Assembly (NCBI GenBank): GCA_017517705.1
Contig: JAFWYM010000041.1
Span: forward strand, 1 to 64,000
Length of the DNA stretch: 64,000 nt
Reading direction: 5' to 3'
DNA from: Alistipes sp.
Lineage (GTDB): Bacteria; Bacteroidota; Bacteroidia; Bacteroidales; Rikenellaceae
Part shown: positions 1 to 64,000 of the stretch, in pieces
How positions within the stretch are numbered: position 1 is the first letter of the stretch
Layout: each line of letters begins with the position of its first letter
Notes under the pieces: model-generated
Seen by the model: only the letters and a program-made list of their open reading frames with translations
Databases searched by the model: none
Told to the model about the DNA's origin: nothing
Translations under genes and position numbers: made by a program

Positions 1-108
1 CCTATTTGCTCCAATACCATAATTTTTAGCAATTGATTTGACCGAGTAACCGTCTTCGAGCATCCTCATATATTTGAGTAATGCTACATAATCGTGTTTT
101 TTGCGCAT
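1..108 (-). CDS. IS3-family transposase orfA, N-terminal fragment (runs off the left edge)
   Basis: The first 36 codons read on the minus strand from the ATG at 106-108. They begin MRKKHDYVALLKYMRMLEDG and continue with a helix-turn-helix-like stretch (YSVKSIAKNYGIGANR). This is the pattern of the small HTH protein (OrfA) of IS3-family elements, which binds the terminal repeats and is fused to the DDE transposase OrfB by frameshifting. A plausible element end lies just upstream of this start. Only the N-terminus is inside the window, so it is unknown whether the element is complete. A free-standing HTH protein is the alternative. Confidence 0.6.
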   Translation of the reverse strand, partial: MRKKHDYVALLKYMRMLEDGYSVKSIAKNYGIGANR

Positions 109-129
109 AAAGAAACCCCAAAAGTTTTT

Positions 130-154
130 TGTCCAAACTTTCGGGGTCACTTCA
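130..154 (-). repeat. Terminal inverted repeat of an IS3-family (IS150-group-like) element
   Basis: Read on the minus strand the end begins TGAAGTGACCCCGAAAGTTT and continues GGACA. It starts with TG and closes with the GGACA block typical of IS150-group ends, 22 bases before orfA. Its inner part also forms a hairpin with the bases towards orfA (arms near 116-127 and 136-147). The other end is outside the window. Confidence 0.55.
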
Positions 155-162
155 ATACTCAA

Positions 163-282
163 GAGAGTGAATAAAAAGATGTAGTTTTAGGCCTGCGAAG
201 CCCGAAAAAGCGGAGTTTACTTGGCGTAAATGAGCATTTTGAGGGCGAGCGTAACGCAGAAATACACTTTTTATTCACTCTC
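163..282 (+). repeat. R element copy 1 (120-bp inverted-repeat element)
   Basis: First of four 120-bp copies (also 10286, 42905 and 45023). The left end GAGAGTGAATAAAAAG and the right end CTTTTTATTCACTCTC are perfect inverted repeats. The core contains GCCTGCGAAGCCC and GGGCGAGCGTAACGCAG, which can pair CTGCG/CGCAG and GCCC/GGGC. It lies between the IS end (8 bases away) and the stop codon of the dCMP deaminase gene (10 bases away). It encodes no protein of its own. Confidence 0.85.
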
Positions 283-292
283 ATCTGCGTCG

Positions 293-724
293 CTACTTAA
301 CATCCAATTGCACACACTCGATGCCCACCTTACGCAGCAAGTCTATGCCGTCGTCGTTGCGATAGGGGTCGGCATATACCACACGACGGATACCCGCCTG
401 GATGATAAGCTTGGCACACTCTATGCAAGGCGATGCCGTGACATACAGCGTCGAGCCATCGCAGTTATTCGCGCTCTTGGCCACCTTGGTGATGGCATTG
501 GCCTCGGCATGCAGAACGTATGGTTTAGTCTTACCCATATCGTCCTCACATATATTCTCGAAGCCCGCGGGCGTGCCATTATAGCCATCCGAGATAATCA
601 TCTTATCCTTGACAAGCAACGCACCCACCTTGCGGCGTACACAGTACGAGTTTTCGGCCCATACGCGTGCCATCTGCAGGTAGCGTATGTCGAACTGACG
701 TTGTTTTTGCTCTTTATATCCCAC
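293..724 (-). CDS. dCMP/cytidylate deaminase family protein
   Basis: A 143-residue zinc-dependent deaminase. In the family, dCMP deaminases convert dCMP to dUMP, feeding thymidylate synthesis in the cytosol. The zinc-site signature is complete: HAEAN at residues 72-76 (zinc His and catalytic Glu) and PCIEC at 99-103 (two zinc Cys). Length and order fit the ComEB/dCMP deaminase group better than tRNA adenosine deaminase, whose signature is HAE with a different surrounding sequence. It starts 19 bases after the secA stop, so the two are probably cotranscribed from the secA promoter. The stop is a TAG 10 bases from repeat R1. Confidence 0.9.
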   Translation of the reverse strand: MGYKEQKQRQFDIRYLQMARVWAENSYCVRRKVGALLVKDKMIISDGYNGTPAGFENICEDDMGKTKPYVLHAEANAITKVAKSANNCDGSTLYVTASPCIECAKLIIQAGIRRVVYADPYRNDDGIDLLRKVGIECVQLDVK

Positions 725-743
725 TGCAGTAGTCGTTTAGTGG

Positions 744-3700
744 TTATGCCATCTTACCGTGGCAGTGCTTATACTTCTTACCCGAGCCACAGGGACAAGG
801 ATCGTTGCGACCCACCGACTTATCCACCTTTATGGGCGCCGTCTTGCCACGCTCGCCCTGACCCGCAGCTGCTGCTGCCGCCATACGCGATGCCTGAAGC
901 TTGTTAACATCGATCTTCGACTTCTGCTCGCGCGCCTGCTGCATAGCATCGGGGTTATTCTCCTTGACGGGAAGGTATGCCTTATTCAGGAGTGCCAAGA
1001 CATCACGGTTGATATCCTCCAACATCTTCGAGAAGAGCTGGAACGACTCGAGCTTATATATCAAGAGCGGATCCTTCTGCTCATACGTGGCATTCTGCAC
1101 GCTCTGACGCAGGTCATCCATCTCGCGAAGATGCTCACGCCAAGCATCGTCGATGGTAGTAAACAGCGCCACCTTTGCAAAGACGCGATATATCTCCGCA
1201 CAGTCCGTATCCTTACACTTCTGCAACTCCACAGGGATGGTGTAGCGCAGGCGTCCATCGGTAAAGGGGAAGGCCATACGTACCGCCATATTATCCTTGT
1301 GTGCCTCGTATATCTTGGTCATCGTGGGACGTACAATATCGGCAAAGGCCTTAGACTTACGCTCATATAGGTCGGTAAGGTCACGTGCGATAACCTCAAT
1401 AAGCTCCTTGGGCTTCATTGCTGCATACTGCTCCTCGATGAGCGTAGTGTCGAGTGCCACCTCGCGCAAGAGGTCGTACTTGAACTCCTCGAACGAGCAA
1501 CCCTCGTGTGCCTCAACGAACTTGATGGCATAGTCGTAGCGCAGGTTGTTAAGGTCGATGTCGATACGCTCGCCATAGAGAGCATGGCGACGACGCGTAT
1601 ATATAACCTCACGCTGCGAGTTCATCACATCGTCGTACTCCAACAGGCGCTTACGCACACCAAAGTGATTCTCCTCAACCTTCTTCTGTGCTCGTTCAAT
1701 GGCACTTGTCATCATGCCCGCCTGGATGACCTCACCCTCCTGGATGCCCATCTTATCCATAAGCTTAGCGATACGATCCGAGCCAAAGAGACGCATCAAC
1801 TTATCCTCCAACGACACGAAGAACTGCGACGAGCCGGGGTCTCCCTGACGTCCTGCACGACCACGTAGCTGACGGTCTACACGACGGCTCTCGTGACGCT
1901 CCGTACCTATGATGGCAAGACCACCACGCTCCTTAACCTCGGGTGTGAGCTTGATATCGGTACCACGACCCGCCATATTCGTAGCGATGGTCACCTGACC
2001 GCTGCGTCCCGCCTCGGCAACAATCTGCGCCTCGAGTTGGTGCTGCTTAGCATTCAACACGTTATGCTTGATACCGCGAAGCTTGAGCATACGGCTCAAG
2101 AGCTCCGAGATCTCCACCGACGTGGTACCCACCAACACGGGGCGACCTTCGGCTACGAGCTTCTCGATCTCGGCAATAACAGCATTATACTTCTCGCGCT
2201 CGGTCTTATATACCAAGTCCTCGCGGTCGTCGCGTATAACCTTGCGGTTTGTGGGGATGACGACAACGTCGAGCTTATATATACTCCAGAACTCCGACGA
2301 CTCGGTCTCCGCCGTACCCGTCATACCCGCAAGTTTGTGGTACATACGGAAGTAGTTCTGAAGGGTGATAGTTGCGAATGTCTGTGTAGCATCCTCCACC
2401 TTGACATTCTCCTTAGCCTCGATAGCCTGGTGCAGACCATCCGAGTAGCGACGACCCTCCATGATACGTCCCGTCTGCTCGTCGACAATCTTAACCTTGT
2501 TATCTATGAGGACATACTCCACCTCCTTCTCGAACATAAAGTAAGCCTTCAAGAGCTGATTCATCGTGTGCACACGCTCAGCCTTGATGGCATAGTCGCT
2601 AAGGAGCTCATCCTTCTTCTGTGCTCGCTCCTCGGGCGTAAGCTCCTTGTTACCCTCCAACTCGGCAATGCAGGCACCAATGTCGGGCAAGACAAAGAAG
2701 CCCTCCTCGTTGAAGCGCTTAGATGCCACCTCATGACCCTTATCCGTAAGAATCAACGAGTTCATCTTTTCGTCGTGAACAACGAAGTTGTCGTCCGTAA
2801 TCTCGTGCATACGCTTCTCGTTGTCCTGCATGTAGAAGTTCTCGGTCTTCTGGAGCAGCACCTTAACACCGGGCTCCGAGAGGAACTTAATGAGGGCCTT
2901 ATACTTAGGCATAGCCTTATGCGCACGCAACAACAGCTTACCAGCCTCCTCCTGCTTACCCTCGTTGTAGAGACGCTTAGCCTCAGCTACATCGGCCGAC
3001 GACATCTTACTCTGAAGGTCGTAGATATACTTTGCCGAGGGCTGGAACTCAGCGAAGAGCTGGTCGCCACCCTTAGGCACGGGGCCCGAGATGATAAGCG
3101 GCGTACGAGCATCGTCGATCAATACCGAGTCGACCTCATCGACAATGGCAAAGTGGTGTTTGCGCTGCACGAGGTCCTTAGGCTGCGAGGCCATATTGTC
3201 GCGCAGGTAGTCGAAGCCGAACTCATTGTTCGTACCAAAGGTAATATCGGCATTGTATGCCTTGCGGCGCTCCGGAGAGTTGGGGCGCGTGTTATCGATA
3301 CATGCCACCGAGAGGCCGTGGAACTGATACATCGGGCCCATCCACTCGGCATCACGGCGTGCCAGATAGTCGTTCACCGTCACCACGTGTACACCCTTAT
3401 GCGCAAGGGCATTGAGGAATACGGGCAACGTAGCTACGAGGGTCTTACCCTCACCCGTGGCCATCTCGGCAATGCGGCCCTTATGCAATACTACGCCACC
3501 GAAGAGCTGCACGTCGTAGTGTACCATATCCCACTTTATGACGTTACCTCCCGCAGTCCACTCGCTGCTATATATCGCCTTGTCGTCCTCGATGCGCACC
3601 AGATCCTGACGCTCGGCAGCAAGGTCGCGGTCGAAGTCGTTGGCCGTAACCACCACCTCATCATTCTCTGCAAAGCGACGTGCCGTATCCTTCATTATGG

Positions 3701-4043
3701 CGAAGGCCTCGGGGAGAATCTCTTCGAGCTTCTGCTCAATCTTCTCGTCGATACGCTTCGTCGTGTCGTCTATCTCCTTCGAGATGCGCTCCTTATCCTT
3801 AAGCGATGTCTCGGGGCGCTCCAAGAGTTCCTTGTTTTTGACGATGCTCTGCTCGTCGGCAGCGATATAGTCGGCAATAGCCTTGCTCAGCGCTGCAGAG
3901 CGGGCACGCAGCTCGTCATTCGTAAGCTTCGCGATAGAGGGATATACCGCCTTGATCTTCTCCACATAGGGGATAATCTCCTTACGATCCTTGTCGGCCT
4001 TAGAGCCGAAGAATAGCTTGATAACCTTTGATAAAATATCCAT
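744..4043 (-). CDS. secA: Protein translocase subunit SecA
   Basis: A 1099-residue ATPase that drives precursor proteins through SecYEG at the inner membrane. Walker A GEGKT is near residue 197, followed by the DEAD-type Walker B region ([20 protein letters not shown]). The second helicase domain carries [10 protein letters not shown] and [15 protein letters not shown]. The C-terminus ends in a SEC-C zinc site ([17 protein letters not shown]). The long size compared with about 900 residues in E. coli is usual for Bacteroidetes SecA, which has insertions in the N-terminal half. A Bacteroidetes -7 element lies 50 bases upstream. Confidence 0.98.
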
Positions 4044-4093
4044 AATATTAGTCTATATTTCTTCGTCTATATTCCAATAATATATATAACGCG

Positions 4094-4101
4094 CAAAGAT
4101 A
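4094..4101 (-). promoter_or_regulatory. Promoter -7 element for secA
   Basis: Minus-strand TATCTTTG matches the Bacteroidetes -7 consensus TAnnTTTG, about 50 bases before the secA ATG. No clear -33 TTTG stands at the usual 19 bases; the upstream region is AT-rich. The rest of 4044-4284 holds a short TTAGTAATTA repeat (4128-4160) and the terminator of the next gene. Confidence 0.55.
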
Positions 4102-4185
4102 ATACTTTTTTTCGAGTTTTAATTAGTAATTACTAATTAGTAGTGAGTAATTAGCACTTTTTGGCACTGCGCACACAACAAAAAA

Positions 4186-4212
4186 GAGGACAACTATAAA
4201 ATAGTCACCCTC
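4186..4212 (-). terminator. Rho-independent terminator of the outer-membrane barrel gene
   Basis: On the minus strand GAGGGTGACTAT pairs with ATAGTTGTCCTC (12 bp including three G-U pairs) around a 3-base loop. A run of T follows. It lies about 70 bases after the stop codon at 4285. Confidence 0.8.
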
Positions 4213-4284
4213 TCCCACTAAAAAAAATACATTACTTTCGGAAGTGCTTAATACATTTTGAAAGCGTTTTATTCCTCAGTTTGC

Positions 4285-7218
4285 TTATCGGTGCATCGGC
4301 GGACGGCCAAAGGCGTGACCTCCCGACTTGACATCCATACCCTCGTACTTCGATATATCCTTCGACGCATTCTTACCGAAGAAGCGAAGGTTGTAGTTGA
4401 ACTGCACGGTAAAGTAACGACCGATGGTGCTATTCCACGCATTCTGCGTATATCCGCTACCCACGGTGCGCACGAATGCCGTATTCTCATTCAGTATATC
4501 GTTCACACCGATGAGCACCTCGCCCTGCTGATTCTTAAAGAGTTTCTTGCCGAGGTATAAGTTGCAAAGGAGATAATCCTCGTTGTAGTTATCCGTGAAG
4601 CCTATATACTGGTTGTAGTTCACGGCAGCCGTGAGCGTAAAGCCCTTCCAGAATACCCACTTAAGAGTTCCGGATGCCGTATGGCTGAAGTACTGATTAT
4701 TATCGCGTGTACGCGCGAGAGTCTGCTTAGCCTCATTGTAGGCACCATCCCACTGTATCGTGAAGTCGATATTCTCCGAGATGTTGCTACCGAGCGATAG
4801 GCGTGCATCGTAGCCGAGGTTGCTCGTGATATTCGTCTGGTCATTAATCTTCGAGGGTGTACGCGACCAGTTCACGCCCGCCATAACATTAAGGTTACAC
4901 TTTATGGGCGCAATGGGGAAGCCATAGCTAATATGCGTACGAATGGTTGCATAGCCATTCATATTCTCGTAGGTAGAGTACTGCAAGGGGTTGTACTCCT
5001 GGCCATCGATGGTGATTGTCGCGGGATTATACGTGATGCTCTGACCCACGTAGTCCTGCGTGAGCTGTGTCGAGAACATCCACATAAAGGTGCGGCCCTT
5101 CTCAATATTCGAGCGCACGTAGTGGAAGTTAATGCGATGGTTGTACGACGACCTGAGGTTGGGGTTACCCTTCGAGATATACTGGGCATTCGACACATCG
5201 TAAATATCCTGAAGATTACGCACATCGGGGTTGTGGGTGTAGGAGTTGATAAACACGCGGATGGTATTCTGCGGGTTGAATGCCACATTACCCATCACGA
5301 AGTATGTCACGTGGTCGAAGCCACGCTTGATATTCTCGCCCTTAACCATACCATCGAGCGTAGAGTGCTGATAGTAGACGTTGGCAATGAAGGTGTTACG
5401 ATCCTTCGCATATCGGAAACCGGGGCCCACTCTATGTTCCATGCTACGGCTGTCGGTAAGGCTCGAGAGCGACATATCGGGCATAAGCCCCTCAATGCTA
5501 TAGTCGGCACCCGTGATATATGCCGTCTTTTCGATCTCCTGATCCTCATAGTCGAAGCGATACTGCATACTCACCTGTGCATTCTTCGCCACGGGCTCCG
5601 TATATGTAACATTGGCGTTTATGTCGGTCTCGCCCTGCGGAGCTAACGAGCTGACATAGCGGAGCGTAGGATAGTAGACACCCTCCTGCTCGTATGTCGA
5701 GAGTGTAGAGTAGCTATTTGTCCATGAGCGTGGCGTGTTGCGTATCGAGTAGCGGCCATCCACCGTAAGCGTACGTCCCGCCTTGCCTAACTTCACGCGG
5801 TACTGCAAGAACTCGCTGAAGCGGAATGCACGCGACGAGCCCTCCGAGCCGTTGTACAACACATCGTATGGCAGTCCCTTCTCCTCGGCAGTCTCGCCCG
5901 AGAGCTCGCCATACTGCTGGCTGTAGGGATTGTTACCCTGAGCACTAAAGTTCGTGCGCGACATAAGCGACATATTCTTGTTTATATTCCAGTCGAGGCG
6001 CAAGTTAAGACGATGGTTGAAGTTGTCTGTCTCCGACTCGCCCATCTGGATGAGGTCGTCGTCGGGCGACGGACTCTCGTACCACTTCTCTATGACGCTG
6101 CGGTTTTTCGTATTCGTTTGATTAAAGAAGTACGAGCCGTTGAGCTTGACCTTATCGTCCTCGCCCCAGGCATCCGAGTACTGCACACCTATCGAGCCCA
6201 CTTTTGCCACACCACTCTGCGGGCGCACCATATAACTTCCTACACCACGACCACGGCCTGGGCCACCGCCACTGCCACCCGTAACACCGAGGATATCCTC
6301 GAACGAGAAGTTCTGCTGGTTGACGTTGTTCAAGAGGCCGATGACCGAAACACGACTCGAGCCGTGGAAGAGGTTGACATTTCCGCCGATGTTATACTTA
6401 TGATGCGATGTCACACTACCAATCTCAGGCTGGTAGATACCATCATTCTGGAATGCGAGGTCGGGGGCACCGCCATCGGTGTCGGGCTGATAGCCGTAGC
6501 CACCGTAGAGCTTACCAAAGACACCCTGGCGCATATTCTCGCGTGTGACGATGTTGATGGCCTTGTAACCCTCGCCATCATCCATACCCGAGAACTCGGC
6601 ATTATCCGAGAGTTTATTGAATACCTCCACGCGGTCGACAGCCTGCGCCGGGAGAGAGTTGAGTGCCGTAGATACATCCTCGCCGAAAAACTCCTTGCCA
6701 TCGACAAATATCTTCTTCACCTGCTCGCCCTGAGCCTCCACCGTACCATTCGAGATGGTTATACCGGGCATCTTCTTCAACAGGCCCTCAACATCGGCAT
6801 CGGCTGCCACCTTAAATGCTGCAGCATTATATGCTACAGTGTCGCCATTCTGCGACGTGCGCAGCGCCTGCACCTCCTTAACCACAGCCTCGATAGCCAC
6901 AGCCTCGGGCTTGAGCTCCAACGTGCCAAGCTGAACAGTGCCGGCAACCTTCACCTTATGATTCTGTGTTGTATAGCCGATGAACGTGATGTTTACGTCG
7001 TAGTTGCCCGCAGCAAGACCTGTGACCGTAACTAAGCCTTTTGCACCTGACACCGAGTGTTTACGTCGCGCACCATCCTCCGACACCACCTCCATGATGG
7101 CACCAATGATACCATCCTTCGTATCCGCATCGATAATCGTCGCCGTAATCTTACCCGACTGCGCCATCGCGGGAATCACCACAGATAGCATCATTATAAT
7201 AGCAAGTAACCTTTTCAT
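4285..7218 (-). CDS. Outer membrane beta-barrel family protein with carboxypeptidase-like N-terminal domain
   Basis: 977 residues. A signal peptide ends near residue 19 (AMAQ). A carboxypeptidase-regulatory-like fold follows (about 22-110, including the G-YDVNITFIGYTTQ strand pattern), then a plug-like section with KKMPGITISNGTV and KKIFVDGKEFFG. The rest is a long aromatic-rich barrel ending in strand-like repeats. This fits the OMP beta-barrel family 3 group related to TonB-dependent receptors; no TonB box was recognised. It is probably transcribed alone, with its own terminator downstream. The ligand is unknown, and no SusD partner is adjacent. Confidence 0.85.
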   Translation of the reverse strand: MKRLLAIIMMLSVVIPAMAQSGKITATIIDADTKDGIIGAIMEVVSEDGARRKHSVSGAKGLVTVTGLAAGNYDVNITFIGYTTQNHKVKVAGTVQLGTLELKPEAVAIEAVVKEVQALRTSQNGDTVAYNAAAFKVAADADVEGLLKKMPGITISNGTVEAQGEQVKKIFVDGKEFFGEDVSTALNSLPAQAVDRVEVFNKLSDNAEFSGMDDGEGYKAINIVTRENMRQGVFGKLYGGYGYQPDTDGGAPDLAFQNDGIYQPEIGSVTSHHKYNIGGNVNLFHGSSRVSVIGLLNNVNQQNFSFEDILGVTGGSGGGPGRGRGVGSYMVRPQSGVAKVGSIGVQYSDAWGEDDKVKLNGSYFFNQTNTKNRSVIEKWYESPSPDDDLIQMGESETDNFNHRLNLRLDWNINKNMSLMSRTNFSAQGNNPYSQQYGELSGETAEEKGLPYDVLYNGSEGSSRAFRFSEFLQYRVKLGKAGRTLTVDGRYSIRNTPRSWTNSYSTLSTYEQEGVYYPTLRYVSSLAPQGETDINANVTYTEPVAKNAQVSMQYRFDYEDQEIEKTAYITGADYSIEGLMPDMSLSSLTDSRSMEHRVGPGFRYAKDRNTFIANVYYQHSTLDGMVKGENIKRGFDHVTYFVMGNVAFNPQNTIRVFINSYTHNPDVRNLQDIYDVSNAQYISKGNPNLRSSYNHRINFHYVRSNIEKGRTFMWMFSTQLTQDYVGQSITYNPATITIDGQEYNPLQYSTYENMNGYATIRTHISYGFPIAPIKCNLNVMAGVNWSRTPSKINDQTNITSNLGYDARLSLGSNISENIDFTIQWDGAYNEAKQTLARTRDNNQYFSHTASGTLKWVFWKGFTLTAAVNYNQYIGFTDNYNEDYLLCNLYLGKKLFKNQQGEVLIGVNDILNENTAFVRTVGSGYTQNAWNSTIGRYFTVQFNYNLRFFGKNASKDISKYEGMDVKSGGHAFGRPPMHR

Positions 7219-7316
7219 CTATCTTTTTTATTTTCTCTCGTTACACATTTTTCAGCGTGCTAAAATAATACTATTATTTTATAATTGGCACATTACGTCG
7301 GTGAATCGCCCAAAAA

Positions 7317-7340
7317 TGGGTGTCAGTTGCCCGACACCCA
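7317..7340 (-). terminator. Rho-independent terminator of the His/Cys-rich protein gene
   Basis: Minus strand TGGGTGTC pairs with GACACCCA around an 8-base loop and is followed by five T. It stands 34 bases after the stop codon at 7374 and before the next start at 7218. Confidence 0.8.
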
Positions 7341-7373
7341 CACTTTCACACTACAAATCATAGCTCACGGGGA

Positions 7374-7775
7374 CTATCTGCGACCATTATGTCGGCCCTC
7401 ATTGTGGTCGTTGCCACGCCCCTTGCCACGGTCGTTGTTGCCTCTGCCATCGCGATTATGCCCCCTATCCTTAGGGTTGTGACGATGGTCGCGATAGCAC
7501 TTACCATCACCACGATGGTGCGCTTTGTGCATCTTTAGGTGGTGCGGCTTTGGATGACAACAAGCATCACACCCAAAAGCAATATGCGCACGGCACTCGG
7601 GGCATAGCGCCATATGTATCATCTCGGCATAGGGCAACGGCTTCCTCTCCCCGAAGTTGACATCTATCTTCACACGTCCCGGCCCACGATCATTAGCCTC
7701 AGCGCCACTCATTGCCATAGCGTTACCCACCATCATCACCGATAATGCGAGGGTCAAAACCATCATCTTCTTCAT
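7374..7775 (-). CDS. Small secreted His/Cys-rich protein, possible metal binder
   Basis: 133 residues, no family recognised. A signal peptide (MKKMMVLTLALSVMMVGNAM) is followed by a basic linker. A central cluster has CPEC, CDACC and many histidines (CCHPKPHHLKMHKAHHRGDG). The tail is low-complexity Arg/Asn/Gly (repeats such as GRGNN, GKGRGN). The Cys and His spacing suggests binding of a transition metal in the periplasm; that is inference. It has its own terminator and a -7 promoter element (7848-7855), so it is probably not cotranscribed with the two-component genes upstream. The tail may be disordered. Confidence 0.75.
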   Translation of the reverse strand: MKKMMVLTLALSVMMVGNAMAMSGAEANDRGPGRVKIDVNFGERKPLPYAEMIHMALCPECRAHIAFGCDACCHPKPHHLKMHKAHHRGDGKCYRDHRHNPKDRGHNRDGRGNNDRGKGRGNDHNEGRHNGRR

Positions 7776-7847
7776 AACGCAATCGTTTTAGAGTTTGTAC
7801 TTTGCATCAGCATCTACGCTGCGCAGGATAACTATTGTTTCCTGATA

Positions 7848-7855
7848 CAAAGGTA
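7848..7855 (-). promoter_or_regulatory. Promoter -7 element for the His/Cys-rich protein
   Basis: Minus-strand TACCTTTG, matching TAnnTTTG, gives a start site about 65 bases before the ATG at 7775. No convincing -33 box was seen. Confidence 0.5.
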
Positions 7856-7922
7856 CAACCCTCCACATCGATTTGTGCTTGCAGGGTCGTTGAAACGCCC
7901 TCTCCCAGAGTTGAAACAGCCT

Positions 7923-8696
7923 TTAGTCTCGGTGAACAGACTGTAGCCACTGCTTAAATTCGGGCACACGAGCCTTCGATATTATTATACGCTCGGGGGC
8001 CTCGATAGTGAGATTTAACGCCAGACGACTGCCAAACCACACGGCTATATCCTTCACCGCACGGCGCGAGACGATGAACTGGCGGTTGGCACGGAAGAAG
8101 CGCTCGGATGATAGTTGCTGAGAGAGAGCCTCGAGGCTCTTATCCACGGGGTATGTCACACCATCGAGCGTCGTGAGCGTCACACGCTCGGCAAAGGTGT
8201 AGAAGAAGGCCACGTTCTCCATATCTACGGGGATAATCTTATCCTTGTAGCGCACAAGCATAGTCCTCAACGCTCCGTCATCGCTCTCCTCGACCATCTT
8301 GCCTATGCGTTCACGCTCGGTGCTACGCTCCACAGCCGTGAGACGCTGGAGCTTATCGAGGGCACGCTGCAGGTCATCCTCCTTGAAGGGCTTCAACAGA
8401 TAGTCTATGCTATTGACCTTGAAGGCCTCGATGGCATACTCGTCATAAGCGGTGGTAAATATAATGGGAATATTGATATCCACGCTGCGGAATATGCGGA
8501 ATGACTCGCCATCGGCAAGGTGTATGTCCATAAAGACCACATCGGCATCGACACCCCTCGAGAAGAACTCTACGCTCTCCTCCACCGACTCCAACACGGC
8601 AATAACCTCCGCGTCGGGCATAACATTCGATAACATTGCACGAAGATTCACGGCAGCAGCCGTCTCATCCTCAACGATAACAACCTTTCTCATCAC
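7923..8696 (-). CDS. LytTR-family response regulator
   Basis: 257 residues. The N-terminal receiver domain has the acidic pocket (VEDE near 8-11), the phosphoacceptor Asp57 in VVFMDIHLADGES and the conserved Lys in YLLKPF. The C-terminal half is a LytTR DNA-binding domain (FYTFAERVTL, the FFRANRQFIVSRRAV block). Such regulators bind direct repeats upstream of their targets. The ATG overlaps the histidine kinase stop by 4 bases, so the pair is translationally coupled. Targets are unknown; the neighbouring secreted protein gene is one candidate. Confidence 0.93.
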   Translation of the reverse strand: MMRKVVIVEDETAAAVNLRAMLSNVMPDAEVIAVLESVEESVEFFSRGVDADVVFMDIHLADGESFRIFRSVDINIPIIFTTAYDEYAIEAFKVNSIDYLLKPFKEDDLQRALDKLQRLTAVERSTERERIGKMVEESDDGALRTMLVRYKDKIIPVDMENVAFFYTFAERVTLTTLDGVTYPVDKSLEALSQQLSSERFFRANRQFIVSRRAVKDIAVWFGSRLALNLTIEAPERIIISKARVPEFKQWLQSVHRD

Positions 8697-10039
8697 TTCT
8701 TAACGGAATTATCTAACGGCATACGCACCACGAAGCGCTCCGCCTCATCAACTATCTCTATCGTGTGACCTGTGATTATCTGCCAACGACTCTTGAGGTT
8801 CTCGAGACCTATGCCTGTCGAGGGCTCAACATCGAGCTTTGGGTGTTTGGGGTTCTCTATCTCGAGCACACTACCCACAGTGCGTATTGTTACGTGTAAC
8901 GGATTTTTCGTCGTTATACTATTGTGTTTTACGGCATTGCCAATAAGTGGTTGCAACGAGAGTGCCGGCAGAGTCCAGTTGTTGTACGCAGGGTCGATGT
9001 CGAAGTTGAAGAATAGCTTGTCGGCATAGCGTATCTTGAACAGATAGGCATAAGCCTCGGCAAAGGCTATCTCATCCTTTAGTGTCGTTGTGCTGCTTTG
9101 GCCATTTTGTATTATATAGCGGAAGGTATATGATAGCTGGTCGATGTACTCGAGCGCACGCTTATGGTCGTGCTCACGCACCAACATGGCGAGGGAGTTC
9201 AGCGAGTTGAAGAAGAAGTGGGGGTTTATCTGTCCCACAAGCATATTGTATCGTGTAGCGAGGTTCTCGGTCTTGAGGCGCTCGTTTTCTACGGCCATAG
9301 TCTGTTGCTGGCGCATAAGCAGATATATGCGAGCGTAGAGTATCGTCACCGCCAACATAAAGAGACACTTGGTGAGCACGATGAGATAGACGTTGTTGTG
9401 TGGCTGCGCCTGGAAGAAAAAGACGATACGCATAAAGCCCTGCTTGAAGTCCACAACAGGGGCAAAGTATATGCCTATGACTGAGAGGAGCACGACACAA
9501 AGTACACGACGAGCAAAGATACCGTTTGTGATGTTGCCACCACGCGGCAGTCGCGTGAGAATCATAATCATCAGGAACGACACGATGGCGTAGTAGAGTA
9601 TCTGCCATACAAACTCCACGGTACGACTCGGACGGTCGTATATGGCGTCGAAGTCGAACTTCTCGCCATTACGCTCGTATATCTCGTCGAGACGCGGGTG
9701 TGCCGCCTGCATCTGCCACTCCGAGTATGTGTCACCTCTAAGCTTGCGAGTGCTAAAGTGCAGATGGTCGCCCTCGAGGAGCTTCATCGTGTGTACCTGC
9801 CATGCCGAGACATATATGCTGTCTTGCTGCTCGCAGTCGCATACGATATATCCATGTAAGTCGGGCGTGAGATGTAGCGTGCCGGTGCTGTGTTCGGCAA
9901 TGCGACCATCATCGTCACCACGCTGATTCATACCCTGCTCCGTGATTATCGGCATGAGCAGATATGAGAAGTTGATAACGAGGCTCAACACCACGGCTAT
10001 CATCAGATGTAGGCCTATGCTTGTCTTGAACTTACGCAT
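8693..10039 (-). CDS. LytS/YehU-type sensor histidine kinase
   Basis: 448 residues. One transmembrane helix lies near 13-33, a periplasmic region of about 100 residues follows, then several more membrane helices (about 130-250). The His_kinase domain has its phosphoacceptor in QINPHFFFNSLNSLAMLV near residue 275. The HATPase domain has N- and G-box features (LIGNAVKHN, GIGLENLKSRW). It would phosphorylate the LytTR regulator encoded directly after it. The signal sensed by the periplasmic part cannot be told from sequence. Confidence 0.92.
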   Translation of the reverse strand: MRKFKTSIGLHLMIAVVLSLVINFSYLLMPIITEQGMNQRGDDDGRIAEHSTGTLHLTPDLHGYIVCDCEQQDSIYVSAWQVHTMKLLEGDHLHFSTRKLRGDTYSEWQMQAAHPRLDEIYERNGEKFDFDAIYDRPSRTVEFVWQILYYAIVSFLMIMILTRLPRGGNITNGIFARRVLCVVLLSVIGIYFAPVVDFKQGFMRIVFFFQAQPHNNVYLIVLTKCLFMLAVTILYARIYLLMRQQQTMAVENERLKTENLATRYNMLVGQINPHFFFNSLNSLAMLVREHDHKRALEYIDQLSYTFRYIIQNGQSSTTTLKDEIAFAEAYAYLFKIRYADKLFFNFDIDPAYNNWTLPALSLQPLIGNAVKHNSITTKNPLHVTIRTVGSVLEIENPKHPKLDVEPSTGIGLENLKSRWQIITGHTIEIVDEAERFVVRMPLDNSVKK

Positions 10040-10104
10040 CTTACTGGTAGTTATAGTAGTGAGTGGTGAGTAGTGAGTAGTGAGTAATTTTTAAGGTACG
10101 AGTA
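10040..10104. repeat. Heptamer-type direct repeats (GTAGTGA) upstream of the kinase gene
   Basis: A short run of GTAGTGAGTGGTGAGTAGTG and related steps, about four units of 7 bases. Similar stretches occur at 4128-4160, 21117-21147 and 35443-35485. It lies directly before the start of the histidine kinase gene; no promoter consensus was recognised here. Confidence 0.6.
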
Positions 10105-10140
10105 CGAGCATAACGACAAAATACACTTTTTATTCAACCT
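10105..10140 (+). repeat. R element, truncated right end (R0)
   Basis: Matches the last part of the R element (CGAGCATAACGACAAAATAC through TTTTTATTCAACCT). The left part is missing. It is followed at 10141-10190 by the right half of an E element, the same junction seen after R2. Confidence 0.75.
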
Positions 10141-10192
10141 AATTGCTGAGATAGTTCGTTAGCGGAAGCAGATGCTGCCTTGTCACGCCCAC

Positions 10193-10460
10193 AATTTGTT
10201 GTCAAAAGGTAGTAGATGCAACGCTCGGCGAATTTCGAGGCGATGGTAATGTCTAAAAAGTAAGTTTGTCATCCCGTTTTGTTAGGAGGTTGAATAAAAA
10301 GATGTAGTTTTAGGCCTGCGAAGCCCGAAAAAGCGGAGTTTACTTGGCGTAAATGAGCATTTTGAGGGCGAGCATAACGACAAAATACACTTTTTATTCA
10401 GCCTCATTGACGAGATAATTCATTAGCGGCAGCAGATGCTGCCTTTTCTCTCCCCTAATT
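10193..10460. repeat. E element split by an R element (E4a)
   Basis: The left half (10193-10246) starts AATTTGTTGTCAAAAGG and runs to GAGGCGATGG. The right half (10407-10456) begins TTGACGAGATAATTCATTAG and ends GCAGATGCTGCCTTTT. Both halves match the intact E4b copy at 10457. In place of the E4b apex lies R2 with a 39-base leader containing CTAAAAAGTAAGTTTGTCAT. Confidence 0.75.
10286..10405 (+). repeat. R element copy 2
   Basis: 120 bp, ends GAGGTTGAATAAAAAG and CTTTTTATTCAGCCTC. The outer stem differs from R1 (GAGAGT/ACTCTC) but still pairs within the copy (GAGGTT/AGCCTC, with a G-U). Inserted in the apex of an E element. Confidence 0.85.
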
Positions 10461-10596
10461 TGTTGTCAAAAGGTAGTAGATGCAACGCTCGGCGAATTTC
10501 GAGGCGATGGGCTGTACTATGGCGTACTGCCCATTGACGAGATAATTCGTTAGCGGTAGCAGATGCTGCCTTTTCACAACAAATTCACAACAAATT
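10457..10596. repeat. E element copy E4b, ending in a stop codon
   Basis: Ends are AATTTGTTGTCAAAAGG and CCTTTTCACAACAAATT, an imperfect inverted repeat; the last 11 bases are doubled (10576-10585 and 10586-10596). Apex: GATGGGC (10506) pairs with GCCCATT (10529), enclosing GTAC-6 bases-GTAC. The final TTA (10595-10597) is the stop codon of the carbonic anhydrase gene. With the other repeats it fills the 555-base gap 10040-10594, where no gene was found. Confidence 0.75.
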
Positions 10597-11116
10597 AATA
10601 CCAAGAGGCGTACTTACGATAATCCCTGGCGGTACGCTTGATGATCTCCTCGCGCTGCTCGGGGGTGACATCCTTAACCTTCTTGGCGGGGACACCGGCA
10701 TAGACAGAGTTAGGCTCGAGTATCTGCTTCGAGAGGACAAGAGCGTTGGCAGCAACAATACATCCTGTGCCCACGACGGCATTGTCGAGGATGGTGGCAC
10801 CCATACCTATGAGGCAGTCATCCTCGATGGTAGCACCATGGATGATGGCGTTATGACCTACAGATACGTAGTTGCCGATATGTGTCTGCGAGGGGTTCTT
10901 AGAGCCATCGTAGAGGGTGTGGATGACAGCGCCATCCTGAATGTTTGTGTGGTTGCCGATGGTTATGGCGTTGACATCGCCACGTAGCACCGCATTGTAC
11001 CATATCGAGCAGTTCTCGCCAATCTTCACATTACCGATGATGGTGGCGGTCTCAGCCAACCATGTGTCGTTACCTATCTCGGGCGTATAGCCACGTACTT
11101 CTCTTACTAAAGCCAT
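10595..11116 (-). CDS. Gamma carbonic anhydrase family protein
   Basis: 173 residues, a left-handed beta-helix of hexapeptide repeats with a short C-terminal helix. Metal-site histidines are visible in HTNIQDGAVIH and GHNAIIHG, as in the CamH/YrdA group. Proteins of this group may be carbonic anhydrases, but for many the reaction is unproven. Last gene of a six-gene minus-strand operon, 2 bases after mazG. Its stop codon TAA is shared with the end of repeat E4b. Confidence 0.9.
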   Translation of the reverse strand: MALVREVRGYTPEIGNDTWLAETATIIGNVKIGENCSIWYNAVLRGDVNAITIGNHTNIQDGAVIHTLYDGSKNPSQTHIGNYVSVGHNAIIHGATIEDDCLIGMGATILDNAVVGTGCIVAANALVLSKQILEPNSVYAGVPAKKVKDVTPEQREEIIKRTARDYRKYASWY

Positions 11117-11118
11117 AA

Positions 11119-11904
11119 TTATTTATGTTCTAATGATTTATACTCGTTCCAAAGTGCATCCATCTCCTTAAGAGTCATATCGTGGAGTGTGACACCGCGC
11201 TCCTCGGCACGGCTCTCGATATACTCGAAGCGACGGATAAACTTCTTGTTGGTGCGCTCCAGGGCACCCTCGGGGTCTATGCCATAGAGGCGGCAGGCGT
11301 TGATGAGTGCAAAGAAGAGGTCGCCCATCTCATCCGTGAGGCGCTCTCTATCCTTAGCCTCGAGCTCCACATCTACCTCGGCAAGCTCCTCCTTGACCTT
11401 ATCCCACACGTCCTCCTTATGCTCCCAGTCGAAGCCCGTGGCTGCTGCTTTCTCGCCAATACGGTAGGCCTTGACCATTGCCGGGAGCGACACGGGCACA
11501 CCACCGAGTGTACCGCTCTTACGTCTCTTCTTGCGGAGCTTCAGCGCCTCCCAGTTCTGCTTAACCTCCTCGGGGGTGTCGGCATGGATGTCGCCATAGA
11601 CATGCGGATGGCGATAGATGAGCTTGTCGCATACGCCATTAGCTACGTCGGTATAGTTGAAGGCACCAGCCTCCGCGCCAAGCTTCGAGTAGAAGACAAC
11701 GTGTAGAAGCAGGTCACCAAGCTCCTCCTTGATGCCCTCCATGTTCTTGTCGGTGATGGCATCGGCGAGCTCGTAGGTCTCCTCGATGGTGTTATTGCGC
11801 AGCGTGTCGAAGGTCTGCTCCCTATCCCAGGGGCACTCGGCACGCAGTCTATCCATCACATCTAACAGTCGGGTTGTGGCCTTCTCGGCCTCGAGTCTTT
11901 CCAT
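11119..11904 (-). CDS. mazG: Nucleoside triphosphate pyrophosphohydrolase MazG
   Basis: 261 residues with two MazG domains. The first has CPWDREQTFDTLRNNTIEE and EELGDLLLHVVFYSKL, containing the ExxE and ExxD magnesium ligands. The second, near residues 165-225, has EELAEVDVEL and DEMGDLFFALINACRL. MazG hydrolyses NTPs to NMP and pyrophosphate, removing aberrant nucleotides. It lies between the glycosyltransferase and carbonic anhydrase genes with gaps of 2 bases on each side. Confidence 0.95.
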   Translation of the reverse strand: MERLEAEKATTRLLDVMDRLRAECPWDREQTFDTLRNNTIEETYELADAITDKNMEGIKEELGDLLLHVVFYSKLGAEAGAFNYTDVANGVCDKLIYRHPHVYGDIHADTPEEVKQNWEALKLRKKRRKSGTLGGVPVSLPAMVKAYRIGEKAAATGFDWEHKEDVWDKVKEELAEVDVELEAKDRERLTDEMGDLFFALINACRLYGIDPEGALERTNKKFIRRFEYIESRAEERGVTLHDMTLKEMDALWNEYKSLEHK

Positions 11905-11906
11905 AT

Positions 11907-12632
11907 CTATTTCAGGGTTTTACGTTTAATATTTCGGAAGGGGAGCTTAAGCACACCGAAGAATGCCTCGCCAAATATTCCCGACGACATCTTCGAGGTG
12001 CCAGCCTCACGGTCGATGAAGATTATCGACACCTCACCGAGGGTGAAGCCGAGCGTCCATGCCGTATACTTCATCTCTATCTGGAAGCCGTAGCCATTCA
12101 TCGCCACCCTGTCGAAGTCGATGGCGGCGAGCACCTCGCGACGGTAGCCCACAAAGCCTGCGGTGGCATCATACACGGGCATACGTGTCACCGTGCGCAC
12201 ATACTTCGATGCGAAGTAGGACATCAGCAGTCGGCCCATAGGCCAGTTAACGACATTCACACCCTTAGAGTAGCGCGAGCCTATGGCAACATCCTGCTGC
12301 TCGAGCATAGCATCGAGGCGTGGCAGGTCGTCGGGGTTATGCGAGAAGTCGCAGTCCATCTCGAAGATGCGGTCGTAGCCCCTCGCGAGAGCGAACTTAA
12401 AGCCCGCGATGTATGCCGTGCCGAGGCCCAGCTTACCGCTACGCTCGATGAGGTGGAGCCTATCACCGTATGTGGCCTGCTCCTCAGCCACGAGGGCTGC
12501 GGTGCCATCGGGCGAGCCATCGTCGACAATCAGGAGGTCGTACTGCTGCTCCATAGCCATAAGTCGGCGTATCATCCTCACGACATTCTCCTTCTCGTTG
12601 TATGTCGGTATTATTATCAGTCGTCTCATCAC
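11907..12632 (-). CDS. Polyprenol monophosphomannose synthase (GT2)
   Basis: 241 residues, single GT-A catalytic domain without a membrane tail. It starts with IIPTYNEKENV and has LLIVDDGSPDGTA (nucleotide-sugar Asp), then the DPM-type FEMDCDFSHNPDDLP and the later GSRYSKGV. Dolichyl-phosphate mannose synthase homologues transfer mannose from GDP-mannose to a lipid phosphate for later protein or glycan mannosylation. The start overlaps the next glycosyltransferase stop by 4 bases. The exact sugar is not certain. Confidence 0.9.
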   Translation of the reverse strand: MMRRLIIIPTYNEKENVVRMIRRLMAMEQQYDLLIVDDGSPDGTAALVAEEQATYGDRLHLIERSGKLGLGTAYIAGFKFALARGYDRIFEMDCDFSHNPDDLPRLDAMLEQQDVAIGSRYSKGVNVVNWPMGRLLMSYFASKYVRTVTRMPVYDATAGFVGYRREVLAAIDFDRVAMNGYGFQIEMKYTAWTLGFTLGEVSIIFIDREAGTSKMSSGIFGEAFFGVLKLPFRNIKRKTLK

Positions 12633-13627
12633 ATCATCTTTTTAAACTCACGTCGTCCACAGAGGTAACGAAGAACAATTGAAAATGGGTATATACCCTC
12701 GGCACGTCGCTTGCGTACCACGGCCTTGCGCTTGGCCGCAAGCCCACGATGCCATGCGATGAATGTAGCCCATGCCCTAACTATCGCCCACGCCTTATGC
12801 GGATGGAGCGTGATGAGGTAGCCCAACGCCTCAGCCATATCTGTTAGGGGGCGTGCTACGGCAACAACGCAGCGTTGCATCGTCGTCGAGCACTTATATA
12901 ACATTGCCAGGTTGTTACGGTGGTTGAGATATATCTTGAACGACGACACGGGGAGCGTGCCACCACCGAGGTGGTAGACCTTAGACTTAGGCTCCACCAT
13001 TATGCGCCATCCCGCCAGCTGCATACGCCACTGAAGGTCTATCTCCTCCATATGTGCAAAGAACTCCTCGTCAAAGCCACCCATGGCGTGAAACACATCG
13101 CTACGGCAACACATCGCTGCGCCCGAGGCCCAGAATATATCGCGACAGTCGTCATACTGCCCCTCGTCACGCTCCACCCTCGACATTATGCGGCCACGAC
13201 AAAAGGGGTAGCCCAAATAGTCGATAAAGCCACCCGCAGCACCGGCATACTCGAACTCGTCACGACGGCTATCGGAGAGTAGCTTGGGTGCCACAACAGC
13301 CACATCGGGCTCAGCATCGAGGCGTGCCACAAGAGGCTGCCACCACCCTGCCGTGACCTCCACATCGGAGTTTAGCAGGAGGTAGTACTCCGCCTCAATC
13401 TCTCTGAGTGCCCGGTTATAGCCCCCCGCAAAGCCATAGTTGCGGTCGAGACGCACAACACGCACATCGGGGTAGTTCATACGTAGCCATACCAACGAGT
13501 CGTCCGTCGAGCCATTATCCGCGACGACAACCTCCGCATCGCCCGTGGTGTGCGCCACGACACTCGGCAGGTAGCGCTCCAGATGGCTACGGCCATTCCA
13601 GTTAAGTATCACTACGCTAAGTCGCAT
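12629..13627 (-). CDS. Glycosyltransferase family 2 protein
   Basis: 332 residues from the preferred start MRLSVVILNWNG at 13627. A longer reading to 13690 would run into rsmI, whose stop is at 13629, so the internal ATG is chosen. GT-A motifs: VVILNWNGRSHLERYLPSV, VVADNGSTDDSL and LLLNSDVEVT, then an acceptor region with FFAHMEEIDLQWRMQLAGW. This resembles rhamnosyl- and other transferases that build surface polysaccharides. Substrate unknown. Cotranscribed with the polyprenol-phosphate mannose synthase gene. Confidence 0.9.
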   Translation of the reverse strand: MRLSVVILNWNGRSHLERYLPSVVAHTTGDAEVVVADNGSTDDSLVWLRMNYPDVRVVRLDRNYGFAGGYNRALREIEAEYYLLLNSDVEVTAGWWQPLVARLDAEPDVAVVAPKLLSDSRRDEFEYAGAAGGFIDYLGYPFCRGRIMSRVERDEGQYDDCRDIFWASGAAMCCRSDVFHAMGGFDEEFFAHMEEIDLQWRMQLAGWRIMVEPKSKVYHLGGGTLPVSSFKIYLNHRNNLAMLYKCSTTMQRCVVAVARPLTDMAEALGYLITLHPHKAWAIVRAWATFIAWHRGLAAKRKAVVRKRRAEGIYPFSIVLRYLCGRREFKKMM

Positions 13628-13628
13628 A

Positions 13629-14339
13629 CTACTCCTCGTCCTCCTCACTCTCCTGTTCGCGAGCCTTGGGATCGTAGCCCGCAACGACAATCACAAACTC
13701 GCCTTTGGGCTCATGCTCGCGGAAGTGCTCCAACACCTCGCTCACCGTGCCACGCACCGTTTCCTCAAACTTCTTGGTTATCTCCCTCACCACAGCCACA
13801 CGACGCTCCTGACCAAAGGTCTCGGCAAGCTGCTCCAAGCACTTTACTACGCGGTATGGCGACTCGTAGAGCACTATCGTGCGTGTCTCCGTGGCAAGCT
13901 CCTCGAGGCGCTTCATGCGACCCTTCTTCTGCGGGAGGAAGCCCTCGAAGCAGAACTTATCGCATGGGAAGCCACTCTGCACCACGGCAGGGATGAGGGC
14001 TGTAGCACCCGGGAGGGTTACAACCTCGATGTCGCGTTCCACGCACTTGCGCACGAGCAAGAATCCGGGGTCGGAAATTCCGGGTGTGCCGGCATCCGAG
14101 ACAAGGGCGACATCGTGACCCGCTGCTATCGACTCTGCTACGCGCTCGACGGTGGCATGCTCGTTGAACTTATGGTGCGAGTGCATGGGCTTCTCGATGC
14201 CGAGGTGGCGCAACAGATGCGATGTCGTGCGTGTGTCCTCGGCGAGTATGAAGTCCACCTCGCGAAGTGTATTTATGGCTCTGAGGGTTATATCCTCGAG
14301 GTTGCCTATGGGCGTGGGTACAACGTATAACTTTGCCAT
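13629..14339 (-). CDS. rsmI: 16S rRNA (cytidine(1402)-2'-O)-methyltransferase RsmI
   Basis: 236 residues. The TP-methylase fold is recognisable from LYVVPTPIGNLEDITLRA at the N-terminus, AEDTRTTSHLLRHLGI, and VSDAGTPGISDPG (SAM-binding region). RsmI 2'-O-methylates C1402 in the ribosomal P site. The C-terminus ends in an acidic tail (EQESEEDEE). One base separates it from the upstream gene and one from the GT2 gene, so it is part of the same operon. Confidence 0.95.
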   Translation of the reverse strand: MAKLYVVPTPIGNLEDITLRAINTLREVDFILAEDTRTTSHLLRHLGIEKPMHSHHKFNEHATVERVAESIAAGHDVALVSDAGTPGISDPGFLLVRKCVERDIEVVTLPGATALIPAVVQSGFPCDKFCFEGFLPQKKGRMKRLEELATETRTIVLYESPYRVVKCLEQLAETFGQERRVAVVREITKKFEETVRGTVSEVLEHFREHEPKGEFVIVVAGYDPKAREQESEEDEE

Positions 14340-14340
14340 A

Positions 14341-15267
14341 CTATGCCAATTTACGCTCTAAGAGCGATACTAAGAGCTTTGCACCCTCCGAGTCGGGATT
14401 CCATCGGAAGTTTTCGACGATATATATCATACACTCATCGAGGTCGTCGAACTCATTGAGCGTATCTATCGTATCCTCATATCTTGCGGCATCGCCACCA
14501 AAGAGGTCGCGAATCATCAGAAACTTATCGTTGAGACCTATCGCCTTGCGTAGGTCGCTTATGCGGTTGAACTGCGGTGTCGCGGTCTCCTCCGCCGCCA
14601 TCTTGTCGCCAAGCACCTTCACACCACTACCCAAAACATCGGCCAAGCGCTTTGGTGCCTCGGCAGCTGCTGGCTCCGCAGGGCGCACAGGCTCAGATGG
14701 GGTCTCAGCTGCAGTCTCAGTTGCAGTCTCGGGCGCTACGGCTGCGGGCTCTGCCACATACTCTGGCACAACCTCCTCGGCTATAGGCTCTGCGGGCGTG
14801 GTCGGAGTGTTGTAGAGGGCTATCATCTTGCGTCCCGACTTTGTTCTTACGGGGATGTCCTCAATATCGAATAACCCACCACCTATCTTTGGCTCGGGCG
14901 TAGGCTCGGGTGCAGGCTCGGGTGCAATATCATCGGCTGTGATGCCGAGGATGGCATCGATATCCAAGGCATCATCGAAAGCATCGCCAACATCGCTATG
15001 GCTATCCTCGACGCTCTCCTCGGCACTCTCCTCGCTCTGCTCCTCGTTCTCCTCAACCGCGGGCGTCTCTACCCTCTCCACCGTGGGTACTACGATAGCG
15101 ACCTTAGGCTCGGTTTGGGGCTCGCAGTCGAGAACATCGTCGTAAAGACGTCGCAGCTCCTCGAGGGCCATATCTCGTTCTATACGTGAGAAGCCACCCT
15201 CGCGCTTCCAACCGTCGACCATTGATGTCAGTCGTGACAATCTATCCTCAATCCTTTTCAGTTCCAT
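14341..15267 (-). CDS. Hypothetical protein with acidic Pro/Glu/Ala linker
   Basis: 308 residues from the ATG at 15267 (MELKRIEDRLSRLTSMVDGW). Upstream in-frame sequence to 15441 contains the promoter and another gene's terminator, so it is excluded. Parts: an N-terminal helical region (1-45), a long Glu/Ala/Pro/Val-rich linker (about 50-210), and a conserved-looking C-terminal helical domain with FNRISDLRKAIGLNDKFLMI and DECMIYIVENFRW. No signal peptide or membrane segment. I do not recognise a characterised family. First gene of the six-gene operon with rsmI. Confidence 0.85.
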   Translation of the reverse strand: MELKRIEDRLSRLTSMVDGWKREGGFSRIERDMALEELRRLYDDVLDCEPQTEPKVAIVVPTVERVETPAVEENEEQSEESAEESVEDSHSDVGDAFDDALDIDAILGITADDIAPEPAPEPTPEPKIGGGLFDIEDIPVRTKSGRKMIALYNTPTTPAEPIAEEVVPEYVAEPAAVAPETATETAAETPSEPVRPAEPAAAEAPKRLADVLGSGVKVLGDKMAAEETATPQFNRISDLRKAIGLNDKFLMIRDLFGGDAARYEDTIDTLNEFDDLDECMIYIVENFRWNPDSEGAKLLVSLLERKLA

Positions 15268-15297
15268 ACTCCGTAAATATATGTATATATAACGTAT

Positions 15298-15329
15298 CAA
15301 AGGTAGTAAAAAATTGTTAAATCGCCAAA
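15298..15329 (-). promoter_or_regulatory. Promoter of the six-gene operon (unknown protein-rsmI-GT2-GT2-mazG-gCA)
   Basis: Minus-strand -7 TACCTTTG (15298-15305) and -33 TTTG (15326-15329), 20 bases apart. The transcript would start about 25 bases before the ATG at 15267. Confidence 0.75.
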
Positions 15330-15341
15330 AATATAAACAAA

Positions 15342-15371
15342 ACTGCCCAACCTCCACGGAGATTGGGCAGT
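15342..15371 (-). terminator. Rho-independent terminator of the first lipoprotein unit
   Basis: ACTGCCCAA pairs with TTGGGCAGT (9 bp) around a 12-base loop. On the minus strand it is followed by a T-rich stretch (TTTTG). Stands 20 bases after the stop codon at 15392. Confidence 0.8.
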
Positions 15372-15391
15372 GTATCATCGAATCGACACCA

Positions 15392-16930
15392 CTACTCGGC
15401 ATAGGTAATCTGCGCCTGGTAGATGTAGGTATTACAAGCAATCGCGAAATCCTTAGCAGTCATAACTACACAAGGTGCAGATGTTGTAAGCGTCAAATTA
15501 GCATTGTGCTTTACAAGAGGAGTATCAGGTACAGCACCCGAAAAATCGCTCACATAGCCAATTGTCGCTACAGCCCCACTCTCTGTTGCCGATGAGTTTC
15601 GCGTGCCTACATACGCATAACTCGTGGTGTAACTTCCCAAAGACGTCGCATTTGTACTTGCCGCAATTGCAGAGGTTACCGACGTATCTCCAGGCACCTT
15701 AAACTCGGGCGAAATTATACAACCAAGTACATCTCTAAATAAACTGCCATCCACCTGAAGCGATGTGCCTTTATCCGAAATTTTGGTATACTTCCAATCC
15801 GAGTAGTCCTTTGAGCGCCAGTCGGCGTGGTAGGGAAGACCCGTGATATGCACCGTCTGAGGTGCGCTCTTATAAATATGGCCATCCTTAGTCTTGATAT
15901 ATGACTCTACCTTATACTCCTTCCACGACGACACTGTCACACTTGCGGGTGTGAAACTCTTGGTTGCGGTATCGAGCGTTGCAGCGTATGCTGTGCCATC
16001 GACAAGAACACCAGCCTCGGCAATCATTGCATTCTGCACGTTGGCATAGCTCGAAGCGTTGGGGAAGTAGATGACGTTATTAGCGCAGCCGTTGGCTGTT
16101 GCAGCCTGACCTGCAGTATAGTAGCTATATGAGGTCATAGGCTCGCCAAGCGCCACCGTGGGCACAGACCATGCGATATCCACACGTGTGGTTGTACCAC
16201 GCTCGAAGACCTTGCCGTTATAAGCCTTGGAGCACACGTTGTTGTTAACATCCGTGAGGCTGATGATATAACCCTCCGACATATCGAGGTCGGCAGGAAG
16301 GCGGAAGAAGAAACCCTCGGCATTAGGCTTCTCAACAACAAGAGCCGCAACCGTAGCACCATACGTCACAGCATCGGTGTCGAAGTTATAGGTAAACTGC
16401 GACGTCACAGCAGCACCAGTGAAGCTCTTAAACTCGGCACTCTTAAGCTCCTGGGCACCACTGACAGCGACGTGAAGCAGTGCATTCAAGGGGCGGAATG
16501 ACATCTGCAAACCTGCGATGCCACACTCCTCGGCCTTAGCCACAAGGAGAGCCACATCCTCACCCTGCTGCTGGGCATAGTTCATCGTGATAGTTCCATT
16601 GCTCACGTTCATATCGGGGTATACGGCATAGTAGGTGTCGATGTCGGCAACAGCAGCACCACTACCCTCGAAGCGCACATCGCTCTTTCCCGATGTTGTG
16701 GCAGAGAGTGTAGCCTTCATGCCGCGCTCCGACTCAAGGCGTATAACGTCGCCCTCGACCCAGCTTACGTCGGTGAACTTCTCGCCCGCAACCGCCACAC
16801 GTGTTGCGTCCACAACAATCGAGGCCTCGAGAGCGAGTGTCTCGTTGTTTACATTTACAATGGGCTCGTCGGTACCCTGACAACCCACCATCGCAGCAAT
16901 AGCCGCCAAAGAGAACAAAATCTTTTTCAT
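15392..16930 (-). CDS. Lipoprotein with fimbrillin-like N-terminal motif (paralogue A)
   Basis: 512 residues from MKKILFSLAAIAAMVGC, a lipoprotein signal with cysteine at 17. The in-frame extension to 17044 lies over the small ORF upstream and is rejected. Near residues 43-65 it has TRVAVAGEKFTDVSWVEGD, the TRV-x-W-xxGD pattern seen in fimbrillin-family and related Bacteroidales lipoproteins. The middle carries YIISLTDVNNNVCSKAYNGK and FERGTTTRVDIAW, nearly identical to the next paralogue; the C-terminal third differs. Probably surface-exposed. It follows a 44-residue small ORF by 28 bases and has its own terminator. Confidence 0.85.
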   Translation of the reverse strand: MKKILFSLAAIAAMVGCQGTDEPIVNVNNETLALEASIVVDATRVAVAGEKFTDVSWVEGDVIRLESERGMKATLSATTSGKSDVRFEGSGAAVADIDTYYAVYPDMNVSNGTITMNYAQQQGEDVALLVAKAEECGIAGLQMSFRPLNALLHVAVSGAQELKSAEFKSFTGAAVTSQFTYNFDTDAVTYGATVAALVVEKPNAEGFFFRLPADLDMSEGYIISLTDVNNNVCSKAYNGKVFERGTTTRVDIAWSVPTVALGEPMTSYSYYTAGQAATANGCANNVIYFPNASSYANVQNAMIAEAGVLVDGTAYAATLDTATKSFTPASVTVSSWKEYKVESYIKTKDGHIYKSAPQTVHITGLPYHADWRSKDYSDWKYTKISDKGTSLQVDGSLFRDVLGCIISPEFKVPGDTSVTSAIAASTNATSLGSYTTSYAYVGTRNSSATESGAVATIGYVSDFSGAVPDTPLVKHNANLTLTTSAPCVVMTAKDFAIACNTYIYQAQITYAE

Positions 16931-16958
16931 AGTCTTAAACATAGTGAATTGTTCGTAA

Positions 16959-17093
16959 TTACTCCATCTCTGAGCCCTCGCCACCATCGCCATAGTCGCT
17001 ACCATCGCCGATGCCCGAGAGAGCAAAACCGCACTCCACAGCAATCTCCAAAACCTCCACCTCGGGAGCTACATAGAAATCTACTCTTAACAT
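16959..17093 (-). CDS. Small acidic peptide (PEVEV motif), 44 aa, paralogue A
   Basis: 44 codons from ATG at 17091-17093 to TAA at 16959-16961. It begins MLRVDFYVAPEVEVLEIAVE, then CGFALSGI and a Gly/Asp/Glu tail ending SEME. The 43-aa ORF at 18915 matches it at most positions, and the 38-aa ORF at 39827 shares SPE(V/I)-x-(V/I)-E-VExGF. All three precede a lipoprotein gene. No signal peptide or membrane segment is visible. A well-formed promoter lies 58 bases upstream. Conservation of the peptide and of the 28-base gap to the lipoprotein argue that it is translated. Function unknown. Confidence 0.75.
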   Translation of the reverse strand: MLRVDFYVAPEVEVLEIAVECGFALSGIGDGSDYGDGGEGSEME

Positions 17094-17150
17094 ATCTTTT
17101 GTGTTTATATTATGCTATTTCAAACTAATCATTCCATAGGAAACGACGCG

Positions 17151-17181
17151 CAAAGTTATTGATTGTTAGTGCTTCCGCAAA
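17151..17181 (-). promoter_or_regulatory. Promoter of small ORF A and lipoprotein A
   Basis: Minus-strand -7 TAACTTTG (17151-17158) and -33 TTTG (17178-17181), exactly 19 bases apart. Leader of about 50 bases to the ATG at 17093. Confidence 0.8.
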
Positions 17182-17283
17182 GAAAAAAAATCATTTTTCA
17201 ACGAATAACTCCATTTTTAAAATATAGCATTTTTAGCCGTGTTGATATTGGTTATTTTATATGTAATATTGGTTATACAAAAA

Positions 17284-17307
17284 GCCCGACCTCAAATGAG
17301 ATCGGGC
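17284..17307 (-). terminator. Rho-independent terminator of the second lipoprotein unit
   Basis: GCCCGA pairs with TCGGGC, extended inside by CTC/GAG; on the minus strand TTTTTG follows. Stands 22 bases after the stop codon at 17330. Confidence 0.8.
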
Positions 17308-17329
17308 AAGATATCATACCAGAGCGACA

Positions 17330-18886
17330 CTACTTGTTGCCGTAGCCTACAGTAAGACTATAGACATAGGTGGCAGCTGTGGCTGTACTATTGCTATTAT
17401 GTAGCTCAATTGATGCATTCGATGCCGACATCACAGCAGTCCTATTAGAACAACTATGAGTTTGCTGCTCGGCACCATTGGTTGTTGTATAACTATAAAC
17501 GTCACTACCTGAGATACTCAATGTCAATGTAGTGTTTTTTCTCGAATCCACAGGTCTACCAAAAATATATGAAAGACTACCCGTACCAACAGACATAAAT
17601 GAACCATCTAACTTAACATTAACATTTGTTGGCAATTTAAAGTCTGACTTTGTAATGCTTGAAGCACCAGTATTCATACTGCTACCCAATGCATTTCCAA
17701 TTCGAACAGCATTACTTTCTCCCCATTTAACATCCTTATACTCCTCCCATGTACCATCGTTAGCCGATACATTAAGCGTGTAGGGAAGGCCAGTGATATA
17801 GAGCGTAGCCTCAGACTCGATGGTGCCGTGCTCCTTGGTTACGATATATGCCTTGACATTGTGGCTGCCGTTGGCTGCCGTGACATTCGACATAGAGAAG
17901 CTCTTAGTCGACTTATTCCAGTTCACCTGACCGGCTGCCGAGCTATACTTCGTGCTGCCGACATAGAAGCCAACCTCCGAGACAAAGGCGTTCTGTATGC
18001 CTGCATAGGTCGAAGCACAGTCGCCAGTGAAGTAGATGAGGTTGTTGGCACATGTATTAGCCGTAGCAGGCTGATCAAGCAGGTAGTAGCTATACGACGT
18101 CTTAGCACCGAGTGTTACCGAGGGCTGCGACCACGCGATATTGACGCGCGTAGTCGTGCCACGCTCGAAGGTCTTGCCGTTATAAGCCTTGGAGCACACG
18201 TTGTTATTGGCATCCGTAAGGCGCACGATATAGCCTGCAGACATATCGAGATTAGCGGGGAGTGAGAAGAAGAAACCCTCAGCTGCGGGGTTCTCTATAA
18301 CGTACGACGCAACCTCGCCATCGGTATGAACAGCATCATCCGCAAATGAGTATGAGAAACTCTGAGGAAGGAGTGTGCCATCAAAGGTCATAAACTCAGC
18401 CTTAGCGATGGTAGCACCATCAACGGCAACGTGTAGGAGCGCGTTGATAGGCTTGAATGCCATATCGATGCTACCCTTTGCAACACCCTCGGCCTTAGCA
18501 GCAAGTATGGCAGCATCGCTACCGCTCTGCGCAGCAAGGTCGAACGTTGAGACGCCATCGCTAATCTCCACAGCGGGATAGATAGCGTAGAATGTGTCGG
18601 TGTCGGCAGCAAAAGAGCCCTCACCCTCAAAACGAACATTGTCGCCCGCCTCGGTAGCAGCAAGCGTGGCCTTCGTGCCGGCAACAGAAGCGAGGGTTAC
18701 GTTGTCGCCCTGCTCCCACTTGACGTCCGTAAACTCATTACCCCCCACGGTAACACGTGTATCCGAGAGGTCAATAGAGGCATTGATAGCTATAGCCTCC
18801 GTAATCTGTGAATCTGCGATGGGCGCATCCTTGGCACAACCCACCATAGCGGCCATAGCCGCCAAAGAAAATAGAATCTTCTTCAT
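17330..18886 (-). CDS. Lipoprotein with fimbrillin-like N-terminal motif (paralogue B)
   Basis: 518 residues with the same lipoprotein signal as paralogue A (MKKILFSLAAMAAMVGC). TRVTVGGNEFTDVKWEQGD is near residue 40. The middle has YIVRLTDANNNVCSKAYNGK and FERGTTTRVNIAWSQP; the CANNLIYF and TITGLPY-like segments are shared with paralogue A. The last 150 residues diverge, so the distal part is the variable, possibly ligand-facing, end. Tandem duplication is the simple explanation. The start is 28 bases after small ORF B, the same spacing as in unit A. Confidence 0.85.
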   Translation of the reverse strand: MKKILFSLAAMAAMVGCAKDAPIADSQITEAIAINASIDLSDTRVTVGGNEFTDVKWEQGDNVTLASVAGTKATLAATEAGDNVRFEGEGSFAADTDTFYAIYPAVEISDGVSTFDLAAQSGSDAAILAAKAEGVAKGSIDMAFKPINALLHVAVDGATIAKAEFMTFDGTLLPQSFSYSFADDAVHTDGEVASYVIENPAAEGFFFSLPANLDMSAGYIVRLTDANNNVCSKAYNGKTFERGTTTRVNIAWSQPSVTLGAKTSYSYYLLDQPATANTCANNLIYFTGDCASTYAGIQNAFVSEVGFYVGSTKYSSAAGQVNWNKSTKSFSMSNVTAANGSHNVKAYIVTKEHGTIESEATLYITGLPYTLNVSANDGTWEEYKDVKWGESNAVRIGNALGSSMNTGASSITKSDFKLPTNVNVKLDGSFMSVGTGSLSYIFGRPVDSRKNTTLTLSISGSDVYSYTTTNGAEQQTHSCSNRTAVMSASNASIELHNSNSTATAATYVYSLTVGYGNK

Positions 18887-18914
18887 AGCTTAAAATTAGT
18901 GAATTGTTAAAGAC

Positions 18915-19046
18915 TTAGTCCATCTCTGAACCTTCGCCGCCATCGCCATAGTCGCCACCATCGACGATACCCGAGAGAGCGAAACCGCACTCAACTGCGA
19001 TTTCCAAAATCTCTACCTCGGGGGATGTGTAGAGTAATTTTTTCAT
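18915..19046 (-). CDS. Small acidic peptide (PEVEI motif), 43 aa, paralogue B
   Basis: 43 codons, ATG at 19044-19046 to TAA at 18915-18917. It begins MKKLLYTSPEVEILEIAVEC and continues GFALSGI, then Gly/Asp repeats and ends SEMD. Residues 8-27 are almost identical to paralogue A, whereas the first six residues differ, so the central PEVE block and the acidic glycine tail are the conserved parts. The single Cys is preserved in A and B but not in the third copy. Directly precedes lipoprotein B in one transcription unit. Confidence 0.75.
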   Translation of the reverse strand: MKKLLYTSPEVEILEIAVECGFALSGIVDGGDYGDGGEGSEMD

Positions 19047-19123
19047 TTGTCAGTTATGTTATGTTTGTATATCTTCTTTCCACGCCTCGCGCATTATGCG
19101 TGCACGCGAGCAAAAATACGCGA

Positions 19124-19154
19124 CAAAGGTAATTTATTTTTTTTCGCGGGCAAT
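19124..19154 (-). promoter_or_regulatory. Promoter and GC-rich leader of small ORF B and lipoprotein B
   Basis: Minus-strand -7 TACCTTTG (19124-19131) and -33 ATTG (19151-19154), 19 bases apart. The leader holds a hairpin, CTCGCG at 19086-19091 pairing with CGCGAG at 19105-19110. Confidence 0.7.
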
Positions 19155-19270
19155 GACAAATTCAATAAACCGGCTGATTTTGATAGCATAAACCCAACTG
19201 AAAGTCGAGTGCCGTGAGGGCAGCAAGGATGGAGGTTGGTGTTTGTGATTATCCACAGCGAAAGGTGTAC

Positions 19271-19489
19271 TGGTATACTTTTATATACCCGTAAGAGTGT
19301 GGGGAGTATGGGGAATGAGGGGAGTATAGGGAGTATAGTGAGTATGGGGAGTGTGGGGAGTGTGGGGAGTATGGGGAGTGTGGGTAATAATGATACCCAA
19401 TCTACCCAGTCTACCCAATCTACCCAATCTACCCAGTCTACCCAATCTACCCAATCTACCCAATCTACCCAATCTACCCAGTCTACCCA
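19271..19489. repeat. Tandem-repeat stretch: G-rich decamers and ten CCCARTCTA nonamers
   Basis: A GGTATA-type hairpin (19271-19290) is followed by irregular 6-10-base G-rich units (GGGGAGTGTG and variants, about 19304-19390). Then come ten 9-base units ACCCAATCT, three of them ACCCAGTCT (19395-19484). The nonamers lack stop codons in several frames and so create fictitious reading frames. No promoter or gene was seen in 19155-19502. Confidence 0.85.
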
Positions 19490-19502
19490 TAGCGCTAACA
19501 TA

Positions 19503-19631
19503 AAATTTCTTGTCAGAAGGGGTTAGGCTTGGTCTCGACATGAAATCAGCCCGGATGGGACATACTCGGCGTATTTCCCATTCGGGCTGATGATTGAGAG
19601 GCCGAGAATGGCCCCTTATCACAAGAAATTT
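19503..19631. repeat. E element copy E1
   Basis: Begins AAATTTCTTGTCAGAAGGGG and ends CCCCTTATCACAAGAAATTT, an imperfect inverted repeat. The apex is a 16-bp stem (ATCAGCCCGGATGGGA at 19545 with TCCCATTCGGGCTGAT at 19576) closed by ATAC-5 bases-GTAT. Shares its last six bases with E2. Confidence 0.8.
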
Positions 19632-19755
19632 GTTGTCAGAAGGGTGCCGAGTGCTACACTCGGCAAAAATGCCACCGATGGGTAGTACTTGAGGTACGTC
19701 CCATTGGTGGCATTTTTTGTTAGGGGCCGCAATCGACCTCTTATCACAAGAAATT
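19626..19755. repeat. E element copy E2, ending in the stop codon of the DUF4465 gene
   Basis: Begins AAATTTGTTGTCAGAAGGG and ends CTCTTATCACAAGAAATT. It contains a small hairpin (GCCGAGTG/CACTCGGC) and a main 18-bp stem (AAAAATGCCACCGATGGG at 19665 with its complement at 19700) closed by GTAC-5 bases-GTAC. The stem with flanking A and T runs could also terminate transcription in both directions. The last TT and the next A form the stop codon at 19754-19756. Confidence 0.8.
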
Positions 19756-20476
19756 ACATGAAGTTGATAGTATAAGTAAGGTCATCCATACAGATGTATA
19801 AGGGTGTATTTGCCCCATACTCGCCGACATCGGTGGTCTCGATGCGGACACGGAGACCGGTGAGCTCGCCACGGAGGGCAGAGATGTCGAAGGCATCCCA
19901 ATTGGTGGCGACGAAGCGCTTGCCATCGCGGTAGTCGACGACATAGCAGTCGACACTCTCACCCTCACTACCATCGCCAAGGAGGGCAGTGAAGATGACC
20001 TTGAGGTAATCGCCATCGGTAAAGGCGCGAGCAAAGGTATTTACATCCTCATCGGTGATGGACTTATAGGTGTAGGTGGTGAGGTTAAGGCGCACGGTGG
20101 TAAACTGATAATCACCGCGATAGTGGCATAAGATGTCGCAAGGCTCGTTATAGCTGTCGTAGTAGTACACGAGGAAGCTATTACCAGAGGCCGCCTTGGT
20201 ATTATATACGCCATACTGGTTGTTAGGCGTGCCATCCTCCATATCGAAGCATTTAGAGTGCGCAAAGCCACCCCAATAGCTATACTCCTCGTTGTAGAAG
20301 TGCTCAAACTTGAGGTAGTCGTTGCGATAACCGAGGGCGTAATCCTCATCCGCAGAGATGGCCGTCTCGAAGCTCTCGACAGCCGAGTAGGAATTAACAC
20401 CACCATTCTGCTCATCAGCATCAAAAGCACAACCGACAAGGAGTGCGGGCAGTAAAATAGAAAATACTCTCTTCAT
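19754..20476 (-). CDS. DUF4465 domain-containing lipoprotein
   Basis: 240 residues from MKRVFSILLPALLVGC (lipobox LVGC); an ATG eight codons earlier, at 20500, is possible. The DUF4465 pattern is seen in order: YWGGFAHSKCFD, NQYGVYNTKAASGNSFLVYY, LNLTTYTYKSI, DGDYLKVIFTALL, CYVVDYRDG and GEYGANTPLYICMDDL. Members are secreted or surface proteins of Bacteroidetes with a jelly-roll-like pattern; function not established. It is the last gene of an operon of otherwise essential cell-cycle genes, which is unusual for a surface lipoprotein. Its stop overlaps element E2. Confidence 0.88.
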   Translation of the reverse strand: MKRVFSILLPALLVGCAFDADEQNGGVNSYSAVESFETAISADEDYALGYRNDYLKFEHFYNEEYSYWGGFAHSKCFDMEDGTPNNQYGVYNTKAASGNSFLVYYYDSYNEPCDILCHYRGDYQFTTVRLNLTTYTYKSITDEDVNTFARAFTDGDYLKVIFTALLGDGSEGESVDCYVVDYRDGKRFVATNWDAFDISALRGELTGLRVRIETTDVGEYGANTPLYICMDDLTYTINFM

Positions 20477-20507
20477 CAATTTAAATATTTGTGTTTTCAC
20501 TATTTAA

Positions 20508-21122
20508 CTATAGAAACGACACTACATCGTAGGCGCGATAGGCAGACTTATCCCAACGTCGTAGCTCTGCATCAGCGGACTTCATGCTTAGGAGCACGCG
20601 GACGATGTCGCCATCGTAATTGTAGCGCACGGCAAGAGGGCGTACAGCACCTGTGGCATCGCGCCTCAAGGTGAGCTCTATATCGGTGATGCCGATATCC
20701 TCGCGAGGCACAAGCGATATAACCACCTCGCCACCATTCTCTGCGACAATGTCGGAATGAAACTCCTCGGTAGCGAAGCTAAAGGCGTTAGTAGGGTTGG
20801 TGAGAATGTCGTGCGACGTGAGGTCTACCCTATCGATAGTCACCTCCTTACGCTCGTTATTAACCTCATAGCGCAGCTTGCCATCGCTATACACCTCCAT
20901 CAATCCCAACGACAGATAGTAACCATCGCCATCGACCATAAAGATGCCATTAAGCTCCTCGGCAATGCCCTCGTCGCTACCCACCTCTACCACGGCACCC
21001 ATAGTATAGCGCGTGCCGAGGCTCTTATTGAGCGCCTCGATCCACACGTCGGCACTCTGTGCCGAGAGCGTGGCGACAGATAGCACCAAGCCTACAAAAG
21101 TAAGGATTATCTTATTACTCAT
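20508..21122 (-). CDS. LolA-like outer membrane lipoprotein carrier protein
   Basis: 204 residues with a signal peptide cut near residue 21 (TLSAQS). The body has the LolA-type series of beta strands (GIFMVDGDGYYLSL, LRYEVNNERKEVTI, ELTLRRDATGAV). In Gram-negatives LolA carries lipoproteins across the periplasm to the outer membrane. Location right after ftsK matches the order known in many Bacteroidetes and Proteobacteria. The small gap to ftsK is filled by heptamer repeats. Confidence 0.82.
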   Translation of the reverse strand: MSNKIILTFVGLVLSVATLSAQSADVWIEALNKSLGTRYTMGAVVEVGSDEGIAEELNGIFMVDGDGYYLSLGLMEVYSDGKLRYEVNNERKEVTIDRVDLTSHDILTNPTNAFSFATEEFHSDIVAENGGEVVISLVPREDIGITDIELTLRRDATGAVRPLAVRYNYDGDIVRVLLSMKSADAELRRWDKSAYRAYDVVSFL

Positions 21123-21147
21123 TACTCACTACTCATTACTAATTGTT
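21117..21147. repeat. Heptamer-type repeat between ftsK and lolA
   Basis: TTACTCATTACTCACTACTC and following bases form the complement of the AGTAGTGAGTAATGAG pattern also seen at 35443-35485 and 10042-10090. It fills the short spacer between two cotranscribed genes and overlaps the start of lolA. Confidence 0.6.
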
Positions 21148-23708
21148 TACTCAACACCCAGCTCCTGAAGCTTAGCCTCCAACGATGGGAGGTCGTAGAA
21201 GCGTATCTCGCGCGCCTTGGAGCCTATCTGCGGGCCTACGATGCCGGCACGCTCGAGTTGCAGCATGATACGTCCTGCGCGGTTGAAGCCCACCTCGAAG
21301 TTACGCTGAATCATCGAGGTTGAGATTATGCCATTGGCCACAGCCTCGCGAGCAATCTCCGCGAACTTGGGGTCATACTTCTGCGGAGCACTCGACTCCT
21401 CGCTGCCGAAGTTAGGCATATCGCCACCAGCCTCGGGGGTATAGTCCGGGAGGTTGTATGCCGAGGTGTAGCCCTGCTGTGCTCCGATATGGTTTACGAT
21501 GCGCTCGACATCGGGGGTATCGACAAAGGCACACTGGATACGTATAGGCTCGCCACCGCTGAGGAACAGCATATCGCCACGGCCGATAAGCTGATTAGCG
21601 CCCGGCTGGTCGATGATGGTGCGCGAGTCGGTCATCTGCATAACACGGAAGGCGATACGCGCAGGGAAGTTGGCCTTGATACCACCCGTGATGACCTTGA
21701 CGTCGGGGCGCTGCGTAGCAACAATAAGGTGGATACCCACGGCACGAGCCTTCTGTGCAAGGCGCATAACGGGGGTCTCGACCTCCTTAGCCGTCATGAT
21801 AAGGTCGGCGAACTCGTCGATGATGACAACGATATATGGCAAGAAACGGTGGCCATTGTCGGGGTTGAGCTGGCGGTGAAGGAACTTATCGTTATACTCG
21901 ACGATATTCTTCGCTGCAGCCCTCTTACACAGCTCCAAGCGTGTAGCCATCTCCGTACATAGGGCATTGAGCGTATATACCGCCTTCTTGGGGTCGGTGA
22001 CGATAGACTCATCCTCCGACTCCATCTTTGCCAGGAAGTGCTTCTCGAGCTTGTTATATAGCGAGAACTCCACCATCTTGGGGTCTATCAACACGAACTT
22101 AAGCTCCGCGGGGTGCTTGCGGTAGAGCAGCGACGTGATGATGGCATTCAAGCCGACAGACTTACCCTGACCCGTAGCACCGGCAACCAGCAGGTGCGGC
22201 ATCTTAGCAAGGTCGAAGGTGTAGTTCTCGTTCTGTATCGTGCGACCGATGACCACGGGGAGCTCGGCACGCATCGTCTGAAACTCCTCGGAGCATATCG
22301 ACGAGTACATCGACACCGTCTGCTTCGTCTGGTTCGGAACCTCGATACCCACAGTACCCCTACCCGGGATGGGGGCGATGATACGCACGCTCTGCGCCTT
22401 GAGGTTCTGCGCAAGGTCGTCCTCAAGGCCTCGTATGCGGGCAATCTTAACGCTCGGATCCTGCACAATCTCGTAGAGCGTGACAGTGGGGCCCACGGTT
22501 GCCGTCATCGAGATAATCGGTATATGGAAGTTGTTGAGCGTCTCGCGTATGCGCTCCTTATTCTCGAAGATCTCAGCCTCGTTGATGACCTTCTCGCTCT
22601 TATAGTCGCTAAGCAACGAGGGCATAGGTGCCTCGTAGTGCGCAATGTCGAGCATTGGGTCGTAGAGGTCGTTGTCGATATCCTTCTCGTCGACCTCCTT
22701 GACATTGTTGGCGATGACCTTAACAACAAGCGAGTCATCGACATCCTCTCTCTCGTCATCGGCCTTCGGAGTCTCATCCTCGACACCCAGCACCTTGTTC
22801 ACATCCAGCGGATTAGTGAGCACCTCATCCTCAGGGCCCTGCATATTGTCACCATTCAACGGAGGCGTCAACTCGCCATCGTTGGGGTTTTCTTGAGTGA
22901 GAGGCCCGGTGGTAAATAGTTCCTCCTCGGGTTGTTTGGTATCCTCGGGTGCAGCAGGCACAGGTGCCACCTCGCGATTATCATCCCCCGCTATAGCGTC
23001 GGCATCGTCCTGAGCCTCCTCGCGGGCACCATCCATCGCCTCCTCGCGCTTACGGCGCACAAGGTCGAAGGCACGACGTGTTGCCGTGGTAATGCCCCCC
23101 GCAACCTGACCACCGGCCGTGTCGACAACCTGCAGAAAGTTACGATTTATAAGCAGGCCCGTAAGTATCCAACCCGCAATGATGACCAAGAGTGTGCCGA
23201 TGGAGCCGATAGATATGCTAAGCGTAGCATCCAACGCAACGCCATACTCACCACCAAGACCCGAGCCAAAGATTCCCCACTTCGTGCCAAAGATATAGCC
23301 GAGGGTCAACGAGCCGAGCACAAGAACAAAGGCATAGATAAGCACAAAGCGATGCAGACGCAGAGGCTTATAGCGGAAGAGGCGCCAGCCAATGATGGTG
23401 ATAACGATGGGTATGATGAGAGCAAAGAGGCCGAAGCCATCGCCCACAAGCATATTAGCCACATTGGCGCCACCCTCACCACATATATTTCGGAACTCGG
23501 GGGTGCTCATAGGCCTGCCCACCTCCTGGAGTGCGCTCATATCCTGCTTCCAGAAGAAGAGGTAGGAGAGTATCGAGCAGAAGATGAAGGCACCAACAAG
23601 CATCAGCACAAAGCCCGAGACAAGTCGCACGTTATCCCACGTCGACAACTCGCCACCGTTATCCTTAGCCGCCCGCGTGCGACCCTTTGTCTTTTTATCT
23701 TTTGCCAT
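21147..23708 (-). CDS. ftsK: DNA translocase FtsK/SpoIIIE
   Basis: 853 residues. Four transmembrane helices occur within the first 200 residues. An acidic linker follows (about 220-340), then the motor: Walker A VAGATGQGKSVGLNAII and Walker B YIVVIIDEFADLIM. The C-terminal gamma winged helix (STSMIQRNFEVGFNRAGRIM) reads orientation sequences on DNA. FtsK pumps the chromosome through the septum and activates dimer resolution. The linker is shorter than in E. coli, as usual in Bacteroidetes. Flanked by murI and lolA in the same operon. Confidence 0.97.
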   Translation of the reverse strand: MAKDKKTKGRTRAAKDNGGELSTWDNVRLVSGFVLMLVGAFIFCSILSYLFFWKQDMSALQEVGRPMSTPEFRNICGEGGANVANMLVGDGFGLFALIIPIVITIIGWRLFRYKPLRLHRFVLIYAFVLVLGSLTLGYIFGTKWGIFGSGLGGEYGVALDATLSISIGSIGTLLVIIAGWILTGLLINRNFLQVVDTAGGQVAGGITTATRRAFDLVRRKREEAMDGAREEAQDDADAIAGDDNREVAPVPAAPEDTKQPEEELFTTGPLTQENPNDGELTPPLNGDNMQGPEDEVLTNPLDVNKVLGVEDETPKADDEREDVDDSLVVKVIANNVKEVDEKDIDNDLYDPMLDIAHYEAPMPSLLSDYKSEKVINEAEIFENKERIRETLNNFHIPIISMTATVGPTVTLYEIVQDPSVKIARIRGLEDDLAQNLKAQSVRIIAPIPGRGTVGIEVPNQTKQTVSMYSSICSEEFQTMRAELPVVIGRTIQNENYTFDLAKMPHLLVAGATGQGKSVGLNAIITSLLYRKHPAELKFVLIDPKMVEFSLYNKLEKHFLAKMESEDESIVTDPKKAVYTLNALCTEMATRLELCKRAAAKNIVEYNDKFLHRQLNPDNGHRFLPYIVVIIDEFADLIMTAKEVETPVMRLAQKARAVGIHLIVATQRPDVKVITGGIKANFPARIAFRVMQMTDSRTIIDQPGANQLIGRGDMLFLSGGEPIRIQCAFVDTPDVERIVNHIGAQQGYTSAYNLPDYTPEAGGDMPNFGSEESSAPQKYDPKFAEIAREAVANGIISTSMIQRNFEVGFNRAGRIMLQLERAGIVGPQIGSKAREIRFYDLPSLEAKLQELGVE

Positions 23709-23723
23709 AATATAAATCTCTAA

Positions 23724-24515
23724 TTACAACGTATCATCACTTGCTAATATTTTCTCGGCCTTAAGCTCGAGCCTACGGCGATACTCCTCGCCGGCGAAGC
23801 TCAGGAAACGATGCCGAGGTGCATTATCCTCCGCAGCGGCAATGTCGTAACGCTCCAAGAGCCACTTCACACGTCGTGCTACAGCCTCGCCCGAGTCGAC
23901 GATGTCGATATCGCGGTCTCCTATAACCTCGCGTATATGAGGCTTAAGGAAGGGATAGTGCGTGCATCCAAGGACTATCTTATCAATACCACTGTCCACA
24001 ATAGGGCCGACAACACGGCGTACAGCCGCCAGCGCCTCAGCACTACCCTCTCTATCCTCCTCGACAAGCTCCACGAAGCCCTCGCCGACAATCTTAACAA
24101 CATCTACACCCTCGGCATAGCGCATGGCCGTGGCAAGAAACATATCGCTCGAGAGGCTATGTTGCGTTGCCAACACTGCGATACGTCGCGTGCGCGAGGT
24201 CTGGCACGCAGGCTTCACCGCAGGCTCCAAGCCCACGATGGGCATATCGCTCCAATGCTCGCGTAGTGCCCCCACTGCTGCCGTGGTTGCCGTATTACAC
24301 CCCACGACGACCATCTTTACGCCCTCACGAACAAGGCGCTCAACAGCCTCAAAAGCAAAGGCCTCAATATCCTCACGCGAGCGACCACCATAGGGGCAGT
24401 TCTTGCCATCACCGAGGTATATGAGCGACTCCGACGGTAAGAGTCGGCGCAGCTCACGCCACACCGAGAGGCCACCAAAGCCCGAGTCGTAGACACCTAT
24501 GGGTGCATTGTTCAT
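23724..24515 (-). CDS. murI: Glutamate racemase
   Basis: 263 residues. GVYDSGFGGLSV at the N-terminus; the two catalytic cysteines are Cys73 in GCNTATT and Cys184 in LGCTHYPFL. It converts L-glutamate to D-glutamate for peptidoglycan. A genuine racemase rather than aspartate racemase, judged by the paired Cys motifs. Two bases separate it from aroK and 15 from ftsK. Confidence 0.97.
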   Translation of the reverse strand: MNNAPIGVYDSGFGGLSVWRELRRLLPSESLIYLGDGKNCPYGGRSREDIEAFAFEAVERLVREGVKMVVVGCNTATTAAVGALREHWSDMPIVGLEPAVKPACQTSRTRRIAVLATQHSLSSDMFLATAMRYAEGVDVVKIVGEGFVELVEEDREGSAEALAAVRRVVGPIVDSGIDKIVLGCTHYPFLKPHIREVIGDRDIDIVDSGEAVARRVKWLLERYDIAAAEDNAPRHRFLSFAGEEYRRRLELKAEKILASDDTL

Positions 24516-24517
24516 AC

Positions 24518-25036
24518 CTATCGATTTATTGCGTTTGCTATATACTCCACAACATCGTCGTCGTGCATCGTCGTGCAGTCTATCGTCATCTTAGCTGCGG
24601 CATAGTATGGCTCGCGCAGAGCCATCTGCTCGTGCATAAACCGCAGAAGCTCCTCATCGCTCTTGCCACGAAACATAGGTCGCTTCTGGCGGCCATACTC
24701 CGAGAGCCGCGCAAGTATCTGCTCGGGGCTGCGACGCAGATATATCGTCGTGCCACACTCATTCAAGCGCGACATATTATCGCCCCACGTGGGAAGCCCT
24801 CCACCCGTAGCAACGACAACATCCCCCTCGCACTCCACGATAGCCTCAACAGCCATACGCTCCGAACGACGAAAATACTCCTCACCCTCGTAGTGAAAGA
24901 TGTCGGCAATGGTAGCCCCAACCATCTGCTCAACACGCTTGTCGGTATCGACATAACCGATAGCGAGGCGACGCGCTAAGCGTTTGCCGAGAGAGCTCTT
25001 GCCGGAGCCGGCATATCCAACCAAGAAGAGTATCAT
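24518..25036 (-). CDS. aroK: Shikimate kinase
   Basis: 172 residues. P-loop GYAGSGKSSLG at residues 7-17, the shikimate-binding DTDKRVE and the GGG motif (VVATGGGLP), then the lid arginine region QKRPMFRGKS. It phosphorylates shikimate in aromatic amino-acid synthesis. Starts 3 bases after the parC stop. Confidence 0.96.
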   Translation of the reverse strand: MILFLVGYAGSGKSSLGKRLARRLAIGYVDTDKRVEQMVGATIADIFHYEGEEYFRRSERMAVEAIVECEGDVVVATGGGLPTWGDNMSRLNECGTTIYLRRSPEQILARLSEYGRQKRPMFRGKSDEELLRFMHEQMALREPYYAAAKMTIDCTTMHDDDVVEYIANAINR

Positions 25037-25039
25037 CCC

Positions 25040-27787
25040 TTAGAAGAGGTTTAGTTGTGATGGCGAGAAGTTAGCATCGCCAACCTCCTCGCGCTTATCG
25101 TAGTCTACGTTAGGGTCGGCCTTAATCTCCTTACCTACGATATCATCCATATCTATCACATCCATCTGCTCGTCGGTCACATCATCGGCTATATCATCAT
25201 CCAACTCCTCCGAATCATCCGGCTCCTCGGGCTCGACGAACTGCAACGATGCCACCTCGTAGGTTGTGATACGCTTACCCTTAGCACGATGGCTCTTGAC
25301 GGCTATAAACTCATCCACATCGATGGTCTCCTCCGCGCGCTGAGCGTGCTGGCCACCAAATGTCACTACGAGCTTAGCACCCGCACGGTAGGTAATAGCC
25401 TCGAAGCGCATAGGTGCGCCCTCCTCCAAGAAGTACTGTGTCTTATCGCCCGTCTCGAGCTGGAAGCGCTTCATGTAGTAGTAGTTCTGCTCGCCATCGT
25501 AGTAGCACAACGCATATACCCTATCAGCAACGAAGCGCTCAACACGGATGGTGTCGTCGGGGAAGTGCTGCTGCACATCGAAGCCCGTGATGTAGTACTG
25601 GTTCTTGGCTGTCCACACGACAATCTTATCCTCGCCCTTGAACTCGCCAAGCAGCACGCCACGGCCATCGGTATTCAGGCGGCGCACATCCTCGTCGTAC
25701 CATATATTCTGGCCGCCGAGTGTCGAAGCACCCTTCTCCTTGAGCACAATCTTATTAATCGGGTAGCGCGTAACGAGGTTACCCACGCTCTGACGTCCCT
25801 TTATCGCGAGGGTCGAGAGGTCGAGGTCTATGATGCACTTCTTCAGGCGTGCCCTCGGACGCAGATATATCTTGAGCACCTCGGCCTCACCATTGGGGTT
25901 CACCGAGAGGTATATCAGCTCACTCTTTGCCGTGCCCTTCGTAAGGTCGTACTCCTTATCGCGCGTGATGGACTTTATGGCACAACGCTTCATCATAATG
26001 GCGCCACCACGACCATCGCGGTAGAGCATATTATATATCGTGCGCTCGTCGTTACGCTTATATATACCTATATAATATATATTCTTGTCGAAGAACGCCT
26101 TCTCCGTAATCTTCGTAATCTTATAACGACCATCCTTCAGGATGATAATCACATCGTCGAGGTTCGAGCAGTCGCACACAAACTCCGAGTCCTTCATGCT
26201 CTTGCCATAGCCGAAGAAGCCCTCAGCCCTATCGACATAGAGCTTGGCGTTTGACGATGCCACCTTCCACGCCTCGATGGTGTCGAACTCGCGAATCTCT
26301 GTTCTACGCTCCTTGCCCTCGCCATACTTGGCCTTGATGCGCTCGAAGTAGGCAATGGTGTAGTCGGTGAGGTGGTCGATGTCGTGCTTCGTACTCTTTA
26401 TATCGCGCTCTATCTGCTTAATCTCATTGTCGGCCTTTTCCGAGTCGTAGCGCGAGATACGTATGAACTTCAACTCCGTGAGGCGCTGGACATCCTCCAA
26501 CGTAACCTCCCTCCTAAGCTGCGACTTGAAGGGGTCGAGGCCCTTATCCACAGCCTCGTATGCAGCCTCGCGTGTACGACAGCCCTCGATGAGCTGATAG
26601 AGCTTATTCTCGATAAAGATACGCTCCAGTGATGCTGCATGCCACGCCTCGTTCAACTCCTCGAGTTTAATCTCCAGCTCCTTGCCAAGCAGTCCCTTAG
26701 TATGGTCGGTAGAGTAACGCAAGATGTCGCTCACGCCCATAAACACGGGCTTGTTGTCGACAATAACGCAAGCATTAGGCGAGATGCTTACCTCGCAGTC
26801 GGTAAAGGCGTAGAGTGCATCTATGGTCTTATCCGACGACTCGTCGGCCGCAACCTGAATGACAATCTCGACCTTCTCGGCCGTGTTATCATCGACCTTC
26901 TTAATCTTTATCTTACCCTTATCGTTAGCCTTGATAATAGACTCCTTTATCGACTCCGAGGTTGTGGTGTAGGGTATCTCCGTTATTGCCAACGTACGCT
27001 TATCTATCTTCGAGATACGTGCGCGCACCCTCACCGAGCCACCACGCAGGCCATCGTTATAGTTGCTCGCATCCATGATGCCTCCCGTCTGGAAGTCGGG
27101 GACAAGCATGAAATCCTCACCACGAAGGTAGGCGATGGAGGCATTGATAAGCTCCACAAAGTTGTGAGGCAGAATCTTCGAGGCCAAGCCCACAGCGATA
27201 CCATCGGCACCCTGAGCCAGGAGCAGCGGGAACTTAACAGGAAGTGTCACAGGCTCCTCCTTACGGCCATCGTATGCCAACATCCACTCCGTAGTCTTCT
27301 TATTATAGACGACATCCAAGGCAAACTTCGAGAGTCGAGCCTCGATATAACGCGCTGCGGCAGCCTCATCACCCGTGAGGATGTTACCCCAGTTACCCTG
27401 CATATCGATAAGCAGACCCTTCTGTCCGAGCTGCACCAACGCATCCTTAATCGAGGCATCGCCATGAGGGTGGTACTGCATAGCCTGACCCACGACATTA
27501 GCCACCTTATTGAAGCGACCATCCTCCACACACTTCATCGCGTGAAGTATGCGGCGCTGCACAGGCTTAAGTCCATCGGCCAAGTGCGGAACTGCACGCT
27601 CCAAGATAACGTACGAGGCGTAGTCCAAGAACCAATTCTTGTACATACCCGTAAGTCGGCGCACGTTGTCGTCGGCCGAGGTTAGCTGGTCGTACTTGCC
27701 CTTGGCCACATCTGCCACATCGTCACCACCATCCTGAGGCTCCAACCGTGGCTCCTCAACCTCCAATATATCCTTGTTATCCTCCAT
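25040..27787 (-). CDS. parC: DNA topoisomerase IV subunit A (GyrA/ParC family)
   Basis: 915 residues. The winged-helix breakage domain has HPHGDAS and the catalytic tyrosine Tyr147 in AAARYIEARL. A coiled-coil gate follows near 430-500, then a C-terminal region that lacks a clear GyrA box (QRRGG[RK]G), supporting topoisomerase IV over gyrase. The C-terminus is long and acidic (EEPDDSEELDDD). It unlinks daughter chromosomes with ParE. Its start overlaps the parE stop in a TAATG arrangement, so translation is coupled. Confidence 0.93.
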   Translation of the reverse strand: MEDNKDILEVEEPRLEPQDGGDDVADVAKGKYDQLTSADDNVRRLTGMYKNWFLDYASYVILERAVPHLADGLKPVQRRILHAMKCVEDGRFNKVANVVGQAMQYHPHGDASIKDALVQLGQKGLLIDMQGNWGNILTGDEAAAARYIEARLSKFALDVVYNKKTTEWMLAYDGRKEEPVTLPVKFPLLLAQGADGIAVGLASKILPHNFVELINASIAYLRGEDFMLVPDFQTGGIMDASNYNDGLRGGSVRVRARISKIDKRTLAITEIPYTTTSESIKESIIKANDKGKIKIKKVDDNTAEKVEIVIQVAADESSDKTIDALYAFTDCEVSISPNACVIVDNKPVFMGVSDILRYSTDHTKGLLGKELEIKLEELNEAWHAASLERIFIENKLYQLIEGCRTREAAYEAVDKGLDPFKSQLRREVTLEDVQRLTELKFIRISRYDSEKADNEIKQIERDIKSTKHDIDHLTDYTIAYFERIKAKYGEGKERRTEIREFDTIEAWKVASSNAKLYVDRAEGFFGYGKSMKDSEFVCDCSNLDDVIIILKDGRYKITKITEKAFFDKNIYYIGIYKRNDERTIYNMLYRDGRGGAIMMKRCAIKSITRDKEYDLTKGTAKSELIYLSVNPNGEAEVLKIYLRPRARLKKCIIDLDLSTLAIKGRQSVGNLVTRYPINKIVLKEKGASTLGGQNIWYDEDVRRLNTDGRGVLLGEFKGEDKIVVWTAKNQYYITGFDVQQHFPDDTIRVERFVADRVYALCYYDGEQNYYYMKRFQLETGDKTQYFLEEGAPMRFEAITYRAGAKLVVTFGGQHAQRAEETIDVDEFIAVKSHRAKGKRITTYEVASLQFVEPEEPDDSEELDDDIADDVTDEQMDVIDMDDIVGKEIKADPNVDYDKREEVGDANFSPSQLNLF

Positions 27788-29655
27788 TAATTAAGCATTT
27801 TCAGGTTTTCGATAATGTCCTCCTCCACACGTAGGTTGCCAACAATAAAGTCCTTACGATCGGGCGTATTCTTACCCATGTAGAAGTCCAAGAGGTCGTG
27901 TATAGGGTCGTCCTTCGTAAGGCGCACCTTATCCAGGCGCATACCCTCACCGATAAACTCCTTGAACTCCGCAGCCGAGATCTCACCAAGACCCTTGAAG
28001 CGCGTAATCTCTGCCTGAGCACCGCACCTCTTGACTGCCGCCTGACGCTCCTCGTCGTTATAGCAGTAGTGCGTCTCCTTCTTGTTACGCACGCGGAACA
28101 GCGGGGTCTGCAATATGTAGAGGTGACCCATGCGTATAACCTCGGGGAAGAATTGCAGGAAGAACGACGTGAGCAAGAGACGAATGTGCATACCGTCGAC
28201 ATCGGCATCCGTAGCGATGATAACCTTATTGTAACGCAGGTTATCCATATCCTCCTCGATGTTTAGCGCCGCCTGCAGCAGGTTAAACTCCTCATTCTCG
28301 TACACCACACGCTTCGTGAGGCCATAGCAGTTGAGTGGCTTACCACGCAACGAGAAGACGGCCTGCGTGCGCGGGTCGCGACTCGAGGTTATTGAGCCCG
28401 AGGCCGAGTTACCCTCGGTGATAAATATCATCGTCTGGTCGGCGAGGTCGCTTTTGTCGGTATAGTGTATCTTACAGTCGCGCAGCTTCTTATTATTCAG
28501 CGACACCTTCTTTGCAGCCTCCCTTGCCTTCTTCTGCACACCCGAAATAGCCTTACGCTCCTTCTCGTTCTCGACGATCTTTTTTTGCAGCGTCTGCGCC
28601 ACCTCGGGATGCTTATGCAGGTAGTTATCCAAGTTCGTAGAGAGGAAGTCGCCCACAAACTGTCGCATCGTAACGCCCGCCTCCTTATCCTTCGAGCCGA
28701 GCTTTGTCTTGGTCTGCGACTCGAAGATAGGATCATCGACACGCACCGAGATGGCTGCGATAATCGACGTGCGTATATCCGACGGGTCGTAGTCCTTATG
28801 GTAAAACTCCTTGATGGTCTTTGCTATAGCCTCGCGGAAGGCTGCCTGATGCGTACCTCCCTGCGGCGTATACTGACCATTGACAAACGAGTAGTATGCC
28901 TCACCATAGCCGTTGCCGTGGGTGATGACAACCTCTATATCCTCGCCCGAGATATGCACCGGAGCATAGAGAGGCTCGTTCGATAGGTTGTCGTTGACCA
29001 AGTCCAAAAGGCCATTTTTAGATGTGTACGACGTACCGTTGAGAACAACCGTAAGGCCGAGGTTCAGATAGGTGTAGTTCTTGACCATCTGCTCCACGTA
29101 CTCCATGTTGTAGGCGTAGTCGCCAAAGACCTCGCGGTCGACGACAAACTCCACGTAGGTACCATTCTGCTCCGCAACACCGCTCTCGGCTCTATCTGTC
29201 TGCTCCAGACCCTGAGAGAAGGTCACCGTGCGAGCCTCGCCCTCGCGCACCGAGCGTGCGAGGAAGTGGCTCGAGAGCATATTCACAGCCTTCACACCGA
29301 CACCATTCAATCCCACGGTCTTCTTGAAGGCATCACCGCCATACTTACCTCCCGTGTTCATCTTACTCACGGCATCAGCCAACGCCTCTAACGGAATACC
29401 ACGACCATAGTCCCTCACCGACACCCTATCGCCATCAATACTTATCTCTATGCGCTTGCCGGCACCCATGATAAACTCGTCGATGGAGTTATCCACAACC
29501 TCCTTGAGGAGCACGTAGATACCATCATCGGCCTGCGTTCCGTCGCCGAGCTTTCCGATATACATACCGGGACGTAGGCGTATATGCTCACGTGGCGATA
29601 GTGTGACTATCGCATCCTTGCCATATGCGGCTGTTGACATATTCTGCTCTGCCAT
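27787..29655 (-). CDS. parE: DNA topoisomerase IV subunit B (GyrB/ParE family)
   Basis: 622 residues. GHKL ATPase motifs: EVVDNSIDE, the DYGRGIPL box and [11 protein letters not shown]. The TOPRIM domain has [11 protein letters not shown], then [10 protein letters not shown] with the magnesium-binding aspartates. Size and pairing with parC rather than gyrA indicate ParE. Follows plsC by 17 bases. Confidence 0.95.
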
Positions 29656-29672
29656 ATATCTCTCTACTCTCT

Positions 29673-30401
29673 CTACTTGTTTCTGCGTATCTCGGCCAAC
29701 GTCTCCACCATCGTGTCATGAACATCGGCCATAACCTCCTTTATCGGGCGCTCCTCCACCTCAGCAGCCGAGATTGGGGGTAATACACGAATCGTTATCT
29801 TGTTGCGCCAATTCATCAGCCACCCCTTGCGCACCATCGTATTCGTGCCATCGAGAACAATGGGGAGGATGGGCACACCCGCATCCTTGGCGAGGATGAA
29901 GGCTCCGGCCTTGAAGTTGTGAATCTCGCCATCCTTCGAGCGCGTACCTTCGGGGAAGATAGATACCGAGGCACCCTTCTGAAGCCACTCCTTACCCCTA
30001 TCGTGTACCAGCTGCATCGCCTCCTTGGCACTGGCACGGTTGATGACGATGTCGCCGTGAGCAAAGAGCAGACGGCCAACGATAGGTATGCGATATACCT
30101 CCTTCTTCGATACCCACTTGAACACAAGAGGGAGGTTGTATATACAGATGATGTCAACCATAGAGTTGTGGTTGAGAACCATCACATACGCCTGCTTGGG
30201 GTCGATATTCTCCGCTCCTATCACCTCGCGCTTCATAAATGGCGGCAAGCCGAAGATTACGTCGGTAATCCACTTCGAGAGGGTGTGTACCACACAGCGC
30301 TTCTTATCGAAGGGATAGCATACCACAAGGGCGATAAACGAGGCCACGTATAAGACCAATGCCACCGCTAAACATACAAGGTAATAGAGAATAGTTAACA
30401 T
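29673..30401 (-). CDS. plsC: 1-acyl-sn-glycerol-3-phosphate acyltransferase (PlsC family)
   Basis: 242 residues. An N-terminal membrane helix (about 8-30) is followed by the acyltransferase motif NHNSMVD (HX4D, His78 and Asp83), the glycerol-phosphate-binding [10 protein letters not shown] near 149, and PILPIVL. It makes phosphatidic acid at the inner membrane. First gene of an eight-gene operon running to the DUF4465 gene; a promoter with a 23-base spacer precedes it. Confidence 0.93.
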
Positions 30402-30439
30402 AATAAACGTCGTTAGAATCTTACAAATTATTCAATTTG

Positions 30440-30474
30440 CAAATGTACGTATTTTTCTCGAAATAATGCGCAAA
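30440..30474 (-). promoter_or_regulatory. Promoter of the plsC-parE-parC-aroK-murI-ftsK-lolA operon
   Basis: Minus-strand -7 TACATTTG (30440-30447) and -33 TTTG (30471-30474), 23 bases apart, at the upper end of the usual range. Leader about 35 bases. Confidence 0.65.
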
Positions 30475-30499
30475 ATGGAGGGGTAAAAAAATAAAAAAA

Positions 30500-30602
30500 A
30501 GTAATTAGAGAAATTAGGGAATTTAGAGTAATATTCGATACGCTTTACCCTAAACTCCCTAAACTCCCGAAATTCCCGAAATTCCCTAAATTCCCTAATC
30601 TC
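30500..30602. repeat. AATTCCC/CTAAACTCC direct repeats after the GntR gene
   Basis: Irregular 7-10-base units (CCCTAAACT, CCCGAAATT, CCCTAAATT) about six times at 30547-30600, plus a weaker TTAGAGAAATTAGGG stretch. The rest of 30475-30645 shows no terminator with a clear T run. Confidence 0.6.
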
Positions 30603-30645
30603 ACTACGACTGCGCCCTCAAGCGCGATAGAGAAGTGCTACGCGT

Positions 30646-30990
30646 TTATTCCTTAACTCCCACGTCGATGGTGAGACCCAGCAACTGAAGACGCTCACGA
30701 AGCTTGGGGAGCTCCTCGTCCATAAACTTCTGGCGTTCGAGCTGGCGTATATGCTCCTTGGCACCCTCGGAGACGAAGAAGCCGATGCCTCGACGGTTGA
30801 AGATGACACCGTCGGCCTCGAGGCGCTCGTAGCTACGCATCACGGTGTTGGGGTTAACACCCACGGAGGCGGCCATCTCCCTCACCGACATCACGCGCTC
30901 ACCCTCGGCCCACTCGCCGGAGAGTACTCGCATGGCTATAAGTTCGTATATCTGTCGCCATATAGGCTTCTCCTCTGAAAACTGCATCAT
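30646..30990 (-). CDS. GntR-family transcriptional regulator (YtrA type)
   Basis: 114 residues. An N-terminal GntR winged helix includes KPIWRQIYELIAMRVLSGEW, VMSVREMAASVGVNPNTVMR and the wing FNRRGIGFFVSEGA. Only about 40 residues follow, a helical dimerisation tail, which is the YtrA subfamily architecture. YtrA members repress ABC-transporter operons in which they are encoded. Here it is the last gene of an ABC operon. Two perfect inverted repeats with the half-site GTGTATTA, one at each divergent promoter nearby, are likely its operators. Confidence 0.9.
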   Translation of the reverse strand: MMQFSEEKPIWRQIYELIAMRVLSGEWAEGERVMSVREMAASVGVNPNTVMRSYERLEADGVIFNRRGIGFFVSEGAKEHIRQLERQKFMDEELPKLRERLQLLGLTIDVGVKE

Positions 30991-31029
30991 AACGCTTACA
31001 TCTTTATTTCACGGGAACGTACACATACC

Positions 31030-31740
31030 CTACCACCTCATTTGACGACGGCGCAGAGCCCAATAGCTTAGAGCATACAACATCACGGGAATGAGTATAA
31101 ACACAACCGCAGCCACATCCTCATCGAAATTTATCGACTCTAAGACATAGGGATCGACATTCATCAAGACATGTACCCCGATACGCGCGACGATGCCAAT
31201 AAACAGGACAAAGCCGATAAAAGTGCCGAGGTATGCCACAAAGAGGCTACGACGCGCTACAATATTGAGCAACAACGACATCGACGTTACAATCTGCACA
31301 AAGACATATAGCTGCCATTGCAAGAAGGTGTCGCTGATCATCTCGCTTAGTACAACCACTAAATCGGCATCCGTATAGCTAAACGGGTAGACTATGGCCA
31401 CGCCGAACAGCGCCGTGATGGCAGCAAATAGTGGGAAGCCTACGGCAAGGTTACAGAGCATAAATGTCATGCGCTCCTCGTTAGATACGGGCAGCGAGCA
31501 CTCCATAACTTTGGTGCCACGATGGCGCATGGCGTAGGTCGTGCGCAGCGCATAGGCGATGCCTCCGAGGGTATATATAGCCGTGGATATACCGATGACA
31601 TAATATGCATCGCGCGACAATATGCCAAACAGCACAGGTATAGCGACACACACAAGAAATAGCGACAAGTAATTCTTCGTCTGCGAGGTGTAGTGGTAGC
31701 GAGCATACTGCGCGACCCTACCAAGTGAATAAGCGCTCAT
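31030..31740 (-). CDS. ABC transporter permease-like membrane protein
   Basis: 236 residues with about six predicted membrane helices, including YLSLFLVCVAIPVLFGIL near 25, LAVGFPLFAAITALFGVAIV near 100 and a C-terminal VVFILIPVMLYALSYWAL. The layout fits an ABC-2-type membrane subunit of bacitracin-resistance-like exporters, but no signature fixes this. It lies between the ATPase gene (1 base away) and the GntR gene. Substrate unknown. Confidence 0.8.
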   Translation of the reverse strand: MSAYSLGRVAQYARYHYTSQTKNYLSLFLVCVAIPVLFGILSRDAYYVIGISTAIYTLGGIAYALRTTYAMRHRGTKVMECSLPVSNEERMTFMLCNLAVGFPLFAAITALFGVAIVYPFSYTDADLVVVLSEMISDTFLQWQLYVFVQIVTSMSLLLNIVARRSLFVAYLGTFIGFVLFIGIVARIGVHVLMNVDPYVLESINFDEDVAAVVFILIPVMLYALSYWALRRRQMRW

Positions 31741-31741
31741 A

Positions 31742-32584
31742 CTACTTCACGTTTTTAGTGTTAGCAAATATTGCAGCCACAGCATCGCGGTTTGCTACCG
31801 TGGCGTTGAACAGAAGTTCTATATTTAGTGGCGTGTCAGCATCGGCATCGTTGACCATAACAGAGATATCTCCCGCTATGGTACGCTCCGCGTAGAGAAC
31901 CTCATCGCCCACCTCGGCCTTGCCAAACTTCAGGCGGCGCGTAATCTCCGATGTCGAGGCATTGAGTACCACGCCCCTCTGGTCGAGTATGACGATGTTA
32001 TCCAAGAGCTGCTCCACGTCAGCCACTTGGTGCGTCGATATCACCACCATACGGCTATCGTCGACATACGAGGCCAAGAGGCGTCGAAAGATACTCTTCG
32101 ATGGTATGTCGAGGCCGTTTGTAGGCTCGTCCAAGAGGAGCATCTCTACATTGCACGCCAGCGCAAAGGCTATGTATGCCTTCTTACGCTGACCCATAGA
32201 CATCGAGTGCAACCGCTGCGTAGTATTCACGCCAAGCTCCTCGGCATAGCAGCGCATCTGTCCCATATCGAAGCGGGGATAGAAGGGTGATGTTATCTTT
32301 GCGAAGCACTCAAGCGAGATGTTCGGGAGGTCGAACTCCTCGGGGATGATCATCAGGCGCTCGAAGGTCGCGGGGCAACGTCTATGCGGGTCTGTACCAC
32401 CAACCGATACACTACCACGCTGGGGGCGCATAATACCACAAAAGATCTTCAATAGCGTTGTCTTGCCTATGCCGTTGCAACCCAAGAGGCCATGGATATG
32501 CCCCCTGTCCAACTCGAGCGTTATGTCGTTAAGCACGACACGATGCGACGAGTAGCCAAATGTGAGGTTCTTTGTCGTAATCAT
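31742..32584 (-). CDS. ABC transporter ATP-binding protein
   Basis: 280 residues. Walker A GCNGIGKTTLL at 36-46, Q-loop region, signature MSMGQRKKAYIA, Walker B MLLLDEPTNGLD and switch His in VVISTHQVADVE. A C-terminal extension of about 70 residues follows the nucleotide-binding domain. The signature replaces the usual SGGQ with MGQRK, as in other YtrB/YxlF-type exporters. First gene of the operon with the permease and GntR genes; a palindrome overlaps its promoter. Confidence 0.93.
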   Translation of the reverse strand: MITTKNLTFGYSSHRVVLNDITLELDRGHIHGLLGCNGIGKTTLLKIFCGIMRPQRGSVSVGGTDPHRRCPATFERLMIIPEEFDLPNISLECFAKITSPFYPRFDMGQMRCYAEELGVNTTQRLHSMSMGQRKKAYIAFALACNVEMLLLDEPTNGLDIPSKSIFRRLLASYVDDSRMVVISTHQVADVEQLLDNIVILDQRGVVLNASTSEITRRLKFGKAEVGDEVLYAERTIAGDISVMVNDADADTPLNIELLFNATVANRDAVAAIFANTKNVK

Positions 32585-32626
32585 ACTCTTTGCATTTGTC
32601 CGTTAAATAATTCGAAATAACCGAAA

Positions 32627-32652
32627 CAGTGTATTAGCCTATTAATACACTG
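32627..32652. promoter_or_regulatory. Probable GntR operator O1 at the ABC operon promoter
   Basis: Perfect 10-bp inverted repeat, CAGTGTATTA and TAATACACTG, with a 6-base spacer. It follows the -7 box directly, over the transcription start, where a repressor would block RNA polymerase. Confidence 0.85.
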
Positions 32653-32683
32653 CAAAGGTAAAGATTATTTTTATACTTGCAAA
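32653..32683 (-). promoter_or_regulatory. Promoter of the ABC-permease-GntR operon
   Basis: Minus-strand -7 TACCTTTG (32653-32660) and -33 TTTG (32680-32683), 19 bases apart. The -7 box abuts operator O1. Confidence 0.88.
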
Positions 32684-32785
32684 TTTTTAGGTGTATATTT
32701 TTTAACGAAAGTAGTAACATACATCTCCTACGCGCGTGCATTATAATATGTATAGAAAATTTATTGCAAAATTTTCACTCTACAA

Positions 32786-32816
32786 TTTGCTAATTGAAAT
32801 ATTTGGTATATATTTG
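32786..32816 (+). promoter_or_regulatory. Divergent promoter P1 towards the receptor gene
   Basis: -33 TTTG (32786-32789) and -7 TATATTTG (32809-32816), 19 bases apart. The sequence after the -7 box reads CAGTGTATTA, as at the ABC promoter. The leader to the receptor ATG would be about 220 bases. Confidence 0.8.
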
Positions 32817-32818
32817 CA

Positions 32819-32840
32819 GTGTATTAGTAATGTAATACAC
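32819..32840. promoter_or_regulatory. Probable GntR operator O2 at promoter P1
   Basis: Perfect 8-bp inverted repeat GTGTATTA and TAATACAC with a 6-base spacer. Half-site and spacing equal those of O1, 180 bases away in mirror arrangement. Confidence 0.85.
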
Positions 32841-32964
32841 CAAAACGGGATTAGCCAGCATATACGCAACGACAAAAAAAAGATTACCGACAATGTTACA
32901 AAACGAGCAATATAAGCGTTATATATACAAACTTTCGCCCCGACGAAAAAAAATTGCAAAAAAA

Positions 32965-32994
32965 TTTGGTGGGGGGGGGAAATGCTTATCTTTG
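32965..32994 (+). promoter_or_regulatory. Promoter P2 of the receptor gene with a G9 tract in its spacer
   Basis: -33 TTTG (32965-32968) and -7 TATCTTTG (32987-32994) are 18 bases apart. Nine consecutive G (32971-32979) make up half of the spacer. One more G would give the common 19-base spacing. Start of transcription is expected near 33001. Confidence 0.7.
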
Positions 32995-33041
32995 TAGCAA
33001 GAAAGGTGCAAATGAGAAAAACATATAAACAACAAAGTGTT

Positions 33042-35441
33042 ATGAGACGATTTCAAAATATGCTGATTGTAGGCCTCGCCCTAATCATCGGCATAAGCAC
33101 GGCCGCAGCGCAGCGTCACACGCTGAGTGGTCGCGTGGAGGGCAGCAACAACGAGCCTATAGCCTATGCCACGGTGGTAGCCCTCAAGGATGGCGTTCAG
33201 GCTGCAGGTGGTGCCACAAACAGCGAGGGAACATTCTCCCTGAGCCTCGCAACGGGGAGATACACGCTAAACGTAAGTTACATAGGTTACGATAGCGTAG
33301 TGCGTGAGGTGGAGGTGACAACATCCACCGACATAGGCATCATCACGCTCACAAGCAACGACACCGCCATAGACGAGGTGGTCGTGACGGCACAGCTCAT
33401 ACGTCGCGAGGCCGACCGCTTCGTTGTCGACATCGCCAACTCGCCCATAGCCCTCGGTAAGGATGGCGAGGAGCTACTCAAGAGCGCCCCGGGCGTGTGG
33501 ATTCAGGACGACAAAATATCGATAAACGGCTCTTCGGGCTCGAAGGTATACCTCAACGACCGCGAGGTGAAGCTCGACGATGCACAGCTCATAGCCTACC
33601 TCCGCTCGCTGCGTGCCGACGACATTCAGAAGATAGAGGTCATACCGCAGTCGGGTGCCGACTACGACGCCTCATCCTCGGGTGGCATAATCAAGATAAC
33701 GACAAAGCGCCGCATAGACTCCGGACTTATGGGCTCGGCATCGCTTGTGGTAAACGGCATGCAGGGTGGCTACAACGTGATGCCCTCGCTATCGCTCAAC
33801 TACAATCAGGGTAAGGTCAACGCCTATGGTCGCGTGTGGGCAGGAACAAACGGACAGAAGTTTACCTCCGAGGAGCACACCGACTACACCTCGGGCACGG
33901 TGATAGATGCAGAGACGACGATGGACGAGCAGTCGGTATGGGCCGGAGGTAATGCCGGTATTATCTACGACATCACCGACAAGCACTCGGTAGGTGCCGA
34001 GTTTCAGTACAACTACTGGGGACACAACGGCGAGACCGACACGTGGACGGAGCGCAGCCTCGCGGGCATAGCCTCGCGCAGCGATGGTACGTATGACGAC
34101 CGTGGCCACAGCCGCATGATGACAGCAACGCTGAACTACATATACAAGCTCGACAATGTAGGCTCAACGCTCAAGTTCATTGGCGACTACACCGACTCGA
34201 AGTCGCCGAGCCGTACCAACTACTTCGACACGAACTACCTCCTCGTCACGCCCGACGTTAAGCGCGACTCGACATATCGTTATGCTGCCGAGAGCCACTA
34301 TCAGATGGCCACGGCAACCGTAGCCCTCGAGAAGGTATTATCGAAGAAGGTGTCGTTGAAGGGAGGTCTTAAGTACACCTTCAACACCAACAACAACGAG
34401 GCAGACTACGAGTACCTCAAAAACAATATCTGGCTACCCAACACCGTGCAGAGCTACGACATAGGCTACACCGAGAACATAGGCGCCGCCTACGCCATAG
34501 CCACAGCATACCTCGGGCGCTGGAGCCTCGTGGGAGGTCTCCGTGGCGAGTATACATCGTTCCGCTCCGAGGATAACGAGGTCAAGCAGAATTATTTTGA
34601 CCTCTTCCCCAATGCCAACGTGTCGTATGCGCTGAAGGCCGACGGCAGCTACTCTATCGTGGCGCAGTACTCGCGCACAATATCGCGACCCTCGTTCTGG
34701 GCGCTGTCACCCAACGAGACGAAGATCTCGGAGTACATGATACAGCGCGGTAACCCCAACCTTAAGCCCTCGTACAACAACAGCGTATCTATCACAGCGG
34801 TACTCAAATACAAGTACTCGATAACGCTCGGCATGCAGATAATGCAGAACGCCATCAATCAGGCTACGCTTGTCGACAAGGATAACCCCGAGTTGCTCAT
34901 CCTCCAGACCATCAACTTCCCCACACTCAATAACTACTACGCCTCGGTGAACCTCCCCTTCCAGTTCACCAAGTGGTGGCAGGCGAACTTCAACCTCATG
35001 GCGATGTATATGGGTCAGCGCATATACCCCGACGAGCCTGTAAGACATATATTCATGGCTACGGCAAATGGTCAGATGTCGTTCACGCTACCCAAGAACT
35101 TCTTCATCGAGCTCGACGGCATGTATATGCACGGCGCACAGGTGGGTAACACACGCATCGGCGACATGGGTAACCTCAACCTCGCCCTCAAGAAGCGCAT
35201 GCTCGACAACAAGCTCACGCTAACGCTCGGAGCGCAGAACCTCATACCTACGAAGCAGCGTATATATATCAACGAGGCCGACTTCGAGCGCAAGATGGTC
35301 GTCAACCAGCCGTGGCAGCGCCTCGGTGTTAAGTTTAGCGTCTCGTACAACTTCAACTCGGGCAAGCAGTTCCGTGCCCGCAGCGTGGAGAGCGGCTCGG
35401 CAGAGGATCGCAGCCGACTCGGAGGTGGCAACAATAACTAA
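33042..35441 (+). CDS. Outer membrane TonB-dependent receptor-like beta-barrel protein
   Basis: 799 residues from MRRFQNMLIVGLALIIGIST (signal peptide to AAAQ). ATGs at 33012 and 32982 are possible, but 32982 lies upstream of the -7 box of P2. A carboxypeptidase-like domain (about 25-105), a plug domain with VWIQDDKISINGSSGSKVYL and DYDASSSGGIIKITTKR, and a barrel follow. This is the OMP beta-barrel family 3/TonB receptor group. It faces the ABC-GntR operon, and the shared operator suggests joint control. Cargo unknown. Confidence 0.87.
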   Translation: MRRFQNMLIVGLALIIGISTAAAQRHTLSGRVEGSNNEPIAYATVVALKDGVQAAGGATNSEGTFSLSLATGRYTLNVSYIGYDSVVREVEVTTSTDIGIITLTSNDTAIDEVVVTAQLIRREADRFVVDIANSPIALGKDGEELLKSAPGVWIQDDKISINGSSGSKVYLNDREVKLDDAQLIAYLRSLRADDIQKIEVIPQSGADYDASSSGGIIKITTKRRIDSGLMGSASLVVNGMQGGYNVMPSLSLNYNQGKVNAYGRVWAGTNGQKFTSEEHTDYTSGTVIDAETTMDEQSVWAGGNAGIIYDITDKHSVGAEFQYNYWGHNGETDTWTERSLAGIASRSDGTYDDRGHSRMMTATLNYIYKLDNVGSTLKFIGDYTDSKSPSRTNYFDTNYLLVTPDVKRDSTYRYAAESHYQMATATVALEKVLSKKVSLKGGLKYTFNTNNNEADYEYLKNNIWLPNTVQSYDIGYTENIGAAYAIATAYLGRWSLVGGLRGEYTSFRSEDNEVKQNYFDLFPNANVSYALKADGSYSIVAQYSRTISRPSFWALSPNETKISEYMIQRGNPNLKPSYNNSVSITAVLKYKYSITLGMQIMQNAINQATLVDKDNPELLILQTINFPTLNNYYASVNLPFQFTKWWQANFNLMAMYMGQRIYPDEPVRHIFMATANGQMSFTLPKNFFIELDGMYMHGAQVGNTRIGDMGNLNLALKKRMLDNKLTLTLGAQNLIPTKQRIYINEADFERKMVVNQPWQRLGVKFSVSYNFNSGKQFRARSVESGSAEDRSRLGGGNNN

Positions 35442-35442
35442 C

Positions 35443-35485
35443 GAATTAGTAATTAGTAGTGAGCAGTGAGTAATGAGTAATCAAT
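35443..35485. repeat. Heptamer-type direct repeats after the receptor gene
   Basis: AATTAGTAATTAGTAGTGAG followed by CAGTGAGTAATGAGTAAT. Same theme as at 4128, 10042 and 21117. Part of the 71-base spacer before the next lipoprotein gene. Confidence 0.6.
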
Positions 35486-35512
35486 GAATTAATTAAATAA
35501 CTATTTCCTTTT

Positions 35513-36217
35513 ATGAAACGTATTGCTTATATTCTTTTGGCAACTATTGGTATGGTAGCGTGTAGTGTGATGGAGTTTGCTAAGGGCGAGGTCATCGAGA
35601 AGAGTTTTACCATCAGTGGCGAGGTTAATGGCATTGCTGTGTCGGATGGTTTCGACGTAGTCGTAGACCCCACGATGCCACGTGGCGAGGTGCGCGTGAT
35701 TACACACACCGACGTGATGGATAATGTCGACATCGAGGTGGTGGGCACAACACTCAATATCGACCTAAACAATTGGGCTCTACGAGCCATGACACTCAAG
35801 GTGAAAGTCCCCGCCTACGACTTCAACGCCATAGCCGTATCGGGAGGTGTCGACTTTGAGTGGCACGACTGCACAGTGGCATCGCTTAGCGTGGCAGCCT
35901 CGGGAGGTAGCGACGTGGAGATTACCGCCAATAGCGAGGAGATAAACATAGCCACCTCGGGAGGTGCCGACGTAGAGATAGATGGCAGCTGCAAGCACCT
36001 CACAATCACTGCCTCGGGAGGCTCGGATGTAGATGCCTCTAAACTTCGCGCCGAGGATGTCGAGGTAACAACCTCGGGAGGTGCCGACGTGGATGTATAC
36101 GCAACAAATTCGCTCAAGGCACACGCCTCGGGAGGCTCGGATGTGCGCTACGGTGGCAACCCCACGACAAAGGATATCAAAGAGAGCGGAGGCGCAGACA
36201 TCAAGCCCGCGAAATAG
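35513..36217 (+). CDS. DUF2807 (GIN domain) lipoprotein
   Basis: 234 residues. Lipoprotein signal MKRIAYILLATIGMVAC. After a short N-terminal part, the protein is a right-handed beta-helix-like GIN/DUF2807 domain with recurring turns: SGGVDFEW, ASGGSDVEI, TSGGADVEI, ASGGSDVDA, TSGGADVDV, ASGGSDVRY and ESGGADI. The turns alternate GSD and GAD with about 20-residue steps. Function of the family is unknown. Possibly cotranscribed with the receptor gene upstream; followed by a terminator. Confidence 0.88.
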   Translation: MKRIAYILLATIGMVACSVMEFAKGEVIEKSFTISGEVNGIAVSDGFDVVVDPTMPRGEVRVITHTDVMDNVDIEVVGTTLNIDLNNWALRAMTLKVKVPAYDFNAIAVSGGVDFEWHDCTVASLSVAASGGSDVEITANSEEINIATSGGADVEIDGSCKHLTITASGGSDVDASKLRAEDVEVTTSGGADVDVYATNSLKAHASGGSDVRYGGNPTTKDIKESGGADIKPAK

Positions 36218-36240
36218 CGACACCACATAAGCATTGAGAG

Positions 36241-36279
36241 TGACGGATAGTGTAATTTTTGCATTGTCCGTCATTTTTT
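36241..36279 (+). terminator. Rho-independent terminator after the DUF2807 gene
   Basis: TGACGGA (36241) pairs with TCCGTCA (36267) around a 19-base loop; six T follow. Confidence 0.7.
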
Positions 36280-36314
36280 GCACGCAAAAAGAGATAACGT
36301 CAGCTAAATTTTAT

Positions 36315-36337
36315 TACCTTTGTATAATTATACAAAG
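36315..36337 (+). promoter_or_regulatory. pyrD promoter -7 box overlapped by a 20-bp palindrome
   Basis: -7 TACCTTTG (36315-36322) lies only 18 bases before the ATG at 36340. A perfect palindrome, CTTTGTATAA/TTATACAAAG (36318-36337), covers the -7 box, the start site and the bases next to the start codon. No good -33 box was seen. The leader would be about 10 bases or less. Confidence 0.6.
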
Positions 36338-36339
36338 TG

Positions 36340-37392
36340 ATGAGACGAACACTATTTCAAAATATGCTCAGGCTCTTGCCGGCAGAGAGCTCGCATAGGG
36401 TACGCATGGTGCTCCTCGGACTTGTGGGCAAGATACCCATGGGTAAGTGGTGGCTTAAGGTGTGTCACGCGCCATCGCGTAAGCTCGACCTCGAGCGCGA
36501 GGTCTTTGGCGTACACTTCCGCAACCCTATAGGCATTGCCGCAGGCTTCGACCCCAATGGCGATAGGCTCAAGGAGTTAGCAGCCACGGGCTTCGGCTTC
36601 GTGGAGATAGGCTCCGTGGTGCCCCGCCCGCAGCCCGGCACACCGCGTCCACGACTAAGGCGGCTGCGCAAGGTTGACTCGCTGCTCGACAACTCGGGAT
36701 ACCCGAGTCGTGGTCTGGAGTACGTTCTCGACAACGTACGCAAGCGCACGAAGCATACGCGCGACATTGTCATAGGGTGCAACATAGGTAAACTCACAGC
36801 AACACATCCCGACGATATATCGAAAGAGTACCTCCGCGTATTCCGCAACATGTATCAGTATGTCGACTTCTTCGTGATAAATGCAGCGTGCAACACCGCC
36901 TCGAAGCGCTACGTGCCACGCTCACGCGAGGAGCTTCTCGCCCTTGTCGAGCCACTCTTCGAGTTTCGACGCGGACAGCTGGACTACCGTCCGATACTGC
37001 TCAAGATATCGCCCGACCTCAGCACCGAGGAGATAGACACGGTCGTAGACATACTCATCGAGACACCATTAGATGGCATCGAGGCTGTTGCCGGTTCGTT
37101 CGACATGGAGTCGTCGCGCGAGGGTGCCATTACGGGAGCGATGCTCACCGACCGCGCCATAGATATAGTGCGCTACGTGGCCGAGCGCTCCGAGCACAAC
37201 TACCCCATTATCGGCACCGGAGGCATGATGACCGAGGAGGATGTGAAGCGCATGATGGAAGCGGGCGCCTCGCTCGTGGCACTCAACACGGGCATACGCG
37301 AGAATGGCATACGTCTACTACGCCGTGCCGCAAAGGCGATAGCCACACCTAAACAGAATAGCGATGAAAGCAACGGTAATAACCATAGGTGA
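36340..37392 (+). CDS. pyrD: Dihydroorotate dehydrogenase (quinone)
   Basis: 350 residues from the ATG at 36340; a GTG one codon earlier is also in frame. Class-2 membrane-associated type: an N-terminal amphipathic helical stretch (RRTLFQNMLRLLPAESSHRV), then the FMN barrel with FRNPIGIAAGFDPNGD, GFVEIGSV, NNSGYPSRG-like DNSGYPSRGLEYV, ILLKISPDL and IIGTGGMMTEEDV. It oxidises dihydroorotate in pyrimidine synthesis. The last 29 bases overlap cinA in another frame. Confidence 0.94.
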   Translation: MRRTLFQNMLRLLPAESSHRVRMVLLGLVGKIPMGKWWLKVCHAPSRKLDLEREVFGVHFRNPIGIAAGFDPNGDRLKELAATGFGFVEIGSVVPRPQPGTPRPRLRRLRKVDSLLDNSGYPSRGLEYVLDNVRKRTKHTRDIVIGCNIGKLTATHPDDISKEYLRVFRNMYQYVDFFVINAACNTASKRYVPRSREELLALVEPLFEFRRGQLDYRPILLKISPDLSTEEIDTVVDILIETPLDGIEAVAGSFDMESSREGAITGAMLTDRAIDIVRYVAERSEHNYPIIGTGGMMTEEDVKRMMEAGASLVALNTGIRENGIRLLRRAAKAIATPKQNSDESNGNNHR

Positions 37393-38614
37393 CGAAATAC
37401 TCATCGGCCAGATTGTCGACACCAACACAGCATCCATTGCCCGCAAGCTAAACAATGTGGGTATCACAATAATCGAGAAGGTATCCGTGGGTGACACTCG
37501 GGAGGAGATTGTCGCGACCGTCGAGCGTGCTATGGAGCGCTCGGAGGTTGTCATCATCACCGGAGGCCTCGGCCCCACGAAGGACGACATCACAAAGCAT
37601 ACGCTCGCAAGCATATTTAACAGCGAGCTGTGCTACAACGAGACTGAGGGCGAGCACGTACGTAAGCTATTGGAGCGACGTGGCATAGCCTTTACCGACC
37701 TTAACCGCGCTCAGGCGATGCTCCCGGAGTGTTGCACCGTGCTACACAACGCCCATGGCACAGCCCCGGGCATGTGGTTCGACACGGAACGCGGTGGCGT
37801 GGTGATAGCGCTCCCGGGCGTACCCTTCGAGATGGAGCACCTCATGGAGGATGAGGTTGTGCCACGTCTCAAGTCTCGCTTCGAGCTTAAGAGCATCGTA
37901 CACCTCACGCTCATAACGCGCGGCATACCCGAGTCGATACTTGCCGAGCGCATAGCAGCGTGGGAAGATGCCCTGCCGCGATATATGCACCTTGCATACC
38001 TCCCCGCACCCAATGTGGTGAGGCTGCGTCTCTCGGCATACGATGTCGACGAGGAGGTGGCACGCGCAGAGATGGGGGCAGAATTAGAGAAACTCAATGC
38101 CATCATCGGCGATAACATCGTAGGCATGGAGGGCGCAACACTCGAGGAGCGCGTACACGAGATGCTCGTAGCGCGTGGCCTTAAGCTTGCCGTGGCGGAG
38201 AGCTGCACTGGAGGAGTGATAGCCTCGAAGTTCACGGCAATGCCCGGAGCCTCGGCCTACTTCATGGCGGGCATTGTAGCCTACTCCAACGAGGCGAAGC
38301 ACGACATCCTCGGCGTGAGCAACGAGAGCCTCGCAAGATATGGTGCCGTGAGTGAGCAGGTGGCGATAGAGATGGCCGAGGGCGCACGTCGCACGACAGG
38401 TGCCGACTACGCCATAGCCACAACAGGCATCGCAGGCCCCACGGGAGGCAGTGCCGAGAAGCCCGTAGGTACGGTATGGATGGCCGTGGCAACGCCCACA
38501 AGGAGATTTGCCATAATGCGCAACTCGGGCACAGACCGTGGTCAGATAACAAGCCGTGCATCGGCATACGCCATAGAGCTACTATACAACGAACTAAAAA
38601 CCAATGAATTATGA
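37364..38614 (+). CDS. cinA: CinA family protein (nicotinamide-nucleotide amidohydrolase)
   Basis: 416 residues. The N-terminal MoaB-like domain has GDEILIGQIVDTNTASIARK and ITGGLGPTKDD. The C-terminal CinA domain, from about residue 255, has LAVAESCTGGVIASKFT with the catalytic serine and IATTGIAGPTGGS. The C domain deamidates NMN to nicotinate mononucleotide in pyridine salvage. Starts inside pyrD and ends in an ATGA overlap with pncB, which belongs to the same salvage route. Confidence 0.93.
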   Translation: MKATVITIGDEILIGQIVDTNTASIARKLNNVGITIIEKVSVGDTREEIVATVERAMERSEVVIITGGLGPTKDDITKHTLASIFNSELCYNETEGEHVRKLLERRGIAFTDLNRAQAMLPECCTVLHNAHGTAPGMWFDTERGGVVIALPGVPFEMEHLMEDEVVPRLKSRFELKSIVHLTLITRGIPESILAERIAAWEDALPRYMHLAYLPAPNVVRLRLSAYDVDEEVARAEMGAELEKLNAIIGDNIVGMEGATLEERVHEMLVARGLKLAVAESCTGGVIASKFTAMPGASAYFMAGIVAYSNEAKHDILGVSNESLARYGAVSEQVAIEMAEGARRTTGADYAIATTGIAGPTGGSAEKPVGTVWMAVATPTRRFAIMRNSGTDRGQITSRASAYAIELLYNELKTNEL

Positions 38615-39786
38615 TACGTTCAATCTTAGACACTGACCTTTACAAATTCACCACGTCGTATGCCTACTTCAAGCTCTACCCACAGGCTATAGGCACCTTC
38701 ACCTTCAACGACCGCGCAAAGACGGAGTACGACGACGACTTTCTCGAGGACCTCAAGGCCGAGCTCAAGGCCTTGGAGCGCATAGCACTCTCGGACGACG
38801 AGTTCCGCTACATGAACGAGAATTGCAAATATATCCCGCAGAACTACTTCGAGTGGCTCACGGGCTTTAGATTCGACGCCTCGAAGATAAACGTATGGCT
38901 CGATGAGGAGCGCCACCTACAGATAAACGTCACGGACTACATGTATAAGGTTACGTTGTACGAGATACCCATCCTCGCCACCGTATCGGAGCTCTACCAC
39001 CTGCGCAACAGCTACGACGCCGATGCTATGATCGAGCGCCTGGAGAAGAAGGAGCAGATTGCCCGCGACAACAACCTCCTATTCTCGGACTTCGGCACGC
39101 GCCGCCGCTTCTCGTACGACGTGCAGAGGATGGTCGTGAAACATCTGAAGAACAACCCCTGCGGATGTGCCGGCACGTCAAACTGCCACCTCGCCATGGA
39201 GCTTGGCATGAAGATGATAGGCACCTACCCGCACGAGCTGCCCATGTTCATCGCAGCGGTAAATGGTGGCCCGCGAAATGCCAACTACCTGACGATGGAG
39301 GACTGGGTGAAGGTCTACGACGGCTACCTCGGCACAGCGCTCACGGACAGCTTCGGCTCGGAGGTATTCTTCAACAACTTCTCGAAGAAGCACGCCTGCC
39401 TCTTCGACGGTGTGCGCCACGACTCGGGCGACCCTATAGCCTTTATCGACCTCGCAATTAACAGATATAAGGAGCTCGGCATCGACCCCATGACTAAGAG
39501 CATCGTATTTAGCGACTCGCTCAACTTCGAGAAGTGCGTGGAGATTAAGAAGGCGTGCGAGGGACGCATCAAGTGTATGTTCGGCATCGGCACAAACCTA
39601 ACGTGCGACACGGGCCACGCCTCGTGCAATATCGTTATGAAGCTATCATCATGCCAGATTAACTCGCGCAAGCCCAAGGAGTTGTGCGTGAAGCTCTCGG
39701 ATGTCGAGGGCAAGGAGATGGGCGATCCGGAGGAGGTTAAGGTATACCGCTACCTGCTCCGCAACCAGGGCAAGCGCAACGACTAA
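38611..39786 (+). CDS. pncB: Nicotinate phosphoribosyltransferase
   Basis: 391 residues. YKFTTSYAYFKLYP and FTFNDRAK at the N-terminus, FSDFGTRRRFS (conserved arginines), GTYPHELPMF and CLFDGVRHDSGDP, then FGIGTNLTCD. It joins nicotinate and PRPP to give nicotinate mononucleotide, the first step of NAD salvage. The start overlaps cinA by 4 bases. The length is typical of the E. coli PncB type. Confidence 0.96.
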   Translation: MIRSILDTDLYKFTTSYAYFKLYPQAIGTFTFNDRAKTEYDDDFLEDLKAELKALERIALSDDEFRYMNENCKYIPQNYFEWLTGFRFDASKINVWLDEERHLQINVTDYMYKVTLYEIPILATVSELYHLRNSYDADAMIERLEKKEQIARDNNLLFSDFGTRRRFSYDVQRMVVKHLKNNPCGCAGTSNCHLAMELGMKMIGTYPHELPMFIAAVNGGPRNANYLTMEDWVKVYDGYLGTALTDSFGSEVFFNNFSKKHACLFDGVRHDSGDPIAFIDLAINRYKELGIDPMTKSIVFSDSLNFEKCVEIKKACEGRIKCMFGIGTNLTCDTGHASCNIVMKLSSCQINSRKPKELCVKLSDVEGKEMGDPEEVKVYRYLLRNQGKRND

Positions 39787-39826
39787 CACGACACTAAGAG
39801 TAACACCGCAACAAACATAGGCTATA

Positions 39827-39943
39827 ATGAAGACGATTGAAGAGTATCTATCGCCCGAGATAGATATAGTGGAGGTATATGTCGAGCGAGGCTTCGACAA
39901 CTCGATGGAGGATCCTAACATTAACGACGAAATAGAGTGGTAG
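39827..39943 (+). CDS. Small acidic peptide (PEIDI motif), 38 aa, paralogue C
   Basis: 38 codons, ATG at 39827 to TAG at 39941-39943. It reads MKTIEEYLSPEIDIVEVYVE, then RGFDNS and an acidic tail ending EIEW. Compared with the two ORFs at 16959 and 18915 it keeps (S/A)PE(V/I)-(E/D)-(V/I)-x-E-x-x-VE-x-GF but lacks the glycine-rich tail and Cys. A lipoprotein gene starts 2 bases after its stop (ATG at 39946). It is 40 bases after pncB and may be transcribed with it; no separate promoter was recognised. Confidence 0.7.
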   Translation: MKTIEEYLSPEIDIVEVYVERGFDNSMEDPNINDEIEW

Positions 39944-39945
39944 TC

Positions 39946-41040
39946 ATGAGAAGGATTCTAACCATGATACTCGCCGCGACGGTATGCGTGGCGTGTATGG
40001 AGACATCTATCGACGAGGCCAGCAACGTCAACGCTGGTAAAAAGTATCTCTACGCCACGTTCGAGGAGGATACACGCGTGGAGCTTAACGAGAATATGAA
40101 GAACGTATGGACGGCAGGCGACCAGATTGTGCGCTATGGCACCGACACTTTTGACTTGTGGACATTCGATGGCGAGACGGGCGACCGCAGTGGCAGATTT
40201 GTAGAGTATGGAAAATTTCAGATGACCTTGGGCTACGACTTCGGTGACCTCTACTACGCACTCTACTCCTTCCACAACTATGTAGGTGTAGGATTCTACA
40301 ACACCGGCGAGCCCGCCATATTCTTCAATGTGCAGGGAACGCAAAAGTATAAGAAGGGCACCTACGACCCCGAAAGCAACATCATGTTTGGCGTGAGCGA
40401 CAACGGAACAAACTTCTCGTTCCGCAACCTTATGAGCTATCTTCGTCTGAGCATCACCGGTGACAAGGTGGTATCTCACATCACCCTCAAAGGCAACAAC
40501 AACGAAAACCTTAACGGCTCGATGTATGCCAAGTACGACGATGTGAATTACCTCACATGGTATGATAACATATCGCAGGTGACAACGCTCGATTGTGGCG
40601 ATGGCGTGGTGCTCACAGACGAGCCTACGCACTTCTACTTCACACTGCCACCCATGACATTTGCCAGCGGTATAAACCTAACCATATACTTTACCGACGG
40701 CACCGTATTCCCCAAGAGCACGATAAAGCCCATAACCATCGCACGTAATACCATTCAGCCGATGGCCACATTCGATACGGGTGGCGATACGGAGTGGCAG
40801 ACGATAACGATAAAGCACCATGGCGACCGTGTGAGCACACCCTATTTCGGAGGTGAAACATCGATGTCGGGTATTATCTACTGGGGCGATGGATATATGA
40901 GCGACATAATCACCGCACAGTCGTACGTCTACAACGACAACCTCGGGGAGCACACCATAATAATCAAGGGTCAGAATATCAACACATTCCACCTCGAAAA
41001 CTGTGAGGGAGTGAGCGAGATAGACTTCTCGGAATTTTAG
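39946..41040 (+). CDS. Lipoprotein with fimbrillin-like N-terminal motif (paralogue C)
   Basis: 364 residues from MRRILTMILAATVCVAC (probable lipobox VCVAC). The ATG at 39937 overlaps the small ORF and gives a poorer signal, so 39946 is used. Near residue 40 it has ATFEEDTRVELNENMKNVWT followed by AGDQIV, the same TRV-x-VW-xxGD pattern as the two tandem lipoproteins. The rest is beta-rich without a recognised domain. The second cistron of a small-ORF/lipoprotein/C10-peptidase cluster, 24 bases before the peptidase gene. Confidence 0.82.
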   Translation: MRRILTMILAATVCVACMETSIDEASNVNAGKKYLYATFEEDTRVELNENMKNVWTAGDQIVRYGTDTFDLWTFDGETGDRSGRFVEYGKFQMTLGYDFGDLYYALYSFHNYVGVGFYNTGEPAIFFNVQGTQKYKKGTYDPESNIMFGVSDNGTNFSFRNLMSYLRLSITGDKVVSHITLKGNNNENLNGSMYAKYDDVNYLTWYDNISQVTTLDCGDGVVLTDEPTHFYFTLPPMTFASGINLTIYFTDGTVFPKSTIKPITIARNTIQPMATFDTGGDTEWQTITIKHHGDRVSTPYFGGETSMSGIIYWGDGYMSDIITAQSYVYNDNLGEHTIIIKGQNINTFHLENCEGVSEIDFSEF

Positions 41041-41064
41041 TTAAGAGCAAATGAGAATGACGCT

Positions 41065-42843
41065 ATGAGAAAGATACACATACTATTGGTAATGCTTCTA
41101 AGCTCGGTATCGCTATATGCCGAGCCTATAGGCGAGAATAGGGCACGACAGATAGCCGAGGATTTCTTCTTCACACACGCCACACGTGCTATGACATACA
41201 CACCTATAGCCCTCGAGTGGGCGGGCAATGCCATAGATGAGGCCTCGGTTACGGGTAGCGACCTGGATAATGCACTTCTATATATATATACGCGCGGTGA
41301 ACGTGAGGGCTTCGTGGTGGTTGCCGGTGACAGCAACATAGAGCCAATCATCGCATACTCGTTCGATACGACGCTCGACACATCGGATATGGCCGAGGCG
41401 ACACGCGCCATCCTTGATGCGTGGTGCCGACAGGTGCAGAGTGCTCGCGAGAATGCCCGCCCCATAAGTGGTGACACACGTACCACAACGCGCAACACGG
41501 ATAATCTTTTGTACGACACCGCACTATGGAACCAGAGCGAGCCCTATAATCGCGAGGCCCCGATATACGATGGCTATCGCTCGGTAACGGGCTGTGTGGC
41601 AACAGCCTTGGCTATCTTATGCTACTACAATCGCTGGCCTCAGAAGGGCGTGGGAACAACACCTGAATATAGCTACGAGGACTCCAACCATGTGATACGC
41701 ACAGTGCCCGAGAATAAACTCGGACGCAGCTACGACTACGACAACATGCTTTTTGACTATAACAACGGTTATACCGAGGAGCAAGCCAATGCTGTAGCGG
41801 CACTAATGAAGGATCTTGGCACCGCCGTGCAGATGATGTACTACTACACGGAGTCAGGTGCCTTCAATAACAATGTCTTACCGGCACTCATCAACCACTT
41901 CGACTACTCGCGAGGTATGGTGTTTGAGTGGCGCTACTCCTACTCCGACGACGAGTGGCACGAGATGATGCGCGAGAATCTACGTAACTATGGCCCGACA
42001 TACTACAGCGGGCAGACTGCTGCAGGAGGTCACGCCTTCGTCATCGATGGCTACGACCCCAACGACTTCTTCCACTTCAACTTTGGCTGGGGTGGCGCAG
42101 GAAATGGCTACTACCGCTACCCCAATATGAACTTCTACGAGTGGCAGGGCGCCGTGCTGAACCTCGAGCCGGGCAATGATAGCGCACCCTATCGCGACAA
42201 ACTGCTACTCTACTACGACTACGAAACCGACCCTAACACGGGTGAGATTACGACACTGTATCAAAGCATAACGACCGATGCCGCAAAGTACGAGACGGGA
42301 CTACCCTTCAATGTAATATACAATACGACACTCAACGACGGCGTAACACCCTACAACGGCGATATACGCCTTGTGCTCTGCTCCAAGAGTGGCAAGGTGA
42401 AGGAGGTGCTTAGCACACAGCATATAGATGGGTTGCACGTGGGTTATATCAATCGTGCGAGCCAAGAGCAGGTGACAATAACCTCGGCCATTGAGTTAGG
42501 CGATCGCCTTAGGGTGCAGTACAAGCAACAATACTACGACGAGTGGACGTGGGCACGTAGATATGCCGAAGATGTCAGCTACGACGATGTGGTGGTATGT
42601 GCCACAGCCGAGGAGATAGCCAAGGAGCTTACCATCTGGTATTACAAACAAGAGCACATCCTCTTAATAAACACGATGATGCCACTACATATGTGTGTCT
42701 ACGACGCCACGGATGCGCTGATTCAGGAGGACTACATACCCATGCAGTACAATTATACCATCGACACATCGGCTATGTCGGGCAGCTACGTCTTTACCTT
42801 CTCGCTCGGTAGCGACCCCTACAAGATAACCATAAAATTTTAG
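41065..42843 (+). CDS. Peptidase C10 (streptopain-like) family protein
   Basis: 592 residues. A signal peptide (about 1-19) precedes a SpeB-type propeptide (residues 21-150: PIGENRARQIAEDFF and EGFVVVAGDSNIEPIIAYSF). The papain-like domain carries catalytic Cys177 in SVTGCVATALAILCYYNRWP and His323 in AAGGHAFVIDGYD, followed by FHFNFGWGG. The C-terminal 220 residues form beta-rich domains likely used for surface retention. C10 proteases of Bacteroides are secreted and self-processed. Lipoprotein C or the small peptide could be a substrate or inhibitor; no inhibitor signature was seen. Confidence 0.92.
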   Translation: MRKIHILLVMLLSSVSLYAEPIGENRARQIAEDFFFTHATRAMTYTPIALEWAGNAIDEASVTGSDLDNALLYIYTRGEREGFVVVAGDSNIEPIIAYSFDTTLDTSDMAEATRAILDAWCRQVQSARENARPISGDTRTTTRNTDNLLYDTALWNQSEPYNREAPIYDGYRSVTGCVATALAILCYYNRWPQKGVGTTPEYSYEDSNHVIRTVPENKLGRSYDYDNMLFDYNNGYTEEQANAVAALMKDLGTAVQMMYYYTESGAFNNNVLPALINHFDYSRGMVFEWRYSYSDDEWHEMMRENLRNYGPTYYSGQTAAGGHAFVIDGYDPNDFFHFNFGWGGAGNGYYRYPNMNFYEWQGAVLNLEPGNDSAPYRDKLLLYYDYETDPNTGEITTLYQSITTDAAKYETGLPFNVIYNTTLNDGVTPYNGDIRLVLCSKSGKVKEVLSTQHIDGLHVGYINRASQEQVTITSAIELGDRLRVQYKQQYYDEWTWARRYAEDVSYDDVVVCATAEEIAKELTIWYYKQEHILLINTMMPLHMCVYDATDALIQEDYIPMQYNYTIDTSAMSGSYVFTFSLGSDPYKITIKF

Positions 42844-42862
42844 CGATAGCGCACAATAATGT

Positions 42863-42894
42863 GGGGATGACTAAAAAGTAATTTTGTCATCCCC
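42863..42894 (+). terminator. Hairpin (terminator-like) before repeat R3
   Basis: GGGGATGAC pairs with GTCATCCCC, extended by AAAA/TTTT with one bulged T. Followed by GTTTTG. Probably ends the C10 peptidase transcript; a matching hairpin precedes R4 (44982) and a decayed one precedes R2. Confidence 0.7.
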
Positions 42895-42904
42895 GTTTTG
42901 TTAA

Positions 42905-43024
42905 GAGGTTGAATAAAAAGATGTAGTTTTAGGCTTGCGAAGCCCGAAAAAGCGGAGTTTACTTGGCGTAAATGAGCATTTTGAGGGCAAGCATAACGAC
43001 AAAATACACTTTTTATTCAGCCTC
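42905..43024 (+). repeat. R element copy 3
   Basis: 120 bp, ends GAGGTTGAATAAAAAG and CTTTTTATTCAGCCTC as in R2. In the core both GCTTGC (left) and GCAAGC (right) differ from the other copies, and in this copy the two pair perfectly. Confidence 0.85.
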
Positions 43025-43063
43025 ATTTATATGGTTTATAAGGTAAAATGTGTCGAGATATAT

Positions 43064-43094
43064 TTTGCAGAATAAAAAATATTGACTATCTTTG
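43064..43094 (+). promoter_or_regulatory. Promoter of rpmB-rpmG-DUF4295
   Basis: -33 TTTG (43064-43067) and -7 TATCTTTG (43087-43094), exactly 19 bases apart. Leader about 40 bases, with GCCGCGGTGGC able to form a short hairpin. Confidence 0.85.
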
Positions 43095-43140
43095 TGCGCT
43101 TTTGTGCCGCGGTGGCACTAAAGTTAAAAAATAAGAGACA

Positions 43141-43374
43141 ATGAAAGTTTGTGAAATCACTGGAAAGGTAGCGATGGTGGGTAACAATGTTTCTCACTCG
43201 CACATCCGCACAAAGCGTAAGTTCTCGCCCAACTTGAGAACAAAGCGTTTCTGGTCGGAGGAGGAGGGCCGCTGGATCACATTGAAGGTTTCGGCTGCCG
43301 GCATCAAAACAATCAACAAGAAGGGTCTTGCAGCAGCACTTCGTGAGGCTAAGGCCGCAAAGAAGGTTTACTAA
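43141..43374 (+). CDS. rpmB: Ribosomal protein bL28
   Basis: 77 residues: [20 protein letters not shown] with the bL28 core [20 protein letters not shown]. Structural protein of the 50S subunit. Followed by rpmG after 16 bases; the set rpmB-rpmG-DUF4295 is usual in Bacteroidetes. Confidence 0.98.
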
Positions 43375-43390
43375 AAAAAGCTAACAGAAA

Positions 43391-43573
43391 ATGGCAAAGA
43401 AAGGTAACAGAGTGCAGGTGATCCTCGAGTGCACAGAGCAGAAGGAGAGCGGCGTTGCAGGTATGTCACGCTACATCACCACAAAGAACAAGAAGAATAC
43501 TCCCGACCGTTTGGAGCGTAAGAAGTACAATCCTTACTTGAAGCGAGTAACTTTACACCGTGAGATTAAGTAA
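43391..43573 (+). CDS. rpmG: Ribosomal protein bL33
   Basis: 60 residues, [20 protein letters not shown] and [20 protein letters not shown]. Lacks the paired CxxC zinc motifs, so it is the zinc-independent (C-) form. 50S subunit component. Confidence 0.97.
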
Positions 43574-43593
43574 TTTTAACAAGTAGGTAAAGT

Positions 43594-43752
43594 ATGGCAA
43601 AGAAAGTAGTTGCAACCCTTAAGACGGGTACTGCCAAGAAGTACACAAAGTGCATCAAGATGGTTAAGTCGGAGAAGACCGGTGCTTACGTGTTCCAGAC
43701 ACAGAACATCTTGGACGACGAGGAGATTAAGAACTTCTTCGCACAGAAATAA
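43594..43752 (+). CDS. DUF4295 family protein
   Basis: 52 residues, beginning MAKKVVATLKTGTAKKYTKC and ending NFFAQK. Small, basic and lysine-rich, like DUF4295 proteins that follow rpmG in Bacteroidetes; a ribosome-associated role is often assumed but not shown. 20 bases after rpmG; terminator 31 bases downstream. Confidence 0.92.
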   Translation: MAKKVVATLKTGTAKKYTKCIKMVKSEKTGAYVFQTQNILDDEEIKNFFAQK

Positions 43753-43783
43753 TTTGGATTAGCTTCCCTCGGGAACTAATACT

Positions 43784-43815
43784 AAAGGCGACCAATCGGT
43801 CGCCTTTGGTGTTTT
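43784..43815 (+). terminator. Rho-independent terminator of the rpmB operon
   Basis: AAAGGCGACC pairs with GGTCGCCTTT around a 4-base loop (AATC), followed by GGTGTTTTT. Confidence 0.92.
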
Positions 43816-43889
43816 TATATAGCAATAAGTAAATACTACTCTTTAGCAAACTATACGACTCAATAGAGTTAATAAAAGGTGTGGTTATA

Positions 43890-44981
43890 GATTGGGTACT
43901 ACCCATATTACACATATTACCCTTACTACCCATATTACCCTTACTATCCATGCTCAGATGCTTCGACTATGCTCAGCATGACAATTGCGCCTCGTTCTCT
44001 TCACGTGTCATTACATCCCACAATGCTACACGACGCTACACGACGCAATACCGTATCACGGGTATTATTTTTAATACCCGTGATGTTTATTCGCTTTCGT
44101 ACTCTATACGCACCGCACCACTCCAGATGCTTCGACTACGCTCAGCATGACAACTTCGTCTCGTTCTCGTCACTCGCTCATACGCCCCACGACGCCCTAC
44201 CGCATTACGGGTATTATTTTTAATACCCGTGATGTTTATTCGCGTTCGCACTCCATGCGCATCGCATCACAGCAGATGCTTCGACTACGCTCAGCATGAC
44301 AACTTCGCCTCGTTCTCGTCACTCGCTCATACGCCCCACGACGCCCTACCGCATTGCGGGTATTAAAAATAATACCCGTGATGTTTAGGAGGGGGGGTAT
44401 GGTGGGGTACGGTATGGTGTGTGGTGGGGCGCGGTGGGGTGCTATGTGACACTGTGTCATCCTGAGCGGAGCGTAAGCGTAGTCGAAGAATCTGGTAATT
44501 AAAGACGAAAGAGACGTAGTGACGAAGAGACGAAAGAGAAGGTTTTAATTTTCCCCTTCGTCGCCTCGTCCTTTCGTCATTATTGGGTATTGGGGACTAC
44601 CCACACTACCTATAACTAATAGCGCAGTCATGGGGAGCATAGGGAGCCAGGGTAGATTGGGTAGCCTGGGTAAAGCGTTATCAGATAATTACACGTACTA
44701 CTCATATTACCCTTACTACCAATGCTCAGATGCTTCGACTGCGCTCAGCATGACAACTGCGTGCTTGCCCTCCGTCTTGCGGGTATTAAAAATAATACCC
44801 GTGATGTTTAGGAGGGGGCTATAGGGGGGAATGAGTTCCTACTGGGCACTTTGTCATCCTGAGCGGAGCGTAAGCGTAGTCGAAGGATCTGAATGAGGAG
44901 AGAAAGGGTGATACGGGTAGTGTGGGTGGTACACAGCATACCCAATCTACCCAACGATCACAATCGACAGCTACAATGAAA
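43890..44981. repeat. Repeat island 1: REP-like sequences, CGGGTATT hairpins and short tandem repeats
   Basis: No gene was seen in 43816-45178. Six REP-like sequences: CAGATGCTTCGACTACGCTC and continuing AGCATGACAA at 43955, 44124, 44273 and 44727; the reverse form GTCATCCTGAGCGGAGCGTA at 44456 and 44853. Four hairpins CGGGTATT/AATACCCG at 44055, 44207, 44357 and 44780. In two places the order is REP, hairpin, inverted REP (44273-44494 and 44727-44891). Between them are short TACCC- and GGGTAG-type tandem units (43898-43950, 44584-44675, 44918-44955) and a G-rich stretch (44390-44440). Confidence 0.85.
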
Positions 44982-45011
44982 GGGCTGACTAAGAAGTAAC
45001 TTAGTCAGCCC
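44982..45011. terminator. Strong hairpin before repeat R4
   Basis: GGGCTGACTAAG and CTTAGTCAGCCC form a perfect 12-bp stem with a 6-base loop (AAGTAA). It has no T run, so it is not a standard terminator. Same position relative to R4 as the hairpin at 42863 relative to R3. Confidence 0.6.
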
Positions 45012-45022
45012 CTGATACTCAA

Positions 45023-45142
45023 GAGAGTAAATAAAAAGATGTAGTTTTAGGCCTGCGAAGCCCGAAAAAGCGGAGTTTACTTGGCGTAAATGAGCATTTT
45101 GAGGGCGAGCGTAACGCAGAAATACACTTTTTATTCACTCTC
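45023..45142 (+). repeat. R element copy 4
   Basis: 120 bp, differing from R1 by about one base (GAGAGTAAAT instead of GAGAGTGAAT). Sits 36 bases from the stop codon of dsbD. Confidence 0.85.
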
Positions 45143-45178
45143 TTATAGGGGGCGACGTGGCCCCATATCACACGTGAT

Positions 45179-47086
45179 TTACAACGCCTTGTTCAAGAAC
45201 TCAACGAACTTGTCGATGTCGGTGTCGTAGCCACGAGGGCCTGCCAAGACGGTCTCACCATCGGGAGCAAGCAAGATATAGCCGGGCTGTGCGTTAACAC
45301 CCCAACGCTCCTGAGCAAAGGCGGCATTGACAGAGCCCAGGCGTTTGCCACCCTCGATCTTTGTCATATCGTCGACATAGAGGGCGCAGATAACGAAGTC
45401 GTCGCGAAGCATAGGCAACACGCGGTCGTTGCTCCATACCATAGTCTCCATCTCGCGGCAGTTGTTACAAGCGTGGCCCGTAACATCCACGAAGATAGGC
45501 TTATTCTGGCGCTTAGCCTCCTCAACAGCCTCCTCGAAGTCGAAGTGACCCTCAAGCTGGTGGGGCAAGTGCAAGAAGTCGGCATACTTCTTACCGGCAT
45601 TGACATTCTCAACACGTCCATTCACCTGGTAATCCTGAGTACTCATAGGAGGAATGTAGCCAGAGATGGCATTCAGCGGAGCACCCCACATACCGGGGAT
45701 CATATATACTACGAACGAGAACACGCCGATAGCCAACGTGAGGCGGAATACCGACACGTGCTCAACCTTATCGTCGTGAGCAAAGCGAAGCTTGCCAAGG
45801 AGGTAGAAGCCCAAGAGCGAGAATACAACAATCCAGATGGCGAGGTATGTCTCACGGTCGAGCAAGCCCCAGTGCATAGTCTGGTCTGCCGTCATCAAGA
45901 ACTTCAAACCGAGGGCTACCTCGATGAAACCGAGGACAACCTTCACAGAGTTCAACCAACCACCGCTCTTAGGCAGGTTCTTAAGCAACGAGGGGAACCA
46001 AGCAAGGACGGTAAAGGGAAGTGCAAAGGCCACGGCAAAAGCCGTCATCGTGATGATAGGCATCCATACACCACCGCTCGTCGAGCTGATGATAACAGAA
46101 CCTACGATAGGACCAGTACATGAGAACGATACCAACACAAGCGTCAAAGCCATAAAGAAGATACCGATCAAGCCACCCTTATCTGCACCGGCATCACTCT
46201 TGTTAACGAGCGACGAGGGCAACGTGATCTCAAAGGCACCGAGGAACGATGCTGCGAAGACCATGAAGATGACGAAGAAGATAAGGTTGGGAATCCAGTG
46301 TGTACCGATAGCGTTGAAGATATCGCCCGCAACGTTTGTACCAAAGGCATTAGAGAGAAGCACGAGCACAGCGATGGGCAACACGTAGAGGGCAACGATG
46401 AAGAAGCCATACATGAAGGCACGGAAGCGACCCTGTGCGGGTGACTGCGAGCCCTTAACGAAGAACGACACGGTCATAGGAACCATGGGGAACACGCAGG
46501 GTGTCAACAACGCTGCGAAGCCCCAGAGGATAGCCTGGATGATAGAGCTCCAATCAAGATTACCGCCCTCGGCAGTAGGCTCTGCTGCCTCAACAGCAGC
46601 AACACCGGGCATAGCGATAGTGAACTCGGCGATGTTCGACGTACACTGATTACCCTCGTCGGTACATATCGTGGCGTTAATGTAACCCTCGACATTCTCA
46701 CCCTCCGAAGCCTTAATCTTAAGCACGTAGACGGCCTGATTGTGATAGATGTACGACACACCGAACTCATCGGCATGCTCCTCGCACTCAAGAGGCTCGA
46801 CAACATCGCCTACAACCTCGTTGTTCTCAAACTCAATCTGCGGTGCAGAGAACATATCCTTCATTGCATAGCCGTGGTAGCCCTCCTTAATCACGCCATC
46901 GAACGTAATTGAGTAGACACCATCCTCCTCGGTCTCTTCGGCTGTGATAGTCCACTCTGCATTGGGGCTATCGGCATTGCCACCTACCTTCAAGGTAGTT
47001 TTCTCACTTGCCGCCTCCTGGGCGAAGGCCGCTAAGGGCAACATAAGTGCTAACGTGAGCACCATTGTCTTAAATAGTTTTCTCAT
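45179..47086 (-). CDS. dsbD: Thiol:disulfide interchange protein DsbD
   Basis: 635 residues. A signal peptide ends near 22, then an immunoglobulin-like DsbD alpha domain (about 30-160). The membrane core of about eight helices has the redox cysteines in TPCVFPMVP and SFSCTGPIVG. A C-terminal thioredoxin domain has CNNC at 540-543 (DVTGHACNNCREME). DsbD carries electrons from cytosolic thioredoxin to the periplasm. Follows the AraC-type regulator by 29 bases and could be cotranscribed with it. Just after the stop, TGTGATATGGGGCC resembles the E-element end. Confidence 0.93.
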   Translation of the reverse strand: MRKLFKTMVLTLALMLPLAAFAQEAASEKTTLKVGGNADSPNAEWTITAEETEEDGVYSITFDGVIKEGYHGYAMKDMFSAPQIEFENNEVVGDVVEPLECEEHADEFGVSYIYHNQAVYVLKIKASEGENVEGYINATICTDEGNQCTSNIAEFTIAMPGVAAVEAAEPTAEGGNLDWSSIIQAILWGFAALLTPCVFPMVPMTVSFFVKGSQSPAQGRFRAFMYGFFIVALYVLPIAVLVLLSNAFGTNVAGDIFNAIGTHWIPNLIFFVIFMVFAASFLGAFEITLPSSLVNKSDAGADKGGLIGIFFMALTLVLVSFSCTGPIVGSVIISSTSGGVWMPIITMTAFAVAFALPFTVLAWFPSLLKNLPKSGGWLNSVKVVLGFIEVALGLKFLMTADQTMHWGLLDRETYLAIWIVVFSLLGFYLLGKLRFAHDDKVEHVSVFRLTLAIGVFSFVVYMIPGMWGAPLNAISGYIPPMSTQDYQVNGRVENVNAGKKYADFLHLPHQLEGHFDFEEAVEEAKRQNKPIFVDVTGHACNNCREMETMVWSNDRVLPMLRDDFVICALYVDDMTKIEGGKRLGSVNAAFAQERWGVNAQPGYILLAPDGETVLAGPRGYDTDIDKFVEFLNKAL

Positions 47087-47115
47087 AAATTAATAGTTTA
47101 GATATTTATTGTTGT

Positions 47116-48069
47116 TTACTCTTCACTATCCATCTCGGGCTCGGCAAAGAAGTCGCCATCAGTGATGGTGCCCTCAGTACGGCCGTCCCATATCTTATAT
47201 CGTGAGGGCGACACTCCGACCCTCTGTTTGAAATACTTGCCGAAGAATGACTGCGACGCGAAGTTGAGCTTTATGGCTATTTCGCGGATGCTCAGTCCCG
47301 AGTACTTCAGTAGTCGCTTAGCCTCGTATACCACAGCCTCGTCGATAAGCTTCGAGGCGTTGCGACCGCTCTTCTTCTTGAGTATCAGCGACAGATACTT
47401 GGGTGTGATGCCCATCTTCTGCGCGTAGAACTCCACGCTACGCTCCGTCGAGCAGTGCTCGCGTAGTAGCGCAAGGAAGCGGTTGAAGAGCTCGTCGGTG
47501 CGGTTGCTCACAGCGCCATTGCCGGGGAGGCTATGCTGCTGCAGGATGCCCATAACGTAGTGGAACATCGCCGCAAAGAGCGAGCTTATGATCTTCTCGC
47601 GCGAGGCCGTGGGGGCATAGTCGCACAATACCGAGCGCATGAGCTTCGAGATGTCGTGTATGTATGCCGCCTCGGCAGGCTCCACCTGAACACAAGGCTC
47701 GTCCAAGAAACCGTGATAGATCGAAATCAAGTCCTGCGTGTCGACATGTATGCTGTTGAGATATTGACGCGAGTAGGTTATCATATATCCCGACGAACGT
47801 ATCGAGGCCTTCACCTGCTCGATAACGGTATTCTCGTTGAAGATAAAGAGCGTATTGGGACGCAACTCGTGCATCTTGCCATTTATCTTTATCTTAGCAG
47901 TACCACTTACCGTCACACCTATCGACACTCCCTGAATAAGCGCCGTAAGGTCGTCAAGCTCACGAAACATAACCAGCGGAGTGATAACCATATCCTCCGA
48001 GTAGTATGCCGTCTCGAATCGCGACTTAAGCTTGTCTATCGAGGCTCGCTTAATACCATCCTGTTTCAT
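47116..48069 (-). CDS. AraC-family transcriptional regulator
   Basis: 317 residues. An N-terminal cupin-like sensing domain (about 20-140: VSIGVTVSGTAKIKINGKMH, TLFIFNENTVIEQ) is followed by two helix-turn-helix motifs at about 205-300, ending FASQSFFGKYFKQRVGVSPS. This is the Bacteroidetes 'AraC with small-molecule cupin' type, usually an activator. It precedes dsbD in the same direction; whether dsbD is its target cannot be told. The upstream spacer holds imperfect 30-base repeats. Confidence 0.9.
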   Translation of the reverse strand: MKQDGIKRASIDKLKSRFETAYYSEDMVITPLVMFRELDDLTALIQGVSIGVTVSGTAKIKINGKMHELRPNTLFIFNENTVIEQVKASIRSSGYMITYSRQYLNSIHVDTQDLISIYHGFLDEPCVQVEPAEAAYIHDISKLMRSVLCDYAPTASREKIISSLFAAMFHYVMGILQQHSLPGNGAVSNRTDELFNRFLALLREHCSTERSVEFYAQKMGITPKYLSLILKKKSGRNASKLIDEAVVYEAKRLLKYSGLSIREIAIKLNFASQSFFGKYFKQRVGVSPSRYKIWDGRTEGTITDGDFFAEPEMDSEE

Positions 48070-48114
48070 CTATCCTCCTATTTTTATTCTTGGGTTTGCT
48101 TTTTTCTTTTAACA

Positions 48115-48227
48115 TGCTTCACTCGGCCCTCTCACCGCAGCAACAATCACTCAGACCCTCACCTCATGCCGTCTCAACAACAATCACTCGGTTCCTCACC
48201 TCAGCAGCACTCACTCGGCCCTCTTTA
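48115..48227. repeat. Imperfect direct repeats upstream of the AraC gene
   Basis: Units of about 30-40 bases sharing CAACAATCACTC followed by GG/AG-CCCTCACCTC occur roughly three times, with CACTCGGCCCTCT at both ends. They fill the 155-base gap between the AraC start and the lipid kinase stop and run into the last codons of the latter. Confidence 0.5.
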
Positions 48228-49076
48228 GCAACGCACCCTGAGGGCTCGATGTTCGCACTTAACCGCAAGCGGGAAGTGCGGGCCCTGCTGGCCATCCACA
48301 TCTGTCGGCTCGTCATACAGAGCCTCAATGTTTAGTTCCCTTGCCGAGAACGACCTCACAGCCTCGGGCTCACCGCCAAGTAAGTAGCGTATCATGCTAC
48401 CACAGGCACGCATAACATTGCGACGCTCGAGGAGCAATACATCCAAACGCCCATCATCGAGGCGTGCTCCGCGCGCCAGGCGGAAGCGCCCCGCTGTCTC
48501 GCCATTGAACACAAGACACATCAGCACATCGCTCTCGAAGCTCTCGCCATCGGCCGTAACCTTCAGACGTATCGGGTGCATCTTTACGAGGTCACGCATA
48601 CCTACCCACAAATACGCCATCTTACCAAACCTACGCTTAGCCTCATCGGGCGTATGCTGCGACGTTGTCGTGAGCACACCAAAGCTGAGCACGTTGACGA
48701 ACTTCACGCCATTCACATCACCACAATCAACCCTACGCTCACTGCCCTCAGCAATCTTACGTGCTGCCAGCACCACATCTAACGGCATACGCAGCGCACC
48801 GGCAAGGTCATTCGCCGTACCTGTAGGTATTATTCCTATGGGTATATCCACCCCTCGCTCTCGCATGGCGTTGACAACATAATTTACCGTGCCGTCACCG
48901 CCACATACCACAACCAAGTCGACATCGGCCTCACCTTCAAAGGGGTCTTTGTCAAAGGCTATACGCTTAGCGTGTACCACTATATCTCTACGGGCGAAGA
49001 CCTCAACAATCTCCCCAAGGCGATACACTATCGTTCTACGCCCCGACATTACATTATATAGCAGCAATGCCTTCAT
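48225..49076 (-). CDS. Diacylglycerol kinase family lipid kinase
   Basis: 283 residues from MKALLLYNVMSGRR; an ATG 15 bases earlier (49091) is also possible, and both fit right after the apbE stop. Catalytic-domain motifs: VVCGGDGTVNYVVNAM (GGDGT at 59-63) and GIIPTGTANDLAGAL. It belongs to the DgkB/YegS group that phosphorylates diacylglycerol or related lipids. The C-terminal beta domain has LMCLVFNGETAGRFRLA-type strands. In an operon with apbE. Confidence 0.9.
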   Translation of the reverse strand: MKALLLYNVMSGRRTIVYRLGEIVEVFARRDIVVHAKRIAFDKDPFEGEADVDLVVVCGGDGTVNYVVNAMRERGVDIPIGIIPTGTANDLAGALRMPLDVVLAARKIAEGSERRVDCGDVNGVKFVNVLSFGVLTTTSQHTPDEAKRRFGKMAYLWVGMRDLVKMHPIRLKVTADGESFESDVLMCLVFNGETAGRFRLARGARLDDGRLDVLLLERRNVMRACGSMIRYLLGGEPEAVRSFSARELNIEALYDEPTDVDGQQGPHFPLAVKCEHRALRVRC

Positions 49077-49092
49077 CGTGCAGCACTTCATG

Positions 49093-50103
49093 CTAATAAA
49101 ACGCCTCGCTACACTCCACACGATAGCCCTCGCCATCGGCATAGATGAAGTAGTAGCGCCAGCCGTAGTCGCGCTCACACGCCTCGGCAAGAGCGAGTGT
49201 AGCCTCCTGCGAGCCCATAGCCATAAACATCGTCGCCGCAGCATCGGCCTCGGCACACGTGGGCGCCACAACCGTCACCGACAACAACTCGCTCACGACG
49301 CTATATCCCGTTACGGGGTCTATCGTGTGCGCCACCTTGCTGCCATCCTCCGCGAGGTAGAAGCGGCGGTAGTTTCCCGACGTGGCCACAGCCTCATCCT
49401 CGAGCGTGATAATCTTCTCGAGCGAGTCCTGCGCCATATTCCCATCATACGGTGTCTCTATGCCCACACTCCAGGCGTAGCCCCTATCGTTTACACCCTT
49501 AGCACGCACCTCGCCACCTATGTTTACCATATAGTTAGCTATGCCCATAGCCTCAAGCTCTTCAGCCACAAGGTCTACGGTGTAGCCCTTGGCTATAGAG
49601 TTAAGATCTATCTCCACACGGCTGTCACCCTTTACCAAACGACCATCCTCCACCGCTATCATGTCGTAGCCCACGAACTCCAACAACGAGTCGACATTGG
49701 GAGCGGCATCCCTCCATTCGCGGCCGAAGCCCCAAGCATCCGTCAACGGCTTAATGGTTATATCGTACGCCCCACCACTGAGCACCGAGAAGCGCTCGGC
49801 CAACTCGATGTTGCGTATGATGTGCCTGTCTAAGGAATCGGTCTCGTTGCGGTTGACACGCGAGAGCAACGACTCGGGGTGGAATATCGACATCGAAGCC
49901 TTGGCCTCTTCATCCACACGGCGAACTACCTTTACAATCTCCGTCTCCGAGCGGTCGGTGCAACACTTCACCTGCACAGAGGTACCGAGAGCCTGGCCAC
50001 GCACCTCGACATATCGCTCCACACGGCCATCACACGAGGTAGCCATCATCATTATCGCCACAAAGGCCACAATCCACATATACTTAAGCACTCTCACGGT
50101 CAT
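49093..50103 (-). CDS. apbE: FAD:protein FMN transferase (ApbE), lipoprotein
   Basis: 336 residues. Lipoprotein signal with Cys in ATSCDGR near residue 24. ApbE motifs: RGQALGTSVQV, DSLDRHIIRNIELAERFSVL, SGGAYDITIKPL, NSIAKGYTVDLVAEEL, NIGGEVRAKG and CAEADAAATMFMAMG. ApbE attaches FMN to threonine in periplasmic domains of Rnf/Nqr complexes. No such target is in this window. A -7 box TACCTTTG (50129-50136, minus strand) precedes it. Confidence 0.95.
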   Translation of the reverse strand: MTVRVLKYMWIVAFVAIMMMATSCDGRVERYVEVRGQALGTSVQVKCCTDRSETEIVKVVRRVDEEAKASMSIFHPESLLSRVNRNETDSLDRHIIRNIELAERFSVLSGGAYDITIKPLTDAWGFGREWRDAAPNVDSLLEFVGYDMIAVEDGRLVKGDSRVEIDLNSIAKGYTVDLVAEELEAMGIANYMVNIGGEVRAKGVNDRGYAWSVGIETPYDGNMAQDSLEKIITLEDEAVATSGNYRRFYLAEDGSKVAHTIDPVTGYSVVSELLSVTVVAPTCAEADAAATMFMAMGSQEATLALAEACERDYGWRYYFIYADGEGYRVECSEAFY

Positions 50104-50128
50104 TGATAACTATGTTATATTCGACGAG

Positions 50129-50136
50129 CAAAGGTA
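50129..50136 (-). promoter_or_regulatory. Promoter -7 box for apbE-lipid kinase
   Basis: Minus-strand TACCTTTG about 26 bases before the ATG at 50103. No clear -33 box. Beyond it, 50140-50380 is AT-rich and holds no recognisable gene. Confidence 0.5.
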
Positions 50137-50382
50137 GTAAAAAATCACAATTTTCTACCATCTTTACCATAAAAATTAGCAGAGGATGGGTAAAATAGTT
50201 GAATACACATTTACATATTATAATTAATATTGCTACGCGAGAAGGCCAATGTCGCCTTTTCTATAACCACATTAATATGATTAAAGAACATTTTACAATT
50301 AACACCCTGAAACACCCGAGTCAATAGGATAAAATAATTCGACAAAATAATAACAAAATTGCTCTTTTTCTTAGAAAAAGGT

Positions 50383-50413
50383 ATTGTGGATTTCAAAAAT
50401 TGACGTATCTTTG
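50383..50413 (+). promoter_or_regulatory. Promoter of rpsO
   Basis: -33 ATTG (50383-50386) and -7 TATCTTTG (50406-50413), 19 bases apart; transcription would start near 50420. Confidence 0.78.
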
Positions 50414-50419
50414 CCGCAC

Positions 50420-50521
50420 GCTCCGGCAGGATCTAAGGTAAGGATGATCTGTCGTGGAGTGGAACCAGGGGCGTGATCCTCGGGAAACAGGAAGGACACG
50501 CACCATAAAACCTTAATTTTT
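50420..50521 (+). promoter_or_regulatory. Structured 5' leader of rpsO
   Basis: About 100 bases of leader, GC-rich against the AT-rich surroundings. A hairpin is formed by GCGTG-TCCT and AGGA-CACGC about 15-20 bases before the start codon. Such leaders can be autoregulatory sites for S15 in other phyla; here that is inference. Confidence 0.4.
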
Positions 50522-50791
50522 ATGTATTTGACACCTGAGAAGAAGCAGGAGTTGTTTGGCCAGTACGGCAAGTCTACAACCGACACGGGTTCACCCGAGA
50601 GCCAGATCGCGTTATTCACCTACCGTATCAACCACCTTACCGAGCACATGAAGAGCAACCGCCACGATTTCGGTACGCAGCGTTCGTTGTTGCGTCTCGT
50701 AGGTAAGCGTCGTAAGTTGCTTATGTACTTGAAGGAGGTTGATATCGAGCGTTACCGCGCAATCATCAAGACTCTTAACCTCCGTAAATAG
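50522..50791 (+). CDS. rpsO: Ribosomal protein uS15
   Basis: 89 residues: MYLTPEKKQELFGQYGKSTT, then DTGSPESQIALFTYRINHLT and HRHDFGTQRSLLRLVGKRRK-type core (NRHDFGTQRSLLRLVGKRRK). 30S component that binds the 16S central domain. Followed by a hairpin and pnp, the same gene order as in E. coli. Confidence 0.98.
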   Translation: MYLTPEKKQELFGQYGKSTTDTGSPESQIALFTYRINHLTEHMKSNRHDFGTQRSLLRLVGKRRKLLMYLKEVDIERYRAIIKTLNLRK

Positions 50792-50805
50792 TACGGATGT
50801 GCAGC

Positions 50806-50839
50806 AAATGAAGGCGACATTAAGGTGTTGCCTTCATTT
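50806..50839 (+). terminator. Hairpin between rpsO and pnp
   Basis: AAATGAAGGCGACA pairs with TGTTGCCTTCATTT (14 bp, one G-U) around TTAAGG. No long T run; it may be a partial terminator or a PNPase/RNase processing site as between E. coli rpsO and pnp. Confidence 0.65.
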
Positions 50840-50905
50840 ACACTTGAAAATTTATTTTGGCGAAATATATTTGACGACATTTTTAGAGGATTTTTTAAGA
50901 TTTTT

Positions 50906-53134
50906 ATGGAAGCTAACAAGTTGTACAATGCTGTACAGAAGACAATCACGCTGGCTGATGGTCGCGAGATTATGATCGAGACAGGCAAGCTCGCAAAGCA
51001 GGCCGACGGCTCGGTGGTTGTACGTATGGGCGACACGATGCTCTTGGGTACCGTTGTTGCCGCCAAGGATGCAAAGGAGGGAACCGACTTTATGCCCTTG
51101 CAGGTAGAATACAAGGAGAAGTATGCTTCGTGTGGCCGTTTCCCCGGTGGCTTTATGAAGCGCGAGGGTAAGGCTGGCGACTCGGAGATTTTGGTAGCAC
51201 GCTTGATTGACCGTGCGTTGCGCCCCCTCTTCCCCGCAGACTACCACGCTGAGGTATTCGTTACCGTAAACCTTATCTCGGCAGAGAAAGATATTCAGCC
51301 CGATGCACTTGCAGGTCTTGCTGCCTCAGCAGCGTTGGCCGTATCGGACATTCCGTTTGGAGGCCCCATCTCGGAGGTACGTGTAGCACGTATCGGTGGC
51401 GAGTACGTCATCAACCCGGGCTTTGAGGCTATGAAGGATGCCGACCTTGACATCATGGTCGGTGGTACTATCGACAACATTTTGATGGTCGAGGGTGAGA
51501 TGAAGGAGGTATCTGAGGAGGTTATGCTCGGTGCCATCATGTTCGCTCACGAGGAGATTAAGAAGCACTGCGCCGTACAGATCGAGCTCATGAAGGAGCT
51601 CGGCAAGGATGTTAAGCGCGAGTACTGCCACGAGACTAACGACGAGGAGCTCCGCCAGACCATCATCAGCGAGCTCTACGACAAGGCTTATGCCATCGCT
51701 ACGAGCGGCACGATGAAGCACGAGCGCTCGGATGCCTTCGATGCTTTGGAGGCTGAGTTCGCATCACGCTATACGGAGGAGGAGCTCGAGGAGAAGGCTC
51801 CGCTTATCCACAAGTACTTCCACGACGACGTGCAGAAGAAGGCTATGCGTAACATGATTCTCGACGAGGGCAAGCGTCTTGATGGCCGCCGTACCGACGA
51901 GATTCGTCCTATCTGGTGCGAGGTCGGCTACCTCCCCTGCGCTCACGGCTCGGCAATCTTCACACGTGGTGAGACACAGTCGCTCACGACCGTGACGCTC
52001 GGCACGAAGCTCGACGAGAAGATGAAGGACGAGGTTTTGGTTCAGGGCAGCGAGCAGTTCGTACTGCACTACAACTTCCCTCCCTTCTCTACAGGTGAGG
52101 CACGTCCCGCACGTGGTCTCAGCCGCCGCGAGATTGGCCACGGTCACCTTGCATGGCGTGCGTTGAAGCCCATGGTACCGCTGGGCGAGGAGAACCCCTA
52201 CGCTGTGCGCGTAGTATCAGATATCTTGGAGTCTAACGGCTCGTCATCAATGGCTACGGTATGTGCAGGTACGCTTGCACTCATGGATGCCGGTGTTAAG
52301 CTCCGCAAGCCCGTGTCGGGTATTGCCATGGGTCTTATCTCAGACTCGGAGACAGGCCGTTGGGCTGTGTTGTCGGACATCCTTGGCGACGAGGACCACT
52401 TGGGCGACATGGACTTCAAGGTAACGGGTACGCGCGACGGTATCACCGCCACGCAGATGGATATCAAGGTTGACGGCCTCTCATACGAGGTGTTGGCCAA
52501 GGCTTTGGAGCAGGCACGTCAGGGTCGCCTCCACATCCTCGACAAGCTCGTTGAGACTATCGCCGAGCCTCGTGAGGACTACAAGCCCTTCGTTCCCCGC
52601 ATCGTGCAGATTACCATTCCTCAGGAGTTCATCGGCGCTGTTATCGGCCCCGGTGGTAAGGTTATTCAGGAGATTCAGAAGACCACGGGTACCACTATCA
52701 CCATCACGGAGGTTGACGAGAAGGGCATCGTCGACATCTTCGGCCAGGATAAGGAGGCGTTGGATGGTGCTTTGGCTCGCATCAAGGCTATCGTTGCCGT
52801 TCCGGAGATTGGCGAGACCTACAACGGTAAGATTCGCTCTATCGTAGACTTCGGTGCCTTTGTAGAGATTCTTCCCGGCAAGGATGCTCTTCTTCACATC
52901 TCGGAGATCGACTATAAGCGCTTCGAGACCATGGAGGAGACAGGTCTTAAGGAGGGCGATATGATTGAGGTTAAGCTCATCGCCAAGGATCAGAAGACGG
53001 GTAAGCTTAAGCTCTCGCGCAAGGCATTGTTGCCCAAGCCCGAGGGCTGGGTTGAGCGTGAGCCCCGTGAGCGCAAGCCCCGTGAGGCTGGCGAGCGTCG
53101 CGAGCAGCGCGGACCTCGTCGCGAGCGCCACTAA
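50906..53134 (+). CDS. pnp: Polyribonucleotide nucleotidyltransferase (PNPase)
   Basis: 742 residues from [20 protein letters not shown]. The in-frame extension to 50825 includes the rpsO-pnp hairpin and is excluded. Two RNase PH domains are seen ([20 protein letters not shown] with DRALRPLFP in the first; [37 protein letters not shown] and [17 protein letters not shown] in the second). KH ([12 protein letters not shown]) and S1 ([15 protein letters not shown]) follow. The C-terminus is basic ([20 protein letters not shown]). It degrades RNA 3' to 5'. Confidence 0.97.
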
Positions 53135-53144
53135 TAGAGTGCAG

Positions 53145-53192
53145 ACGTCGGGCGGCAGCACATATATATAATAAAGTACTGTCGCCAGACGT
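53145..53192 (+). terminator. Hairpin after pnp
   Basis: ACGTCGGGCGGCAG pairs with CTGTCGCCAGACGT (one mismatch) around a 20-base AT-rich loop. No T run follows closely. Confidence 0.5.
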
Positions 53193-53249
53193 TAACAATA
53201 GCAAACAGAAAACCAATAAATTTATTTACTAACAAACTTTTTAATACGT

Positions 53250-55004
53250 ATGAAAAATCTTTTCAAAGTGAGCGCAATGCTCGCCGTAGTGGTTTTGACC
53301 CTCACTGGTTGTAACTGCTTCACAAAGATGGCTAAGAACAAGGATGATGTAAAGCTCACCTGCACACCCGAGGTTTTGGTGTTGAATAATGGCAAGGTAG
53401 AGGCTGATATCACCGTTACTTTCCCCGTTAAGTATTACAATGCTAAGGCTGTAGTAAAGGTTACTCCCGTTATCGTATTCGAGGGTGGGGAGGTAGCAGG
53501 TGCTACACAGTACTTCCAGGGTACTAAGGTTGACGACAACTACACTGTTATTGACCAGAAGATGGGTGGCGAGTACACTATGCACGTATCGTTCCCTTAC
53601 GATGAGCGTATGGAGTGCAGCGAGTTGCAGCTCCGCGCTGAGATCAAGTGCCCCTCTGGCAAGTGCAAGGAGTTTACATTGGTAAACCTCAACAATGGTG
53701 CTATACCCACAAAGGAGGAGGCTGCTATTTTGGCTGCCGGTGGTGCTGAGGCTGACGCTTTGAAGCGCACATTTGGTCTCACTATCGCTCAGGGTGTCAA
53801 CACCTTGCAGAAGGATATCGACTTCGCTGACGCTATGCAGAACATGGCATCGGGCTACAAGAACGTAATCACTGAGGTTACACGTGCCGACTATAAGTAT
53901 GCTATCAACTCGTCATCACTCTCTCGCAAGGCTCAGACTACTGACGAGCTCACAGCATTCCAGCAGAAGGCTGCCGAGCAGAAGGATAACGACCGCATCA
54001 AGCAGAACATCTACATCAACGGCTACGCTTCACCCGATGGCCCCGAGAAGTTCAACGACAAGCTTTCAGCTGCTCGTAGCGAGTCAGGTAAGAAGGCTGC
54101 CGAGAAGCTCTTGAAGGAGATCGGTCTTCCCCTCGACGCTGCATCATACGGCGAGGACTGGGAGGGCTTCAAGGAGCTCGTTGCTGCTTCAAACATCGAG
54201 AACAAGGAGCTTATCATCTCAGTACTCAACAGCTTCGAGTCATCATCGGAGCGTGAGGCACAGATCAAGAATATGAGCCAGGTATTCGACGTTTTGAAGG
54301 ATGAGATTCTTCCTCAGTTACGTCGTGCGCAGCTTGTAAACAGCTCGGACATCACAGGTAAGACTGACGAGGAGATGATCGCCTTGGTTCGCGAGGGTAA
54401 GTTCGACCAGCTCGACGAGAAGGAGATGCTTCACATCGCCTCTACCGGCAAGCTCGGCTTGGAGGACACCATCATCACCTTGGAGGCTGCCGCTAAGGAG
54501 TATGCTTCGGTTACCGCTTACAACAACCTCGGTGTTGCTTATGCTGAGGCAGGTGAGGGCGTTAAGGCTGCCGAGGCCTTCAACAAGGCTGTAAACGCTG
54601 GTGGTAGCGCTACGGAGATCAACAACAACCTTGCGCTTGTTAACCTTATGAATGGTAACACTGAGGCTGCTAAGGCTTACACCGTAAATGCATCGAAGGA
54701 GACTAAGGCTCTTGCCGCTGCTGCTGAGGGTAACTACGCTGCAGCACAGTCGCAGCTCGAGGGCTACAACGCAGCTGTTGCCGCTACGATGAACGCAGAT
54801 TACACTGCTGCTAAGCAGTTTATCGCTAAGGATGCTTCAGCTGAGGCTGACTACTTGCGTGCCGTTATCGCTACTAAGCAGGGCGATATGGAGGCTGCTA
54901 CTGCCGAGCTTAAGAGCGCCATCTCTAAGGACGGTTCTTTGGCTGAGCGTTGCAAGAAGGATGTTAACCTCCGTGGTTACATCGGCAAGGAGATAGTTCT
55001 CTAA
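53250..55004 (+). CDS. Lipoprotein with OmpA-like and tetratricopeptide-like regions
   Basis: 584 residues. Lipoprotein signal (MKNLFKVSAMLAVVVLTLTG then C). An N-terminal beta domain (about 35-150) is followed by a middle region with the OmpA-like signature IYINGYASPDGPEKFNDKLS and ARSESGKKAAEKLL (about 250-300), which in OmpA binds peptidoglycan. The C-terminal 200 residues are Ala-rich helical pairs (AYNNLGVAYAEAGEGVKAAE) of TPR type. Codon use is rich in GCT and AAG, suggesting strong expression. A Bacteroidales family without a proven role; probably periplasm-facing. Confidence 0.83.
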   Translation: MKNLFKVSAMLAVVVLTLTGCNCFTKMAKNKDDVKLTCTPEVLVLNNGKVEADITVTFPVKYYNAKAVVKVTPVIVFEGGEVAGATQYFQGTKVDDNYTVIDQKMGGEYTMHVSFPYDERMECSELQLRAEIKCPSGKCKEFTLVNLNNGAIPTKEEAAILAAGGAEADALKRTFGLTIAQGVNTLQKDIDFADAMQNMASGYKNVITEVTRADYKYAINSSSLSRKAQTTDELTAFQQKAAEQKDNDRIKQNIYINGYASPDGPEKFNDKLSAARSESGKKAAEKLLKEIGLPLDAASYGEDWEGFKELVAASNIENKELIISVLNSFESSSEREAQIKNMSQVFDVLKDEILPQLRRAQLVNSSDITGKTDEEMIALVREGKFDQLDEKEMLHIASTGKLGLEDTIITLEAAAKEYASVTAYNNLGVAYAEAGEGVKAAEAFNKAVNAGGSATEINNNLALVNLMNGNTEAAKAYTVNASKETKALAAAAEGNYAAAQSQLEGYNAAVAATMNADYTAAKQFIAKDASAEADYLRAVIATKQGDMEAATAELKSAISKDGSLAERCKKDVNLRGYIGKEIVL

Positions 55005-55028
55005 TCTGCGACTAAACACAAAACTCTG

Positions 55029-55058
55029 GGGCTGTCCTTAAAGGGCAGCCCTATTTTT
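55029..55058 (+). terminator. Rho-independent terminator after the OmpA/TPR lipoprotein
   Basis: GGGCTGTCC pairs with GGGCAGCCC (one G-U) around a 5-base loop; TATTTTT follows. Confidence 0.9.
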
Positions 55059-55123
55059 ATCGTGCAAACCCATTTTTTTTTCAATTATTTCGCATAGTTG
55101 TATTCAAATTAATTAATTTTTAT

Positions 55124-55131
55124 TATCTTCG
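55124..55131 (+). promoter_or_regulatory. Promoter -7 box for the FN3 lipoprotein
   Basis: TATCTTCG, one base from TAnnTTTG. No good -33 at 19 bases; a GTTG lies 23 bases upstream. Leader about 120 bases. Confidence 0.5.
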
Positions 55132-55261
55132 CAACGTGATTTAGTGTGTAGTATGAGCTATGGGGATTGCCGGAGATTGCATCGTTGTAGATACTCAGAG
55201 GCATGGTTAAATGGACAACTTACAATTTTTATTTTTTTTAATAACTAACAAACAAAAAACA

Positions 55262-56749
55262 ATGAAAAAGATCTTTTCTTTGATGGTAGCTTGCGCAGCT
55301 ATGTTTGCGTTTGCTGCATGTGAGGGGGGTTCAGAGGACACCGACAAGGGTAACAATGGCGGTGGCGAGAAGGCCGCTCTTGCTACTCCCGTACTCACAG
55401 TTACGGATGTTACTAGCACAAGCTTCGTAGTAACATGGGAGGCTGTAGAGAATGCAGCCAGCTATATGGTAAACGATGGTGAGAAGAACAACACTATCAC
55501 CGAGACCAGCTTCAAGATGGAGAAGCTTAACGCCGGTAAGTACACGGTTAAGGTTATGGCTATTCCCGCGTCAGATTCTAACTATAGCAATTCAGCTTGG
55601 GCATCTATTTCTGAGATAGTTACCGGTCTTACTCCTGAGGAGGCTGCTTCATGGGTAACATACTCTGTTGCTCTACCCACAGAGGCTGATGCTGCTAATC
55701 ACAAGTATCCTTTCAATAGCTTCTTCCAGACAATTAAGGGTACCGGCATTGCAGACATCCGTTACGTGGTAACTACAGATATGCAGAGTGATGCAAGCGA
55801 GGTTATTTCAAATGGCTATATCTCTGACGACAAGGAGCTTGAAGCTGCAAATAGTGATGCGGGACTTGTTATGCCTTGGAGCGTCAACCCTCAGACAGAG
55901 TACCGCGCAATCGCACAGGTGACAAACGGTGATGGCCTGTATGTATACTTCGACGAAAAGATTACGACAGAGGCAGCGCCCGCGCAGCACCCCGAGCTCG
56001 CATTGTGGGTTGGCGAGTGGACTGCAAGCGTCAAGGAGGTTTTCTCTTGGGAGTACACTGTTAACGGTGAATTTGACAGCGAAGAGAATAAAGAAAATGA
56101 TGACAAGATAAATACAACATCTAAGACTCAGGATAAGTCATTCAAGGTTAGAATTGAGGCTATGCCTGATTTAGCATTCAACGCTGTTGCAATCTACGGA
56201 ATGACGGAGATTGAGTTGGTAGATGCAGAGGAAAACGTTATTGAGATACCCGCATTTGGTCAGATTGACGCTTTCGGTTACCTTAATATTATTAATGGTA
56301 TGCAGGTGGGCGATCTTGGAGGTGGCTACACAGCAGAATGGCTCTGCTTCTGCGAAAGTGATGGCCAATTGGTACCTGTACTTGGCCAATACATTACTCA
56401 CTATCTTGAGATAGACGAGAATAAGAATGTAACCACATATAGTATGGGTGGTGGTACATTATCAGAAGGAAATGAATTTACCGCATACTCAATGGATGTT
56501 TATGGTATTAACAGACAGTCAAATCAAATGGTACCCCTTTATAATTTCGATGCGGAGCACCTCGTATTTGACGTACCTGCAGGCCCCATCACTATGGTTC
56601 CTTATGTAGGTACTGATGATGACACCACTGGTGGTAATGAGGATAATACTACAGAGGAGCCTGAGACTCAGTCTTTCAGCACGGGTATGAATTTCAAGTC
56701 ATTCCCTGTATATATGGCATCAGCTCAGAGTGTAGTTGTCAAGATGTAA
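55262..56749 (+). CDS. Lipoprotein with a fibronectin type III domain
   Basis: 495 residues from MKKIFSLMVACAAMFAFAAC; the in-frame extension to 55211 is excluded because this ATG gives a clean lipoprotein signal. After a Gly/Asn/Asp-rich linker, a fibronectin type III fold spans about 38-130 (PVLTVTDVTSTSFVVTWEAV, AGKYTVKVMAIPAS). The remaining 360 residues are beta-rich with no family I recognise. A short low-complexity DDDTTGGNEDNTTEEPETQ precedes the C-terminus. Surface location is likely. Own terminator downstream. Confidence 0.85.
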   Translation: MKKIFSLMVACAAMFAFAACEGGSEDTDKGNNGGGEKAALATPVLTVTDVTSTSFVVTWEAVENAASYMVNDGEKNNTITETSFKMEKLNAGKYTVKVMAIPASDSNYSNSAWASISEIVTGLTPEEAASWVTYSVALPTEADAANHKYPFNSFFQTIKGTGIADIRYVVTTDMQSDASEVISNGYISDDKELEAANSDAGLVMPWSVNPQTEYRAIAQVTNGDGLYVYFDEKITTEAAPAQHPELALWVGEWTASVKEVFSWEYTVNGEFDSEENKENDDKINTTSKTQDKSFKVRIEAMPDLAFNAVAIYGMTEIELVDAEENVIEIPAFGQIDAFGYLNIINGMQVGDLGGGYTAEWLCFCESDGQLVPVLGQYITHYLEIDENKNVTTYSMGGGTLSEGNEFTAYSMDVYGINRQSNQMVPLYNFDAEHLVFDVPAGPITMVPYVGTDDDTTGGNEDNTTEEPETQSFSTGMNFKSFPVYMASAQSVVVKM

Positions 56750-56773
56750 TCTTGAATAATCCTTATACTTATG

Positions 56774-56804
56774 GCGTGATAGTTTCGGCTATCACGCTTT
56801 TTTG
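56774..56804 (+). terminator. Rho-independent terminator after the FN3 lipoprotein
   Basis: GCGTGATAG pairs with CTATCACGC around TTTCGG; six T follow. Confidence 0.95.
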
Positions 56805-56956
56805 TTATTTGTGGAGAATGAAGAGAGACTGGAGGCAAACACCGCGGAAAACGGAAAATGCCGAAACTCATATTAACTAATAGGAGCTTATTTTTGATAA
56901 GATACTATGAGCCTCTTAGGGTTTATAAAGGCTACCATCTCTCGCTACACGAGACG

Positions 56957-57060
56957 GAAGAGGCGGAAGAGGCGGAAGAGGCGGAAGAGGCGGAAGAGGC
57001 GGAAGAGGCGGAAGAGGCGGAAGAGGCGGAAGAGGCGGGAGAGGCGGGAGAGCGGGAGAG
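56957..57060. repeat. Nine tandem GAAGAGGCG nonamers
   Basis: Nine perfect 9-base units GAAGAGGCG (56957-57037) then degenerate GGAGAGGCG/GGAGAG units. A multiple of three without stops, so it opens fictitious frames (Glu-Ala-Glu or Lys-Arg-Arg repeats). Confidence 0.92.
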
Positions 57061-57104
57061 ACTGCAGCCCAGCCTACGCTCATATTCGCACCACCATACT
57101 ATTG

Positions 57105-57601
57105 CGGGTATTATTTTTAATACCCGAGTTACTTTATGCTCAACTCCACAACTATACACTGTTTCTACCGCATTGCGGGTATTATTTTTAATACCCGCGA
57201 TGTTTAGGGGCTATATATTCCTGTAGGCGATCTGTCATCCTGAGCGGAGCATAAGCGCAGTCGAAGGATCTGATAGAGACGAAAGAAGCATAGTAATAGC
57301 ATGCACCTACACCTACACCTACACTCGCAGCGCCATACACCAGATGCTTCGACTATGCTCAGCATGACAACTACGCCCTCCCCTAAGCTCTTGCGGGTAT
57401 ATAAAAGTATACCCGCAACCACATCACAAACACCCTCTCTCTCACCCCTACCGCATTGCGGGTATTATTTTTAATACCCGTGATGTTGAGGGGGCATTGT
57501 AGACCACTATGTCATCCTGAACGTAGTGAAGGATCTCTAAAAGAGGTAAGAGACGATAACGACCTTGCGAGCAGATGCTTCGGCTTCGCTCAGCATGACA
57601 T
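57105..57601. repeat. Repeat island 2: CGGGTATT hairpins and REP-like sequences
   Basis: No gene seen in 56805-57753. Hairpins CGGGTATT/AATACCCG at 57105, 57175 and 57459, and a variant GCGGGTATA/TATACCCGC at 57391. REP-like sequences at 57234 (reverse), 57341 (forward), 57511 (reverse, shortened form GTCATCCTGAACGTAGTGAA) and 57572 (forward). From 57341 to 57537 the order is again REP, hairpins, inverted REP. Short CACCTA hexamers at 57304-57324. Confidence 0.85.
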
Positions 57602-57619
57602 TGCATATGGCACAACGTA

Positions 57620-57748
57620 TTTCTTGTCAGAAGGGGGTAGATTTGGCCTATCACAAAAGAAAAGTCCTCGGGATAGTACTAAACCGTACAGCCCGAGGAC
57701 TCTTAATTTTAGGGATGGGTCGAAGATAACCCCTTATCACAACAAATT
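57620..57748. repeat. E element copy E3, next to the deoC stop codon
   Basis: Begins TTTCTTGTCAGAAGGGGG and ends CCCCTTATCACAACAAATT. Apex stem AGTCCTCGGG (57663) with CCCGAGGACT (57692), closed by GTAC-6 bases-GTAC; the stem sequence differs from E1, E2 and E4 but the fold and apex are kept. The deoC stop (57754-57756) is 5 bases away. An extra CCTATCACAAAAGAAA at 57648 resembles a second right end. Confidence 0.78.
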
Positions 57749-57753
57749 ACGAA

Positions 57754-58629
57754 TTAGAAGTATTTGATATCCTTATCCTCAATTGCTGAAATAAGATTAT
57801 TCGCTGCTGATGATGCTCCAATGCGGAAGAGATCGGTGGTAAGCCACTCGGGGCCCAATACCTCCTCAACGATAGTGTAGTATAGAGCAGCATCCTCGGG
57901 CGTACGCACGCCACCTGCAGCCTTAAAGCCCACCTTACGACCCGTCATATTGTAGTAGTCCTTGATGGCGTGACACATAACAAAGGCCGCCTCGGGCGTT
58001 GCTGCAACATCTATCTTGCCTGTCGATGTCTTAACGAAGTCGGCACCTGCGAACATAGAGACAAGCGATGCTCGACGTATAAGCTCGGGGGTCTTGAGCG
58101 CTCCCGACTCGATGATGACCTTCAGGACAACATCCTTAGCCTCCTCCCTGAGAACCTCGACCTCACTGGCAGCCTCGGCCTCGTGGCCGGCAAGCATCAT
58201 ACCCGGGCTGAGGACTATATCCACCTCGTCGGCGCCATTCTCAATGGCCATAGCCACCTCCAAGGCCTTAACCTCGATGAAGCTCTGCGACGCGGGGAAG
58301 GCTCCCGCAACACTCGTGATGCGCATAGGCGTGCCGTCGACTTCCAAGCCTACGGTCTCAACGAAGGGAGGATATACACATATAGAGGCCACATTGGGGA
58401 TGTGGGGATACTTCTCGTAGAAGTCTACAGCCTTACGCACAAAGGCCTGAACCGACTCTCGAGAGTCGTTGCACGACAGTGTCGTAAGGTCGATGGCCGA
58501 ATAGCAGAACTTGTATACATCAACATTACCATTACGGTTTGCCGCCATCTTAATCTTAGCAACCTCCTTAGCCACCTGCGCCTCGCTATGTGCCGGTGCA
58601 TATTTCTCTAACTCTCTAACGTAGTCCAT
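57754..58629 (-). CDS. deoC: Deoxyribose-phosphate aldolase
   Basis: 291 residues, class I aldolase barrel. Catalytic lysine in GADFVKTSTGK and second lysine in VGFKAAGGVRTPEDA; also ASICVYPPFV and GADEVDIVLSPGMMLAG. It splits deoxyribose 5-phosphate to acetaldehyde and glyceraldehyde 3-phosphate in nucleoside breakdown. Longer than E. coli DeoC by an N-terminal extension of about 30 residues, common in Bacteroidetes. Own promoter; E3 lies at its 3' end. Confidence 0.95.
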   Translation of the reverse strand: MDYVRELEKYAPAHSEAQVAKEVAKIKMAANRNGNVDVYKFCYSAIDLTTLSCNDSRESVQAFVRKAVDFYEKYPHIPNVASICVYPPFVETVGLEVDGTPMRITSVAGAFPASQSFIEVKALEVAMAIENGADEVDIVLSPGMMLAGHEAEAASEVEVLREEAKDVVLKVIIESGALKTPELIRRASLVSMFAGADFVKTSTGKIDVAATPEAAFVMCHAIKDYYNMTGRKVGFKAAGGVRTPEDAALYYTIVEEVLGPEWLTTDLFRIGASSAANNLISAIEDKDIKYF

Positions 58630-58662
58630 AGTGGGAACACCTTAAAATTACTTTTGTAATCA

Positions 58663-58694
58663 CAAATATATACATTTTTCCCGACATACGCAAA
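58663..58694 (-). promoter_or_regulatory. Promoter of deoC
   Basis: Minus-strand -7 TATATTTG (58663-58670) and -33 TTTG (58691-58694), 20 bases apart. Confidence 0.78.
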
Positions 58695-58735
58695 CGACAA
58701 GCCTATTTTATCACTCCCGACATAATAAAAAAGGA

Positions 58736-58756
58736 GGCTGGCAACAATTGCCAGCC
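58736..58756 (-). terminator. Rho-independent terminator of rny
   Basis: GGCTGGCAA pairs with TTGCCAGCC around CAA; on the minus strand CTCC then a T run follows. 27 bases after the rny stop. Confidence 0.88.
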
Positions 58757-58783
58757 CCATAACGGTTAGTAATACAGCGGTTA

Positions 58784-60313
58784 TTACTTAGCATACGACA
58801 CCGAGCGTGTCTCGCGGATGACGGTGATCTTCACCTGACCTGGGTAGGTCATCTCATCCTGAATCTTCTTGGCTATGTCGTGCGACAATGCCTCCGACTC
58901 CTGATCCGAGAGCTTATCGGCGCCAACAATCACGCGCAACTCACGACCCGCCTGTATAGCGTAGGTCTTAACAACGCCGGGGTACGAGAGGGCGATACCC
59001 TCCATCTCCTTAAGGCGCTTGATGTACGACTCAACAACCTCACGACGAGCACCGGGGCGAGCACCCGAGATGGCATCGCACACCTGGATGATGGGGGCTA
59101 TGAGCGATGTCATCTCCACCTCATCGTGGTGAGCACCAATGGCGTTACATACGTCGGGCTTCTCCTTATACTTCTCCGCGAGCTTCATACCGATGATTGC
59201 ATGTGGCAACTCGGGCTCGTCGTCGGGCACCTTGCCTATATCGTGCAGGAGACCTGCGCGACGTGCCGCCTTGGGGTTGAGGCCGAGCTCTGCGGCCATA
59301 ATGCCTGCGAGGTTTGCTGTCTCACGTGCGTGCTGCAAGAGGTTCTGGCCATACGACGAGCGGTACTTCATCTTACCGATAAGGCGTATAAGCTCGGGGT
59401 GGAGGCCATGGATGCCGAGGTCGATAGTGGTACGCTTACCCACCTCGACGATCTCCTCCTCGATCTGCTTCTTAACCTTAGCCACAACCTCCTCGATACG
59501 TGCGGGGTGAATACGGCCATCGGTCACAAGCTGGTGGAGTGCCAGGCGGGCAATCTCCCTACGTACAGGGTCGAAGCCCGAGAGGATGATAGCCTCAGGG
59601 GTGTCGTCGACGATAATCTCTATGCCCGTGGCAGCCTCCAAGGCGCGGATATTGCGACCCTCACGGCCGATGATGCGACCCTTAACCTCGTCCGACTCGA
59701 TATTGAATACCGTGACAGCATTCTCAATGGCGGTCTCCGTCGCAACCCTCTGTATCGAGGCCACGACAATACGCTTAGCCTCCTTCGTAGCCGAGAGCTT
59801 AGCCTCCTCGATGGTCTCCGTGATGAAGGCCTGAGCTTCGGCCTTAGCCTCACTCTTCATATTCTCAATAAGGACATTCTTAGCCTCCTCAGAGCTCATG
59901 CCCGAGATCTGCTCGAGGCGTACATTCTGCTCCTTGATGACGGCAGCGAGCTCCTCCTTGCGTGTCTCCACACTCTGGAACTGCACGTCGAGCTGCTCCT
60001 TGCGCTTGTCGTAGTCGGCAGACTTCTTATCCAACTCGCGCTCCTTATGCTGGAGGTTTGCCTCGAGCTGCTTGGCACGCTGCTCGCTCTGCTGCAGTTT
60101 CTGGTTGCGCTCATTAACCTGACGGTCGTGGTCGCTCTTAAGCTGGATGAACTTCTCCTTAGCCTGCAACATCTTCTCCTTCTTTATCATTTCGCCGTCA
60201 GCCTCTGCCTTTGCGACAATGGCCTTTGCGCGTGCCTTGGCGGCAAAGTAGGCAGCACAGCCACCCACAATGGCACCAACCACAACACCGACGATTATCC
60301 AAATAGATTCCAT
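58784..60313 (-). CDS. rny: Ribonuclease Y
   Basis: 509 residues. N-terminal membrane helix (about 5-24), long coiled coil (about 30-190, rich in Glu/Lys/Gln), KH domain with [20 protein letters not shown], then the HD domain with [16 protein letters not shown] and [19 protein letters not shown]. RNase Y is a membrane-bound endonuclease that starts mRNA decay. Located next to the probable 6S RNA and zapA, an arrangement I recall in other Bacteroidetes. Confidence 0.96.
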
Positions 60314-60361
60314 ACTGAATTTGGTGTTATTATATTGTTAGTAAAAGTTTTAAAATGTTTC

Positions 60362-60572
60362 AAAAAAAAACCGCAGAGACTCCTTAATTTGTTTGACGAA
60401 TCCTTCGATAAGTCATAGGTGGGGCTCCGAGGCACGCAACAGTCCACTGGTGGCGACTGAGCACCACACCCCGAGGGGTTGAGGCCTTGTTTTGTGACAC
60501 TACTCGAGAGTTGTCCCAATGTAATAAAAATTGTACAGATCGCAAAGCTTTTAAGGAATCTATGCGGGATAG
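60362..60572 (-). ncRNA. ssrS: Probable 6S RNA (SsrS)
   Basis: The 335-base gap between zapA and rny. On the minus strand CCGCATAGATTCCTTAA (60551-60567) pairs with TTAAGGAGTCTCTGCGG (60371-60387), 17 positions with one mismatch and one G-U, and the 3' arm is followed by nine T. Between lie two or three internal stems including ACCC/GGGT (ACCCCTCGGGGT) and GGTG/CACC. One long rod-like RNA of about 200 bases with a terminal stem, next to zapA, fits 6S RNA, which binds RNA polymerase; in E. coli ssrS also follows zapA. No promoter of good match was found, so a processed RNA from the zapA transcript is possible. Alternative: another structured leader RNA of rny. Confidence 0.6.
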
Positions 60573-60648
60573 ATCTTTGTATGTAAAGAACCTACGACAC
60601 TCTCCAAGGGGTGCCATCCTTCACGTGGCAAATATCGCGCCTGAGGCC

Positions 60649-60942
60649 TTAGGCCTTGACATATTTGCGTATCATCTGCTCTATGGCACGCAACTCCTCG
60701 ACATCGTCGTCGCCCAGCGCAGCACTCTGCTCCGTGGTGAGGGCGAGTATCGAGTATCGTAGTGCCGCCATCGCAAGACGATCCTGGATATCGAACTTGG
60801 GAATACGTGCGTACTCCGTTATCTTCTCGTTAAGTCGCTTTGCCGCAACGCGGTAAAGCTCCTCGTTAGCCGCATCGATGGTCATAGGATAGCTTCTGCC
60901 GGCTATCGATATCGTTATCTTAACCTTACCCTCTGCCATCAC
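60649..60942 (-). CDS. zapA: Cell division protein ZapA
   Basis: 97 residues: KVKITISIAGRSYPMTIDAA (beta strands) then YRVAAKRLNEKITEY and a C-terminal coiled coil. ZapA bundles FtsZ filaments. Two bases after the upstream coiled-coil gene. Directly followed by the probable 6S RNA. Confidence 0.9.
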   Translation of the reverse strand: MMAEGKVKITISIAGRSYPMTIDAANEELYRVAAKRLNEKITEYARIPKFDIQDRLAMAALRYSILALTTEQSAALGDDDVEELRAIEQMIRKYVKA

Positions 60943-60944
60943 TG

Positions 60945-61247
60945 CTAACTATTTTCCTGTTCGTGTTTTATTGCTGCTATACAACGGTCAACCTCCCGCA
61001 ATAAACTGTTGACACGCTGTCGCGCACGCTCCACATTACCCTCCGAGCCACGCATAACGGCCGAAAGTTCAGCACTCTTAAGGCGTGCATCGAGACTACG
61101 CACCTGCTCCTCCAAACGGCGCTTCTCGCCCATCAACGTGTCGCGCTCCACAGTGAGCTCGCGACACTCCCGAGCAATACGACGGTGGTCCTCAATAAGT
61201 CTCTCCACCTCCGCGCGCAGTCGTTTGATTATATCCTTATCGGCCAT
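60945..61247 (-). CDS. Small coiled-coil protein upstream of ZapA
   Basis: 100 residues, almost entirely heptad-like (DIIKRLRAEVERLIEDHRRI, RLEEQVRSLDARLKSAELSA). No signal peptide or membrane helix. Its place before zapA, with a 2-base gap, and its coiled coil suggest a ZapA/ZapB-like division partner; that is inference. A strong promoter lies upstream. Confidence 0.85.
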   Translation of the reverse strand: MADKDIIKRLRAEVERLIEDHRRIARECRELTVERDTLMGEKRRLEEQVRSLDARLKSAELSAVMRGSEGNVERARQRVNSLLREVDRCIAAIKHEQENS

Positions 61248-61287
61248 AGTCTCCGTAATGTCTGCTATACGCTGTTGTTTTACACTT

Positions 61288-61318
61288 CAAAGATATATAT
61301 TTTTCGCTAAATATCAAA
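61288..61318 (-). promoter_or_regulatory. Promoter of the coiled-coil-zapA unit
   Basis: Minus-strand -7 TATCTTTG (61288-61295) and -33 TTTG (61315-61318), exactly 19 bases apart. Confidence 0.85.
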
Positions 61319-61334
61319 ATTTTCGTCCAAAAAA

Positions 61335-62633
61335 CTACTTCTTCACTACGCGAGCATAGAGGTCGTAATCCTCGCAGTCGACAATATCAACATCGTAGAA
61401 ACGACCACGATAGAGGCGCCTACCGTCGCTATCGACGATGATCTCCTGATCCACCTCCGGCGAGTCATACTCCGAGCGACCAATGTAGTAGTCGCCCTCC
61501 TTGCGGTCGATGATAACACGCATACGGCCACCTATGCGCTTGGCGTTGTTCTCCAACGACAGGCGCTCCTGAAGTCGCATAATCCTATCCACGCGGTCGT
61601 GCTTGACATCCTCCGGGACATCATCCTTAAGGCGTGTGGCCGAGTACGTACCCTCCTCCTCCGAGTAAGGAAAGACACCGAGGCGGTCGAAGCGCACCTC
61701 GCGCACAAACTCCAGCAACTCCGCAAAGTCATCCTCCGTCTCGCCCGGGTAGCCGACAAGGAGTGTCGTGCGAAGTGCTATATCGGGTATCGCCTTGCGC
61801 AGCTTAGCGATAAGAGCCAATGCCTCAGCCTTGGTATGGCGGCGCTTCATGGCTGCAAGTTGGTTATCCGAGATATGCTGGAAGGGAATATCGAGGTAGT
61901 GACATATCTTCTTCTGGCGCGCCATGACCTCAATAACCTCCTCGGGGAAGTCCGTCGGATAGGCATAGTGGAGGCGTATCCACTCAATGCCCTCGATCTC
62001 ACACAGGCGCTCCAGGAGCTCGCCTATCTTACGCTCACCATAGAGGTCGACACCGTAGTATGTCGTATCCTGAGCTATGACCATAAGCTCCTTGACGCCC
62101 TTTGCTGCCAACTTCTCGGCCTCGGCAACGAGCTCCTCCATGGGTACCGAGTGGTGACGACCACGGATGAGAGGTATGGCGCAGTAGCCACACATCCAGT
62201 TGCACCCCTCCGAAATCTTGAGATAGGCGTAGTGCGACGGTGTAGATAGCTCGCGGTCGGTCTCCTGCTCCTTACGATACTTCGCACCGAGGCGCTCGAC
62301 AATACCCGCCCAGTCGTTAACACCGAAGAAGTCGTCCACCTCGGGGAGCTCGGGGCGTAGCTCATCGGCATAACGCTGCGAGAGGCAACCAACGACGAAG
62401 AGCTCCTCAATCTTTCCCGCCTCCTTAAGCTGTGCTGCGCTGAGGATGGTATCTATCGACTCCTGCTTGGCATCACCTATAAAGCCACAGGTGTTGATGA
62501 CAACGACGTCGGCATCCGTCTTGTCGCTATCGAAGGCTATCTTATACCCCATGGCTGCAAGCTGCGCAGCCAAGTGCTCCGAGTCAACCGTATTCTTCGA
62601 GCAACCGAGGGTTATGATGTTTATCTTCTTCAC
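61335..62633 (-). CDS. rimO: Ribosomal protein S12 methylthiotransferase RimO
   Basis: 432 residues if it starts at GTG 62631-62633 (KKINIITLGCSKNTVDSEHL follows). That start stands 4 bases after the ftsY stop, while the longer ATG reading to 62672 would overlap ftsY by 35 bases. Domains: UPF0004 with Cys in LGCSKN, CGFIGDAK and GCLSQR; radical SAM with SEGCNWMCGYCAIP; TRAM at the C-terminus. RimO methylthiolates Asp88 of uS12. Confidence 0.95.
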   Translation of the reverse strand: MKKINIITLGCSKNTVDSEHLAAQLAAMGYKIAFDSDKTDADVVVINTCGFIGDAKQESIDTILSAAQLKEAGKIEELFVVGCLSQRYADELRPELPEVDDFFGVNDWAGIVERLGAKYRKEQETDRELSTPSHYAYLKISEGCNWMCGYCAIPLIRGRHHSVPMEELVAEAEKLAAKGVKELMVIAQDTTYYGVDLYGERKIGELLERLCEIEGIEWIRLHYAYPTDFPEEVIEVMARQKKICHYLDIPFQHISDNQLAAMKRRHTKAEALALIAKLRKAIPDIALRTTLLVGYPGETEDDFAELLEFVREVRFDRLGVFPYSEEEGTYSATRLKDDVPEDVKHDRVDRIMRLQERLSLENNAKRIGGRMRVIIDRKEGDYYIGRSEYDSPEVDQEIIVDSDGRRLYRGRFYDVDIVDCEDYDLYARVVKK

Positions 62634-62637
62634 GCCA

Positions 62638-63699
62638 CTACTTGTTTGATTCACCGAACAATGCGCGCACAAACTCCTTGCGATCGAACATCTTTAGCTG
62701 GTCGATACCCTCACCGATGCCTATATATCGCACGGGGATATGGAAGCGGTCGCTTATGCCTATAACCACGCCACCCTTTGCCGTGCCATCGAGCTTCGTG
62801 ATTGTCAGCGACGTCACCTGCGTAGCCTCGGTAAACTGCTTGGCCTGCTCAAAGGCATTCTGTCCCGTCGAGCCATCCAACACAAGCATAACCTCATGCG
62901 GAGCGTCGGGGATGACCTTCGACATCACATTACGTATCTTGGTAAGCTCCTTCATAAGGCCCACCTTGTTGTGCAGACGCCCTGCCGTGTCTATGAGCAC
63001 CACATCGGCACCGTTTGCCACCGCTGAGCGCAGCGTATCGTAGGCTACAGACGCGGGATCGGAGCCCATCTCCTGACGTATCATCGTAGCACCGGCACGC
63101 TCAGCCCATACACCCAGCTGATCGATGGCCGCAGCACGGAATGTGTCGGCAGCACCGATATATACCTTACGTCCCGCCTTGGTGAGTTGTGCCGCAAGCT
63201 TACCTATTGTCGTGGTCTTGCCTGCACCATTAACACCCACGACCATGAGCACATAGGGCATACCCTCCTTAACCTCGATGCCGAAGTCCTCGGTCGAGCG
63301 GTGCGACTCCTCCATGAGCGAGGCTATCTCATCGCGCAGGATAGAGTGAAGCTCCTCCGTGTTCATATACTTATCGCGGGCTACGCGCTCCTCGATGGCC
63401 CGTATAATCTTCACCGTGGTATCTACGCCCACATCCGAGGTTATAAGCACCTCCTCAAGGTCGTCCAACACGTCGGCATCCACCGTCGTGCGACCCGCTA
63501 TGGCGCGCTTGAGCTTACCGAAGAATCCCTCCTTGGTCTTCTCCAAGCCAGCCTCAAGCTCCTTACGCTCAGCCTCGACCTCGGCCTTGGCCTCCTCAGC
63601 CTCACGTGCTGTCTGAGCCTCAACCTCCTCGGGCGTGAGCGTGGCATCAATCTTAGGTTCCTCTACCTTCTTCTTTTTAAATAGATCGAAAAATCCCAT
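62638..63699 (-). CDS. ftsY: Signal recognition particle receptor FtsY
   Basis: 353 residues. A short acidic, helical A domain (about 10-65, EAEEAKAEVEAERKELE) then the NG GTPase: G1 VVGVNGAGKTTTIGKLA, DTFRAAAIDQL, DTAGR and TKLDGTAKGG. It docks ribosome-nascent chains at the membrane. Starts 22 bases after the NamZ-like gene; followed by rimO. Confidence 0.96.
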   Translation of the reverse strand: MGFFDLFKKKKVEEPKIDATLTPEEVEAQTAREAEEAKAEVEAERKELEAGLEKTKEGFFGKLKRAIAGRTTVDADVLDDLEEVLITSDVGVDTTVKIIRAIEERVARDKYMNTEELHSILRDEIASLMEESHRSTEDFGIEVKEGMPYVLMVVGVNGAGKTTTIGKLAAQLTKAGRKVYIGAADTFRAAAIDQLGVWAERAGATMIRQEMGSDPASVAYDTLRSAVANGADVVLIDTAGRLHNKVGLMKELTKIRNVMSKVIPDAPHEVMLVLDGSTGQNAFEQAKQFTEATQVTSLTITKLDGTAKGGVVIGISDRFHIPVRYIGIGEGIDQLKMFDRKEFVRALFGESNK

Positions 63700-63721
63700 A
63701 CGTATTATTAAGTTTTAGTTA

Positions 63722-64000
63722 TTATTCTTCGTATAATAAATACTTACGTCTCAGCTCTTTAAACTCTGCAACATCGTCCCTCCAGCACGCCTCTATCTCC
63801 TCTGCCGAGGCTCCCGACATAATCATGCGGCGCACATAGCTCACACCGATAAGTTTCTCGAACATAGGCGTAAAGAACTCTTCGCCCATATTCAGGTCGC
63901 GGTAGGCGTCAATGACATATTCCAGATTAACACCCTCGCGCCATATATCCTCGTTGGCAACACCGCGCAAATCGACACCATAGCACACCTTGCCGTTATG
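63722..64000 (-). CDS. DUF1343 / NamZ-type exo-beta-N-acetylmuramidase, C-terminal part (runs off the right edge)
   Basis: The last 92 residues or so. The frame stays open to the window end, so the ATG at 63988 is not the start. The C-terminus has the family's typical finish: VCYGVDLRGV, FFTPMFEKLIGVSYVRRMIM, GASAEEIEACWRDDVAEF and RRKYLLY. NamZ trims N-acetylmuramic acid from peptidoglycan fragments. Catalytic residues lie outside the window. 22 bases before ftsY. Confidence 0.8.
   Translation of the reverse strand, partial: HNGKVCYGVDLRGVANEDIWREGVNLEYVIDAYRDLNMGEEFFTPMFEKLIGVSYVRRMIMSGASAEEIEACWRDDVAEFKELRRKYLLYEE

Follow-up and report, generated by a model that had tools for sequence, protein, structure and literature searches.

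The stretch of DNA that was analysed, a window of 64 kb, contains four complete copies of a palindromic hairpin that we call E, about 129 bases in size and encoding no protein, together with a truncated copy, an extra right end and three gene ends at which copies lie:

19504..19630, + strand: E1, complete element with outer stem AATTTC/GAAATT; motif, fold and covariance-model matches
19627..19755, + strand: E2, complete tandem partner of E1, sharing AATT with it and running at its right end into the DUF4465 stop
10457..10585, + strand: E3, complete element; motif, fold and pattern match
10586..10596, + strand: extra right end CACAACAAATT, directly after E3 and running into the stop codon
57618..57748, + strand: E4, complete element whose outer stem has C·C as its innermost pair
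10193..10246, + strand: truncated E, left half only, with its break just 5' of the apex (between GATGG and TAATG); read by eye
19754..19756, − strand: TAA stop of the DUF4465 gene (19754-20500); protein family match
10595..10597, − strand: TAA stop of the putative gamma-carbonic-anhydrase-like gene (10595-11116); hexapeptide-repeat match
57754..57756, − strand: TAA stop of deoC (57754-58629); DeoC match

The gene abutting E3 is read as gamma-carbonic-anhydrase-like from the match of its protein to hexapeptide repeats. The initial annotation had described four copies with shared ends and an apex of the form RTAC-N5/6-GTAY. All four copies were found, the apex is present in 4/4, and the end motifs exceed expectation: the right-end motif CCYTWTCACAASAAATT has 11 matches in the window at three or fewer mismatches against 0.48 expected, a count including left ends in reverse reading and a match at 42187 that is probably due to chance, and TTGTCARAAGG has seven matches at no more than one mismatch against 1.3 expected. 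E4 departs from the rule for the ends, since its outer ends, TATTTC...CAAATT, place C opposite C. The fold of every complete copy runs over its whole length or almost. In shuffle tests E1 to E4 have z-scores of -11.6, -6.3, -8.2 and -7.6 on the + strand and -8.4, -7.2, -6.2 and -5.9 on the − strand; in E2 the − strand is better by z and the + strand by energy. All three abutting genes are on the − strand, so the lower-energy strand of E (+) is their template strand. In 3/3 of these genes the stop meets the right end of E. It had been claimed that an element end falls within 0-5 bases of a TAA stop in each, and this is so for E2, which overlaps the stop, and for E4, which ends 5 bases from the deoC stop, but not for E3, which ends 9 bases from its stop, the extra CACAACAAATT bridging the gap. 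The cores of E2 and E3 are each 99% identical to another copy in the genome of the window (G000), at C3:12550 and C15:81850, respectively. No Rfam family matched the window at its gathering score; the best sub-threshold match, at E1/E2, scored 24.5 bits, where the gathering score is 80.

Other repeats lie in the same window. A second palindromic family, at 122-287, 10245-10410, 42864-43029 and 44982-45147, has the outer stem GAGGCTGAATAAAAAG/CTTTTTATTCAGCCTC and the apex TTTAC-TTGGC-GTAAA; its + strand is lower in energy in 3/3 copies folded, and it may be kin of E. Minisatellite arrays of 9 bp (TACCCAATC, GAGGCGGAA and variants) occupy 19286-19490, beside E1, and 56951-57075, in the region before E4, and repeats of a TGTCATCCTGAGCGGAGCGTAAGCGTAGTCGAAGGATCTG motif with CGGGTATTA...TAATACCCG hairpins in between occupy 43953-44890 and 57213-57600.

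A covariance search had been suggested as a way to look for further copies, and it returned many more. A pattern of the exact ends identified 22 places in G000 (reversed control, 0), and a covariance model made from the four window copies gave at least 107 matches there at an expectation value of 0.001 or less, many elements being counted on both strands and the best 150 of 447 candidates being scored. Across 61 genomes of the window's genus, covariance-model matches occur in 39 and are absent from 22; for 12 of the 39 carriers the best 54 candidates were scored, so that their copy counts are to be read as "at least". A further scan matched 14 of 41 genomes, all 14 being among the 25 of the genus, with 0/16 from other families. 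In a scan of genome contigs at least 116 stretches contain E; 78 of the 80 listed carry the name Alistipes or Rikenellaceae in their titles, and these are mostly metagenome-assembled genomes from ruminant hindgut. The two pattern matches listed outside Rikenellaceae (L096, L103) look like chance and were dropped. Neither the plasmid sequences nor the viral contigs searched gave an E match. The carriers are a group of uncultured gut Bacteroidales within a Rikenellaceae genus, across which the distribution of E is patchy.

A family-wide scan matched 2/3 members of the genus and gave five weak matches in 3/37 genomes of other genera. These weak, E-like hairpins (L286-L290) come from three other Rikenellaceae genera (genomes G105, G109 and G110) and have ends such as AAATGTTCAAAAAGG; the minimum free energy (MFE) is lower on the + strand in 5/5, a GTAC-loop-GTA apex is present in 4/5 and an AAAAGG/CCTTTT box in 3/5. 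L289 lies at -5 from a stop codon, and L290, inside a long open frame, may be a chance match.

The position of E relative to genes was assessed in 177 oriented copies that were found via the end pattern or the model and not via stop codons, some of them being orthologous and the copies therefore not independent. The stop of the right neighbour faces the element in 151 of 165 cases, and in 116 of these 151 it falls within -30..10 of the element end; on the left side, none of 63 facing stops falls within 10 bases. E had been proposed to be a 3'-end element, and the junction proved sharper than that claim: in 66 of the 151 the stop codon is followed immediately by TTTS (TTT being altered in a few) and TTGTG. 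The stops in question are TAA in 60, TAG in 6 and TGA in none, set against TAA 196, TAG 98 and TGA 22 in the 316 genes of the stretches. Among 292 genes without an E-like start behind them, TTTG or TTTC follows the stop in only 2, from which it follows that TTTS comes with the element. In a further 9/151 the stop is a TGA within the element (offset -6), and in L100, and in L139 compared with L106, E appears to have removed the C-terminus of the protein and supplied the stop.

Stop-codon proximity was also compared with chance placement, in 464 kb comprising the window and 20 stretches of two relatives, these partly chosen around matches. The 45 elements there are made up of 44 separate places, two of which score under 30 bits, and of E2, the overlapping neighbour of E1. 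A stop is found at the proximal end of 31/45 and at the distal end of 1/45, against a mean of 3.45 (maximum 10 in 500 rounds) for random intergenic placement. Several of the remaining elements lie about 120-255 bases from a stop, as the second or third of a tandem; one counted as a miss (L264, 18320) probably has the wrong strand listed, its + match being masked by a neighbour. Most copies of E thus share one orientation, in which the TTTS end adjoins a stop codon. Stem-loops are described as clustering after stop codons in many bacteria (PMC1590033).

That the stems differ and yet pair, often through G-U, had also been noticed in the window, and a wider alignment bears it out. We aligned 28 representatives of less than 80% identity (34 were picked; four chance matches and two reversed copies were dropped), chosen by a pattern requiring the AAGG/CCTT boxes and the TAC...GTA apex, so that those columns are invariant in part by construction. 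Both sides have changed in 29 of 38 consensus pairs, compensatory changes thus being frequent, and the covariation score is 0.606 against 0.172. With the many further copies and their non-random placement at stops, the initial annotation thus survives the refutation test that it had set. Of all cells, 94.0% are paired, compared with 70.3% after shuffling (0 of 500 shuffles reach the observed value) and with 36-45% in slid controls, over which the true register is favoured since the structure was derived from the same alignment. The fold is strand-specific. On the + strand, where mismatched columns stand beside the AAGG box, G·U occupies 92 cells and A·C 16 (46 and 14 without three wobble-rich columns), and 26/28 representatives have their lower MFE on this strand; in the wider set, RNA MFE is lower on + in 160/177 and G·U amounts to 4.07 against 0.47 per copy. 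The strand with the conserved fold is therefore the template strand of the abutting gene, the complement of its mRNA. Selection thus seems to act on one strand, as RNA or as DNA in single-stranded form; were an exposed coding strand deaminated, a bias opposite to that seen would be predicted. Folding energies and the tolerance of G·U are no less in keeping with RNA than with DNA, and an RNA function of the + strand is possible.

The initial annotation had suggested that E can double as a terminator or mRNA-stabilising hairpin. In its strongest form this would mean that E serves chiefly at the 3' end of the mRNA, as terminator, stabiliser or RNase target of the gene in front, and is selected as RNA and spread by gene conversion. 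Such an element would be expected to show what we see in its orientation-biased position behind stop codons, its very stable folds and its presence at the same gene in several species. On the gene-sense strand, under a loose rule, a run of at least four T stands at the foot of the upper stem in 88/188 copies, and in three comparisons by eye (L019 with L189, L139 with L106, L175 with L086) the E-less orthologue has a terminator-like hairpin of which the approximately 320 nt behind E show no counterpart, as if E had taken its place. We nevertheless consider this explanation unlikely. The fold is selected on the complement of that mRNA, 100/188 copies are without the T run, and a strict stem-loop-T scan places a terminator inside E in 11/174. 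In L155, compared by eye with its orthologue L044, E has the stop codon on one side and on the other a terminator that both loci share, so that the native terminator is kept, and the outer pair of E changes jointly between near-identical copies, as described below. Behind E the strict scan has 32/174, against 12-27 in five shuffles. With the evidence mixed, termination or mRNA stabilisation is not supported as the main role, which it may yet be; termination as a side-role, a by-product in some E subfamilies, is possible.

The suggestion that E is mobile or copied was borne out by 54 pairs of copies with non-orthologous flanks and core identity of at least 97%, some of 100% (for example G000:C6:40965 and G000:C25:24827), the pairs not being independent. 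Near-identical cores behind different genes mean that E is copied. Copies also turn over. At deoC, E is at the stop in 8/13 close orthologues (at least 88% protein identity), with cores that differ, and 5/13 do not show E; the same picture is seen at two other genes (L083/L113/L167 and L089/L175/L187). Of 24 pairs with matching right flanks, some of which are tandem neighbours or one locus and not gene ends, 16 have a core identity of 0.69-0.79, the level of unrelated copies. A site can therefore stay occupied while the element in it differs. Downstream regions of E-less orthologues are mostly too diverged to give exact empty sites. The one exception is an insertion in another repeat: in L175 (reverse strand, about 198) an E is nested in the second palindromic repeat, of which empty copies are present in the window, and a similar nested E occurs in L044. 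Compared by eye, what separates filled from empty repeats is E and about one further base, and no duplication is seen.

The two ends of E were analysed in 133 copies without a neighbouring E. The outermost position of the element, S, is complementary between the ends in 130/133 copies, against 56.5 in shuffles. Complementarity extends to positions 4 (130/133, against 118.8, maximum 124) and 5 (121 against 97.1, maximum 105); position 6 (98/133 against 89.9, maximum 99) is within the range of the shuffles, and there is no signal beyond it. Across 177 copies the S pair is C/G in 79, G/C in 74, T/A in 9, A/T in 7 and other in 8. It differs in 16 of the 54 near-identical core pairs and in 10 of these is complementary in both copies. 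The distal end also answers to the stop codon itself: the distal base is C opposite TAG in 4/6 and opposite TAA in 0/60 (Fisher p=2e-5). When copies 1-8 differences apart are compared, changes in the core pairs are one-sided in 61 cases and joint in 11 (eight of them at one position; 5.5 expected by chance, maximum 11), and even among the outer six pairs of the same copies one-sided changes (23) outnumber joint ones (17, of which 13 at S). We therefore rejected simultaneous change of both stem arms by template copying, which only the S pair suggests.

AATT stands on both sides in 82/133 copies, which would be an apparent target-site duplication were AATT not its own reverse complement. The informative copies are the 38 whose proximal 4-mer is not AATT: none has a direct repeat, 12 have an inverted repeat and 11 have plain AATT distally. 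Target duplication was rejected accordingly, as was insertion at TA, the distal flank base 7 being A in 26% of 173. E has no target-site duplication, and S, with in part pairs 4-5 (which may include the last base of the stop), is set jointly, site by site. The simplest reading is that S is set jointly at insertion; it is also possible that selection for pairing alone explains the joint outer pair. A loose motif, GGGTYGTGGTGC, was seen by eye beyond the distal end in many copies, such as L085, L113 and L058; it could belong to the element itself or be left over from a partner site.

These junctions bear directly on whether E could be a classical MITE, moved by the DDE transposase of an insertion sequence, as proposed for RUP and IS630, and targeted to TA or AATT. 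Size, inverted AT-rich ends and the frequent AATT on both sides agree with such an origin. We think it quite improbable, given the inverted and never direct repeats in the non-AATT copies and a base 7 at odds with TA duplication. Pairing along the whole element with G·U on one strand would be unneeded by a DDE enzyme, and no insertion sequence with E ends was seen in 1.75 Mb of loci. Likewise, among 64 orphan ends in these partly overlapping loci we found no long element with E ends.

We searched for a mover in the 61 genomes of the genus, many of which are draft and several incomplete assemblies. Transposases of the Y1_Tnp family (PF01797; RAYT, IS200) were detected in 0/61, compared with 5/14 control genomes, and integron integrases over cut-off in 0/61, and both were rejected as movers. 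Reverse transcriptase, present in 20/61, is absent from G000 and from 13/19 of the richest carriers; its presence does not track E, and it was rejected as well. Weaker matches to tyrosine recombinases occur in 61/61, and the mover is possibly a tyrosine recombinase or an enzyme of a kind not yet recognised.

Two explanations fall largely with these counts. A REPIN-like element moved in trans by a Y1 transposase would account for a palindromic, non-autonomous repeat with tandem clusters and a folded strand, and might be favoured on those grounds were it not that PF01797 is missing, that the ends of E pair with each other and that the alignment has no GTAG tag; we regard this as close to refuted. 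A recombination site of the integron attC type, for which the position behind the stop codon, the folded template (bottom) strand, the mismatches near the ends and the variable stem all speak, is likewise close to refuted and, in our estimate, extremely improbable: in addition to the missing integrase, there is no GTTRRRY box, S can be any base, and copies are dispersed with short tandems and not in cassette arrays.

It could also be that no dedicated enzyme is involved and that E spreads by template switching during replication, cruciform breakage and recombination between copies. Half elements broken just short of the apex lie beside complete copies in L020, L102 and L200 and at 10193-10246 of the window (single cases, by eye), as though the tips of extruded hairpins had been cut off; internal symmetric deletions were seen by eye in L130 and L172, and tandem copies are found. 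In the same direction, SbcD is above the family cut-off in 0/61 genomes of the genus, compared with 8/14 control genomes. The absence of SbcD might permit long palindromes, or the cut-off might be ill-suited to this group; as the cause of E accumulation its loss was rejected, carriers and non-carriers alike being below cut-off. We give little credence to spread without an enzyme, which alone leaves the exact stop junction, the orientation and the joint outer pair unexplained.

With a probability that we put at slightly more than one half (about 0.53), we hypothesize that E is a new family of small, protein-less, palindromic, non-autonomous mobile DNA that acts in the form of a single folded strand. 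In the reading direction of the gene that it follows, the unit is [AA]TTTS-TTGTGAYAAGG ... apex ... CCTTYTGACAA-SAAA[TT]. Its active form would be the folded + strand, and a recombinase or transposase would recognise features of the fold, namely the AAGG box, the internal mismatches and the apex. One end would be joined behind a stop codon, and the other would gain its complementarity to the flank either through fold-back copying or because pairing is selected. The end of E would itself supply stop codons, either TAA or TTG-TGA-TAA; because it does so and lies beyond the coding part, insertions would be nearly harmless, and gene 3' ends would thus offer copies a refuge to build up in and to take each other's place. 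Against this hypothesis stand the failure to find a mover in the genomes and loci searched, the mostly one-sided core changes, a fold that suits RNA as well as DNA, the three comparisons in which E replaces a terminator-like hairpin, and the general clustering of stem-loops after stops. A more specific version of this hypothesis, that folded single-stranded E is moved by a recombinase of neither the IS200/RAYT nor the integron kind, homes to stop codons in a preferred orientation and has its outer stem rebuilt on the target flank with every insertion, giving inverted and not direct target repeats, is speculative, and we put it forward tentatively as one that is rather unlikely to hold in every part. 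If it is true, the weak matches in three other Rikenellaceae genera would point to a wider, undescribed superfamily.

Several known systems resemble E, and searches of the open-licence PMC literature showed no description of the family. E has the traits of a MITE in being short, without protein, with inverted ends and in dispersed copies; bacterial MITEs mostly have target duplications and TA ends (PMC2229807). The ERIC/IRU/RU-1, RUP and YPAL repeats are, according to PMC2229807 and PMC2759123, like E in being shorter than 200 bp, protein-less, palindromic and intergenic, with a long RNA hairpin and sometimes a position at gene 3' ends, and their mover is given there as mostly unknown. E differs from them in having no target duplication and no TA rule, in its orientation to stop codons, in the strong covariation of its diverse stems, in G·U that is specific to one strand and in a joint outer pair. 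REPINs, described in PMC3116915 as REP doublets tied to RAYTs, share with E inverted ends, a hairpin of single-stranded DNA, a non-autonomous nature and tandem clusters (PMC3116915 and PMC3733652), and the strand-specific covariation of E is compatible with a folded single-strand intermediate such as theirs. Unlike REPINs, E is found without a Y1 transposase in the 61 genomes of the genus, and its ends are not tagged REP palindromes. The stem-loop families of PMC1590033 are stable, lie tens of bases from stops and are in some cases repeated; in E, by comparison, the junction is often exact to the base and the fold is kept on the antisense strand. Palindromic candidates from human-gut Bacteroidetes are listed in PMC8040213, and are set beside E by description only.

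The attC sites of integrons lie at the ends of cassette genes, and the full consensus of their R box is GTTRRRY/RYYYAAC. As with E, whose bottom strand folds with unpaired bases, their structure is recognised on the bottom strand; they measure 57-142 nt, are poorly conserved in sequence and have unpaired features (PMC2727003). E differs in the lack of an IntI over cut-off, of the R-box consensus and of cassette arrays, and in an apex that is similar among copies and not variable. E thus works most like attC, in its template strand, its structure and its stop codon, and looks most like a MITE, and it fails a defining test of each. Small palindromic repeats are common, and what moves them and why they prefer gene ends is mostly unexplained. 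The E family offers over a hundred natural replicates in one genus, with exact stop junctions, strand-specific covariation and E-free sister species; with the replicates, the junctions and the E-free sisters in hand, what moves such hairpins, and whether their role is played as RNA or as single-stranded DNA, become directly testable.
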